Below, piece by piece: positions 1-64,000 of a stretch of 64,000 nucleotides of DNA. A model generated the notes under the pieces. The model worked only from the letters and a program-made list of their open reading frames with translations, was not told the origin of the DNA and searched no databases. Numbering within the stretch: position 1 is the first letter of the stretch; the number at the start of each line of letters is the position of its first letter. Location of the stretch: the NCBI RefSeq assembly GCF_042453785.1, contig NC_091663.1, forward strand, positions 37,159,001-37,223,000, written 5' to 3'. Origin of the DNA: Malus domestica (lineage: Eukaryota; Streptophyta; Magnoliopsida; Rosales; Rosaceae). The translations under genes and the position numbers were made by a program.

Positions 1-592
1 TAGCCATTGAATTTGAATATAAGTTGTAGTTTTTAAATAATAAATTATGTTTAGCCCTCGGTTGGATAGAGACAGGTTTTTGTGACAGGGCTTAAAACGA
101 GCCTTATGACGCTTTGGCATTCGGTTAGAGATGGTAAGAAATATGGCATTGCACTGTCATTAAAATATTAATTTTTTAAAAGACCATAGGGCTAAAACGA
201 ACTCTATGGACAGCCTTCGGTTGGAGATGGCCTTAGGATCAGTAAGAAGTCTGTTGGAATCATCTCCACTACTAGTTATGCCTCCCTGCCAAAGCATTCT
301 TCCAAGTCGCTTCGAACGAGGAGATGTTAGGTGCAAGTAGTAGTCCAATTACTTGGTCCTGGTGTAACAGAGAAATGAGGCCAACAGCATAATTGAAAGA
401 CACAAGCAGCTCTGCATATTATTACATGATTGGGGTGACAGTTACAGAACCGGCAAACCCGAAGGACGAAAACCTCAAACACAACTAATTTCAGACATCA
501 TCACCCTAACCTGTAAGGGCGTAGAAGAAACCCTTCAACTGCAAAGAGAAACAAACTAAAGGAAGCTGGCATGCTCGTCTAGCTAATAGAAA
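1..592. repeat. Intergenic stretch with a degenerate direct repeat
   Basis: No gene is recognisable here. A motif reading roughly GGGCT(T)AAAACGA followed by a CGGTTRGAGATGG motif occurs near 87-150 and again near 188-232, which suggests a decayed short transposon. The downstream part (about 350-592) is probably the 3' flank of the minus-strand epoxide hydrolase gene. Confidence 0.35.
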
Positions 593-2807
593 TCAGAACT
601 TCTTGATGAAGTCGTAGACATGTTGACTGACTTCGTCTGGCTTTTCCTGGTTAATGAAGTGAGCTGCATCTTCCATCACAACCACCTCTTGCAGAAACGG
701 CACATCTCTCTTGAACCCACCTTTATGTATGTAGTTCTGGATACCTGGAATATGATAGGTGATGTCCAGGTCCCCTACGATAAACTTAACCGGTACCTTG
801 ATCTGTAGCCCCGTCCACGGTCCAGTAAGCTCCCAGGTTCTGCAACAACGAACAAACAAAGTACAAAATTACTTCTTCAATCTAAGAAAGAACCATGGCT
901 TTTGATAAATCGAAATGAATTCAGAAGGGTATGTACAATTGTACATACAAGTTCAAAGCTCGATAGTAGTTCAATCCTCCGGTAAATCCTGTCTTGCTGA
1001 ACTTGCTTGCAAAATAGTTAACGTCCTCTTCTGTCAGCCAAGCGGGCAAGGTCACTGGAGCTGCCCAAGATTTTAATCCTTGGTCCTTAGGTATGCATGG
1101 AGGTTTTGGACTGCGGCCGGTGAGAAAACATTTCATGACCGCTGCAGTATCAATGCTATCAAAATCTTGTTCGATCTCTCCCGGTTCCTATAACACAAAC
1201 AACAATTTTTTTTTTTTCAATTTGTAAGTTAAAATAAGCATTTGAGTAACAAGAGCGATGCCGCAACAAAATCAGGAAGTAACAAACTTGAACATATTCA
1301 GTCCTTGACATTAACAAGGTTACAAATTAGTCCCAAATGGGTTAGATTAATTAATCCCCAACTGTTTTTAGCCGACGAATTTTCAGCATTGAAAATACTT
1401 CATAACATGAAAATGAATTGGCTATGATCAATCAATCTTCTACTTTAACGTAATCTAAACTACGGGAAGGGAGATCACATCCACTATGGCCAAATGTGGC
1501 TATGCTCGTGTCTACAAAACCAAAATTATATAGCTAAACAATAGCATTCAGTAATTCTGAATGCCTAACCAATACTAACTATAGTAAAATGTATATTCCA
1601 TGAAAGTTATACCATCTTGGTAAATATTGAGATTTGACTATCTCCTTATGAGATCAAACAATTTTAGAACTTTACCATGTTTAAGCCCTCACATTGGAAA
1701 AAGATTAACCAAAAACAGACAAAATAACAGAACTTCCTCTTTTGTGCAGAGAAAAAAAGGGAAATTGGAAAGATTTGTTACTATGCACTACGGTCGGTGG
1801 GATTCCCTCCACCTGTAAGTGAGAGCAGGGCAGATGGACATTAGGACCAAGGTGGTCCCAGGACTGCCGGAGTTGAAAAATAAACATGTAATACATGTGA
1901 AGTCTTCCGAGAGACTCAAATATTTGGTATGGATTTCTTTTATGCCTACTAGGTGTTTGTGATGTAATGTCTGCTAGTTATATCCCAGTAATACAAATTT
2001 TGAGGATATCAATCATCAAATTGCTTCACCATATATCGATACGTGGTATCTGTTGATATGAGCGTTACATAATTTGACTGACAATACCAAACTTGACAAG
2101 TGTTGGACGAAATGCCAAAATTGTACTTTTAACACTGGGACCTAGGAATTTGAACACTGGATCCACCACTGAGTGGTAGGTATGAGGTTTGACTCCCACG
2201 AGTTAGATAGCTGATGTGAAACCTAGTCCAAATCCTCCGTCTTAGTATGCAAATATATCGTTGTATTACAATAATTCGCAAAAGGGTTAAAATTTCCAGA
2301 TCAGATCGAAGCAGAAACTAAAAGTCAAAGGAATCTGATTACCTGAAACCTGCAAATGTAGTAATCGTCGCCAAACAGTGCCCTGAAAGTATCGATAGGC
2401 TTTCTCTTAGGGTTCCTGGGACTGAATGCCACGCTCATGTTGACCAAGGCTTTGACACGGTCGGGCCGGAACAGGCAGAACCACCAGGCCATGACGGCAC
2501 CCCAGTCGTGGGCGACCAGGAAGACTTGGTCAATACCCAGATGGTCAAGCAGCCCGATGAGGTCGCCGACTATGTGCATGGCCGTGTAGGACGTCGGAGA
2601 CGGCGGCGCGTCGGTGTCACCGAAGCCTCGGAGGTCGGGGGCTATGCAGCGGTATCCCAAGGAAGAGAGAGAGAGGAGCTGGTGGCGCCAGGAGTACCAG
2701 AGCTCCGGGAATCCGTGAAGGAAGAGCACCGGTGGGCCCGTTCCGATTGAAGCGACGTGCATGTTTATGCCGTTTGTGGGCACCGTCGTATGCTCGATGT
2801 TCTCCAT
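593..2807 (-). CDS. Soluble epoxide hydrolase (alpha/beta-hydrolase fold), three exons
   Basis: Exons on the minus strand are 2807-2343, 1187-949 and 839-593. All junctions are GT-AG and the phases join into 316 residues, the usual length of plant soluble epoxide hydrolases. The enzyme hydrates epoxides, for example of fatty acids, to diols; this is family knowledge. Visible motifs are the oxyanion segment HGFPE (31-35), nucleophile Asp101 in HDWGA, cap tyrosines in DDYY (149-150) and NYY (229-230), acid Asp260 in VGDLD, and base His295 in DAAHF, so the catalytic set looks complete. The ATG at 2807 is chosen because the only codon further upstream in frame is GTG (2816) and family members start with a short leader like this one. 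Intron 1 is 1.15 kb and holds a SINE-like sequence. There is no signal peptide, so a cytosolic location is likely. The exact substrate is unknown. Confidence 0.9.
2150..2280 (+). repeat. SINE-like relic in intron 1 of the epoxide hydrolase gene
   Basis: A Pol III B-box-like stretch (GGTTTGACTCC) near 2191 follows a GAGTGGTAGG A-box-like stretch. The sequence then ends in a TAGTATGCAAATATATCG tail that resembles the 3' part of the minus-strand SINE-like copy at 3138-3300. It is diverged and lies in opposite orientation to the gene. Confidence 0.4.
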
Positions 2808-2880
2808 TGTTGACACTGTGCGCGTTTCTTGTTTTTTTTTTGTCGATAGTGTTTCTTGGTCTCTGTTTATCTTCTCCTTT

Positions 2881-3000
2881 GTGCTTGGTCTGGTTCTGTG
2901 GGTATATATATGGAGGAAAATGAATAGGAATTTATCCTTGGTGCTTGGTCTGGTTCTGTGGGTATATATATGGAGGAAAATGAATAGGAATTTATCTTTT
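2881..3000 (-). promoter_or_regulatory. Tandemly duplicated 60-bp promoter segment with TATA motif upstream of the epoxide hydrolase
   Basis: Positions 2881-2940 and 2941-3000 are the same 60-base unit, differing only at the last few bases. Each unit carries a TATATATA stretch that reads as a TATA box on the minus strand. The nearer one is about 100 bp upstream of the ATG at 2807. The duplication therefore gives the gene two candidate core promoters. TATA function is inferred from position only. Confidence 0.55.
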
Positions 3001-3137
3001 CAGATAAAATTCTATAAATGTTAACCGTCTTTTCTGTTTGTTTTTTTTATCTGCTTTTTTTTACTCATCATTTTTATTAATTAAATAGATTAAAAAATTA
3101 ACTATTTTAGTTGTATTATGACAAATTTATTTTTAAG

Positions 3138-3300
3138 TACATCGATATTTTTGTATTAAAGGAGAATAAGTTTGGCTAAGCCACATAATTGACAACTTAA
3201 TTGGGTATCGAATTCGTCATCTATGAGATTCGAACTTTAAGACATTTCACTTTTAAGTGAAAAGATATCATCAGACTATAGTGTTAAGTGACAATTGAGT
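3138..3300 (-). repeat. tRNA-derived SINE-like element
   Basis: On the minus strand the order is an A-box-like TAGTCTGATGATATC, a B-box-like AGTTCGAATCTC, a GTGGCTTAGCC segment and a tail with AAAAATATCGATG. That order matches the layout of a dispersed SINE family I recall from Rosaceae intergenic DNA. Family identity is from memory and needs a repeat-library match. Confidence 0.5.
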
Positions 3301-4490
3301 GCTTTAATAGTACTTTTGTACTTCTTTTGATTTTCTAGCATGTGATTTGCTATATCATTGCTTGAGTAGTTTAAAATACGATCATATCTTAACATTCTAA
3401 TTTCATGCAAACTCTTTTCAGATTTGAAAGATAGTTGATTCGAAAGAAATCCATTAGCAAACATTGGTACATTACAACAGAATGAGATTTTCTTCGGATC
3501 CCTTTCATCCGTACTCTTCGGATCCTACAATTATGAAGCTGACGAGATTGATAGAGATTGATATGGAGAAGCGAGAAGACGATGAACATGAAAAGTTTGA
3601 AAGTGAATAGAAAATTAATTCCTAACCCACTCCAAGCATTGATAAGTTAGTTTCTCGAATTTATGAGCTTAACATGCAATGGTCAGTTGTATACCTAATA
3701 GGCTAATACTACGTGCCAAAATGGCGACACCATTCTGTCGCTACCACCAACACTAATAAAGAGACATTCAAACCATTGTCCATCATGGTGAAGCAGGATA
3801 GGGTTGCCCGGATAGGCAAAAATGCGGTATATAGAGTGATCAATGCGATATCAACTTGTATAACACGAGTGTACCGTTGTGATAGCGTGTTGTTTTAAAA
3901 ATACAAATTAACATTTGCCTACATATTTTATGTGTATAAACACAATTTTTTTTTTAGAAAATAAGAAGGAGAGAGGGAGGGAGAGAACGTGGGGGTGTGA
4001 GATGTTTTTGTTTTTGATTTTTTTTTATAAATATTGGAGGTATTTTAACATGATGTTTCAATAAAAAACAGTAAAATTTGGACATGTGAAATTACATTAT
4101 TGTCCATCAATTTTTTTGTGTGATAGAAAACTAATTTGTCTTTTCACCCTCTTTTGGTTGACAAAAAAAGTTTTATTAATTAGCAATGTAAAGAGAAACT
4201 AACACATGTTTTTTTAATATGGCATGGGGCACTATCATATACAACTCATTTTATATATTCTTTCTCTATCGTTACACATCATGCAAACATTAATAGACTG
4301 AATTGAATAAAGGACGATTCCGAGCCAACAAGGCTTTTTCCTTTGCAAGGGTCAAAGGAGGAGGAACTTCTATCGAACACAGCTTTACTCTTGTTTTGCA
4401 AATAGGTTGTTTTCATAATTGGAACACATGACCTTTTGAACACAAAAAAAACAATCATTTCATTGCACCAAACTCGCATTCAATGGAGAG
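3301..4490. other. AT-rich intergenic DNA without a recognisable gene
   Basis: The short open frames here have no recognisable domain, no supporting splice structure and low-complexity composition. I see nothing beyond AT-rich sequence and homopolymer runs. Confidence 0.6.
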
Positions 4491-4650
4491 ATTTTTCAGT
4501 GTGACAGGTACACGGGATGGTACATCACATGTCACTAAACAAATGATGACACATGTGTGCTAAAAAGTTAATAACTTAAAAAATAAAATTTCTCACAATT
4601 CTTATCAAAACACGTGGTGTATCACTTGTGTTCCTGTCACAACTAAAAAT
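4491..4650. repeat. MITE family A, copy 1
   Basis: The termini ATTTTTCAGTGTGACAG...GTACAC and GTGTTCCTGTCACAACTAAAAAT are imperfect inverted repeats about 23 bp long. The inner motif GTTAATAACTTAAAAAATAA recurs in the copy at 40647-40796 and, inverted, in the copy at 16341-16500. No coding capacity is present, so this is a non-autonomous DNA element. No clean target-site duplication was found. Confidence 0.7.
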
Positions 4651-5153
4651 TTATCCTTTCAATGGACTGAATTGAATGCATTCAATATTTTCTTAGGTGA
4701 CAGCGGGGATAGGCACTTAATAGTTTATGGCCAGGATACCAACAAACACACAAATTAATTGAAATTTAATGCATTCAATATGATTTTGCAGAAGATAAAA
4801 CCAGGTTCGTGATTTATGAACATTCAGTATTTGGCCCAAACCCACATGTATCGGGCCGGGTTCAGACTGGTTTTCACCTGAAAATCTGATGAGGTTATGT
4901 TGGGGAAGTGTATTTTGGCCCAAATCAATTTAATGAGCTTAGGCATCCCATCCCATCTGCACTTCTGCAGTTGTTGACGCAGGCCTATTGCATAGTTTAG
5001 TCCTTAGTTGGACTGAAAACATATTTCAGAATAGATCGAAATCTCGAGTTTGATTCTTATAAATTTGAATAATAATTACACAATAAAAATTTCTTTCAAT
5101 TATATAATGATATGGTATACCATTCCATATTTCGGCCACACTAAACATTTCCT
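4651..5153. other. Intergenic stretch, no gene seen
   Basis: Only short non-specific frames are present. A B-box-like CGAGTTTGATTC near 5045 hints at another decayed SINE, but the rest of such an element is not clear. Confidence 0.5.
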
Positions 5154-5561
5154 GTGACATGCATGCATATAAGAGAAATAACTTTAGCAAGAGCAGCTAG
5201 CTTTCGTCGGCACATATGCACGTCCTCGCAACCACCGCTCTCTTACCTCCCTCCTCGAAACCACTCTCTCTTCAATTACCAATCCAAAGGCCTTAGATCC
5301 CTCTCTTCTCAAAACCCTACCTACTTGCACTTACTCTGCCACCACCGGTCCACCACTGCTACCGGAAACGCCCTTATAGCGCCTCTGTAGTGCGCAGTTT
5401 GCTTATCGGAGTTCGAAAACCAACAGCAAGGCCATGTACTACCCAAGTGCAACCATGCCTTCCATATCGACTGTATCGACACTTGGTTTCAGTCGCAGTC
5501 CAATTGGCCACTCTGCACGGCGCCGGTTCAACCCGATATTCCAGATTCTAAGCTGGCCTGA
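5154..5561 (+). pseudogene. RING-H2 (ATL-type) E3 ubiquitin ligase pseudogene
   Basis: Downstream of 5391 one frame encodes a RING-H2 finger: CAVCLSEF, then [17 protein letters not shown], then SNWPLCTAP, ending at a TGA at 5559-5561. Upstream, near 5284-5330, a different frame encodes an ATL-like linker (ALDPSLLKTLP). Reaching the RING from there needs a frameshift, and a TAG stop (5388-5390) lies directly before the first RING cysteine. The seventh zinc ligand, normally Cys in the NCPLC motif, is Trp (SNWPLC), so the finger could not bind zinc normally. Intact relatives are membrane-anchored E3 ligases, usually intronless. Three independent lesions support a dead copy. Confidence 0.7.
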
Positions 5562-5720
5562 AATATCAATCAGCAAGGGAAGAGTGAGGGTAAAATGGGT
5601 TTTTCGAGACTTGCGTCGTAGACGAGTATATCACCGGAACAGTGTTGACTTTGGGACGAGAGTAAGTGTTGGATCGCACAGGGCCCTAAAATTTAAAAGG
5701 TCCCCAAAACAATTTCATAT

Positions 5721-5722
<2 letters not shown>

Positions 5723-5770
<48 letters not shown>
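5723..5770. repeat. (TA)n microsatellite
   Basis: About 48 bp of uninterrupted TA dinucleotides lie directly downstream of the RING-H2 pseudogene. Confidence 0.95.
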
Positions 5771-5771
<1 letters not shown>

Positions 5772-5849
5772 CATTATTAATATTATATCTGAATGTGATA
5801 AAATAAAATTTCAAGCGTCCTACAATATTACAAATTATACTTGCGATCA

Positions 5850-6056
5850 ATCATGTTGCATGAAAGGTTAAATGGGTTTGCTTTGATATGTATTGAAAGG
5901 GGCTTTGTAGATAAAATTGATTATGAAGGTTTACTTGATGAGTTTGCAATAAAGAAACTATTTTTAAGTGAAACTTCAATGCTGGATTTTTTGAAGCTTT
6001 TGTTCATTTGGTTTCTTAAAATTGAACTAATTATTGATTATTTAGTAATACTGTAA
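5850..6056 (+). pseudogene. Relic of a hAT-type transposase C-terminal (dimerisation) region
   Basis: The frame starting near 5859 reads HERLNGFALICIERGF, then DKIDYEGLLDEFA. This pattern is typical of the C-terminal dimerisation segment of TTF-type/hAT transposase-derived proteins (RLNGLA-ISIE...KIDY..LI..FA). No catalytic part is found nearby, so it is a fragment. Function is not expected. The assignment rests on motif recall. Confidence 0.5.
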
Positions 6057-6106
6057 TATGGTTTCTTAAGATTGAACTGATTGTTGATTATTTAGTAATA
6101 ATATGG
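6008..6106. repeat. About 50-bp tandem duplication
   Basis: The segment beginning TGGTTTCTTAARATTGAACT and ending TTATTTAGTAATA occurs twice head to tail (about 6008-6058 and 6059-6106) with a few substitutions. It overlaps the end of the hAT relic. Confidence 0.75.
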
Positions 6107-6689
6107 TTATTTTTTTACGTTTATTTACATATAATAATATTTAAAACTGTCATTAGTGTGAGTTTAAAAGTTTGCATCACTTTTAGTTATTGTTTTTTAG
6201 TATCAATACATTGTTTAATTTTTTTTAAAAGACAGTTTTAAGAAGGGTCCGATGGGGGAGGAAGCCATTCAGGGAGGTGTTGGGGTATTTGTGGAGGAGG
6301 TGCCTAACCGTATCGATTTTGGTTCACCAAGAAACAATTGCAGTGGACAAAAAAGTTCGGGTTCTTGAATCGGGCACCCAGATTCTGTCCTTAAAGAGGA
6401 TTTGGAGCATAGAGACACAGAACAATATGATCCATTTGGATTTCGGGACTTTGCACTTGGCAGTGCAATGGGGGAAATAATCTAATTGGCGCTTTTGTTT
6501 TTCCTTGGCAGCGTTTTGGTACACCTTGTGATTGTATTGTATAATTTGTTTTGTTTTGTTTTGTTTTTTTTTTATGGAAGAAAGGTAATAACAATACACT
6601 AAAGTTACAAACAAAGAGGTCCAATTACAAGAGAAACACAAAATAAGATATGGACCCCCAAAACAAAGCCCAAACAAAGGAGGGACGCT
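6107..6689. other. Intergenic, probably transposon-derived
   Basis: Several frames of 60-120 codons exist, but none shows a recognisable domain and the sense/antisense pairs overlap. The region may belong to the retroposon whose poly(A) ends at 6845, but no reverse transcriptase motif was found. Confidence 0.4.
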
Positions 6690-6845
6690 TTAGCATGAGG
6701 TGCGGCGTCTAGATCTCTTGTAACCTCCTTGCACTACTTTTTCTAGTGTTGCTTTGGTTGTTTGCTTCGTTGTAAGCTTTCGGTTTCCTTTGGCATCTTT
6801 GCCCGGTGAATAAATTTTTCAGATTTCCAAAAAAAAAAAAAAAAA
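6690..6845 (+). mobile_element. Retroposon 3' tail with poly(A)
   Basis: A GT-rich 3'-UTR-like stretch contains GTGAATAAATTTTTCAGATTTCC followed by about 17 A residues, as at the end of a plant LINE or a retrocopied transcript. The 5' part cannot be identified, so class and length are uncertain. Confidence 0.45.
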
Positions 6846-7288
6846 ACAACAAAGGTTTTGAGCCCATAAACAGACAAACCAAACAACAAACCCTCCTCCT
6901 GCAAGAACAGCCGCCGCTGAAGTATCTCCGAGATCATGCCGGAAACCATATCTCCACACAGACTCCATAGGTCCAGCCTTTTAACTTCGCATAATTGATG
7001 AAAGATATCACTCTAACATCCTCCAAAAAGCATCATGCAAATCGGAACCACAACCACAAACCAAAGGAAGCTAGTGAGAGATGACCCACTAGCAACAAAT
7101 CCACCGAAGGCAACAGAGCCACCGAAGAAAAATCCATGGGAGGTGGTGGTGTGAACACCCGAGCCGAAGCTCTATGCACTTCCCGAGGGAATCGCGTCGA
7201 AACGGGTTGATAGATTGTGGTTACAGATCCGAAAATATATAGGGTTGAAGAAAGTCAGAGCCAAATTCGAAGGGCACGAAGAGGAAGG

Positions 7289-7462
7289 TGTTGCGTGAGT
7301 TGGTTTTAGAATAGGAATGTAATTATTGTGTAAATATTAGAGTCCTTTATTAGGAAGGATATTTCTTTTGTCCCTTTTTAGTTTTACCTTGGAGAACAAG
7401 GATTGTATGTAATATATTCCCAATTATGCAATACATGAAAAATTAAGCCGTAAAATTCTATT
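7289..7462 (+). repeat. 5' LTR of the gag-less Copia element
   Basis: This repeat is identical in length to the 3' copy at 11458-11631 and differs at about two sites (AATTATT versus AAATATT, and one base in the run after TTTGTCC). Confidence 0.93.
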
Positions 7463-7474
7463 TGGCATCAGAGC

Positions 7475-8057
7475 CTGTGTAGCCGAAACCCTGTTTTTTT
7501 TTTTCCGCTGTGCTTGGTTGACTGTTTTTCCTGCAAATCTTCCGCAGAAAACAGTGTTGCCATGTGTGTAATCTTGCTGCGTGTGCAGCAGTGTGGGTGG
7601 TGCTGTGTTTGGTGGACTATTTTCTGCACAGTTTGCCGTGTGTGTGTGGTATTGTTGTGTGTGCAGCAGTGTGGATGCAGCTGTTTTTTGGTTGACTGGT
7701 TCCTGCACTGTTTGTTGCAAAAATTAGTCAAACTGTGTACCCTGTGATTGCAGCACAATATTCTGTTACTGCCGTGTGTCTTTATTGCTTTGTGGAGTGC
7801 AATTGCAGGGCCTTGTAGAATATGATTTGCTTAGGCAATTGTTGTTGTGCTTAAGAAATTGAAGGAATATTATATTGAAAAGTAGGCCCTGTGTAGGTGC
7901 AGTGTGTTAGTGTCGTATATCATATTATTTTCGTGGGAGTACAAGCCAGATTCTGGCCATGTATTAGGTTTCTGCTGCTTGTTTTTTCTCGCAGCGTGGT
8001 TCTATAATTGGTGTGGTGTTGTGATTGCCGTGTATTACTATCTCGTGAGTTATTACA
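7475..8057 (+). repeat. Copia leader with diverged internal repeats in place of gag
   Basis: GTGTGCAGCAGTGTGG occurs twice (near 7579 and 7659). TTGACTG or TGGACTA motifs followed by a CTGCA motif recur about every 100 bp between 7500 and 7720, so the leader has expanded by imperfect tandem duplication. No gag motif is visible in any frame. Confidence 0.55.
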
Positions 8058-11000
8058 ATGGTGAATACGGGTTGGATTCTAGACTCGGGTGCAACCGATC
8101 ATATGACTTTTGATAAGAATTTATTTACTAGTATGACAACTAGTTCACGGAAGTGTATTGCAACTGCTATCGGAACAACAACATCGGTTTTAGGGGCCGG
8201 CACTGTGAACCTCATGCCAACCCTTTCCCTTCATCACTGCCTGCTTGTTCCTTCGTTGTCTCATAATTTGTTATCTATTCCTCAAGTTACTAAGCAATTA
8301 GATTGTGTTGTACTTATGTATCCACTGTTTTGTTTGCTTCAGGATATTCAGACCAAGGAGATAATTGGGCGTAGCATTAAGAGATAGGGGTTATATTATG
8401 TGGATGATGTCGTTCCTGGTAGAGCTAATGCAGTTCGAGCATCCCGTACCAATAATTTACATGAAGTTTGGTTATTGCATCATCGGTTAGGACATGCTTC
8501 GTTTGGGTATTTGAGGCGTATGTTGCCTAGTTTATTTCATGAAATAAAAGAATCAAACTTACATTGTGAGGTATGTATTCTTGCGAAGAGTCATCGCGTT
8601 TCGTTTCCTCCTAGTATGAATAAAAGATTGTTTCCTTTTGAACTTGTGCACTCTGATGTTTGGGGTCCCTCTCCTGTTAGTACTTTGTCTGGAATTAAAT
8701 GGTTTGTTACCTTCGTTGATGATTGCACTCGTATGACTTGGATTTATGTGATGAAGAATAAAAGTGATGTGGGTATGGTGTTTCGATCATTCTCTCAAAT
8801 GGTTGCAACACAATATTCCTCTGTTATTAAGATTCTCCGCTCTGATAATAGAGGTGAGTATATTCGTTCCGAGTTGTCCGGCTTTCTTCGGGATCAAGGA
8901 ATTCTTCATGAGACTACTTGCCCTTATACCCCACAACAAAATGGGATTGATGAAAGAAAGAACCGTCATATCCTGGAAACTGCTCGTGCCTTGCTCATTG
9001 GTGCATTTGTACCTAAACGGTTCTGGCCTGAAGCTATCACCTATGCCGTGTATGTGATTAACCGTATGCCATCCCGGGTTATGGATTTTCATACACCTCT
9101 CCAAGTATTGACAGAATTTGTTCCAGTAGTATCAACTAATACTCTTTCTCCTCGTGTGTTTGGGTGTGTAGCCTATGTTTATATTCACAAGATTCATCGT
9201 AGTAAGCTCGATCCATGTGCTTACCGGTGTGTTTTTCTGGGCTTTGCTCCTCAACAGAAAGGGTATAAGTGCTACCACCCTGAAACTCGTCATATGTATG
9301 TAACTATGGATGTTACCTTTTCTGAATTTGAGGTCTTTTATGCTTCGACTCCATCACCTTCCGATCACCAGGGGGAGAATATGAGTGGTGATCTTGGGTG
9401 GTTGGAAATATGTAGCTCAGGGGGAGTATTTATTGACAAAAACAGCTGTGAAAGCTCTCAGCAAGAAACTGCCGAGAATGGAGATAGTGACTCTCGGCAA
9501 GACACTGCCGAGAATGTGAGTATCATTCAGCCAGGTAGCACCGAACCAGCTGAGTCTTCTCAACAACATATTGCCGAGTGTGATGCAGAGTGTCAGCAGG
9601 GAGTTGCCGAAACAGTTTCACCGCTCCAGCAACCATTAGCTACTGAACCTGCAACCCTCTCTCTCTCAAGCTCAATAGTGCCACCCAATATGTCTTCTCT
9701 GAATATTTCTAAGGTAAGTACTATTGATGCTCATGTAATTAATCCAGATAATGTTATGAGTACATATAAGTTGCCGCCAAGGCAAAATCGTGGTGTTCCT
9801 CCTGACAGGTTTTCTCCTGAAGGAAAAGTGAAGTATCCAATAGCTAATTATGTGTCATGCTCAAACCTTGCACCAGAACGTCAAGCCTGGGTAAACAATG
9901 TGGAAGCAATCCAAGCACCAACCCGAGTTGAGAAGACCTTGAAGGATCCTAAATGGGCTGCTGCGATGGATGAGGAAATGATGGCACTACATAAGAATGA
10001 TATATGGGAGGTAACGGAGCTACCTAAAGGAAAGAAACCAGTTGGGTGTAGATGGGTCTTTACGATCAAATACAAGGCAGACGGATCGGTAGACATGTAT
10101 AAAGCAAGGTTAGTAGCAAAAGGCTATACTCAAACTTATGGTGTTGATTATCAGGAGACATTTTCTCCAGTAGCGAAGATGAATACAGTACGAGTTCTGA
10201 TTTCTTTAGCTGCAAATTTGAATTGGCCACTAAAACAGTTTGATGTGAAAAATGCTTTTCTTCATGGGCACTTGGAAGAAGAGGTATATATGGATTTTCC
10301 TCCGGGGTACGATTCCGGAGGGAAAACCGGAGTATGTAGGTTGCGAAAGTCACTCTATGGACTTAAGCAACCGCCTCGTGCGTGGTTTGGTAGATTTACC
10401 CAAGTTATGAGACGAATTGGGTATTATCAAAGTCACTCGGATCATACATTATTTGTGAAACGGGGAAGTGGTAAAGTGACAGCCTTAATTATTTATATGG
10501 ATGACATGATAATAACAGGTGATGATTCGGAAGAGATGATGAAGCTAGAACAAAACCTTGCCGCCGAGTTTAAGATGAAGAATTTGAGAGATTTGAAATA
10601 TTTTCTTGGCGTGGAAGTTGCTCGGTCATCTAGAGGTATTTTCTTGTCTCAACGTAAATATGTTCTTGATTTGTTAAAGGAAACAGGTATGCTGGGGTGT
10701 AAACCTGTGGATACGCCTATTGTGGAGAAACATCACTTAGGGATTTATCCGGATCAAGAACCAGTGGATAAAGGCAGATATCAGAGACTGGTAGGAAGAC
10801 TAATTTATTTAGCTCATACCCGTCCAGATATAGCCTATGCAGTAAGTGTGGTGAGTCAGTTTATGCACTCGCCAAGTGTGGATCATATGGCTGCTGTTAT
10901 GCGTATCTTGGCGTATTTAAAGTCCACCCCAGGGAAAGGAATCTTGTATAGAAATTCTGGTCATCTAAAAATTGAGGGGTTCACTGATGCTGATTGGGCC

Positions 11001-11450
11001 GGTGATGTGACTGATAGGCGTTCTACTTCTGGATATTTTACGTTCGTTGGTGGAAATTTGGTTACTTGGAGAAGTAAGAAACAGAATGTGGTGTCTAGGT
11101 CTTCTGCAGAGGCTGAATTCAGAGGTATGGCACATGGAGTGTGTGAAGTTCTTTGGTTACGTAAGTTGCTTTGGGGTCTTGGTTTCAAACCAAGGGAGGC
11201 TATAAAGTTGTATTGTGACAATAAGTCGGCATGAGAAATTGCAGAGAACCCGGTAAAACATGACAGAACGAAGCATGTAGAGGTTGATCGACATTTCATT
11301 AAGGAAAAGCTCGAGAAGAAGATTGTGTCAGTACCATTTGTGAACTCAGAAGAACAGCTTGCCGATATTCTCACTCATGCCGTGTGTAGAAGAGTTTTTG
11401 GTGACTCACTTGTCAAGTTGGGCATGTGTGACATCTATGCTCCAACTTGA
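8058..11450 (+). pseudogene. Copia pol polyprotein (protease-integrase-RT-RNase H) with two nonsense codons
   Basis: The reading frame stays constant from the protease (WILDSGATDHM, near 8075) to the end (CDIYAPT, stop at 11448-11450). It is broken only by TAG at 8385-8387 and TGA at 11232-11234. After the first stop come the integrase zinc finger (HHRLGHAS...CEVCILAK), the integrase core (HSDVWGP, SDNRGEY, PQQNGIDERKNR), the RT (FDVKNAFLHG, YMDD at 10494-10505) and the RNase H (TDADWAGD, SSAEAEFRG). Both stops fit single C-to-T or G-to-A changes. All catalytic motifs are otherwise intact, so decay has barely begun. Confidence 0.9.
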
Positions 11451-11457
11451 GGGGGAG

Positions 11458-11631
11458 TGTTGCGTGAGTTGGTTTTAGAATAGGAATGTAAATATTGTGT
11501 AAATATTAGAGTCCTTTATTAGGAAGGATATTTCTTTTGTCCTTTTTTAGTTTTACCTTGGAGAACAAGGATTGTATGTAATATATTCCCAATTATGCAA
11601 TACATGAAAAATTAAGCCGTAAAATTCTATT
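11458..11631 (+). repeat. 3' LTR of the gag-less Copia element
   Basis: The repeat follows the polypurine tract directly and is followed by the GAAGG target duplication. It matches the 5' LTR at about 99%. Confidence 0.93.
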
Positions 11632-11664
11632 GAAGGAAGAAAACCATGGAGGTGGAAGATGAGT

Positions 11665-12960
11665 TGAATATCAGAGTGCGCAACAAACGAGGCTAACAAA
11701 ATAATAGGAATTTTATTGAACAAACTGAAAATGTCGAAACGGCTACAAAAAACCTAAGAGACTACATTGTGGCTAACTTAATTACTCTGAATAACAAAGC
11801 TCTCTATTTATAATAAACTAACCCTAGTCCCTAATAAGCAAGGAAACGAAAACCTAATTCTAATGGGCAAGAAACTCTAATATCCTTATCCCACAAGAAA
11901 ACCACAAACAATAATAAATAATAACTAATTTTCCAACACCCCCTGTCAAACTCATGGCGGTACACGTCATGAGTTTGCCAACAAGCAGATGCGGACTGGC
12001 TCCGTTAGGCGGACTGACAGACAGGCAAGCTCCGCAACGCGGACAGACAGAAAGGCAGACTCCGTAACGCGGACAGACAGACAAGCAGATAGGCAATCAA
12101 GCGAGCAAACGAACAATCCAAGCGAACAAGCAAACGAACAATCCAAGTGAACAAGCAAGCTAGCGGATTCTGGCAAACGATCTAATTACTAACCAGGTGC
12201 ACAACGTTACTCGAGTTGTCATCAATCCAATTACTCGAGCAATCGTCGTGGTGGTGGGCAACAACAAACTCCAAACACAGGCTTCAAACAGGCACTATGC
12301 GATGACGATCTGGGCGGGATGTTCATCAGGACGCTGCAGCAAGCAGCAGCAGAGGTTCAAGACTAGCACGAGATGGTGATTGGTCAAGGTCTCAGTCGAA
12401 TCTGGACGCACGTGGATCATGCAAACGAGGCAGCGGACGTGTGGGTCAAATACAGTGTGGGGGCGACGGGTACGGCAAGGGAAGCAGCGGATTCAACTGG
12501 TGGTGGTGCGGACAATGAGTTCAATGGATAGCCGCGGAATCGATTCAAGCAGCGGAGTAGCGATGCACGACAAAGCTTCAGCAAAAATTTTTGTTTTTTT
12601 AAATATCAAACTAAACGAACATACGAAACTAATAACAACCAAAGCAGATTAAATCCCAAAGGATTGAACCTGCTCTGATACCAAGTTGAATATCAGAGTG
12701 CGCAACAAACGAGGCTAACAAAATAATAGGAATTTTATTGAACAAACTGAAAATGCCGAAACGGCTACAAAAAACCTAAGAGACTACATTGTGGCTAACT
12801 TAATTACTCTGAATAACAAAGCTCTCTATTTATAATAAACTAACCCTAGTCCCTAATAAGCAAGGAAACGAAAACCTAATTCTAATGGGCAAGAAACTCT
12901 AATATCCTTATCCCACAAGAAAACCACAAACAATAATAAATAATAACTAATTTTCCAACA
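11665..12960 (-). mobile_element. Small non-autonomous LTR retrotransposon (TRIM/LARD-like), minus strand
   Basis: Two 274-bp direct repeats (11665-11938 and 12687-12960) differ at a single site (T at 11734, C at 12756). On the minus strand they begin TGTTGG and end ATTCA. The right copy is followed on that strand by the primer-binding site TGGTATCAGAGC (12683-12672), and the left copy is preceded by the polypurine tract GACAGGGGG (11947-11939). The 748-bp interior encodes no gag or pol. It contains tandem motifs of about 33 bp (GCGGACAGACAG, CTCCGYAACG) between 12000 and 12100 and GAACAATCCAAG repeats at 12110-12150. The element must have been mobilised in trans. It sits 28 bp beyond the Copia duplication at 11636. 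No clear target-site duplication is seen. Confidence 0.85.
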
Positions 12961-14888
12961 GGGAGAGGGGAAAGATCGGAGACGATCAGTGGAAAATACG
13001 CAGGAAAACTGACCAGAAGAGGAAAAGAATGCAGGGGAAACCGATAGCCACTGACCCTAGCCTGAGCTAGGGCCGGCAAATAATGTTTTTGTTTTTTATT
13101 TTCACGTTAGAGTTTTATATGACCCGGTTTAGGTATCCGATTAATAAATTATCTTTTTCCAACCTTTATTGTTTTTTAAAGGTTGTTTTGCCTCATTTTA
13201 GTTATCTTATTTGATTGGAACTTGAATAAAATTCACATGCAAAGAGTTCATGTCGTCCCTCGATTTTGGCCCAAAGTAAACTCGAGTAGGTGACACTTTA
13301 CGTTACTTTTAAAAATGCAAAAATTAATTATTTTAAAGTCTCTAAAACTGAATGTAAACAATTTCGTTACCACTACAAATAAACCTCAAAATGAAACTAC
13401 AAAGGTTCCAAAATCCATAACAAAAGTACAAAACATCAACGTACACTGTGTTGTCAAAACAACTACAAACATCTAATGTCTTCCAGAATGAACTCAAATC
13501 TTCTACAACTCTTTAAAAACATCCTAATCATGTCAACTTCTCACCCAAGCTGATCTGAAAGGGAAGGGAAAAAGGGTGAGCTACAAAGCTGAGTAAGCAT
13601 CAATATCTGAAACGAAATGATTCGAATGGAAGATCAAAGGAGTTGGATTCAAGAGCTGCAACACAATTAACACAAGATTTTAGTGAATCAATAACAATAC
13701 AATTAAGTTCTGTAATTCATACCTAATGAAGCCTTATTCCCATGGTAGTCACATGAGCCTTATTACTAAATGATTAAAGGTCTAGACTCCTTCCGATGAT
13801 TCAAATGAACTGAATCAACCACATGTTTAGATGCTATACGATGTTCGATTATAAACACTTTAAACAATGAAACGAAGGCAATGACATCTGAATCAATAAT
13901 CAACTGAGTTTCAAATATCAAAGGAGGAAACTGAAAACAGAATCACAATACAACAAAAGTAGCTCAAGAAATTCAGAATGATGGAAGCAAAGCAATGCAA
14001 AGCTAACAACACAAGGATACTTACATGATTCACAATGCTTGAACCATGGAATCCAACAGTTGAGTTCCTTAACTTAACAAATCTCTCTCTCAAACTCTAA
14101 CCTCTTAGTTTTGGTTCTAAAATAAGCAAAATTGGTTGAGGAGAAGCAAAAGCTGTCAATAAAAAGGAGCCAACTTTCTTTAAGCAGATGGTGGAGCGTT
14201 ACTTCAGTTGTGGGCTTGCTTGTTAAGAGGTGGTAGCTTACTTCAAGCAAGTGGTGGAGGTTAACTTTATAAATGATGCCTACTTGTTGTGCTAAAATTT
14301 TAGTAGGGCAGACCAACCAGCCAATCTTATAAAGGTTGACTTGCGTGCATTGGAAAAGCTATGTTATTAATACAGTCGGTCATATTGTTTATCTAAAGGA
14401 GAGTTTGATAACCATTTTGTTTTCAGTTTAAATTTTTTTTTTTAAATGGTAACTACTTTCTGTTTTCAAACGGCCCCAAGGTTTTCTTCAACTCCAAGGC
14501 ACTCTCATGTAATCCCATTCATTCAACAATGGCGAAAAATTAGTCTTTTACAATGTTAATAATTTAGTTATACGAACAAGCCACCAAACAAAAAATACGA
14601 ACATAGCCCAAGCATACCTAGGGCTACAAACCTCTAAGGAAATTTGGAAAGCCATCATAACTCAAGACCAACCATACAATCCCGATTTCCAAATTGCCTA
14701 TGTTCAGCACAAGCCGCATAACCATACATGTGTTAAATTTGGAAGAACAAAATCCACCTTCAGTCCCAGTCGTTCAAATCAACGTCCAAAACGCGTTTAA
14801 AAAATTAGGAGAAACCAGTGAAGGTTCCTCATAAATCGCAGCATTGAGAGGCTCTCCTCTCACAAAAACCGACCACCATTCCAATTCC
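12961..14888. other. Intergenic stretch between the LTR element and the inhibitor gene
   Basis: No gene was recognised. Sequence from 12961 to about 13080 is probably continuous with the DNA left of the Copia element (6846-7283), since both LTR elements were inserted into it. The 13190-14330 part has only short frames without domains. The last few hundred bases before 14972 are the presumed promoter of the inhibitor gene. Confidence 0.5.
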
Positions 14889-14899
14889 TCATATATGTA
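14889..14899 (+). promoter_or_regulatory. Candidate TATA box of the inhibitor gene
   Basis: CATATATGTAC lies about 75-80 bp upstream of the ATG at 14972. Only position and composition support it. Confidence 0.35.
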
Positions 14900-14971
14900 C
14901 ACTCATTCTCCTTGTTTTCTAATTAAATAACCCCCTTCTATTAATTTAACAAAAAAAAAATAATAATAATA

Positions 14972-15565
14972 ATGAAGCCAATTGCAGCAGCATTTTTCTT
15001 CCTCTCAACATTGTGTGCCGGAAGATTTGTCGTGGTCGCCTGTAATGGTCAAGGTCAAGGTGAAAGTGAAGGAAGCAACACCGCTGCCGCCGCGGGGGAG
15101 GTGAATATGAAGCTTCTTGAACAAGCGTGCCAGCATTCACCCAGGAAGGACTTATGCATCGAATCCCTAGAGAAGGACTCGAACAGCAAGGGCGCTGACC
15201 TCATAGGCCTCGCCTACATTGCCGTCCGGCTGGCCGCGGCAATGGCCGCCGACGTGGACGAGCACATGCGGTCGTTGCTCATGCACAACGCCACCACCTT
15301 GGACCCCATGATTCAGCAGGGGTTGGCGGACTGCGTTGAGCACTACTCCGATGCCAACGACCAGCTTGACGACTGCACCGCCGCCATCTCGGCGAGTAAC
15401 TTCAAGGACGTTGAAGTGTGGGTCAACGTGGCGATTTCTGACGCCGACTTCTGCGACAAATCTCTTAAGGGACAGGAATCCGTGATGGTAGCGAAGAACA
15501 AAGCGTTCCGCCTGTTGTGCAATAATATTTTGTCCATAATCAAGGCCTTGCCTGCTGAAAAGTGA
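14972..15565 (+). CDS. Plant invertase/pectin methylesterase inhibitor family protein
   Basis: This is a single-exon frame of 197 residues, typical of the family. Residues 1-24 form a hydrophobic signal peptide (AAAFFFLSTLC), so the product should be secreted or vacuolar. The mature part carries the family cysteines Cys53 and Cys62 in ACQHSPRKDLC (first disulfide hairpin) and Cys121, Cys135, Cys161 and Cys183 in the four-helix bundle. NATT (106-109) is a possible N-glycosylation site. Family members bind either acid invertase or pectin methylesterase one to one. The GLA..AV.LA pattern and the ADCVEHYSDAND segment resemble the Pla a 1/invertase-inhibitor branch, but sequence alone does not settle the target. 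Its neighbourhood to two PME genes makes a PME target attractive, though that is inference. Base composition is GC-richer than its surroundings. Confidence 0.88.
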   Translation: MKPIAAAFFFLSTLCAGRFVVVACNGQGQGESEGSNTAAAAGEVNMKLLEQACQHSPRKDLCIESLEKDSNSKGADLIGLAYIAVRLAAAMAADVDEHMRSLLMHNATTLDPMIQQGLADCVEHYSDANDQLDDCTAAISASNFKDVEVWVNVAISDADFCDKSLKGQESVMVAKNKAFRLLCNNILSIIKALPAEK

Positions 15566-16202
15566 TTTTCTTGAATCCTCATCATACGGATATAATTAGT
15601 AGCTAGCTAAATATTATCAAAATTTTAAATTTATGTAATTAATATAAATTATAAATTACTAAAAAGTGTCAACTTTGTGATTGACTCACAGTTTTTCAAT
15701 GACAATTGTTGGTTATATATACCACGCAACGATTTTATTAACAATTTTTTGTGAAATTGAACTCAACACCTAATTAACGGCTATTAAACCAAATAATCAT
15801 GTGCAAATACGTAGCGATGCATCCTTCTCTGAGTTCTCTCTAATAGTTTTTTCCAAACTCAAAGCAAGGTCTGCCGTCACAAGATGGTATAGCTATATCA
15901 TCAAGTTGATGTGATCTGTCATAAACAATTAGAAGAGCAAACCTAGTAAATTAAATGTTCGTGATTTTGTTTAAGTAGAGATTAATAAGATGCATGAGAG
16001 TTCCAAGGTATAACGGAACACATGCACGTGAAAGAAGGCGGTTCAGAAGGATTGCTTTTGGTAACTCCTATGTAGTTGTCTTCTATGAGTGGCATTTGCA
16101 TTCATTTCAGATGCGTCATAGCAAAGATAAAGAGCAGAAACAAAAAAGAGTACAAGGACGCAATCAATTTTGTTGCTCGTGTAACAAGGAAAATGCCAAG
16201 GG
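15566..16202. other. 3' flank of the inhibitor gene, no further gene seen
   Basis: AT-rich sequence with short frames only. A frame starting at 15994 runs into the MITE at 16203 and is not supported as coding. Confidence 0.55.
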
Positions 16203-16537
16203 AGAAATGCTAAGAGTCTCTCTCAAAATGAGACTTTCTATAGATTTTTTGCCATCTCATTTTTTTGGCATAAAGTTTTATAATGTTGGTACGAGAATTT
16301 CATCAAAAAATAAAGTGGCAGAGAGTCCCATAAGCGATAAATTTTTCATTGTGACTGGAACACAGGTGGTACACCACATGTTTTTATATACGTGGTGTGA
16401 AATTTTATTTTTTAAGTTATTAGTTTTTTAACACACATATCACATCATTTGTATAGTAACATGTGGTGTACCACCCTGTGTACTGGTCACACTGAAAAAT
16501 CTCTTCCACTTTTGAGAGAGTTTTCTTAGCATTTCTC
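16203..16537. repeat. MITE family B copy interrupted by MITE family A
   Basis: The left arm GAGAAATGCTAAGAGTCTCT (16203 on) is inverted at the right end (AGAGAGTTTTCTTAGCATTTCTC, ending 16537). A complete family-A MITE (16341-16500) is nested between the arms. Family B recurs at 16555-16692 (partial) and 22186-22358. The nesting shows that family A was active after this B copy inserted. Confidence 0.7.
16341..16500. repeat. MITE family A, copy 2 (nested)
   Basis: The ends ATTTTTCATTGTGAC and GTCACACTGAAAAAT are inverted repeats, continued by GGTGGTACACCACATGT and ACATGTGGTGTACCACC. At 160 bp it has the same size as copy 1. The conserved interior is inverted relative to the copies at 4491 and 40647. 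Confidence 0.8.
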
Positions 16538-16554
16538 AATGCTAATTAAGGAGA

Positions 16555-16692
16555 TTCTCTCAAAAGTGTGACTCTTTATATACTCTTTGTCACCTCATAT
16601 TTTTGGTACAATTTCCGTATCAACATTAAAAAACCTTTTACAAAAAAATAAGGGATGACAGAAAGTTTACGAAGAGTCTCACTTTTGAGATG
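16555..16692. repeat. MITE family B, partial copy
   Basis: CTCTCAAAAGTGTGACTC near 16557 is inverted at GAGTCTCACTTTTGAGA near 16675, and both flank TTTGTCACC/GGATGACA motifs. It directly follows the nested copy, so the locus holds two adjacent B insertions. Confidence 0.55.
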
Positions 16693-16746
16693 TAACAAAT
16701 CAAAAGAGTCTAATAGCCCAAAATCTTGTATTCATGCATTAAAAGA

Positions 16747-16748
<2 letters not shown>

Positions 16749-16787
<39 letters not shown>
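16749..16787. repeat. (AT)n microsatellite
   Basis: About 38 bp of AT dinucleotides followed by TTTA repeats. Confidence 0.95.
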
Positions 16788-16790
<3 letters not shown>

Positions 16791-16869
16791 TTATTTATGA
16801 ACGTCGGAGTTGGCAGTTTGGAGTTTTCCCTCTTGGTTATGTTCGCGGAGTTTTAGATAAGCAACTTTA

Positions 16870-17600
16870 AATCTCTCTTGGTATTCCACTCAAGTTATGT
16901 AATGCTCCTTTTATTGTTCTCATTCTTTGGCATCGTCCGTATGATTGGGCTAGGGAGAATGCGTATGGGGTTGCTAAGGGTAACTCGGGTCGTACATCTT
17001 GCTCTGGGGTTTTCCTGATTCAACTAGTTATTTTCTTGGTGGTTTCTTTCGGAGTTTGGGGCATCATGTACTTCTTTCTATGCGGAGCTTCATGTTTTCA
17101 TCCCTTATTGTGGAGTTGGCCCACGCGCGGAATGGTGAAATTTGTGGCTCAAAAGTGACGCTTCTAGTGTGATCTCTTGCTTTTCTTCTGACTTTTTTCT
17201 CCTCTTTGGCAACTGTGGATTCATTGGAAAAAATGTCTTTCCCTTTTGAAACACATGATTTTCCAGTGCTCTCATATTTTGTCGAGAATGGAATGCGGTC
17301 GCTGATAAATTAGCAAATTTAGGGTTACTTTCGTCTTTCCCTGTATGGCATGCGGTTCCACCATTGGAGACTCCCTCTTCTTCATATGAATTTTCGAGCA
17401 TCCCGGCATATAAGTTTTTCTTATGTCTTCCCTTCTTTTTTCATGTATTTTTTATTTTATTTTTCTTGCATTATGATGGTAAGGTTTATGTCCTTCTGAA
17501 TAGGTATAATTTCTTATTTCGCTATCAATAAAATTCCTCTCGTATTGCTAAGGTTTCTAAACATAAAAAAAAATAAAAAAAAAATTTAAAAAAAAGTCTG
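16870..17600 (+). pseudogene. LINE RNase H domain relic with poly(A)-like tail
   Basis: In shifting frames the + strand reads DWARENAYGVAKGNSG (RNase H beta-1), SGVFLI, WSWPTRGMVKF and, near 17280-17340, SRMECG or, in the next frame, REWNAVADKLANLG. The latter is the hallmark H-x-x-R-x-x-N-x-x-A-D-x-L-A motif of RNase H domains carried by plant LINEs. Several frameshifts and stops separate the pieces. The relic ends in an A-rich stretch near 17565-17595 after a polyadenylation-like AATAAA (17527). It is a 5'-truncated, dead non-LTR retrotransposon. Confidence 0.65.
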
Positions 17601-18472
17601 AATTCTTTAACTTGTTGGCTTTGTGATACAACTAAAGGCCAATAGGTTAGATAAACCGAAGTCAGTGTTCAACGTAGAACATTCTTTACACTGCATTATG
17701 TCAAAGAAGTAGAACCATTTGAGATTAGCAGACCAAAAGAACAAAAGCAGAGTGTCTCAAATTAATATCTTGGCTTTTAGACCAAATTTGAGTCATATAA
17801 TTGAAGCTATAAATCGCTGCCTAATAAATTGGGCGTCTAAACTTGTAATCTTTTGCCCGACACGAAACAGAGTACTCCATGTCCTTCATTTCAATTGCGT
17901 GGATGGCTTGGGAGATCCTTCTTGGGATGTATGCTTAAGTATCGAAAACTGTTGGAAACTAACAACCAACAAGAGCGAGGGAAACATGAACCCTGGAATT
18001 GATATGGGGCACATAGTTTACGTATCACATGCTATACACCTTCAGTTCCTGCAGCTTGTCAAATGTCGAAGCTAGCTTAGATCTAGTCTTTCTTGATCTG
18101 AGAGAGATTTTTGTAACAATCACTCTATCATATATTATAAAATGGATGGACGTCATGACATAATCCCACCCATTTTGGTATGTCAAGGCACTACACTACA
18201 AGTCCATATCTATTTTAGGTCAAAAACGTTATAATAGGATACCATAGCCTTATAAAAAAAAAGCTAGATCAGCCAACGCTATATATTCAGGCATTTCTCT
18301 AGCATTTTTGGAAGTCACATTAAAAAAATATTTACTAACAACGAACTACAAAAAGTGTACTCCAATCTTTTGATGTATATGCTTCAAATTTGACAAATTG
18401 TATTAAGAGGCATCAAGAAAGTTTCTTCTAACATGATTGTTATAAAGCCAATCAGTTACAATACAAAATAAG
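17601..18472. other. Intergenic stretch, no gene seen
   Basis: The longest frame (17719-18075) has no recognisable domain and no splice support. I see nothing else in this stretch. Confidence 0.5.
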
Positions 18473-18620
18473 GGGGTGTGATATCCACACGCCCTATTTT
18501 ACTTCTCACACACTTTTTTAATTTTCAACTGTCTGATCGGATGGATTAATCTAGATCAACGGACAGAAATAATCAAGGGGTGTGTGAGAAGTAAAATGAG
18601 GTGTGTGGATAGCACATCCC
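18473..18620. repeat. MITE family C, copy 1
   Basis: The ends GGGTGTGATATCCACACGCC and GTGTGTGGATAGCACATCCC are inverted repeats, continued by TTTTACTTCTCACACAC and GTGTGTGAGAAGTAAAAT. Size is about 148 bp with no coding capacity. It lies about 160 bp beyond the stop codon of the first PME gene. A relative lies at 32875-33015. Confidence 0.8.
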
Positions 18621-18779
18621 AAAATAAAACCACTTATAATATTGTATCCGAAATTGTAAATTGAGAATGCTTAATTGGGCATTACATGCTTATTACTTCA
18701 CTTTAAAAAATGGCAAGGAGAAAGAATAGTAAAAGAGAAGATTAAAAAATGGCCTGCAAATTGCAATCCAAGAACTTTA

Positions 18780-20836
18780 TCAAATTAATCCGCCGGTGTA
18801 AGGCACTCCGGTTTGAGGCAACCAATCATCTCCCAGCAAGAAATTAGTCACCGTGAAATTAGCGGCGTCGGTAGAATTAATCACATGATAACCGGGCCAC
18901 GTAACTCTGTTCGTAGTGTTCGATCCGGGTCCAGTGTTGTTGTACTCAGCGTAATACAATGTGCTTAGCGCAAAATCTCCGTCCCAAGCGCGCCAACCAA
19001 CAGATTCCACCAAGCTATCAATGTAAGACTGCATGTAAACTGTCCTAGAATACTCCTTCCATGGCCTGCCCAAATAAGTCTTTGTACTGCTGTTGCTAGA
19101 GGCTAAATCATCGGCGGCACGAATGGTGCAATTATGAATCGAAGTGCCTGTGTTTTGGTTCGGATCTGTTCTACCCTGAGCCGTAATGGCGTTGAACTGA
19201 CCGCTCATCGGCAGGCGGGGATAAATGTTGCAGTTTTGGAAAACCACTGCAGCATTTCCAAATATGAAGTCTACGGTGCCGTATATGTCACATTCTCTGT
19301 AGAATTGCCGAAGAGAATGTGTGTATAGTGTGTCTTGGTACGCTTCAAAGCTGCAACTATAAAAGGTTGACAGATCCGCGCCGCTTCGGACTGCAACCGC
19401 TTGGTGCTTGATTGCTCCGGCGGTGTTGCGGAACGTTATGTTCACCGCTACAAATCCAGGTGCAACCACAGCTGCAATATTTATCATATTCGAGAACTTG
19501 TAAGATACTAATTCAACATTATATAATGACTACTGATATTATAGAAAATGCACATAAATCAATTTGACCGTTCTCGTCAAATATTAAGTGGCTTTTGGTT
19601 TAGCTCTTCTTGACAATTAAAGCACTTTTAAATGTTCAATGACATCGTTTTCTGTCATGCTCATTCAAAGCAACTCTCTTGAATGTTTAAGAAAAGTCTT
19701 AATGATTTTTAAATAAAAGTATTAAGGTGTTACGTAACCAATATCAAATAGCTAATTGTGTTGTTAAACCGTCAATTATAATAGAATGAATTTTAATTTC
19801 TTGTTTAAGACTACTTACCAAATGTTGCAGAGTTGAAAGTTGTCCATCCATCAACAACGCTCCGGTTACCGGTGATAATCGTCTGGTTAATGCCGTCTCC
19901 GACCATCATTAAGTACCTCTTATTTTTAGCAACCGAGACGTACTCTTCATAAACACCGGCTGTGACATAGATCAAGAAGTACCCATCAGTTGGTGCAGAG
20001 TTGTTTGGAGCCGCCGCAATGGCGTCATTGATGGTGGAGAAGTTTCCGGTTCCGTCCCGACTCACCGTCACGATCTCACTCACTAACACTTCATCGTCCG
20101 CCGTCTCCGTCTGCAGCATCTTCCGCTTGCTCACGCTCTCGTAAACGGCACGCGTTTTGCTCGACATCTTCAGCGGCAAGCGTCCGTTCTTGAAGCCCCG
20201 CTGCGTCCTAGTCGGGCGCCACGCGGCTTGTTTCTTCTTCTTGGGAACCCACCCTTTGGTAAAAAGTGCTAGTGAAACGCTGTAGAATTTAGTGTCGTTT
20301 TTGAGCGGGGCGGAGAGGCCGTTTTTCAGACTCCACGCCGACGCGGTGGACTGAATGCCATCGAAACATGTTTGCTGGTTGGTGAGAATGGCGCTGAGGA
20401 GGGTTTGGACGTCGTTGGCTTTGAGTGTGGAAAGGGTTTTGCTAGTTTTATTGACGGTTTCAAAACTGTTGAGCAAAAAGTCCATGTTGAGGCCGGCAAG
20501 CAGCAGGCAGTCCTCGAGAGCTCGGACGGCGGTAAGTGACAAAGTAGAACGTCTTTGGAGATACTTGTCGATAAGTTTTAAGAATTCTCGGGATTGGGAT
20601 AAGGACTTTCGGACGGAGAAACGGCCGTAGAAGTAGACATTTTCGGGTTTGTGGTTGTGAGGGAGGACAGATTTGCAAAAGGAAGGGTCGGGGGTGGATT
20701 TGCAAATGGTTCCGGCAGAGACAGTGGTTGAAGAGTTATCCGCGGCTAAAGATAGAGTGGCAAAGAGTGGAACGAGAAGGATGAGAAATGAAGCTAAAAG
20801 ATTGAGGGATGAGATTAGCTTAGAATTATAAGCCAT
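18780..20836 (-). CDS. Type-I pectin methylesterase (PMEI pro-region plus PME domain), gene 1
   Basis: Exon 1 is 20836-19819 and exon 2 is 19471-18780, joined in phase 1 by a GT-AG intron of 347 bp, giving 569 residues. Residues 1-31 are a signal peptide. Residues about 40-195 form the PMEI-like pro-domain (Cys45, Cys54, Cys110, Cys157). RKML at 238-241 is the basic processing site used in the Golgi to release the enzyme. The PME domain follows, with catalytic Asp386 (YQDTLY) and Asp407 (GTVDFIFGNA), the GQFNAITAQGR segment and YLGRPWKEYSRTVYMQS with the conserved Arg. The product should be secreted to the wall to remove methyl esters from homogalacturonan. A long basic linker (about 199-237) is absent from the neighbour copy at 24501-26408. 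Gene 1 and gene 2 share intron position and phase and are clearly tandem duplicates. Confidence 0.95.
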
Positions 20837-21539
20837 TTGGATTGGAATTTGAATTAGTATTGTATACTATTTAGTGGAGTTGATGATTGGTGATAGGCTT
20901 GATTCATATATATATATATACACACACACATAGGAGGCGAGAGAGGGAGCTGGATTATTTTTCTGGCTTGATAATATGGTGGTTGGAGTGAACAATTTTT
21001 TTGTGGGTATTCGTATTTGTGAGGTCAACTGAATTGTAAGACTTTGTGTACAAATACGCGTTAGATCTCAGACTTGATGTTATTTGTACATGCAAACGTC
21101 GACTAATAGTAGTATGTAGTCATCCTAGTCCCATTCATCCAATAGAATAATGTGGTCTCGTTGTTTTAGCGAGTGATTTTTTTGGAAACATAGGTGCCAG
21201 TCTGTAAGGTATTTTGCTTCTGTTACCTTTTTTGCAGATTTATACCAATTTCTCTTAGTTCGTATGGTAATCGTATAAGAGTTCTATATTACCTTTTGTA
21301 CGTACTCTCTTGTATTTGTTTGGTTCTCACAATGCATTCATTCTATATTGTTGTAAAATAAAATAAAATAAAATAAAAGATATATGATTTCTTGAGTGGG
21401 TTGTCCAATAATAGCTCCTAAATTATCTTTATATTTCACAGTATTTTGTTATTTACTTATAAATTAGATGCATTGGGGCATTTGTCAACGGTGGGGAAGG
21501 TGCCCAAGGGAAGGGGATTGGTGACATCGAGTAGGATAG
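20837..21539. other. Promoter-side flank of PME gene 1
   Basis: A TA/CA-rich run (about 20908-20930) contains a TATATATATA stretch that reads as a TATA box on the minus strand, 70-90 bp upstream of the ATG at 20836. Farther out the DNA is AT-rich, including an (AAATA)n-like run near 21357, with no gene. Confidence 0.45.
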
Positions 21540-21548
21540 ATATCAATC

Positions 21549-21769
21549 GGACTTGGATTGTCTGCCCTCCTAGTTGTGGTGCCCTTCCATGCCCTCTTAT
21601 TTTGTGCGGTCACGGTTAAGCCACGTCAATATTTTATATTTTTATTATTTTTTGTCTTATTATCTTATTAAAAAATTAATATAAAATATTGACGTGGCTT
21701 AATCGTGACCGCACAAAATAGGAGGGCATGGAAGGGCACCACAACTAGGAGGGCAGACAATCCAAGTCC
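21549..21769. repeat. Mutator-type MITE with 9-bp target-site duplication and near-perfect hairpin
   Basis: The 221-bp element has arms of about 90 bp that are almost perfect reverse complements (outer ends GGACTTGGATTG and CAATCCAAGTCC, inner ends near TAATATTTT). It is flanked by a perfect 9-bp duplication, ATATCAATC, at 21540-21548 and 21770-21778. The 9-bp length is the classical signature of Mutator-like transposases. No coding capacity is present. A transcript would fold into a long hairpin. Confidence 0.9.
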
Positions 21770-21814
21770 ATATCAATCTTCAGGCATGATTTATATGTCA
21801 GGAGGAACCTGTCT

Positions 21815-22015
21815 GGATTCTCTTTACGAGGATCTTGGAATCCTCAAATCGTGTTTGTTTATCGTATATTGTGCGATCAATTTTCGTCAAGTACTATTTA
21901 TATTTAATTTAAAATAAAAGTATTTAAAATGATTTCTGACCGCATAATATACGATGAACGAACAATATTTAAGGATTTTCAGAATCCTCACAAATAGAAT
22001 CCGGAGAGGATCCTC
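21815..22015. repeat. MITE family D, copy 1
   Basis: The left part (GGATTCTCTTTACGAGGATC, then CGTATATTGTGCG) is inverted in the right part (CGCATAATATACG, then GGAGAGGATCCTC). Relatives with the same GATGTA/ATACGATGAA core are at 33367-33555 and 41283-41492. About 200 bp and non-coding. Confidence 0.7.
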
Positions 22016-22185
22016 ATTCACTAATATAATAATTTGATGGGGTATTTGCATGTAAGAACTTTCGGCCAAATACATTGTCGCATTTGCTACTTGGAGAATT
22101 TTCAATTCAATATTATTCTGGTAGTGGGTGTGTTTTAAATTGAAGGTGAAATTATTGTTAACTAACCCAGAGGATATAAGATCAG

Positions 22186-22358
22186 AAAAATGCTAAGAGA
22201 ACTCTCTCAAAAATGAGATTTTTTATAAAATTTTTGTCACCACACAATTTAACATAGATTTTTGTACTAATATTATAATATATTGTGCAAAAAAATATGA
22301 ATTGACATAGAATTAATGATGAGTTCTACTTTGAAGAAAATTCGATAAGCATTTCTCA
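22186..22358. repeat. MITE family B, copy 3
   Basis: AAAATGCTAAGAGAACTCTC at the left end and ATAAGCATTTCTC at the right end match the termini of the copy at 16203-16537. The TTTTTGTCACC motif of that family is also present. Confidence 0.65.
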
Positions 22359-22468
22359 TGTCATTACATCCTGCCTAGCTGATTGGATTAATAAAATATA
22401 ACCATTAACACGATCAATTTTGATGAGTTTATGGTAAACTAAAAGGAAAGTTCACTCGAGTTCAATTA

Positions 22469-22610
22469 GTGACGGTGGGTTTTGAATATTTTCCTTTTGC
22501 TACACGTTGCATTGACGAGTGACGGCAGTGTGTTTTTGAATATTTTCCTTTTGCTACACGTTGCATTGACGAGTGACGGCAGCGTGTTTTTGAATATTTT
22601 CCTTTCACTA
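22469..22610. repeat. 50-54 bp tandem repeat, about 2.7 units
   Basis: Units beginning GTGACGG at 22469, 22519 and 22573 share TTTGAATATTTTCCTTTTGC and ACACGTTGCATTGACGA. The last unit is partial. Directly downstream, CACTATATTGACTT..CTAAGCTAT is also repeated twice (about 22607 and 22643). Confidence 0.85.
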
Positions 22611-22669
22611 TATTGACTTGCTAAGCTATGCTCTATACCTCTCACTATATTGACTTTCTAAGCTATTGA

Positions 22670-24500
22670 TGTACATGAACAGAAATATATATTTTAAATC
22701 CGACCAGAAACATATGCAGTCTGTAACCGCGTTGAAAACTTAGTCATTGGGAATCGATGATTCTCTCCCTACTAATATTTCTTCCATTTCTTTTCCTTCT
22801 ATTTGAATTGTTAACATCTTATATTAATTTTTTTTATAAAGATAATAAGATAAAAAGTAATATGTGAGAGAAGAGGATGTGAATAGAAAGGAAAAAAAAA
22901 ATCTTACTCCATTGACAGGAGCTGTTTCAAAGACGGTGGAATAATCAAACACCATACACTGTACACAAGTCCTCAGCTTCTTCATTGCCCTACCCTAATT
23001 ACAAGTTGGGTGTACAGATAAAGTGAAGTGACCAAGTCAATGTTTCGAACTTGCATTCCTGCAGCTTACGGCAAATGAAATGAAGCTTTCCAGCAGCTTC
23101 CTCCATGTCTAAAATTCCACCTTTTATGTTAATCCCACTTGGTTGATAATTATCATAGAATTAATGATGATTGACAAGTTCAACGCCCAAATTCAGAGAA
23201 ATTTTTATTGGCACTAGGAAGTTGGGAACAAAAATTATGTGATGTAGTATTCTGCATGTTGTATTAAGAGTGAACACATATTTAATATGTATCTCTTTTT
23301 AGAAATCTTATACTTTAAGTAAAAATAGTAACATTATGCGGTCATCTTTCTTTCTCTTCCCAGTTTTATCTTAAAACTCTGCTATATTAATAATGCTTGA
23401 TGAGATATTGAGTCGTTAGAAATAGATCAAATTAACAGGCATAAAAAAAGTCAAATTAATATAATGCATGAAGTTTGAATTCAGACGTTGGACTTTTCCA
23501 TCACTTCAATTAATTTGTGAGAAATAACTAATAATTTGTCTCCTCAAGCTATTTGATAATTTTTATTTTTGTTTTTTTAAAAGGGGAACAACGAATGGTA
23601 AGTCACGGTTATCAAAATCTTTCGGACCCAGAGAGGTTATGAGGAGTTTCACACTGTCTGTGGCCACAGTCAAACAGACTCACCAGCTTGAAGCATCAAA
23701 CCCAAAACTTTCCACGATTTTTTATTTATTAGGGAACCACAGTCCTACTAAACATGGCTTATTATTATTTGTACATACAAGTGATAACGGAAAGAACAAA
23801 ATCAAATTTGGGCCACGAGGTTTAATATTTATACAAACTACGCTACAAGACGCTTACATATGCTATAAATGTTGAAATGCGCACAACTTTGACATATATA
23901 ATTGATGTTAACATTTGCCAATGGAGTTACAATAAAATCTCTCTAAAGTTACATAGTTGGGACTAAAATAATTTTATAACTTTAGAGAGGTTATTAGTTA
24001 AGATGGCGCCAAGTATTTTATTTCTTGCATGTTTTTGTATTCATCAACAATATGTGGAGGCATGTTTCCTTAAAATGAGACAAAAAAAAGTTTTAACTTA
24101 TTACAGTGTTGAGTTTACTCTAATACATAATTGAAATATTATTTATTGATTTATTTGTCCTTAATGAATGTTGTATTTTCTAAATAGGATTCCGTGGCAG
24201 CAAGTATTTTAATTCTTGCATATTTTTGAACTCATTGACAATTATAACTATGTGGATGTGTGTTTCCTTAAGATGAGATAAAAAAAATTATAACTTAATA
24301 CAATATGAAGGTTATTCAAATTTCCAATACATAAATGGTCTCAAATTGGGACAGATTTTTTTTATCACTTGCAGTAATTCCATTACAGAGTTTACTTTAG
24401 AGAAATTTTAATGTATTTAAAATCATACAACAATCAAAATAAGCTAATTAAATCATAATAATTTTACTTCCAAATCCAATTTACCATATTGTTTGTAATA
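22670..24500. repeat. Intergenic stretch with a diverged direct repeat
   Basis: No gene is recognised. About 130 bp around 24007-24145 (AAGTATTTTATTTCTTGCAT, then CATGTTTCCTTAAAATGAGA) recur, diverged, around 24190-24340. They are bounded by CTCTAAAGTTACATAG and CTTTAGAGAAATTTT motifs near 23940 and 24400 that are partly inverted, so the block is probably a decayed DNA transposon. Confidence 0.45.
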
Positions 24501-26408
24501 TTAGTATAAGCCACCAGAAAAAGGCACTCCAGTTTGAGGCAGCCAAGCATCTCCCAGCAAGAAATTGGATACTGTAAAATTTGAAGCATCACTAGCATCA
24601 ATCACATGATAGCCCGCCCATGCAACTCGGCTTTTAGTGTCCGAACCGGGTCCACTGCTATCGTACTCCGCATAATACAAAGTGCTTAGGGCAAAATCTC
24701 CATCCCATTCATGCCAACCGTCTTGATCAATCAAACCATCCATGAAGGATTGCATGTAAATTGTCCTAGAATACTCTTTCCATGGCCTTCCGAGATAAGT
24801 CTTTGTACCACCGTCGCTCAAAGCCAGATCATCGGCAGCTCGTATGGTACAATTGTGAATCAAAGTGCCCGTGTTTTGGTTCGGGTCAGTTCGACCTTGA
24901 GCCGTGACCGCATTGAATTGGCCGCTCATCGGCAGGCGGGGATAAATGTTGCAGTTTTGGAAGACAACTGCAGCATTACCAAATATGAAGTCTACGGTGC
25001 CATAGATGTCACATTCTCTGTAGAATTGCCTCATAGAATGTGTGTATAAGGTGTCTTGGTACCCTTCAATGCTGCACCTATAGAATGTGGATAGATCAGC
25101 CCCGTTTCGAACCGCGACTGCTTGGTGCTTCCAGGGCCCGGCGGTGTTACGAAACGTCATGTTGACTGCCACAAACCCTTGTCCAACTACAGCTGCAACA
25201 TGAATCAATTGGCGTACAAGTTATAACAAAACTCGCTCGGAAATATATATGCAAAAGTAAAATGGGGGTTACAAAGTTTTCATAAAAAATTCAAAAATTA
25301 AACCAGTGCACTAAACATACAGCAAGTTGTATATAGATCACTATAGTTCATATTTTCTATTTTTTCGTTAAGTGTTTGCACCGAGATATTTATTTATTAA
25401 ATTCGTTCAATTAAATTTACTTGTACAAACTTAAATTAATTTGAAACAGATATATTAACTTAATAATTAACTAAAACTTGCTGATTATTTCTTACCAAAT
25501 GTTGCTGATTTGAAAGTTGTCCAGTTTCCATCTGCAACATTTCGGTCGCCAGTGAGGACAGTCTGATTGATGCCATCGCCAACCATCATGAGGTACTTCT
25601 TTTTCTTGTCAATGGTCACATACTCTTCATAAACTCCTGCCTTGATGTAAATCAAGAAGTAACCTTTAGAGGCTTCAGACTTGTTTGGAGCGGCTGCAAC
25701 GGCATCGTTTATGGTGGTGAAGTTCCCACTTCCGTCCTGACTCACAGTCACTATTTCCTTGACCAACACGTCATCAACGTTGATCTGATTATCAAGCAGT
25801 TTTCTCCCCTTCTTCTTCTTGTTCTTAGGCACCCATGCCTTGTTGAACAAGGCCAGAGAAACACTGTACAGTTTGGTGTCGTTAGAGAGTGGAACCGAAA
25901 GACCACTTTTTACACTCCAAGATGAAGCTGTGGCTTGTATGCCATCCAAACATGTTTGCTGGTTTGTTAAGATGGCGCTGAGCATGGTCTGGATGTCGTT
26001 GGTTTTCGAGTCAGAAAGTGTTGGATAATTGGTGTTGTTTAGGGTTTCCAGGGAGCTTGCAAGAAAATCTACATTGAGCCCTGCAAGAAACTGGCAATCC
26101 TGGAGAGCGAGGACAGCGTTTTGTGAGAGAGTGGCAGAGTGGCTTCGGAGATACTTGTCCACCAAGTTAAGGAATTTGAGACTCTGTGATAACGACTTTT
26201 GCGCAGCATAGCGGCCAAAGTCGTAGGCATTTGAGGTCTGGTTGGGGAGGACGGAGTTGCAGTATGTAGGGTTTGGGGTGAATTTGCAAATGGTTTGCTT
26301 GGAGACTGGATTTGCATCTGCAGCTAAAGATGGAGATGCAAAACACGTCGAAAGAAGAAGGATGAGAACCGAAATTTTGGACATGGAGAATAGTTGCAAA
26401 TTAGCCAT
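24501..26408 (-). CDS. Type-I pectin methylesterase (PMEI pro-region plus PME domain), gene 2
   Basis: Exon 1 is 26408-25496 and exon 2 is 25192-24501, with a 303-bp GT-AG intron in phase 1, giving 534 residues. Residues 1-30 form a signal peptide. The PMEI-like pro-domain (about 38-190) has Cys41, Cys50, Cys105 and Cys153. RKLL at 202-205 is the expected processing site. The catalytic domain shows Asp351 in YQDTLY, Asp372 in GTVDFIFGNA and the YLGRPWKEYSRTIYMQS block. Compared with gene 1 the basic linker before the processing site is about 30 residues shorter (KNKKKKGRKLL), while the catalytic exon has the same length (692 nt). Both genes face the same way, about 3.7 kb apart, as expected from tandem duplication. 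Predicted function is secreted pectin de-esterification. Confidence 0.95.
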
Positions 26409-26470
26409 TGGCTCGAATTTGGGGCTATGACAGACAAGTTAAGTGCTATATATTAGGCATTCTGGCGTTG

Positions 26471-26480
26471 TATTTATATA
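26471..26480 (-). promoter_or_regulatory. TATA box candidate of PME gene 2
   Basis: TATATAAATA on the minus strand lies about 65 bp upstream of the ATG at 26408, a plausible distance for a short 5' leader. Confidence 0.55.
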
Positions 26481-26732
26481 GGCTGAGCTTCAACAGAATT
26501 AGTTTCATGTCCATTTGCTGAATCCAAATGCAGTCAAAAACCTTGAAAAAATTTCCTTGTGTTTCCTAACATTAGGCAAATTCCACTGTCAACTTATTTC
26601 AACTATAACATTTGTATATATACTATATAATTATTCTAGTTTTCCATTTGTTTGAATAAAAGTTATAAAATCGCTTAATGTTAATTTATAATACTTTAAT
26701 TTTGTTGAAATATGATAATTATGTGTGTGTGT

Positions 26733-26798
26733 GTATATATATATGGTCTTGAGTCAAATAAGAAATATATATATATATGGTCTTGAGTCAAATAAGAA
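26733..26798. repeat. About 33-bp tandem duplication with TA run
   Basis: ATATATATATGGTCTTGAGT followed by CAAATAAGAA occurs twice head to tail, preceded by a (TG)n tract at about 26721. Confidence 0.85.
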
Positions 26799-27141
26799 AT
26801 GGTCTACGTACGTAAATTAATTTATGAACTTGGTTCTTCTAGGTCAAATTAAGCAGCAAGTTAATTTCCTTGGTAACCGAATGTTTGAAATTGGAAGTTG
26901 TTTTATTTGGTATAATGTCATTAGTTGAGAAGAACCATTATATAGGGTTATAATAATTAATTAGTTTCCAAATTTCAGTGGTAATTTAGTGCAAGTTCTA
27001 AGCTTTCAGCTCCTAGCCAAAGAAAATATAAGATGCATAGCCTTTGACTGAGACTGAGAGGTGACATAAATATACAGAATAGCTGCACATTTTCAACTGC
27101 TTGTATAGAGTTGCTTCAGGAAAAACTATTTGCTACTATAC

Positions 27142-27285
27142 AATAACAACAACGATCCTTATCCCACTAAGTGGGGTTGTCTGTATGAATCATAGGACGC
27201 CATTATCTCGATTTTGTGTCAAGTCTTCCGTTAACTCCACGTGCTCCATGTCTTTTTTTAGAGTCATTTTCCAAGTCTTCGTAGA
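27142..27285. repeat. Dispersed retroposon fragment (RTE/LINE-like)
   Basis: ACAACAACGATCCTTATCCC, then ACTAAGTGGGGTTGTCTGTA and the following GCCATTATCTCGATTTTGTG belong to a repeat I recall as widely dispersed in plant genomes and associated with RTE-type LINEs. Only about 140 bp remain. Identity is by recall. Confidence 0.45.
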
Positions 27286-28697
27286 TATGTATATTCACTA
27301 CTATACACTTAAGTTATAACTATTTAGTTATATATGTTTTTGGTAATTTATGTCTTAGGGTTGTCTAGTAGAATGAATTTTATGATTGCTTTCTTATGGT
27401 TTACTAAGATTTATGATTGCTTTCATGTATGTTCAGAATTAGGGTTTCATAAATACACCTTGTAAAACAAGATCGAAGTGTTGTGATTCGTTTTCTTCTT
27501 TTCTCATCCCTTTGATTCGGTAACAAATTCTCATTTAAAAAAAAAAATTAGACAAATGATGTATATATTCAACCTCTTTGATTCCTCCAGTTTAGCCAAG
27601 TGTGATAAACATAAGATGCTCGTTTAATAATATTTTATTTTTTCACCATTTATGCTATCTAGAGAAAATACATAAAAGAAATGTGTGAGTAGGAGAAACA
27701 ATAAAGATGAAGGAATATAAATAAAATTTTTGAAAGTGAAAAGCTGAAAATAGTTTCGTTTTTGTTTTTAATGTGTGCCTTTTCTTATACATTTCTTATC
27801 TCTCCCACCTTCATCCGTCCACTCTTATTCATCTCTCATTTCCATGTCTTTTCCTTATATCACTAACACAAATATAAAAATAAAAAAATAAAAAACTAAG
27901 TGATTATCAAACAAGTCATGGATTTGCTTAACTTTGAGACTTACATTTTCCATATGCAACGAACCCATGTACATATATAGTATATCCCTTCTCGAACATT
28001 TTTGCTTCTGAACAAATCTATTATAAGGTCTGAATATAATTGCACTTTGATCGTCATGGTGCAGCCTACTTTGAGTACAAACAGTTCATTACTCCATTTC
28101 ACAGTAGTAAGGTTAGATTCCATTACACCGTGTACTAATTAGAGAGTGCTTTTAAATGATTAAAAGGGCTTTTAGAAAGAAAAAAAAATTTATAACCAAT
28201 CCTTAGTAAAAAGCACTTTCCAAACATTTTTGTTAGATAATGGAGATAGAAAGGAGGGTTGAAACACAAATCGTCAGCTTAACACAGAACAAAGGAAGGA
28301 TTCTGAGCCTGTATGTATCCCCCATTGAGGACAAAACTTGGAATTTGGATCCTCTCCTGATATTAGTATACGAAACCTAAGGATTAGGAAATCCGAGCCC
28401 TTTGTTTGTGTAAAAGAGAAATCAAAGCTCTTGATTTGTGTGAGGTGGGCTAGTGGAATGAGTTAATAGGGATTGTCGAATTCAATTTGAGTGGTTCTGA
28501 TTCTCTGGTTCTTGCGCTCCGGACTGTGAGATGTGAAGTGAATCTCTGTCCCAAAACTTGCACTACATATCGTGCTTCAGCGATCGGTAATCATGATTCA
28601 TCAAGATGATGGAAATATTACCATTACAGCCCTGGACCAGTAACTAGCTTTAACCTGCACATTCTATTTCAAATTTTGAACAGAGTTTCCTCATGGA
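27286..28697. other. Intergenic stretch, no gene seen
   Basis: AT-rich. A short imperfect inverted repeat (GCTTTTAAATGATTAAAAGG and AAAAAGCACTTTCC around 28148-28222) resembles hAT-type MITE ends. No frame shows a recognisable domain. Confidence 0.5.
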
Positions 28698-28871
28698 AAT
28701 GTTAGGTAGACTATTTTTTAAACTACATTTGTAAACTATGTGATGTGTTATCAATAAAAAATAAACACGTTAATCAAATAATTAAGTAATAATCAAATCA
28801 TCGACAACCATGTCGTATAGTTTACATAATTAATGTAGTTTAAATAGATAGTTTCCCTAGCATTACTCTTG
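28698..28871. repeat. MITE family E, copy 1
   Basis: Termini AATGTTAGGTAGACTATT and AATAGATAGTTTCCCTAGCATT are inverted repeats continued by TTTAAACTACATTTGTAAAC and GTTTACATAATTAATGTAGT. About 174 bp, non-coding. A second copy in opposite orientation lies at 43195-43348. Confidence 0.75.
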
Positions 28872-30149
28872 CCTCACTAGTAATTCTCATGCTTATCAAG
28901 TCAAAAGAAAATCAAATTAAGGACCCGTCTGAAAATGTAATTTGACTAAAAAGTATTTGGGAGCGTTTTATAGAAGAATATCATAATTTTCATATACTTT
29001 AAATAGATAGTCTCCGCATTACTCTTTCTTCACTAGTCATTCTACGCTGGCGAGGATAACGGCTATCTTCCTCCAAGTTGGCTAGCCTGGTGTTCTCTTC
29101 TCGTCTTCTTGGTTTACTAGCTCCATCAGGGCCACTGAACAACATAGCTCTTTATCTCGCTCTTCTGCTTGTCATAGTACTCGGGGAGTATGTATGACTA
29201 CTTGGCACAAGACGTGCTTAGTTGGGTAGAAAACACAACCAATTTGTATGTGTTTCTCAAAGACGGCATCAAACTATTAACGTTCAAAATTGGAGGTCAA
29301 CAAAGACTAGTATGGCCAACCGTGGTTCGACATAGGGTAAAGGCTAAATGATAGACAACAAAACTTAAGTGGTTTACCTCAAAACTAGGTTGTGTCCATT
29401 GTAGTGATATGTATATATATTTGATGTGGGTTATAAAAGTGTTTTAAGTCTAAACTTTTTTTTTTGTCTGATCCCTTACAAAAGGGCCCTCTTATCTAGG
29501 CCTTTTATGAGCCCCAAAAGTCTTGGGATTTCAAGTACTTCATTGCCCTAACATTAAATGAACTAAACGCATAAACGTGACTTGCTGGCTACTCGTCCAT
29601 TATCCAATCAACACATGGAGATAAAGTGACATTCGTTTAGGGCTAATTGCAAGGTTTCTTAGGCTAACAAATACCAAGCATTTCGCTCGACCCTTGAATA
29701 GCCGAGAAAGCACTTTCCCGAGTGTTAGGTTTGACAACCATTACATACCTCATAGACCTCTAATCTTGTTGATAGCCAACGCGTGTCTTAGAGTTGATGT
29801 CTTGGTAGGCCTGTTTCTGAGGCTTTGTGTGTCATAAAATTGTCAATATTGCTAACTTGCTTGTGTGGGTTGAAAAGTATTTTGTGATTAAGCGCTCATC
29901 TTCTTTTTCGATAGTCAATCAAACTGATAAGTGGTCATTTATAGCTGCGGTCATTTTGTTCTTATGATAGTGCTTAGTCATCTATTTTCTTTGGGCTGCT
30001 CATAGACCCAAGGCTATGATCTTCTCATCCTCTTGTTGGCCCTCTATCTTAGCCCACTGTAATGGGTCCAAAATACAACTATATACTATTTTAAGGTCTA
30101 AAAGAACCTTGCATTACATATTACAAGCAAAAATCATCATTGATTAGTT
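28872..30149. other. Gene-poor intergenic DNA
   Basis: No gene recognised. Part of the MITE E right end (AAATAGATAGTCTCCGCATT) recurs near 29003, suggesting a partial duplication. Between 29050 and 30060 the base composition is more mixed and could be an old transposon body, but no protein motif survives. Confidence 0.45.
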
Positions 30150-30409
30150 CGAACAATTCTACTCTAAACATTTCAACTCTAATTTTGATAGTTCCAATAC
30201 TATTTTGGATAGTTCCACTCTAATTCTAAATACCAATCCGATTTTGGATAGTTTCACTTCACAACAAAATGAGTTGGAAATTGATTTTTGATAATCTTGA
30301 GAAAGATCCCAGAAAGAAAATTGCTATGAAGGATTATTGTCCTAATATTCCAGATGAGGTTCAAATATCATATATATTAATGCAGCATTTTGGTCCTTGT
30401 AGCTTGTAA
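30150..30409 (+). pseudogene. Relic of a hAT/TTF-type transposase N-terminal region
   Basis: The frame from about 30272 reads DNLEKDPRKKIAMKDYCPN, then PDEVQ..YI. This matches the N-terminal segment of TTF-zinc-finger hAT transposases (LE.DPG.R..I..Y..N..DE.R..Y). A Ser/Asn-rich lead-in ending NELEIDF is in another frame, separated by an extra T in a T-run near 30286, and a TAA follows at about 30407. It is a frameshifted fragment without the rest of the gene. Confidence 0.5.
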
Positions 30410-32874
30410 TCTTGTTTGTATAAAGATTATGATTAAAAAATTGGTAGTTTATCCTTTCATTTTTAATGTTATTCTCATCATTTTTTTAAATATTTATATT
30501 GAAACCACCTGATGTTAGAATTTTGAATTCATCACTGATTACAAATGGATCATGCAAGATGATCTAGCAAATGTGTATATATATATTTTCTTTCCTTTGG
30601 TGTCAGCTTTTTTGGTCGTCGTTGATTCTAACCTTGTGTTTTACAGAGAGGCGATGCATGAAGCATGATGAAGCTGATGAAGACGAACATGCATGCATAC
30701 ATGATTAAGTTTAGCATGTGGAGAGGGGTACCACGTATCAGAGAAACCACGTGATGATACAAATAAGCCCATTTCCTGAAACATGCCCTCTCACTCTCAC
30801 CCGTCAAATCTGGGCCATCGGTTTCTGACTTAGAAGAACAAGCTCCATTATTGGATGGATAGATCATCATCCATTCTACTTTCCAATGAATATTAATTCC
30901 CTTTCATCCAACAGGCCCTCTTCAATCTTTCAATCTATGCTTGACTATTAAAAAGAAAAGAAAAAAACTTTACATAATTCGTTATTTTGAGTATAAAATA
31001 GGCTTTTAGAGCTTGAATTTTAAGTTTCAAGGATCACATTATTGAAAATTGAATACTTGAAAACCTAACATTGAAATGATTAACTGATTTGAGATTAGAC
31101 TCTTAAAATTTGAGTTTTGAACGATCATTGTATATGTCCTAAACAACTAATTTTATTTCATAAATGAGACCAAAGTTGAAGAGAAAACCTCACACCTCAT
31201 TTATTTTTTTTAATGAAAACATTCTTTTTAGAGAATTATTTGTTTGGGGTAACATGGTTTTGGGTCCTATTGATAAAGAGAATGTTCGAAATGCCCTACC
31301 ATGCAAGTATAGTGCTGTAACGCATATGCAAAACACAAAAACAGGTCCTTGATCTGATGATTAAAAGGAAAATAGTGTTGGAAAAAAAAAAATTAAATCA
31401 CCTCTCAACACAACACTTGTGAAATGAACTTTATGACTGCACATGCTGTAGCATATGTTTGCTTCGTCATATTATCTTTTGCTTAAGTTGATTCCTGACA
31501 AAAGTTTGATGTTGGTTATAGCTTCTAAATTTGTTTTTAAACTTTCGGCATTTGAGTTTTAGTAAGACACTTCAAAGATATATACACTCAATCACACTAA
31601 GATTATGTCCCGTCAAAGCAACACTCCTTTGAACTCTTTGCTCTACTCCAATTTTGTCGAACTTACCAAATGCTGCAATAATATATTTATGCTCCAATAA
31701 TAACAATGACATTGCAATAAGCCGGCTTTGAAATTAGGGTTCGGCTTCAATGTGAACACTTAAAAATACCATTATCATATCATTGTATTGTACGTTTTGA
31801 CACATTTACTACACAATATGATGGGTCTCATGCACAATCTAATAGATCATTTGTAAATTTACATACTTAACATGTGTCTGTCCGTATCTTAAAAAATCGA
31901 TGAAACTAAGCAAATTCGATATCGTCAAGTCAGGTGCATGTCACTAGCTAGTAGTAGTACTACACCATAGAAATGGTACTGTTCCTTCAATTTGTGAGCT
32001 CGATTTGGACTGATGGGTTGCTATTGGTATATTATGTGGATTGGGGATTAGGATTTAGAACAAAAAGTTGTCCATATTTCTCGATTCAAGAGTGCTCCAT
32101 CCCAAAAACTAGAACTAGTACACATATATGTGCAGGGAACGGATGGGGCCTTATTGACCGTTTTGTGACTGAATTGCAGAACTCAAAGATCTTCACGTTT
32201 AAAGTCACTACTTTCCTCCGACAGCATATTTCATTTCAAATAATTTCGATTTCGAACAACCCATCTTTTATATGTTCATCACCTTTCTGAATCTCATCTG
32301 ACTGTAAATTTTGATTCTATCTGCCACACGGTATGGGCAACTGCTCCTCCAACCTAAGTCCTAAGTACTTGAAGCATAGTTCAGTTGTAACTTGTAATGT
32401 TACCATAGGAATTGAACAGTGTTCAAAATCACATCATCATATATGTGATAATTGCTGCACTCACTCATTCACGGTCAGGAGCGAGGAGAGCCTTCATTAC
32501 CCAGTAACATGAGATTATTTCACCGTACAATAAAGATAATCCATGCAATTCTCTCTCTATCATCATTTAAAGATCTCTTATTAGAAAATTCACCCGGTTT
32601 GAAGACCGTTTGTCATTTATATATATCAAAGAGATTGACGGTTCATCATGAGGTTGTTACTTATTATCATAACTTTTAGTTTCTTCGACACATATGAATG
32701 TCTACACTATACGGTCTTCAAATTGAATAAATACTTCTAAAAATAATCTTTAGATGATGATAACGAGAATAATTATCCATATATCCTTATAATCCGATGA
32801 AATGATGTCGCATTAGTTCCTCCTTCATGGGGATGAGTAAAATATTGTCCCTTATTATACTCGGATAAAAAAAG
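30410..32874. other. Gene-poor intergenic DNA
   Basis: The frames at 30628-30870 (minus) and 31973-32290 (plus) have no recognisable domain and no splice structure. Nothing else stands out apart from homopolymer runs. Confidence 0.5.
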
Positions 32875-33015
32875 CAGCGTGCTATCCACACATTCATTTC
32901 TATCTTTTACACACCTCTGTTAATTTATGTATTTTGATATTCTTCAATTCATTCGATTAGACGGCCAAAATTTGAGAAGAGTGTAAAAAGTAAAAATGTG
33001 TGGACAACACTACCC
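32875..33015. repeat. MITE family C, copy 2
   Basis: GTGCTATCCACACATTCATT and AATGTGTGGACAACACTACC are imperfect inverted ends, continued by TCTTTTACACAC and GTGTAAAAAG. They resemble the copy at 18473-18620 but are more diverged. Confidence 0.65.
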
Positions 33016-33366
33016 TTATATCAAATACTATATTGCTTAAGTGTATATGAACACAGTCAAGTTGACTAAAGCAATATAATCAGTATATGCACTCAGATTC
33101 AAATTAAACTACTCATAAATTAGATTAGGTTAAGTATGACTCATGTCATCAGGATTCTCCAAGCTGTAAATTTGCTTCTTAATTAAACCAGCTGCAGTGC
33201 TACTTTGGTGCAGCTTCAGTAATATTGGTCTGTTCAGCTTTTTGATAATGACATAGTCATAACTCATAAATTCCATAGTACTTCCTCACTGCATATAATT
33301 TTTTTTCGGCTCAATATACACTATTTTATTAGGTATCCTTAATGTGTGGGAGAGTTTTAATGGAAT

Positions 33367-33555
33367 TGGATTCCATATGGGTTCAAATTGTAGGGATCCT
33401 TACATTTTAGCCATTCATCATGTATCATGTAGTAAAAAATTATTTGATTTTTTTTATTTAAAATTAAACATAAATAATATCTAACGAAAACTGGTCGCAC
33501 AATATATAATGAACCGTTAGGAGGATCCCCACAAAATAGATCCGGAGAAGATCCT
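33367..33555. repeat. MITE family D, copy 2
   Basis: GGATTCCATATGGGTTC, then CATTCATCATGTATCATG on the left; CACAATATATAATGAACCG, then GATCCGGAGAAGATCCTC on the right. The motifs and order match the copies at 21815 and 41283. Confidence 0.6.
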
Positions 33556-34097
33556 CTTCCATTTTTAATTTCCTAAACCGAAGTTCAAAGATTTCTTTTG
33601 GAATAGAGATATATATTGAACCAATGAGAACATTCTGGTACATTTTGCGTCTGATGCCTATTGCAGACAATAGGTGATAGGCTTTGAAATTAAGGTTAAA
33701 TGAAAGGTACTTGTCATAAGTTCATAAAACAAACTCACTGCACTTGTACTGTAATTTCTTGATAAGTAAGTAAACAACAAAAGGTTTTTTTTGTTCGAAA
33801 ATTAACATCCATTAAGCTGAAAGAAGATTAACACGAGGCCAACCCAAAGAAAGGCAAAAACCTAACACATATAGAGGAAATCCATATACACAAAAAAGCC
33901 GCCCAGCCTAATACGCAAAGAGACGAGAAATTAAAAGGACTCTACCAAATGCAGACTTCAACTGTCGCCGCTGCCACAAACGCCTTGCCAGCAACCAACA
34001 AGGCAGCCACACTGGAGAAACGATTGAGTGGTCAATTCGACCAAGACATCGCAACACAATGTTACAAATCTGCAACCAAAAGTATACCCGAACTAGA
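33556..34097. other. Intergenic stretch holding the Cassandra target site
   Basis: No gene is recognised. Sequence from about 33790 to 34097 continues after the element at 34771, as the split target site ATCAT shows, and may itself be an older repeat. Confidence 0.45.
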
Positions 34098-34199
34098 ATC
34101 ATTGTTAGATCCCACATCACCCAGAGGAGTGGATCCTCTATACCTTTATATATGCATGCCCACCTCCAAATAGCATGAGGTCTTTTGGTAGCTCACTGG

Positions 34200-34290
34200 C
34201 TTCAGATTCCTTAGGAACTCGTAAGTTAAGCGAGATCGCAGCGAGAGCAATCCCAGGATGGGTGACCCACTGGGAAGTTCTCGTGTGAGT
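34200..34290 (+). repeat. 5S rRNA-like segment in Cassandra LTR 1
   Basis: GTAAGTTAAGCGAGATC corresponds to the 5S box A region, GCGAGAGCAATC to the intermediate element and AGGATGGGTGACC followed by TGGGAAGTTCTCGTG to box C and the 3' end of plant 5S rRNA. The internal Pol III promoter order is therefore kept. It is not a functional 5S gene, because the 5' third and the 3' stem are replaced. Confidence 0.85.
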
Positions 34291-34560
34291 TCTCAGAAAC
34301 AAAAAACATGAAGGCGTGGTCAGGGGCCAAAGCGGACAATATCGTGCTACGGTGGAGGCGGGGCCAAGGATGTGGTGAACCTTGGGTTGGGATGTGACAA
34401 TTTGGTATCAGATTCAATCCCTGGGCGGAAGTGTGCCGACGATGACGTCGAGCCCCTAAGGGAGTGGATTGTTAGATCCCACATCGCCCAGGGGAGTGAA
34501 TCATATATACCTTGTATGTGCATGCCCACCTCCAAATAGCACGAAACATTTTCGGAGCTC

Positions 34561-34655
34561 ACTGGCTTCGAATTCCTTAAGAACTCAGAAGTTAAGCGAG
34601 ATCACAGCGAGAGCAATCTCAGAATGGGTGACCCATTGGGAAGTTCTTGTGTGAG
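34561..34655 (+). repeat. 5S rRNA-like segment in Cassandra LTR 2
   Basis: It contains the same blocks as in LTR 1 (AGAAGTTAAGCGAGATC, GCGAGAGCAATC, GAATGGGTGACCC, TGGGAAGTTCTTGTGTG). Small differences from LTR 1, including G to A in the box C start, show independent drift after insertion. Confidence 0.85.
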
Positions 34656-34770
34656 TTCCCAGAAACAAAAACTGTGACGGCGTGTTTGGGGCCCAAAGCA
34701 GACAATATCATGCTACGGCGGAGGCGGGACCCGGGATGTGGTGGATCTCGGGTTAGGATGTGACAATCAT

Positions 34771-35777
34771 CACCATGAACACCACACCAAGAGATAGCCA
34801 CAAGATCCAAATCGGCTTCACCGACCCCTACAACTATATATAATACAAATACATATATATAATACAAATACAATAGCAATTGGACGAGGGGTGAGGCTAA
34901 AGGGGTATGTGAAATGCCCTTACTTTGGCTAAAACAGCAGATCTATTGGCCTCGAAGAAGGACTAGAGTCGCAGTGGATGCCGCCAAAACCAAGCAAGAA
35001 CAAAGGGGGCGGCGGCTGTTGTGCTCTCTAATCTAGGGTTGAAGGGGTGGCGACTTTCATTTTTTTGAGAGAGAAAATGAGTAAAGCGATGAGTTTTCGT
35101 ACCTAACTGCTGTTTACAGAAGAGACTCCTCACCAAAAAAATTATATGAGCATCAGTGAAAATAAAACCCCACGTGAACATTCTTGTTAATGAATATAAG
35201 AAAATCCACAAAATATAAATGAACTTATATATAAAGACTCAAATGATCAGACATTGTTATGTGTTTTAACGTTTTCACATATTAGTGTATAATTGGTTTG
35301 TGTGTGCAATTGACGTTGTATTTCAAACTAATAATGCAATATTGTGGAGGAAAGTCAAACCACATGCCATTGCATTATTTGTTTGAGATACATATACAAT
35401 GGCGTACCTGGTGTAGATAAAATGTTCTTCATGTGACTAATTTTGTTAATAAATATATTGCGTACCCCAAAAAGAGAGAAAAACTTATGGTATAATGTAA
35501 TGAGTTTGTGACAGTAGTCAATATTGTGCCAAACGTTTTACTTTTTTAACATGACAATGTATTACTAGTTTGTAATACAGTTACGATGACATTTCATTGT
35601 ACAGAGAAAGGGCACGTTGCACAATGAACCAACACAGTGACAAAAGTGCCTCATTACAAGATAATCCAAGTTAATTAACTCAAAGCAAAAGCCGTTATTG
35701 GAGGATGTAGAGCTAGCTATGATTAAGACCTAGCACGGTTAAACAGATGAGGGCAGCAGCTTGCAGCCTTTGCAGTT
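34771..35777. other. Upstream flank of the endoglucanase gene
   Basis: No gene is recognised. It contains short TATATAATACAAATACA repeats near 34847-34872 and otherwise AT-rich DNA. The last few hundred bases are the presumed promoter of the GH9 gene. Confidence 0.5.
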
Positions 35778-35785
35778 TATAAATA
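35778..35785 (+). promoter_or_regulatory. TATA box candidate of the GH9 endoglucanase
   Basis: TATAAATA lies about 120 bp upstream of the ATG at 35902, followed by a CT-rich leader. Confidence 0.6.
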
Positions 35786-35901
35786 CAAGGGAAGGAGAGA
35801 AGGGAGAGGTGTCTGCTTCTTCTCCCTGCGGCTTTTCAGTTTAGCAGTTGGCTTGTTAGTTGGCCTGCATTATTATTTCTTTTACTTTTACTCCTCCCTA
35901 A

Positions 35902-38262
<2,361 letters not shown>

Positions 38263-38938
38263 GCTAAAAGCTAAAAGCTGAAAGCTGCTTCTGAGATTCT
38301 CCTCCAAGTTATTAGGTGTTTTTAATTTGAATTAATTATTATTAAGCACTGCTTTTTAGTAGTAACTGGATGGAAAGTGCACGTGGTGATAGGGTCGAGA
38401 GCAAAGAGCCCCAAACTACGAAGCACAAATGTCAAGGTGTAGTTGGTGTTGTTGGTTCATATGTTAGCGTTCATAATTATAGTATCGATGTCGTAATTTC
38501 GTGCCAGAAACAGTGTTTATATGTGAGAGTTTTATGGGCTCTAAGATTGGCCTTTGGGGGGTTACTTGTTGACTCTTACCACCATTCTAATTTGGTAGTT
38601 TTGTTTGAGTGATTTTCCTCTAGTAAACAACTAGCAATAGTTTAGCGTGATTTGAAAAGAATTTTTTTAACATATATGATAAAATATTAGAAGATATTGA
38701 AAATATGGAAAATAAGTATAAATAAGTGTTCATCTAAATATTCAATAAGTCTATTTATTGAAAAAATAACATAAAAAAAATTATTTATTTTTTGTCTAAG
38801 TGAAAGTTGAGACGCATGCGAGCGTTTAGCGGTCTAGGTAAGTCTAGGCGCTCTTTTTTAATTTTCAAACATCTAGGATGAAATCGAAACAATGGTTAGC
38901 CACCACTTAGGTGGAGGTCTAGACCACACTGGATGGAG
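38263..38938. other. 3' flank of the endoglucanase gene
   Basis: The AAGCTAAAAGCTAAAAGCTG repeat just after the stop and the following AT-rich DNA are probably 3' UTR. A small frame at 38370-38612 shows no known domain. Confidence 0.5.
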
Positions 38939-39330
38939 ATTTTTTTTTTTTAATAAAAGATTAGATATTATTAAGAATAAGAAATCATGACAAGAGGATA
39001 ACAGAATAAAAGAGAGTGATCCTTGAAAAGGCCTTGCTGGGTCTACCAATCCGGAATCAAGGAAAGAAGGGGTCACCAAATACATCAAATACTCGAAAGA
39101 AAGCTATGTAACACTATCCTCTATCAAGGCATCTACAACTAAATCCCGAAGTTCCTCAAACCAAATCACCTTCTATTGCGATCCAATTCCAGCTCGTGCA
39201 ATGACTAAAGCAGAAAAGATTAGGGTGTAACCAACTTTCAAAGGATCTCATGTTTTTGTGAGTTACTTTATAGATGGTCAGAAACTCAAGTGCCTTGCTC
39301 ACATGGTCGAACACCAAAGCTTTTTTACTT
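38939..39330 (-). mobile_element. Minus-strand retroposon 3' tail with poly(A)
   Basis: A T-run at about 38940-38951 reads as poly(A) on the minus strand, preceded there by T-rich 3'-UTR-like sequence. Farther upstream on that strand the frame contains EELRDLVVDALIEDSV-like coding remnants interrupted by stops. This is consistent with a truncated LINE or retrocopy. The parent gene is not recognised. Confidence 0.4.
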
Positions 39331-39477
39331 TGGCTTCCGATTAACTAAGCTGGAGATCGATGGATCTGTAACTATCAGTGGTATAGTCTAGTGTCATTCT
39401 TGTTGTTAAGTAAGATATGTTTAGTCGAGTCATTTTATTAAAATACATATAGGTCCATCAAATGATATATTTTTTTA

Positions 39478-39633
39478 AAGGAAAACTAATGAAAAAGGCT
39501 TGAAAACTTTGAGTTTTAATTATAAGGACAAAATAAAGGGTAAAATGAATAGTACCAGGATTGACTTTTTAGTGTAAAAATATGATTTTTCGTTAAAGTG
39601 AAAAGTACCGGGTACTTTTCGTTAAAGTTCCCT
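39478..39633. repeat. MITE family F
   Basis: GGAAAACTAATGAAAAAGGC at one end and TTTTCGTTAAAGTTCCC at the other enclose GTTAAAGTGAAAAGTACCGG and AGTACCAGGATTGAC motifs. I recall very similar short elements as abundant in Rosaceae DNA. The two ends are only partly inverted. About 156 bp, non-coding. Confidence 0.5.
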
Positions 39634-40646
39634 TTTTTTAAAGTAATATAGTCGGATGGGATTTTCTACCCAAGGAACTATATAAAAATAAGAATCCAAA
39701 GACAAACATTTTGGATTAGATAATTAAAAATTATTATCAAGGATGGTCCCCAAAACAACACAAGAATAAGGCTTCTTTAGATTCAAGGCACATGACTTAA
39801 CAATTATACCTTATAGTTTAATAAGAAAAAACACAATCAAGAACAAAGAAAACGGGTGAGTGACAGTGGATAATGAAATGGGATATGAATTTTCTCCCCT
39901 CTCATTTTCCCTTCTCCTCTCTCTCTTTTTATTTGAACGCTCAAGATTAAGCAACATCATCATTTTGTTCTACTTTTTCAGTAGAGAGATAAAAATGAAA
40001 ACTGATAAAGAGGAGGAGAAGGAGTGAGAATCCAAATAATGCCTAACCAGGAAGTTATTAAATAAATTATTGTTGGGGAAGTAGTTTAGTGGTTAACGAG
40101 TAAATATTTGACCGTTGAAAAAATGAGTGTGGAAAAAGAAAGTGGAAGGAAGATCAAGAAACAAGATTTTGGGCAAAAGCATGTGAAAGTTTGGCGGGAA
40201 GGAGTGTGTGGATCGTTTGGTCAAAAAAGCTGCTTGTATATAAGTATGCAGGCTTGTCAGATATGGTCAAGTGTCAGTAAGGGTGTAAAACGCGAGAAAG
40301 TGGCTACGGGAAGGACTACTAGTCCTTCTGACAAAGTACACGAGATATGTCACATGCTCTGCAATGCGGACAGCGATCATCTTCGAATCCCTTCAATCAA
40401 ATCTATCAAATCAAAAAATTTGAATTCTTGAAATTTAATTTAACGATTAAAGTTATTATAATTTTTAAAAAAATTATTTGTTTGTAGTTGGATCAAATTT
40501 CAAGGACCCGAATCTCTTGATTTGATAGATTTGGTGAAAGGGATATAGAGATGATCATTTCCCTTGCAATGCTGAGCTTGAGCGGCCAGGTCGAGGTTGA
40601 GAAGGACTTTCATGCCACATGACAGTAATACTGTTATCGTGAAGAG
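39634..40646. other. Intergenic stretch, no gene supported
   Basis: The longest frame (40108-40431) is Lys/Ser-rich without a recognisable domain. Near 40380-40540, ATCAAATCTATCAAATC and its inverse TTGATAGATTTGGTG bracket an AT-rich core, a possible small inverted-repeat element. Confidence 0.45.
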
Positions 40647-40796
40647 ATTTTCAGTGTGATCAGCACACGCAGTGATATGTCACGTGTCACTTAATAAACG
40701 GTGGGTTAGAAAGTTAATAACTTAAAAAATAAAATTATCCACCATTTACATAAAAACACGTGATATACCACTCGTGTTCACGTCATAATGAAAAAT
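40647..40796. repeat. MITE family A, copy 3
   Basis: ATTTTCAGTGTGATCAGCAC at the left and CGTCATAATGAAAAAT at the right form diverged inverted ends. GTTAATAACTTAAAAAATAA in the interior is identical to copy 1 at 4491-4650. Confidence 0.75.
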
Positions 40797-41282
40797 TTCT
40801 CGTTATCGTGATGTTTTGAAATTAATAATACAATATTATGTGTAAGTTTTAATTTATATGACAATGCTATTGGTCAAAGTACAAGCTTCTTCACATGACA
40901 ATGCTCGACTGATTTGAAACGTTAAAGGTATGTACTCGATATAAGTTGATAACTTGTTATTGTCAAGTTGAGAATAGCAGTTAGCAAGTTAGTTGAAAGT
41001 CAAAAGGGACTCCCAAGGGACCCAAAAACATTCCAAATGTGGCGTCAGATTGGATTCTAACACGGAAGTATCTGAACTATATAGATCGACTGTGGAGAGA
41101 GGATATAGGGATATTATTAACTATTTTGATTAATGGAAAGCAGATCTGAATTCAAGTACAAGAGCACAGCCGCACTGTCCTAACTAATTTTTTTTTTTTT
41201 TTTTTTGAAAGGACACTGTCCTAACTAATTAATCCTACACACTTTACTGTGAAATGATTTTTAGAGGGAAGAGCATCATTTC
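40797..41282. other. Intergenic stretch, no gene seen
   Basis: AT-rich DNA with a 20-bp T-run near 41188. AGGACACTGTCCTAACTAATT after the run repeats CACTGTCCTAACTAATT before it, so the T-run lies between short direct repeats. This could be a tiny retroposition scar. Confidence 0.4.
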
Positions 41283-41492
41283 CTAATCTTCTTTGTGGGA
41301 ATCCTAATGATCCTCACATCTTAATCGTTCATCATACATCATGCGGTCAGTTTTTGTTAAGTACTATGTGTGTTTAATTTTAAATAATAAAATTCAAATA
41401 ATTTCTAACCGTATGATGTACGATGAATAACTCAAATATGAGAATCCCTAAGATTTTCATAATTTAGATTCGAATGGGATCCAAATTCTTTT
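41283..41492. repeat. MITE family D, copy 3
   Basis: GGAATCCTAATGATCC, then TTCATCATACATCATGCGG on the left, and CCGTATGATGTACGATGAA, then GGGATCC on the right, are inverted repeats of the same kind as at 21815 and 33367. Confidence 0.7.
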
Positions 41493-41689
41493 TAGAGTAT
41501 TAAGTACAAAACCCACAGATGACGACCCATGAGATAGTGCATTGGACCAATTAGATGGTGTAGTAAACCGTTGAAATGGTATTACACCGCTCAATCACCA
41601 TGACGGCCCAACAAGTGGTATTTACAAATAATATGTACTGAGTATGTGTTCGTAATGTAGCCGGCCCAACAAGTGGTATTTACAGATAT

Positions 41690-43060
41690 CGTCGGGTCTC
41701 ATGCCTTTCAAGCTTTTTGACGCATACTTCCAGAAACCATAAACACCAGCTAATGTCATTAGCCTTTCAGAATAAATCTTCCATGTGTACCTGCAATGTT
41801 ACAAAAACCCCTCACTTGAGTGACGCATGGCTAATACGAATTATTATTATACAACTGTAGAAGGATACTAACTTTTCATAAATTATTTGGAGGCCTCCAT
41901 CTGAGATTGTATTCCAGTAGCTAGGATCCTCCTTGCAACGTTGAAAGAAATCTGCCAAAAGTGCAGCAGCCTTCTCGGGATGATAAGGATCGATATGAAA
42001 TCCTGATACACCGGGAGACTTGTGTTCCTGCAATCTCTTGGTATGTGCTGGTGATTATGAAATCTGCATTATTCATGGCTATAAGATCAGCCGTGAACTG
42101 AGTTGAGAAATGGTATTTCTCCTCAAATTTCTTCCAATATATATTGGAATCCGGATATTTTGTTTTCTCCAACGCAAGCGCAATAGTACACTGAACAGAT
42201 TAGAACTTCTGATAACATTCTCGTTAGATAATATGATGAAATTTACAGCTGCAAAAATATCGAACCTGTGTAACTCCCATTTTATAAGCCAACAAAGATG
42301 CAACAAGATTCCCATCACTGTAATTCCCAATAATAAAGTCTGGATATCCCTGTAACTCAGCAGTAACTTCACCTGCAACATCCTGATCACATGAGAAACA
42401 ATGACTATATCAGATGGCAAAGGCTGAAAGGCATGTAAGGATTAGTTAATCGGAAGAGAATACAATTCTATAGTATTCTGAATATGCAATTAGTGAACAA
42501 AGTCATGTGCTACTTTCAAAGTAAAGGGAGGCAGTTGTGGTCATGGCAGCAGTGACATCAGATGGGTAGCAGGCTATGATGGGAATGCACATGGACAGAC
42601 AAAATCATCCACTTAAGATGGTGAAAGCACAGAAGGCACGAATTGGCAGATTTAGTAGCTGTAGATAATTAGAGTTTACATGTTATCAAAATTTACCTCA
42701 ACAAAGGTCTCCAAATAAGGCCATACGTCAAACCTTGAATCCACTTACGAAGAATCCCTTTTTCTGATCTAAAAGGAACTCTTAAAATATGGGTGTACTC
42801 GGTTCCAGTTATTTTTTCCAGCCTCTGGTTGCATGTAGTTCCTTTCGCATCAGGTATTAGCCTGGTCACCTTGAACCCACCAATGAAAAAATGCATGAAC
42901 TTTTACATACCAAAAAGCTACCGTAAGGATTCCTACTATAAAGATAAAGACAATTACAATAAGAATTCTTTGAGTGAAATCTAATCCTTGCCTGCGAATT
43001 CTTTCGAGCATTTCATTTTCGAGGGCACACATTTGGTCCAGTATATGGACAATCTGCATA
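41690..43060 (-). pseudogene. Sucrose synthase pseudogene with internal deletion
   Basis: On the minus strand, exon-like blocks encode consecutive parts of sucrose synthase: [18 protein letters not shown] (about 43058-42975), [20 protein letters not shown] (about 42860), [20 protein letters not shown] (about 42375-42270), [19 protein letters not shown] and [14 protein letters not shown] (about 42180-42040). Then, without an intron, come [20 protein letters not shown] and [14 protein letters not shown] (42025-41880). A last block reads [20 protein letters not shown] (about 41793-41700). About 300 residues of the glycosyltransferase B domain that normally lie between STYQEIAGT and GVSGFHIDP are missing. 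A one-base loss near 42740 shifts KWI(S)[11 protein letters not shown] out of frame. Neither the N-terminal third nor the C-terminus is found. The intact enzyme cleaves sucrose to UDP-glucose and fructose. Confidence 0.85.
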
Positions 43061-43194
43061 TAAGTTATGCAAACTTCTCGTTTGTTATGTTGCAATCACG
43101 GCTAAACATATGAAAGCTCATTATAGAAGTTTACAATGTACACAAAGTATAGGTAAAAATTGGTAGTGAAACAAGACAAGGTTAACTGATGAGT

Positions 43195-43348
43195 ATCGTA
43201 ATAATTCAAATTTTTAAACCAAATATGTGGTTGTTTATAATTGGATTATTACTTAAGTGTTGATTACGTGTTTATGTTCTATTTGTGACACGTGATTTGA
43301 TTTGTAAATTTGGTTTATAAATATGGTCTCCCTAGCATTATCTTTAAA
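43195..43348. repeat. MITE family E, copy 2 (inverted)
   Basis: Read on the minus strand, it begins with GATAATGCTAGGGAGACCAT and continues with ATAAACACGTAATCAA and TTAAGTAATAATCCAATTAT, matching the order in the copy at 28698-28871. Confidence 0.6.
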
Positions 43349-44579
43349 ATTTGCCTCTCTAGTATACCCTTTTATAATTGGATGGAAATATCATGGTGAT
43401 AGTGTGCATATTTAATGCAAATCGTTTTTTAAAATGAGATTTCTCTGCAAATTGAGTTTGTGGCTACTGATAAAAGACCATATTAGTTCGGAAAGTTACA
43501 ATCATTGTGAATTTGTTTCATATAAATACGGTCGAATAGTTGTTCTTATACACGGCCTCCAATTATGTTAAAGTTTCTCATGGTATAGGCTTTTTGATCC
43601 TCAAACTCCATTTGATCCCCCGGGACAAACTTCACGTTTGATTTCTTGTATTAGGTTAGTGATGTATATATCTGTGACAATCGTTAAGGGAGTAACTGAC
43701 CAACTTATTATTGTCTCGTGTGTGTGTGTGTGTTTTTTTTATTTTTTTTTATTTTTTTATAATACAAAACTATATCTTGTGATTGAATCACTTTGAATTC
43801 TCACTCCCTCAAATTTAACAAACAAAAAAAAACTTATTTAACCCATAACCATTAAGTATTCCTACAATGACAATAAGAAAATTAAAGAAATAAAATAAAT
43901 TCAATTTCCTACAGCAAAGAAAATCTTCCTGTCTTAAATACTTTTGCTTTCACAATTTGAATCCGCCAATTATTAGGATTAATTACTACGTCCAATCCAA
44001 CTCAAGACAAGCATTATGAAAATGATCAAGTCTTCTAATTCCCAAACCACCAACAGCCTTAGGAGAACAAACATTATTCCAGGCAACTGATTCATTTTAC
44101 TATCATTATTCCATCACATGTCTTATTTTAAGTGTCTTGATAAGATAAATAGTAAAATAAATTAAAAAACGTGTTTCTAATCATAAAACTTATGAACACA
44201 AGTATTTAGAAAAATCTTTTCAAACGGGATTTACTTTGTCTACTCCACGTAGCGCAACTTGTAAATCTTCTGATGTTTTGCCAGACAATGCAAAAGATCA
44301 TCTTAAACCACAATGTCACATAATTTGGGCCTACTGTGGGCCGGGCCGGTTAAAAACAAGAACCGCTTTAATTTGTGCGTCCCGCTTCCGAGTGATTTGC
44401 AAACCGGGAGTGTAGGACTTTGGAACAAGCGGTGTGGTGGTGGGGATCACCAAACAACCAAATAGGTCATCGTTTACTATTTTTGCATGAGTAAACATAG
44501 TTCATCGATGAAAACACTAAAATCGCAAATATTTTTTTAGATAATTTTAGGATTGGAGCTTCTTAAAATAGATAGAGAT
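43349..44579. other. Upstream flank of the polygalacturonase-like gene
   Basis: No gene is recognised. A (TG)n/T-rich tract lies near 43719-43760. A GATATATAGAG motif near 44580, about 80 bp before the ATG at 44662, is a weak TATA candidate for the gene downstream. Confidence 0.45.
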
Positions 44580-44661
44580 TGATATATAGAGATGCATGCA
44601 GCATTGCCCATTCTTGCAATAAATCAAATAAAAAAAAATCTGTACACATAGAAAGACGTCT

Positions 44662-46706
44662 ATGGGATTGAGGTCACCAAATATGGGGGGCGTTGCAAGA
44701 AGAACATCAGCCATGGCTGTGTTTCTTCTCGGCTTCGCTTTGCTCTCTTGCGTGGCCCAAGCTGCATCCCGTGGACATCTTTTCAGGGCTGGTGCCCGTC
44801 GTAGCGAGACTACCAAGAGGAAAGTGTTTGATGTCACAGCCTTCGGTGCTAAGACCGAAGACCAGATGAATAGAGGAAGCAAGAAGCCTAATGTTGTTGG
44901 CAAGTTGAGTACTGGGGAACTGCCCGGTGGAGGTATACCTGGCCTCCCTGGTGGTACTGAGGAGGAGAGTTATGATGATGGCGAGAAAATTGATGATCCT
45001 AATGGATTGGTGAGATTACAGAAATCGATAACACAATTTCATTTCAATGCATAACTCGTTCAATAATTTGAATTCACGGTTTGATAACATAAGATTATGT
45101 TGTATGCAGGCATTCATCCGGACATGGGTAGCCGCATGCAGAGGAAACTACAAGGGTCCAACTAAGGTTGTGATCCCCAAAGGAACATTCTTGACAGGAC
45201 CTGTGGTGTTCCAAGGGCCATGCAACAGCTCAACTGAGCCCATCGTCGTTGAAGTTCAAGGATATGTCAAAGCCAGCACCGATCTCAGTCAATACTCCTC
45301 GCCCGAGTGGTTTTCATTTGAGTTGGTTGACGGCTTGATCGTCACGGGTGACGGCACTTTTGACGGGCAAGGTACATGGACAACCAGTGGCAGCAAGGAC
45401 TCCAACAAAGCTGCTCAAGCCCCATCCGTAAGCTCTCTAGCGTAACATCTCCAATTATTCTCCATTTTCGAGTTAAATTTTAAGTGACATACCATTTATT
45501 TGATTCAATTGTTGCATGAATGCAGTCATTTAAATTCAACAAAGTGAACAACAGCCTGATCGAAAGGATCACATCCTTAAATAGCAAACTCTTCCACACA
45601 CACATGTTCGGCTGCAACAACATGACAATGAGGAATGTCCACCTCACTGCTCCTGGAGATAGCCCTAACACAGATGGCGTGTACATCAGCGCTTCGAACC
45701 ACATCAAGGTGCTTAACAGTGTTATCGCAACCGGGGGTGACTGCGTTTCCATCGGGCAAGGCGCTTACGATGTCACCGTTAAAAACATCACGTGTGGTCC
45801 AGGGTATGGCATCAGTATCGGGAGCCTCGGAAAGGACCCTGACGAACTGAGCGTCAGTGAGATTCACGTCAGCAATTGCACATTGAGAAACACCACCTAT
45901 GGTGCCAGAATCAAGACTTCGGCTGGCAAAAGTGCAGGAGAAGTGACCGGAATCGTCTTCGAAGACATTATCATGGACCAAGTTCAAAACCCTATTATTA
46001 TAGATCAGTACTACGGTAACACGAAGGTGGTAAAAAAAATCATCGATGGAAATAAAAAGATGGCAGTCCCCGGAAATAAAAAGAGCGTAGGAGCTGGATT
46101 AAAAAAGAAGGTAGGAGCTGGATTAAAAAAGAAGGTAGGAGCTGGATCAAAAAAGAAGGTTGGAGTAGGAAAACAGATGGTACGTATGCATGCACTCGTA
46201 AATAATTTAATTTATTAATTCTAATTAATTCATTATAGATTATTAATTCATTTTGAAATTTGTTTAATTTATTCAGGAACTGCAAGGTGGAAAGAAAAAG
46301 AGCGTAAGTAAGAACGTAAGTATTCAAAGTCATGCAGCTCATGCATATAATTAGTGATTCGATTAATTAATTTTGCACCATTTATAAGTTAATTAATTGT
46401 TATCTATTGTAAGTAATTTATAATTTGGGTACTGCATGCATGCAGGATGGAGCTGGGGTACCTTCTAGGCCAGTATCAAAGTGGAAGATCAGTGACGTTC
46501 ACTTCAGAAACATTAGGGGCACCTCAGCCGGAAAGGTTGCCGTTTCGTTAGCTTGCAGCTCTGTAAACCCATGCGAGGGTGTTAAGTTCACCGACATTAA
46601 CCTTTCCTACAAGGGCACCAGTAAGAAAAATACGGCGCTTAAATCTGAATGTTTCAACGCCCAGATTACACCAAAGGGCGTACAAAACCCACCACTCTGC
46701 CGTTAA
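44662..46706 (+). CDS. GH28 polygalacturonase-like protein, probable pseudoenzyme
   Basis: Exons are 44662-45009, 45110-45427, 45526-46179, 46277-46303 (or -46315) and 46446-46706. All are phase 0, giving 535 or 539 residues against roughly 400 for ordinary exo-polygalacturonases. A hydrophobic segment around residues 18-35 (AVFLLGFALLSCVAQA) is the signal peptide; the ATG at 44713 is an alternative start. GH28 motifs seen are NTDG (270-273), RIK (350-352) and the parallel beta-helix pattern. However the GDDC motif is GGDC (Gly293 replaces the first Asp) and the GHG motif is GYG (Tyr316 replaces His). Both are catalytic or near-catalytic in the family, so loss of hydrolase activity is expected. 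Two extra segments are a Gly/acidic insertion (about 75-115) and a Lys/Gly block (about 400-440) with three VGAG(L/S)KKK repeats. A wall-binding or regulatory role is possible. The frame is fully open, so it is not an obvious pseudogene. Confidence 0.88.
46085..46170 (+). repeat. 24-bp coding tandem repeat (VGAGLKKK) in the GH28-like gene
   Basis: GTAGGAGCTGGATTAAAAAAGAAG-type units occur three times plus a partial one (GTTGGAGTAGGA). They encode a basic, flexible block placed where family members have a short Cys-containing loop after DQYY. Confidence 0.9.
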
Positions 46707-47188
46707 ATTAGTTTTCGATAAACTCGAGCATCTTTGTGTACAAGATTTTGATTAATTTTGACTCAATGTTAAGAAAACATGTTAGCTGAACATCTGTGTA
46801 CTTAATGATATCGATTGATTTTTGTTCTTCTTCTCTGTCCTCTACGATTTCTCTCGACCTATGTATATATTATATAGTACTTCATGTAGTAACAATACAA
46901 AAAAATTATTTTACCACATATTTGTACCATCATTGTATCATCTTTCTAATAGAGATGAGACTCATATGTGTTGACAGGTTCTATCTCTGTTCTAGAAATG
47001 ATATAAATGATGATACAAATTAATGTGTTAAGTGTAGCATTACTAGTAATAATACGAATCTGACATCTATATATATGTGTGTGTATGATATTTCCCAATT
47101 TTGCTAAAAAAAATTCTGATATTGCCTATAATAGTCTGTAAATTTTTTATGGTCTAGCCTATTTATGTTGGTTCTCGCTATTTAGTTA
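46707..47188. other. 3' flank of the GH28-like gene
   Basis: AT-rich DNA without a recognisable gene, ending at the target site of the Copia element. Confidence 0.5.
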
Positions 47189-47547
47189 AAAGATATTGAA
47201 AGATGAAAGTCAACCAAAGCAATTAAGGCTAGTAGTGCAAAGTGTAGTGCAGTTGTCTCCTCTAGGGTAGCTGGTTGCATTAGTCAAGGAGTTTATTCTT
47301 CATGTCTTGTCATGTCTCCTTATTGACAAGGAATTTAAGGAAGACAAGACTTTTGTGTCTTCAACCTTGCCTTTATATTGTAACCCGATCTCTTGTTCTT
47401 CACACAGAAAAATATATACAAAACCTTCAAATTACAACAAAATCAACATGGTATCAGAGCATGAACCATAATCGACCTACTTCTGCATTTTTTGTTGTTT
47501 GTGTTGCTTTCTTATCCTGCTAGGGTTTCCAATACATTCTTGATAAA

Positions 47548-48640
47548 ATGGCAGAAGAAAATCCTTCAGTTTTAGATGGAGAAAGCTCATCAGTTCTTTC
47601 ACCTCCAAACTTATCTGAGGTTGATGTTAATCCCAACCAACGCTTCAGTTTAGTACTACTAAATGAATTCAACTATTTACCTTGGTCAAGAGCGATCACT
47701 CTTGCTCTCAGTGGGCGTTCAAAACTTGGCTATATCAATGACAGCATCAAAGCTCATGATGTCTATTCTCCTAACTATGAAGCTTGGTTGTACAAAGAAC
47801 AGTGGGTTAAGTCATGGCTTCTCAACTCTATGGAAAGAAAAATTGCTGAAATCTTCAACTTCTCAGAGTCCTCTCAGCTTGGCACCTCTCATCTTGGCAG
47901 TCTGTCAAGGAAATGTATAGTAATCAAAATAATGTTACTCAAGTGTTCCAGCTAAAAAAGGATTTTGCTTGTCTTCAACAAGACTTAGGTAGCATGAAGA
48001 ACATGTGGAATGAACTAGAGGTTTATCGTCTACACACCATTGATGCTGCTGTGTTGCTGAAAATAACTGAGGAAGACAAATCTTCCAGCTCTTGTCGAGT
48101 CTCAATTCTAAATATGAAAACCTTCGAAGTCATATTTTCATGAACTCAGAGTTACCCTTATTTGCAGTTGTTTATGCAACAATCCATCTAGAGGAAGTTA
48201 GCAGGAAAGTCATGAATATGGAAACTAAGGTCAATATCACTGAGGCTAGGGCATATGTGTCCAATCAAAGACAACATGAAGAGAAAGTGTATAGAGGCAA
48301 ACGACCAGACTTGAAGTGCCTTCATTGCAATAATTTTGGCCATGTGATTGAAAGGTGTTGGATACTGCATCCAGAACTGAAGCCTAAGTTCATGAAGGAG
48401 AATACAAGAAGTTCACAGAGAAAGTTCCAAAGTTCCAACTACAAGGCTAATCGCACTACCTTCACACCTACTGGGGGTCTAGCTAATTTCATGGTAAATC
48501 CAACTAATCTCATTAATGAGTTTACTACATTTCTTAAAAAAGGCAAGAAGATGTTGAAAGCAAGGGAGAAACCAATCCTAGGGCTGAAAGTTCAACTACA
48601 GTACTTGGGAAGTTTGCTAGATTCCTAGCTGAAACTGAGT
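47548..48640 (+). pseudogene. Copia gag (broken)
   Basis: An N-terminal frame from the ATG at 47548 has the plant Copia gag pattern (NYLPWSRAITLALSGRSKLG). It is followed, after a frameshift near 47900, by VFQLKKDFACLQQDLGSM and TEEDK blocks. After another shift near 48090 comes a CCHC zinc knuckle CLHCNNFGHVIERCW (about 48318-48360). At least two frameshifts prevent translation as one protein. Confidence 0.8.
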
Positions 48641-48689
48641 ATCCCTCACAACATAATGTACCAGGTATTTTAAATGCTTTCTTAACTGC

Positions 48690-49953
48690 CCCGAATATCA
48701 GTTATGTGCATGATCTTTGGGTTTTAGATTCAGGTACCACAGATCATATGACAAACAAAGTTACAAAAAATCACCAAACCTTCCAAAGTCTTTGTTGCAA
48801 ATGGTAAGGGTGCATCTGTTGAACGGAAAGGGAAAATCAAACTAATCTCTGAAAAAATAAAGTCAATGGCCTTGTATGTCCCTTCCTTTCAATTTCAGTT
48901 ATTTTCAGTTGGGAAACTCACAAATTCCTCAAACCACCTCACAACGTCATTTTTCAGGATTTAATCACCCAGAAGATGATTGGTGAAGGTTTTTACTTGA
49001 ATGGGCTATATTAGCTGTCAAAGGACTTTCAAATTCCTAAGGGACTACAAGTAGAGTCAAATATTGTTCAAGATCACCACCTATGGCACCAACAGTTGGC
49101 TCATCCTTCTTAGCTTGTTTGTCCAAAATTTTCCCTAGTCTAAGGACAAACATGTCTAAAGTGTGACATTTTCCATTTGTCCAAATGTACTAGGTTACCT
49201 TTTAACTCTTCCACAACTAGGACTAGTAAGTCTTTTTGAATTAGTTCACTTTAATGTTTGGGGACCCATCCTTGAATCTTTTGATGGCTATAGGTACCTT
49301 GTAACCTTTGTTGATGACTTTACTAGAGTCACTTGATTTTATCTTTTGAAATTTAAAAGTGAAGTTATGGAAATGTTCAAAAACTTTCACAATCTTGTCA
49401 AAACTCAATTCTCATCTCAAATTCAAACCTTAAGATTTGATAGTGACACTGGATATATGTCCTATGTTATGACACAATACTTAAGTAATCATGGAATCAT
49501 TTATCAAACCAGTTGTGTTGGCACTCCTCAATAAAATGAGGTGGTCGAGAGGAAAAATAGAGATTTACTTGAGAAAATAAGGGCATTAATGTTTCAAATG
49601 AATGTTCCTAAAAGGTTTTGGTCACAAGGTGTTCTCATTGCTACATACCTTATTAATCGATTGCCAAGCAAAATGTTGAAGCTTAAATCTCCTTTGGTAG
49701 TACTAAAAAGAAAGCCACTTGACTTGTCACATTTGAGAGTGTTTGGAGCCATTTGTTTTGCTCATGTTCAGTCTATCCACCGTGACAAACTTAATCCAAG
49801 AGCTGAAAAATGCATGTTCATTGGATACTTTTCTACCACCAAAGGGTACAAGTGTTATAACCCTAAGTTTAAGAGGGTTATCATGACAAGGGATGTACAC
49901 TTTGATGAAAGAACTCCATACTACCAAAAGGTTAGAGATGATTCCAGTCAGGG
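48690..49953 (+). pseudogene. Copia pol, 5' part: protease and integrase (broken)
   Basis: LWVLDSGTTDHMT (about 48716) marks the protease. A degraded GAG-pre-integrase block follows (HHLWHQQLAHP). The integrase core is visible as FVDDFTRVT, RFDSDTGYMS, a VGTPQ stop and VVERKNRDLLEKIRALMFQM (49541 on), then the C-terminal KGYKCYNPKFKR. Several stops and shifts are present. The frame ends abruptly at the nested insertion, in the codon after SSQ. Confidence 0.8.
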
Positions 49954-52732
49954 TGTAACGACCCGCCCCCAAATATTACGAAATTTATAGTTTTAAAATG
50001 TGAAATTACAAAAATGCCCTTCGAGGCCAATACGTTGACTTTTGTTAATCGCCTTGTTGTGTCACGTAAGATTCGTTTTCTTGGCATATCATAGTAGTAC
50101 TCGTCGCTATGAATGCGTGGATGCAAGTGGAACCAAATTTGGAGTTACGATGAGCGTTTTACGGAACTATAAAGTTTAGGGGCATTTTAGTAATTTTACC
50201 ATTTAAGATATTTCCTTGTCATGGACAATTGGGGAGCAGACATGTGGCAGCTTCTTCCCCAATCTTTTGGAACCATTTCCCTCTCTTTTATCTCCCGGAT
50301 ACATCTATCTCCCTCTCAAGCTCTTTATCTCTCTCCCTATTTTCCCTCATCTCTGCAATCACAGAGAACCACCACCCCCACCACCGTGGCTCACTCTCCG
50401 ATGACCTTCCCACCAAAAACTCAAACCGGCTGGAACACCTTCTTCTCTCTCTCTTTCTAATGCTCAGTGGCACCATCACTATTCCTGAAATTACTCCGGC
50501 GAGTTCTCCATCATCTCGGCCAAGGTAAGCCTTGGGAATACTCTAAATGTTATGCATTTGTCTTTGTGGTTCGATTTTGAGCACGCTTGTGTGTTTTGAA
50601 CTAGTTTAGGACAGAAATGAACTCGGGAAGAAATTCCCAGTTTTCGACAGGAGAACCTGGTACTTGTCAGTCTTTTTCTGACCATTTTTCGACCACAACT
50701 TGTCCTCATGATGGTAAAGTCTTATTCTCCTTCTCCTTAGCTTCATTTTGGCATTAGGATTGTTGAAAATGGCTGAAGATCGAGCTCTATCGGAACTTGG
50801 GAATTTTCCGGCCGAAATACAGCCTTCTCTCTCGTTGGTTTCGGCGACTCGCAAACCAATTGGGTCAAGCCCAACTTGCAAACCCAAACGAGCCCAACCC
50901 AGTTACTAAACCAGACCTAAAACTCAAACTGAAACCTTAGGCCTCTATGATATAAGCCTTAATCCAAGCCCAAATCTACTTTACCTAAGCCCAATTCGTG
51001 CACCAAGAGCCCAGCCCAATCTCATTGGCCTTAACCCAAATCCAACCAATACCCGGCCCAAACCGTTGGGCCATGCAACCCAACTAACTGAGCCGAACCA
51101 TTATTTTGCCCAAATCTATTAACCCATTTGCTAGGCCCAACCCTTGACCCATGTGACCCAAATCTTTAGGGCCCAACCCGTTAACCATAGCCCATTAATC
51201 CAATGACCCAGGCCCAAAACCCTTGGCCATTAACCCTAACCGGATCTGACCTGTTGACTTTCGTTGGTCGTTGACCGGGAATGTTGACTTTTGAGTTGAC
51301 TTTTTTAGGTTTAAACCGGGACCCTTCATAGGTTCGACGTCCTGATTCCAAATCTGCCGTCCATTTTCCCAAATTTTATCGTTTAAGTATAATATTACTA
51401 AATGGTCCCTAATTGTGGTTAAGTGCATCAGTTGGGAATGATACCATTCTCGCTAGTTCGAGCGGTTTACGGGCGATGGAATATTGTGAATGGACCCCTT
51501 CTAACTTACATATTTTTATAAAATATTAGCCTAGCATGCATTACATATTTCATGATTTGAGTACGTTTTATATTATGCTTTATGAATTTCTATATTTACT
51601 GTTTACAAGATATTTATGTTTTATCGAACTTACTTTTTACGAAAGGTTATGAATTATTAGATTTTCCTATATGAAACTCTATGGATTATGAATATGACTT
51701 ATATTACAGTTTTCAAATATGAGTTATAAATTATGGGATTTTCGTATATGAAATTCTATGGATTCACGAATATGATTTATTTTACGGATTTTATGAATAT
51801 GTGCTATCATGGATTGATGAGATAAGGCTTTGAGCTTTTGAGCTCTAGATTTATGATATGAGTTTTTGAGATATGTTTTCAGTACTATCTAGTGGGTTAT
51901 CATACAACACATCCACGCGACACGGGTTATGACGTCTGTGGCCATAGGACATAGTTGATGAGGAGTAAGATAATATATTATGACATACCCCTAGCTTCAC
52001 TGCCGAAAGCAGTGTCGGACAACTTCACTAGCCACGACTAGTGTCGGTGTGCAATGCATATATTTTCTTCTCCGGCGTAACCCAGAGTCGTACAGCTTCA
52101 CCTTCAGGTGATGAGGCCTACCATGTTTCTTCATTGGCGTAACCTAGTATCGTACAGCTTTACCTTCGGGCGACTATGATACCCTTAAAAAGAGTACAAT
52201 ATTGAGGAGATTTATGGAGTTGCCTTCAGGCAACGATAGCATCATTACTAAGCATGGTTTTTACGCATACATGTTTTACGAACGATTTCATGGCATGCTA
52301 GAGTTTTTAGAAAACTTATTATGTAGTACTATATATATTTTTTCAAAACAGGGGGTTACTATGTTCATAAATAAAATGGTTTTTGTATTATTAGTATTAT
52401 TTTAAACTTTGGTCTACTCACCTTTTCTGTTTTTGCGCCCCCTCAGGAGTTAGAGTCGAGGCACACAATCCCAGCATCAAGGCACGTCCACATAGGTATA
52501 TTCGAGTTCTCAATGTATGAATCTTCCCTTCGTTCATACCTTTTTATTATAATTCTTTCATATTATTCTTAATTAGTTGTATGCTCTGAACACGTTTATG
52601 CATTAGCATTTTCATTCTAATTACATATTTTATTCGTAGGCATGTTTAAAATGGCTTTGTCACCCTTAGGTGCTGGCCATCACATGTCTACACTGATATT
52701 TAGGGATATCAGGGTCGGGGCGTGTCATAGGG
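49949..52732. mobile_element. Nested insertion, probably a solo LTR of a large Gypsy-type element
   Basis: The inserted segment 49954-52727 (2,774 bp) begins TGTAACGACCCGCCCC and ends CGGGGCGTGTCA. It is flanked by a 5-bp duplication with one mismatch (CAGGG at 49949-49953, TAGGG at 52728-52732). Removing it restores the Copia reading sense across the junction (SSQ followed by GELFQDLLPLPNP). There is no internal long direct repeat, no primer-binding site and no gag/pol, so a solo LTR fits better than a full element. Large LTRs of this kind occur in Tat/Athila-like Gypsy groups. TTCACCTTCAGGTGA- and TACCTTCGGGCGA-type short repeats lie near 52090-52230. Family assignment is inference. Confidence 0.6.
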
Positions 52733-54419
52733 AGAGCTATTTCAAGATTTACTTCCCTTACCAAATCCAACTATAGTTGAAGATGACTCAAATAATATTG
52801 GTGTTCCACAAGATGAAACCGACAATATGTCCAATCCTAGTCTTGAGGAATCAGAAGATATCACTCATTCAAGTGAAGAGATCATCATCAGCGAGCCTAC
52901 TAGTTTAGCCCCAGCATACAGGTATCGTACTCATGAGCGTCATCCTCCAAAAATACTGCAAGAATATGTTACTTACACTGCAAGGCATCCAATCGCCAAC
53001 TCCATTACTTATCACAGAATGTCACCTTCACATTCTGCGTTCCTCAGCACAATTTCCAATCTTTTTGAACTCCAAAACTTCCAGGAAGCCAATCTTCAAG
53101 ATGTGTGGAGAAAGGCAATGAAGGAAGAGCTGCAAGCCCTTGATGAAAACCAAACTTAGAGCATTGTTGAATTGCTAAAGGGAAAATGGGCTATCAGTAG
53201 TAGATGGATTTATAAAACCAAATGCCATTCAGATGGCTCCATTGAAAGATATAGGGCAAGGTTGGTTGCTCATCGCTTCACTCAAACCTTTGGAGTGGAT
53301 TACAAAGAAACCTTTGCACTGGTTGCAAAGATGAACACAATTAGAGTTTTATTATCCATCGCAGTCAATTCTGGGTGGTCCCTGTACCAAATGGATGTGA
53401 AGAATGCTTTTTGTATAGTGAACTAAAGGAAGAAGTCTACATGAAGTTACCTCTAGGTCACCCTCAAGCCTGTCATCCTAATTTGGTATGTGAACTTCAT
53501 AAAGCAATATATGGATTGAAACAATCCCCTGATGCATGGTATGCTAAGCTCAGTTATGTGCTTGAAGCTGTTCGATTCAAGAAGGGTAATGATGACTCTT
53601 CTCTATTTGTTCATAATGGATCATTTGGAAACTTGTTCTTATATATGTTGATGATCTCATCATCACTGGGGATATATGGATAAGAATGCAAGTCTCAAAC
53701 GTTCATTTCGACAAAAGTTTACCATCAAAGACCTAGGAGTGTTAAAATATTTTCTAGGTATCGAGGTAGCCACTTCCCAAAAGGGATTGTTTCTCAACCA
53801 ATGCAAATATGTGCTTGATTTGCTGCAAGAGGCTGAAATGAGTTATTCTAAAACCAGTTGTACTCATTTGGACATCAAGCTAAAACTAGACATAACGGGT
53901 GAACCTCTCAGTAACATCACTAACTATAAAAGGCTTATAGGTAAGCTCATCTATCTAACCATCACAAGACTTGACATCACCTAAGCATAGTCAGCCAGTT
54001 CAGTTCATGCACACACCTACTTTGGCACATTTGAATGTGGTTAAAATGATCCTACGTTACCTTAAATGGTCCATTGGGCGTGGTATTTTCATGAGCAAAA
54101 ATGGTCACACGCATATTATGGGATACACTGATGCTAATTGGGCTGGTAGTGTTATTGATCGTCGATTTACCACCTATTATTATACCTTCGTTGGAGGCAA
54201 TCTCGTCACTTGGAAAAGCAAAAACAAAATGTCATTGCTTGCTCTAGCGCTGAAGCAGAATATAGAGCTATGACACCCACTGCATGTAAGCTCATTTGGT
54301 TAAAAGGTTTGCTTTCAAACTTAAGGTTTCCCATTCATCAACCCATGTCTTTATTTTGTGACAATCAAGCTGCCATGCATGTCGCCTCTAATCTTATATT
54401 CCATGAGAAGACTAAGTAG
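52733..54419 (+). pseudogene. Copia pol, 3' part: reverse transcriptase and RNase H (broken)
   Basis: The block VWRKAMKEELQALDEN, a TAG at 53157-53159, then WIYKTKCHSDGSIERYRARL and FGVDYKETFALVAKMNTIRV form the RT fingers. MDVKNAF is followed by a frameshift (53400). The YVDD region is disrupted (LYMLMISSSLGIYG, about 53640-53680). RNase H shows GYTDANWAGSV (about 54121) and CSSAEAEYRAMT after another shift (54240). It ends at FHEKTK, stop at 54417-54419. Confidence 0.85.
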
Positions 54420-54691
54420 TAGGGAAGAGTGTATTGGAAGATGAAAGTCAACCAAGGCAATTAAGGCTAAGTAGTAGGGAAAAGTGTAGTGCAACTGTCT
54501 CCTCTAGTGTAGCTAGTTGTATTGGTCAAGGAGTTTATTCTCCATATCTTGTCATGTCATGTCTCCTTATTGTCAAGGAGTTTAAGGAAGGCAAGACTTT
54601 TATGTCTTCAAGCTTGCCTTGATATTGTAACCCAGCCTCTTGTAGAAAAATATATACAAACCTTCAAATTACAACAAAAATCAACAAAAGA

Positions 54692-55302
54692 ATAAAAAGG
54701 AAGCCTCTAACAACACCACTTTGACCCAATCAAATTTTGTTCATATATACATTTTAACACTTGGAAAACGTCATTATGCATTCCAAAATTTTATAATGAT
54801 AAAGAAGGTCGGTTGCAAAATAAATAAATAAATGCATGATTCGCGTGCCAATAACAACACCACTTTTTCAAACTATACAAATTTGGTATATGACAGTTAC
54901 GTAGTGTTTAAAATATTGGTAGGTGAAAATACGATATGCAAATTTGTAGAATTATCAAGTAATTATAATATATCAACATGGTTGTTTTTTATGGAAATGA
55001 TGAAAATTTGCTAAAAATGTGAAAATTTAAAATGAAACTATCATGTGGAAATTTGTTGATATTTAACTGATATGTCAGAAGTTTCAACGAAATTTGTTGA
55101 TTTTAGCCAAAATTTAAGAGTTTATCCAACATGAGGTGAACTCTTTTCATATTTTTCTGATATTTCCACAGAAAAACCGACCGTTTCAAGAAAATTTCAA
55201 ACACTAATGCATGTGTACATGTACCGTGTCCATATATAATATATGATAGGTTAATGAAGTTACATTAATATGAATACGTGGGGAATATTGGTGATCAAAT
55301 TT
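54692..55302. other. Intergenic stretch, no gene seen
   Basis: AT-rich DNA between the Copia element and a hAT-like MITE. No domain or splice structure is recognisable. Confidence 0.5.
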
Positions 55303-55679
55303 AGCCCCGGTTTGGGGTTGAGGTGATTTTAAAAAAAGCTCCTATGAAAAAAAGCTGGAAGTGTTTTTGGTGTTTGGTAAACTTAAAAAAAAGGGCTTAT
55401 TTTGGAAGCTGCTGTGAGAATAAGCTGAAATCAAAAGAAAAAGCTGAAGCTGCAATTTGTAGCTTTGGAAAACTGGCTTTTTTTCAAAGCACACAGAACT
55501 ACAGTGCTCCTTTAATGAAAAGACCCATTATCAGACTGCTTTTTTTTCCAAAAGCACTTTTACAAAAAAGTTTACCAAACACTCTGCTGATTTATTTCAC
55601 AGCCGTTTATTCTCACAGCACAGCCGCTTATTCTCACAGCAGCTTTTTTTCAAAGCACAGCAATACCAAACCAGCCCTT
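55303..55679. repeat. hAT-like MITE, about 375 bp
   Basis: The ends AGCCCCGGTTTGGGGTTG and CAATACCAAACCAGCCCT are imperfect inverted repeats of the GGNCNGGTTTGG type common in plant hAT elements. The interior is built of AAAGCTG, AAAAGCAC and TTCTCACAGCAG motifs repeated in both orientations, giving strong foldback potential. No transposase is encoded. Confidence 0.65.
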
Positions 55680-56077
55680 AAAAGCAGCCGGGCGGCAACA
55701 CTTCGTAATATCAAACAAGCGCGAGACAAACTCCTGCAACCATAGGTCCGATCAAGGAATAGTTAACCACGTCTTTGCTTTTAGTTAGGTGGTAATAACC
55801 AAAAATCTAACTTGGTTATGTGAAGAAAATAATTATTGAATTCCTAATTAAAGAGTAGATCAAATGATCATTTCCAACGTACAGAAACTGAACATTGCAG
55901 TTCAATATGTGTCTTGTACTGAGTGTCGATGAGGACGCCATTTTTGTAATTACTTTCTTACATGTACCGACGATAAAACTCAATAAAAAAACATCTCCGA
56001 ATTGAGCTCGGGAAGGGATCGAGATCAACATTACAGGAGGAGTAGGAGACGAAAATTAAATAGATCAATAGGAAAGT
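55680..56077. other. Upstream flank of the kinase-like pseudogene
   Basis: No recognisable gene. Presumably the old promoter region of the kinase-like gene. Confidence 0.4.
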
Positions 56078-56442
56078 ATGACGTTGGAGGCACATCAAGA
56101 GAGTGATCAAAAGGTTCTAGTTGAGGCTTCTCTGCAGAACTACGTACAATAATTTTTCAAGAAGATTTAGTGATCAGCCTGATTTTGTGCTAGGGCTGCC
56201 CTTAAAGGTGAGCTGGGAAATGGTTGAAGAGATGACATTTGGGTTTAGGACTAGGATTCTTGCTGATGTGAAGAGTGGCTGTGCGGTTTATGAGGGATTC
56301 TGGGAGCCTGTTTATGGATCACAAGTAATGGTGAAGAGATACAACACGACTACTGGTACTAGTACTTCTCCTGGTAATAGTAGGGGCGTTCTTGAAGCCG
56401 AAAAGAAAGCGGCCTTGTCTATATCATTCTGACGATGCTATG

Positions 56443-57166
56443 ATTCTCGTATTTCCCTCTGCGAAAAGAGGCTCGTTAGAGTCAAACCTCTATGGTAATT
56501 AAGCTTCATCATGATCATGTCAATAGAGAATTGTTATTAGCGGTCCAAAAATGTGAATGACTAGCATAGAGTGTCAATAACAACTACTTAAATATGTTCA
56601 TGATTTGCTATGTTGTTTGTGTAATTCTCGTATTTCCCTCTGCGAAAAGAGGCTCGTTAGAGTCAAACCTCTATGGTAATTAAGCTTCATCATGATCATG
56701 TCAATAGAGAATTGTTATTAGCGGTCCAAAAGTGTGAATGACTAGCATAGAGTGTCAATAACAACTACTTAAATATGTTCATGATTTGCTATGTTGTTTG
56801 CATAATTCTCGTATTTCCCTCTGCGAAAAGAGGCTCGTCAGAGTCAAACCTCTATGGTAATTAAGCTTCATCATGATCATGTCAATAGAGAATTGTTATT
56901 AGCGGTCCAAAAGTGTGAATGACTAGCATAGAGTGTCAATAACAACTACTTAAATATGTTCATGATTTGCTATGTTGTTTGCGTAATTCTCGTATTTCCC
57001 TCTGCGAAAAGAGGCTCGTTAGAGTCAAACCTCTATGGTAATTAAGCTTCATCATGATCATGTCAATAGAGAATTGTTATTAGCGGTCCAAAAGTGTGAA
57101 TGACTAGCATAGAGTGTCAATAACAACTACTTAAATATGTTCATGATTTGCCATGTTGTTTGCGTA
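56443..57166. repeat. Four 181-bp tandem repeats spanning an exon/intron junction
   Basis: Units start at 56443, 56624, 56805 and 56986, each exactly 181 bp and nearly identical (differences such as AAAATG/AAAGTG, GTTAGA/GTCAGA, TTGTGTA/TTGCATA/TTGCGTA). Each unit contains the coding end of the first kinase exon (ILVFPSAKRGSLESNLYG), the splice donor TATG|GTAATT and the first part of the intron. The kinase relic thus has one exon end followed by three intronic copies, each with its own donor. Confidence 0.97.
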
Positions 57167-57168
57167 AT

Positions 57169-57169
<1 letters not shown>

Positions 57170-57200
<31 letters not shown>
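57170..57200. repeat. (AT)n microsatellite at the end of the tandem array
   Basis: About 30 bp of AT dinucleotides lie directly after the fourth 181-bp unit and shortly before the acceptor TGCACAG at 57227. Confidence 0.95.
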
Positions 57201-57203
<3 letters not shown>

Positions 57204-58682
57204 ATATTATTGTGACTGCATGCACAGGTTCTATAGGAGAACACTTTGAAATTAACATTTCAATATGGACTGAAATAGCAATAGAAATTGCCCGAGGGGT
57301 TCGATATATGCATGAAAATGTCCTCAAGGTCCTGTCATTCACGGCAAATTACTTATCAGCAATATTTTCTGAGACGCCTAGTGAAATCTTGAAATTAATT
57401 AGCCTAAAATTTTCATTTGATCTATTTTAACATCATGTATTGAGGATATTTTGTATAATTCTAATCATTTGTGTGCTTGTAATAGATATCTGGTTTCGGC
57501 CAAGCTACATGGCTTAATCTGAAGCAACTAGCAAAGCCAATCCCCAATCAAAAGTATGCATAAACCTATACTTAATAGCTTAATTCCTCATGTATATTTT
57601 ACTCGTTATATACGATCTAATTAAGCATTTCATTTTGGTCTTTATAAGGATTTCTTTCCGGGATCATATAGACCTGGAATCTAAAATCCGATTTCTTCTA
57701 TGAAGTCTTGCTTTTGAGACTCTTTTACAAAACATCTGGTGCCACAGGCCAACAGAACTTTAATTGAATGGTTTAGTAAATTAACTACTCTTTCCCATAT
57801 ATATACTCGGTTAGTTGGTTGAGACTCGAGAGAAACTAACCTAGAGGTGCATACTTCTGTGTCGATATTTCAAGTCAATCATGCACATATTGTCATGAGC
57901 TTTAACTTTCGAGCATGACAATGTGACTGACTTGAAATATCATCATAGTAGCATCCCATTACTTGAAAATTCTTCTGCACTCGGAGATGACTTTGTTCTT
58001 ACATGTCAGTGCTTAAAAAGTTAATATATATACACACTTATGTGCAGGCCCGTCGTCCATTGTTGATGAGAAGAGCATTCCACGAATTAGATGAAGTGTG
58101 GGAGGACGTACACATGCATGAACTCTCTGCATTTCAGTGCACAAAGACAAGTCCAGAATCGCAATCCTGCATGAGCAAGGTATTTAATTAAAATCTCTAC
58201 ATATTATATACTCTCTCTATCGAGGTAATTAATTACTTGCTGATAATATATTCTTTCTCCGTATATTTCAGATTCTATCATATCTTAAAGGGAAAAGTTT
58301 TAAAGTAATGCAATCATCGCCTCCATCATCTTACAACATTCCATGAAAGATGGAGGCAGAAGAGTTCTGTTGCAGTGTTAACCCAATCAAGTTGGTTGGC
58401 ATGTTATTCATGCAATACCTTGACGATGGATGCTATCAAACATCAATAATGCCATTTGTACCATATTTACAATTACCTTTCTAATATAAGTGAATCCTGT
58501 ATTTGTATTTGAGATTCACCAGTATTAAAGAGGTGATCAACAATGTCGTACAAATATGGGCAAAACATGGAATAAAAAGAGTGGAACTAAAGAGAGTTAG
58601 AGAGCTGTATTGCTTATGGCTTGTATTTTCGTCTTTGTATGTCAAAATCGCCTATATACTATCACTTTTTTTTTGTCAAGTT

Positions 58683-59033
58683 TGTTGAAAGTATGAATTT
58701 CACGTCAGGAAAGATGGACTTTGTATGTGCTTATAAGTAAGTGGGTTACTCCTTATATCGCCAATTGGTTTTAGGGTAGAACCCCAACTTTTTTAATATA
58801 TCAAAACAGGTTAGCATACGTGTGAAATTCAACAGCCACATGTGATCTATGTTACTCGATTTGTGTTGTTCACATGCTAGGCTTGAAATTCATCACACGT
58901 AAGGAGACATGTTAAGAGCATGAATCCCATATCAGAAAAAGGAGAGACCTTATATGTGTCTATTAGAAATTGAGCTACTATTTCTCTATCGCTAACTGAT
59001 TTTATAGCAGAACCCTAACTTTCTTCAAAATTT
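58683..59033. repeat. Degenerate pair of LTR-like direct repeats (TRIM relic)
   Basis: About 115 bp from TGTTGAAAGTATGAATTTCA at 58683 recur, diverged, from TGTTAAGAGCATGAATCCCA near 58910. Both include a TTATATG/TGTATGTG..TATTAG/TATAAG segment and end with GGTAGAACCCCAACTTT or GCAGAACCCTAACTTT. The TGTTRA..CCCA start and AACCCYAAC end are usual for TRIM LTRs. No primer-binding site is convincing. Confidence 0.45.
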
Positions 59034-60377
59034 TCCCGAGCTGTGGCTTCCACACATATATTCAATTTCACTAGGCAACTTAAAGCGCAGTATTGGTTTA
59101 TTCTTTTGGGGAAAATGGTGGCTTAGTTTCAACACAAACATTATATAATATTTTCCAACATCCATTGGACCAGATATTCCATATTATTCAGCACAAAACA
59201 AAAGACATGCAGCAGATGCTAAATCTGGGCAATGGTATATGCTTTCTCTAAAGCAGCCAAATCAACAAAGTTGAAAAAAAAAGATGGAATCATCGAATCT
59301 TCTTGTTTTATCTTTGAAAACTTGAACCAGTCAAATGGCTGGTCTTTTTCTTCCATTTCTTAATTTCATCTGCTTGATTATTATATGTGTATACAAAAAA
59401 CATAGTTAAGCATGCAGCAGAAATTGCGAAGTTTCTCATCTTATAGGACAATTTAAAGTACAAACAACGACATCAAAAGAAATCAGATAGCAGCAAACTT
59501 CCCCAGAAGATAATACAAAAATAACGAGCAGAAAAAGTCCTCTTCTGGGTAGCTAGATATCTGCAGTACGCCTGCTAGCTTCCCTCAGGCAGGCCAGCCC
59601 TCACTACCATCCAGAGCCAAAAACAAAATAAGTGATATTAGTATATATAGCCCAAGTGCAGATGGGCACTCTAGTTCACGAGAGACTTTTTAGTGTGTCC
59701 GAACACGGAGTAGCACCCTACATGTTAGTAAAAATAACTAATCATTCAATTTGAAAAAAAAAACGAAAGAAAGAAAGTAAAACACAAAGTGTAGCATGTT
59801 GAAGTAGAAAATCAAATAAATAATTGTAGAGATAAAGACGCATCGAAAGTAAATAACTCTAAAATAAGATTCATCAAAACTTCTCGAAACAGTAAAAAAC
59901 AACACGAATTCACAAAACATCACAACAAAATTTGTTTCACACAGACAATATGACCAATGACACAATATTTTAGGCGAAAAATAGGTGAGAAAGGGAGGTT
60001 TTCCGAATCGAGATTTTTTCTGAATCTTGCAGTGCAGAGCCGACAAATCGAGAAATCCAGACCATTCAATTTAAATTCTACAGCTCCCTTTAGTCGATCC
60101 TACTGACACATCTCACACGAATCACAAGTCCAAATCTCCCTCTTCCTCACTTGAATAATCTAAATTTCTCAATCCATCGATTTCGAAATGCGAGATCCGA
60201 AGATAATAGAAATTCAAGTTTTCCTATACTTGGGGAAGGAATAGTAAACCTACAAAAGTCAAAGGGTATTAAAACGTGGAATGACCTTTTAATACAGACA
60301 AAAACCGGACTTTTCTCCTATGTGTCCATCATGTTGCCATGCTGGCTTAAAAGTCCAAATCTATTCCCTCCGCACAC
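59034..60377. other. Upstream flank of RSH1, no gene seen
   Basis: The frames at 59738-60046 (minus) and 60151-60399 (plus) show no domain and are A/T-run driven. The final part is the presumed RSH1 promoter. Confidence 0.5.
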
Positions 60378-60384
60378 TATAAAT
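60378..60384 (+). promoter_or_regulatory. TATA box candidate of RSH1
   Basis: TATAAAT lies about 420 bp before the ATG at 60803. The intervening CT-rich sequence (CCCTCCCTCTCTCTCTCC near 60480) looks like a long plant 5' UTR. Confidence 0.45.
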
Positions 60385-60802
60385 CCCGTCTCAAAATAAA
60401 AATAATAATAAAAAAAACTCAAAAAATATCTTTATCGAACGAACGGCATTTGTGTGGCCTTGGCTAAAGATCCTCGCTATCCCTCCCTCTCTCTCTCCTC
60501 CCCCTCCGCTCTCTCCCTCTCTAAATTATCTGTTGGCCAAATTCTTGGTTTCAGTCCGTCGCTAATTTGTCCGAGACGAACGTTTTGGGGGCACCGCGTA
60601 CGGCGCTCCGATTCAACGGAACCTCCCCGATTCTCAGCTGCACAGCCACCGTCTCTGTCTTATTAAACGCGCGCTCTCGATTTTCTGGTGGCCTTAATCA
60701 GCTGCTGCCAATCCACTTTCTTCATATTCTGCGTGGCGTGCTTCGTCTGGTGTCGTTTAAATGCTCTGTTCGGTTCAATGAGATTGCTCTCTTCCGTTGC
60801 AA

Positions 60803-63800
60803 ATGTCTTCCGCTCCTTCTATGTCAGGTGTGTATCTCTGCTCTGCTACTTCGCTGCTAGCTTAGAAAATGTAGGACACTGATGAACTTTCGAATTTTTA
60901 TTTGTTAATTTAGACTTGGTTTAAGAAAAACCTAGTTAGCTTAGCTTAACTCAGTGTACGGACACTGCCATGGCGGTCTCACCTTCGTTGAGGAAATTCG
61001 ATTCACTATTTCCACTGGTTTTGATTTGCAAGAACGGGAACTTGAAATTCTTGAATTTTTGTTTCTTCTGGTTTTCTGAGCATCCAAACAGATAATTAGG
61101 GAATCTGATTAACTTTTGATTTTGTGTGTCAATTGCTGTAGTTTCTTTAGAATGCGTGAATGTGTGTAAGCTATCGAAAGGGGACGGAAGTGGGAGAAAT
61201 GACTGTAGCGTGTTCTCTTGTGCGTGGAAAGCTCCAAGAGTCTTGACGGGGTTTCTTGCGAGCACGGCTCATCATCCTCAATGTTCGTGGTTGCCAGATG
61301 CACGAAATGGAAGAAGGAACCGGACTAATCATGTAAGTTCTTTGTGTAATGTGGATTTGCTCTCTGCCACCGATTGAAACCCAAGTTCCTTGATTAGATG
61401 TCTTAATTTTGGGTGCAAGTTTACTACTTGTTGGCCAGCCTAGCTATTAGGCAGCACTCAAGTTTATCATGTCTCGAAGTAGATAAATTGGTGCAGCATA
61501 TCTATGTAGGGATCATAATAAGCGTACCTTCGCAAAGTGGTTAAATTTGTTTTTAAACATCTATTGGGTTTGGGGAATAGGGGGGTAAGAGTACATTTTG
61601 TTTGTGAAAGAATGAAGGAAAGAAACAATTTAAGCATGGAGCTGTGATTTAGGAGCAAAATTGTTACTTGGTATAGGTGCTTGCTAGTTTTCTTTTCAAA
61701 AACCTTACTTTATGCAATTCTCTTTAAAAAATTTAACTGTCTTCACTAGATGTTAGTGGTCTGTTGCCCAAGCAATTATCTTGCATGGTTATTAATCATA
61801 GAACCTGTTCTCTATTGTACTCTCTACAGAGATATCAGTCCTCTAGCGTAGGAGGTTGGAATTCTGCTGAAGCTTCAGATTTTGTAGTTCTTGGAAGACT
61901 GCTTAAATCAGGTTTTCTTTGTGTTGGTGGTAAGAGATGGCATCTGCGATGTTCTTCATCTTTGTCTTCAGCTGTCTTGGATGATATTTCTTCTGAAACA
62001 TTGTGGGAGGTAAGGTTTTGTTATTGCCCAAATATGCATCAACGAAAATAATAGTTATTATCATACAAACAGGGAAATTTAATGTTTAAATTACGTTGTC
62101 TGTAATCTGATTGTTGCAGGATCTTAAGCCGTCTATCTCATACCTCTCACCCAAAGAACTGGAACTTGTCCATAATGCTCTTAAGGTTAGATATAACCCT
62201 AACAACAAAGTTTAGTTCTTGTCTTCAAAATCCTTTGTATCGAATTGGTGAACATATATAACACTAGTTTTTGGTTATATAGCTGGCTTTTGACGCACAT
62301 GATGGTCAGAAAAGGCGCAGTGGAGAGCCTTTCATCATTCATCCAGTTGAAGTTGCACGAATTTTAGGAGAACTCGTGAGTCTTGCAACATTAAAAATAG
62401 CCTGTATTTTAATTTTAATCACAACATTGAATTGATGTGACATTATCCGTTGTTCTAGGAGTTGGATTGGGAATCCATTGCTTCTGGATTACTACATGAT
62501 ACAGTCGAGGATACCAATGTTGTTACTTTCGAAAGGATAGAGGAGGAGTTTGGCGCTACTGTTCGCCATATTGTAGAAGGAGAAACTAAGGTTCTGTTCC
62601 TTTATGTGTCTAGTAATAATAACAATTGTGTTTTTTTTTATGTTTTAAATAGCTTCTGTAATGTTTCACAAACCTCCTAAGTAATTGGGCATGCACTATT
62701 TCAATGTATCCTTGTGTTTAGGTGTCAAAGCTGGGAAAATTGAAGTGCAAGAGTGAAGAGGATTCTGTACAAGATGTAAAAGCAGATGACCTTCGCCAGA
62801 TGCTTCTAGCCATGACAGAGGAGGTAGATCTATTTCTTATCGTTCTTTCAAATTTTATGTGTTATAATTGAAACCATTTAGAAACTAAAATACTTGTTGC
62901 CCCAGGTCCGAGTTATCATCGTCAAATTAGCTGACAGACTCCATAACATGCGTACCCTTTCACACATGCCACCGCATAAGCAGGTGTTGTGTTGTCTTTT
63001 TAAAGTATATTGATATTTGTATTTAGCTGGTGCCTGATATGGTTTGATATTTTGTTGTGTCCAGTCAAGCATTGCACAGGAGACATTGCAGGTCTTTGCT
63101 CCTCTAGCAAAGTTGCTTGGGATGTACCAAATCAAGGTATACCATTTTTTTTACTTTCGTTTACAATTTTATTCCCCGTTTATGCTTTTCTATTATCAAT
63201 ATTCCAGTTCTGCAACTGCCAACTGCTGATTTCACCATTGGAACCTAGATTATCATCTCGTGTAGCATAAACCTGTGGACCTGGTTTGTGATCGCTTGTA
63301 GCTTAAATAAGTAGTTATTGATAACTAGTCATCAAACTCTAAAGTTTGAATATTTAGAGTTGTGACTTAAAGTTCTGTCCTTAAAATATAGTTTATGCAA
63401 TACAAGTTTCTTGTCTTGAAGTGAGGTGAGGGTTTCACAACTGAATTTCAAGTTTATGAGTACTGATATGATTATAATGATAAAGTGTTCTATCTTATTT
63501 CATTTTCATATATGATGCTTCTGTTAATTTGTATTCTGAATGCCCGCATATTCCATCTTGCAGTCGGAACTTGAAAACCTTTCCTTCATGTACACAAATG
63601 CTGAAGATTATGCTAAGATCAAGAGAAGAGTTGCAGGCCTCTACAAAGAGCATGAGAAAGAACTTGTGGAGGTAATGCATTAATTTGTTGAACAACAGGG
63701 TCTACGTAATGCTCAGGGGACATTGTTGATTATATGGTTATTGTTTTGGCATGCAAATATAGTAGAGGCTCTCAGTTTTAATTTCTCAACACTGTGTTAT

Positions 63801-64000
63801 TGGTGATGTTTGCTCATCAAACCTTAGTTATTTGTGCTAGGCAAACAAAATTTTGTTGAAGAGGATTCAGGATGATGAGTTCTTAGAACTTATGGAGGTG
63901 AAAACTGAAGTTCGTGCCGTGTGTAAGGAACCATACAGGTCAGATCATAAGTCCTACCACCATTTTCTCCTTCTTTTTTTGTGGCCTGTTTTGTATTTTC
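60803..64000 (+). CDS. RSH1: Plastid RelA/SpoT homologue RSH1, 5' part (gene continues beyond window)
   Basis: Eleven coding exons are seen: 60803-60827, 61142-61332, 61830-62009, 62120-62185, 62283-62375, 62459-62590, 62722-62823, 62906-62983, 63065-63136, 63564-63671 and 63841-63938. All junctions are GT-AG and phases close. The first exon codes for only eight residues; joining gives [20 protein letters not shown], which matches the conserved RSH1 N-terminus and settles the start. The N-terminal region looks like a chloroplast transit peptide. The HD (ppGpp hydrolase) domain shows His174 in [14 protein letters not shown] (198-203) and Asp273 in LADRLHN, so metal ligands are intact. RSH enzymes set plastid (p)ppGpp levels; RSH1 in Arabidopsis is reported to act as a hydrolase. 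About 382 residues of an expected 880 or so are present; synthetase-like, TGS and ACT regions lie outside. Confidence 0.93.

Follow-up and report, generated by a model that had tools for sequence, protein, structure and literature searches.

An open-frame GH28 gene of Malus domestica with two altered catalytic residues, and a homoeologous sister in which both are kept

The stretch of DNA analysed here (the window; 64,000 nucleotides, C3:37159001-37223000, in a genome searched over 651 Mb and 19 contigs) contains a GH28 polygalacturonase-like gene in which the first Asp of the catalytic Asp pair is replaced by Gly and the His of the GHG motif by Tyr, and in which the reading frame is open throughout. 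Our reading is that this gene, referred to below as the window copy, is a disabled GH28 gene that has persisted under altered or weakened constraint and acts non-catalytically, if it acts at all. We assign this reading a probability of about 0.5. The gene and its parts, as derived from the spliced reading frame, are as follows.

44662-46706, plus strand: GH28 polygalacturonase-like gene, five exons
44662..45009, plus strand: exon 1, with signal peptide, N-terminal stretch and Gly-rich acidic insert
44854 onward (from residue 65), plus strand: Gly-rich acidic insert of exon 1, also present in the sister gene L035
45110..45427, plus strand: exon 2, N-terminal coils of the beta-helix
45526..46179, plus strand: exon 3, catalytic coils (residues 223-385) and the start of a Lys-rich arm
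46277..46303, plus strand: exon 4, a 27-nt mini-exon with a donor position conserved in the sister
46446..46706, plus strand: exon 5, last coils, C-terminal Cys residues and stop

All four introns are GT-AG and in phase 0, and inspection of the gene revealed no stop, frameshift or broken splice site. The spliced frame has 539 residues, or 535 with the shorter form of the mini-exon, so that the claim of an earlier note on this DNA that frame and splice sites are intact is borne out. GC content at third codon positions is 51%, compared with 19-33% in the introns. A single Pfam family is matched, PF00295 (GH28), with E = 1.4e-78 and 264.7 bits against a cut-off of 22.9. About residues 1-35 were judged by eye to be a signal peptide, and the mature protein of the 539-residue model is strongly basic (pI 9.5). 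The window copy is predicted to encode a whole beta-helix protein that carries a signal peptide. The mini-exon has two GTAAGT donors 12 nt apart, which give 27 or 39 nt (46277-46315), both in frame. Conservation in the sister favours the 27-nt form, whereas a simple weight matrix favours the non-conserved 39-nt donor; the position weights of this donor score are general background knowledge.

Exon 3 alone (218 aa, with an 11-row alignment) was modelled with AlphaFold2. The mean pLDDT was 74.0 and the pTM 0.72; when the model is cut into blocks of ten residues, 13 of the leading 16 lay between 85 and 97 and the other three between 64 and 76, and residues 177-218 of the model, which belong to the Lys-rich arm, fell below 50. 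In a Foldseek search the best PDB matches were the Arabidopsis polygalacturonases ADPG2 and PGLR (probability 1.00, TMq 0.65-0.67). Exon 3 is thus predicted by the model to fold as a right-handed parallel GH28 beta-helix. ADPG2 (7b8b) and PGLR (7b7a, 8ikx) are the closest solved structures, with 44% and 40% identity, respectively, to exon 3. They share the beta-helix, NTDG and RIK with the window copy but differ from it in having GDDC, GHG and a YC loop and in lacking the arm. The motifs, together with three further positions that are changed in the window copy only, are located as follows.

45667..45678, plus strand: motif I, NTDG, residues 270-273, Asp272 intact
45733..45744, plus strand: motif II, GGDC, residues 292-295, first Asp replaced by Gly293 (GGT at 45736)
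45802..45810, plus strand: motif III, GYG, residues 315-317, His replaced by Tyr316 (TAT at 45805)
45907..45915, plus strand: motif IV, RIK, residues 350-352, intact
45682..45684, plus strand: His275 to Tyr; His in 8/11 paralogues and in the sister
45898..45900, plus strand: Asn347 to Tyr; Asn in 11/11 paralogues and in the sister
45919..45921, plus strand: Trp354 to Ser; Trp in 8/11 paralogues and in the sister

Motifs II and III lie within the segment 45721-45850, to which the earlier note had drawn attention, and motifs I and IV fall just outside it. That note had described GGDC and GYG between an intact NTDG and RIK, and this is confirmed by an alignment with 21 comparators, namely 3 PDB sequences and 18 prokaryotic loci (2 of 10 loci from one set and 16 of 128 plasmid records). 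Eight columns of the alignment are invariant in 21/21 comparators, and the window copy departs from them at exactly two, 293 and 316. At the first of these, which is the first Asp of the Asp pair, the comparators have Asp in 21/21 cases and the window copy reads Gly293-Asp294; at the second they have His in 21/21 cases and the window copy has Tyr316. Asp272, which is Asp in all 21, is retained, as are Arg350 (19/21), Lys352 (21/21), Asp294 and Tyr385. When columns conserved at 85% or more are considered, of which there are 26, departures are found at six, 293, 316, 243, 299, 327 and 358, the last four of which are not common to both plant structures. Among the 24 columns that are at least 80% conserved and common to both plant structures, 21 are kept, and the departures are D293G, H316Y and the mild I296V.

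A survey within the same genome gave a similar picture. It covered 42 loci, representing 38 distinct places, of which 5 were unreadable; the remaining 33 include the sister and exclude the window copy, and they are a minority of the family, which yields 148 exon-level matches in this genome. Position 293 is Asp in 32/33 places; the exception, which has Glu there, is a copy whose frame is interrupted by a stop. Position 316 is His in 32/33, the exception being L065, which reads GGFNFV, perhaps across an exon edge. Both residues are kept in the sister and in 11/11 outgroup paralogues. The claim of the earlier note that the rest of the beta-helix is intact was overstated: Asn347, Trp354 and His275 are also changed in the window copy, and the Lys-rich arm replaces YC. 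The three changes adjoin motifs IV and I in sequence, and elsewhere less conserved sites have changed too; position 347 is Thr in loci L059 and L060 of the same genome.

Two other loci present a picture of GH28 decay in this genome, in contrast to the window copy. In the tandem copy L041 (C9:8818001-8823000), GDDC and GHG are kept although there is an in-frame stop and motif I reads NTKG, and L033 (C13:20651438-20655187) has an in-frame stop and GEDC. In the plasmid of Candidatus Stammera capleta, a beetle symbiont, the aligned GH28 read of locus L013 contains one stop under the standard bacterial code. No GH28 relatives were found in the viral collection that was scanned; a phage collection gave 9 records (best E = 1e-14), which were not used.

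By their place in the motifs, residues 293 and 316 would be equivalent to Asp201 and His223 of Aspergillus niger PGII. Asp180, Asp201 and Asp202 are reported to be required for activity in that enzyme, and a His223 mutant to be nearly inactive (PMC8952511). Because the equivalent Asp and His are needed in PGII, the window copy should not usefully hydrolyse polygalacturonan, and we consider it very probable that the protein is catalytically dead.

A DNA search of the genome with exon 3 returned only the window and one further copy, with 88% identity:

C11:40276263-40278695: homoeologous sister GH28 gene (L035), identified by the exon 3 DNA search and the collinear block in which it lies

The C11 sister has a full open frame of 544 residues, with the motifs GDDC, GHG, TNGARIKTW and DGLHI. 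The block is collinear with the window, with matches to its pectinesterase (PME) and GH9 genes and to the intervening segments. The dS of the pair is about 0.17; in 10 of 11 control GH28 pairs dS lies between 0.10 and 0.22, as expected for one shared duplication, and the remaining control, L036/L037, with a dS of 0.47, is probably older than the others. The sister has the same exon plan as the window copy, including the 27-nt mini-exon, and the same N-terminal insert and Lys-rich arm, and the two proteins are 80% identical over 527 aligned codons. It differs from the window copy in having kept GDDC, GHG, NG.RIKTW and GLH, and in its shorter protein branch and its omega of 0.36. Because the sister keeps GDDC, GHG and NG.RIKTW, the losses arose on the window copy after the duplication. 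A tandem GH28 array within the window was also considered and was rejected, since tblastn across the 64 kb gave only chance matches (E of 0.57 or worse). The surroundings of the gene in the window comprise the following.

14945-15562, plus strand: gene for a pectinesterase inhibitor (PMEI; Pfam)
18786-20866, minus strand: pectinesterase gene with a PMEI pro-region (Pfam)
24507-26438, minus strand: pectinesterase gene with a PMEI pro-region (Pfam)
37891-38259, plus strand: GH9 exon (Pfam)
8049-11231: Copia-type retroelement coding remnant, from translations judged by eye
47524-53680: Copia-type retroelement coding remnant, likewise judged by eye, its start lying within 1 kb of the downstream end of the GH28 gene

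Upstream of the GH28 gene, and no more than 30 kb from it, the PMEI, the two PME genes and the GH9 exon make up a loose series of cell-wall genes; one PME and the GH9 region have collinear matches on C11.

Both copies carry the arm.

46015..46179, plus strand: Lys-rich arm, which follows immediately on the invariant Tyr385, at the point where YC is found in other plant members
46045..46164, plus strand: five repeat units of 24 nt (8 residues)
46286-46309, plus strand: sixth repeat unit, beyond intron 3, reaching the mini-exon

The usual YC loop would carry a disulphide, and YC stands in place of the arm in the plant structures and in the same-genome paralogues. The arm has about 74 residues, 20 of which are Lys, with units such as AGLKKKVG, and its net charge is +18 in the window copy and +21 in the sister. 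This charge is kept between the copies while the sequence drifts: in the repeat units pN is about equal to pS, and the inserts of the pair have an omega of 0.72, which is not different from 1. The acidic Gly-rich insert of exon 1 is likewise common to both copies, with net charges of -6 and -11. Because the sister has the same arm, the arm predates the catalytic loss and is not itself the mark of a pseudoenzyme; it deserves attention in both copies. Tyr291 of PGII belongs to turn T1-11 and is located at the catalytic subsites (PMC8952511), and if Tyr385 is its counterpart, the arm would hang from the rim of the cleft.

Arm units 3 and 4 contain an in-phase donor-like sequence, AAG/GTAGGA, and unit 5 a weaker one, AAG/GTTGGA; the presence of one unit beyond intron 3 looks as if the exon end itself had multiplied. 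Alternative splicing that skips much of the arm is possible, either from a donor near 46030 or from these sites inside the repeat. In the weight matrix the donor at 46180 outscores the one near 46030, and 2 of the 3 repeat-borne sites score above 46180.

We now consider whether the window copy has been maintained. The five coding indels that separate the two copies are all multiples of three, compared with 2 of 26 in noncoding DNA (introns and flanks; Fisher p = 1.2e-4), although one of the five is in frame by nature, because it is a whole 24-nt repeat unit, and none is assignable to either copy. The pair diverges by 10.8% in exons (170 sites), 17.2% in introns and 20.2% in flanks. A frame free of constraint would be broken with 95% probability after about 17 substitutions, or after 73 if stops alone count. 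This calculation assumes 0.15 indels for each substitution and a frameshift in 80% of the indels (the values measured in noncoding DNA are 0.149 and 92%), and the stricter bound is optimistic because indels accumulate more easily in A+T-rich noncoding DNA than in exons. We consider it likely that selection acted on the frame of the window copy during most of the period after the duplication.

For the pair, omega was estimated at 0.65 over the whole gene (0.70 by an automated route) and at 0.58 over the core alone, and it is below 1 by likelihood ratios (LR) of 6.1 for the whole gene, 5.9 for the core and 8.5 for the exon 3 core. For exon 3 the value is 0.40, inside the control range, and for the core outside exon 3 it is 0.84, which is not different from 1 (LR 0.29). 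The 11 control pairs range from 0.154 to 0.426, so that the window pair is the highest of 12; the controls cover GH28-like exons only, and the window pair includes the fast inserts, the value of 0.58 being that of the core only. Altogether 13 pairs were run, the window's included, and L069/L070, with only 28 codons, gave no estimate. The dN/dS evidence is divided: for the whole gene and the core the pair lies below 1, yet above all 11 control pairs.

In a maximum-likelihood tree the protein branch of the window copy is 0.129 and that of the C11 sister 0.053, a ratio of 2.4. The window branch was the longer in 196 of 200 bootstraps (95% range of the ratio 1.03-9.3), which is what relaxed selection predicts. 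Two simpler comparisons argue against an acceleration of the window copy. First, parsimony assigns 16 replacements to each of the two copies, with 4 and 2 more that are doubtful and 20 that are ambiguous. Second, in 117 columns conserved among the outgroups, the copy-specific departures number 5 in the window copy and 3 in the sister (p = 0.73). We give the tree more weight than these counts, because it allows for noisy distant outgroups. The outgroups were 11 paralogues in the residue comparison and the trees, 4 of which were used in the branch models. Both analyses excluded L041 and L048, which are broken or match poorly, as well as the eight loci L027-L034, of which four overlap with loci already included.

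Under a model of equal neutral time, the branch omega is 0.67 for the window copy, 0.36 for the sister and 0.18 for the background. A value of 1 is rejected for the sister (LR 8.85) and not for the window copy (LR 2.1), and the two copies can be given the same omega without a significant loss of fit (LR 1.75). This model replaced one with free branch lengths, in which the window copy had an omega of 20.8, which we take to be an artefact of saturated outgroups, and neither copy differed significantly from 1 (LR 1.0 for the window copy and 3.1 for the sister). Constraint on the window copy thus looks weakened or changed. The suggestion in the earlier note that the gene is maintained and not decaying is supported as regards the frame, which is open, with in-frame indels, and appears to have been kept for much of its history after the duplication; it does not extend to the branch omega of 0.67, which cannot be told from 1.

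Because the window branch omega is indistinguishable from 1 and from that of the sister, these estimates do not separate a pseudoenzyme under low constraint from a recently released duplicate. The latter possibility is that the window copy is a redundant duplicate, recently functionless and drifting toward a pseudogene while the C11 sister does the work, and that the open frame merely reflects the little time that has elapsed. The high pair omega, the faster protein branch and a window branch omega compatible with 1 are all as it would predict, as are the loss of additional conserved residues in the window copy and the retention of the motifs by the sister. It is less easily reconciled with the lack of any stop or frameshift and with five of five coding indels in multiples of three. 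By our arithmetic, a loss confined to the last ~13% of the branch should leave omega at about 0.365, a value with a marginally poorer fit (LR 4.02), although the branch ratio falls below 1.35 in 13% of the 200 bootstraps. We place recent drift a little short of an even chance, and regard it and a maintained non-catalytic role as near-equal rivals.

Another explanation is that the protein is an active hydrolase of altered specificity, in which some other residue substitutes for those that were lost. Asp272, Asp294 and RIK do remain; rhamnogalacturonases are described as having no His223, and the authors of that study doubt that His223 is itself catalytic (PMC8952511). The lost Asp, however, is one of the three required carboxylates in the same account, the xylogalacturonan hydrolase 4c2l keeps both Asp and His, and Asn347 and Trp354 have changed as well. 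An altered activity is therefore very improbable. An error of sequencing or assembly at the two codons, each of which is a single base away from the family codon, is rejected here with little hesitation: exons differ from the sister by ~11%, in step with the introns, Asn347, Trp354 and His275 are changed too, and the exon 3 search found only the window and C11.

Work on leaf beetles bears on a further alternative, the inhibitor decoy suggested in the earlier note, in which a dead protein would soak up polygalacturonase inhibitors. Leaf beetle GH28 pseudoenzymes (GH28-3 of Phaedon cochleariae and others) are reported to matter for digestion although they are inactive (PMC6549527). Like the window copy they have substitutions at catalytic or substrate-binding residues, and they are described as being under strong purifying selection (PMC6549527, PMC8213348). 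They differ in being insect gut proteins for which expression, inactivity and the effect of a knock-down were measured, and the parts of these papers covered here mention no arm. In the one that was tested, pectin binding was lost, and the protein was bound by PGIP-like proteins only (PMC8213348). The fold retained in the exon 3 model, this binding, and the decoy roles mentioned for other pseudoenzymes (PMC6549527) are compatible with a decoy. However, classical PGIPs did not bind the beetle protein (PMC8213348), and plant polygalacturonases are described in a review as lacking key residues of PGIP recognition sites (PMC12620375). We therefore hold a decoy to be highly unlikely. Because the tested beetle protein binds neither pectin nor classical PGIPs (PMC8213348), neither of the functions suggested in the earlier note, pectin binding or a decoy, is to be assumed.

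We return to the reading of a disabled gene that persists under altered or weakened constraint. The history that we propose would begin with a homoeologous pair of unusual GH28 genes, both with a Gly-rich acidic N-terminal insert and a Lys-rich arm after Tyr385. After the duplication the window copy alone would have lost catalysis, through the change of the first Asp of the pair to Gly and of the GHG His to Tyr, with further changes adjoining the motifs at Asn347, Trp354 and His275. Its protein would have persisted under altered or weakened constraint, and the polycationic arm, together with the RIK patch that was kept, might hold acidic pectin in the wall. The protein would then occupy homogalacturonan, either binding it or competing there with active polygalacturonases. 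The anatomy of the protein, with a signal peptide judged by eye, RIK, a basic pI and the polycationic arm, points in this direction. Whether the window copy has a non-catalytic function at present we rate at even odds. A fuller version, in which the lineage evolved an arm-bearing polygalacturonase and one copy then remained an enzyme while the other became a polycationic pectin-holder, either in competition with its active sister or helping to position it, is speculative and rather unlikely.

Absence of the motifs has been recorded in other plants. Pear PbrPG8 is described as lacking motifs II and III (PMC6935220), as is peach PpPG44, a subclass B protein of 382 aa (PMC5133928). These resemble the window copy in that the same two motifs are scored absent; PpPG44 is an unlikely orthologue because of its subclass and its length. 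In sweetpotato only 59 of 103 polygalacturonases have all four motifs (PMC10239142), and in Brassica oleracea motif II was found in all (PMC7461206). Motif loss as such is therefore common in plants, since the same motif classes are scored absent in these relatives. In the portions of these surveys covered here the motif-lacking members were not followed up as pseudoenzymes, and a search of titles and the beginnings of abstracts, which covered few subscription papers, found no study with a plant GH28 pseudoenzyme as its main subject.

As a whole, these results place the window copy in the GH28 family by its sequence and outside the enzymes of the family by its catalytic residues, GH28 pseudoenzymes as such being already known in beetles. 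Because a single genome holds a copy with all motifs and a matched disabled copy, both with the same inserts, the role of a dead polygalacturonase in the plant cell wall becomes directly testable.
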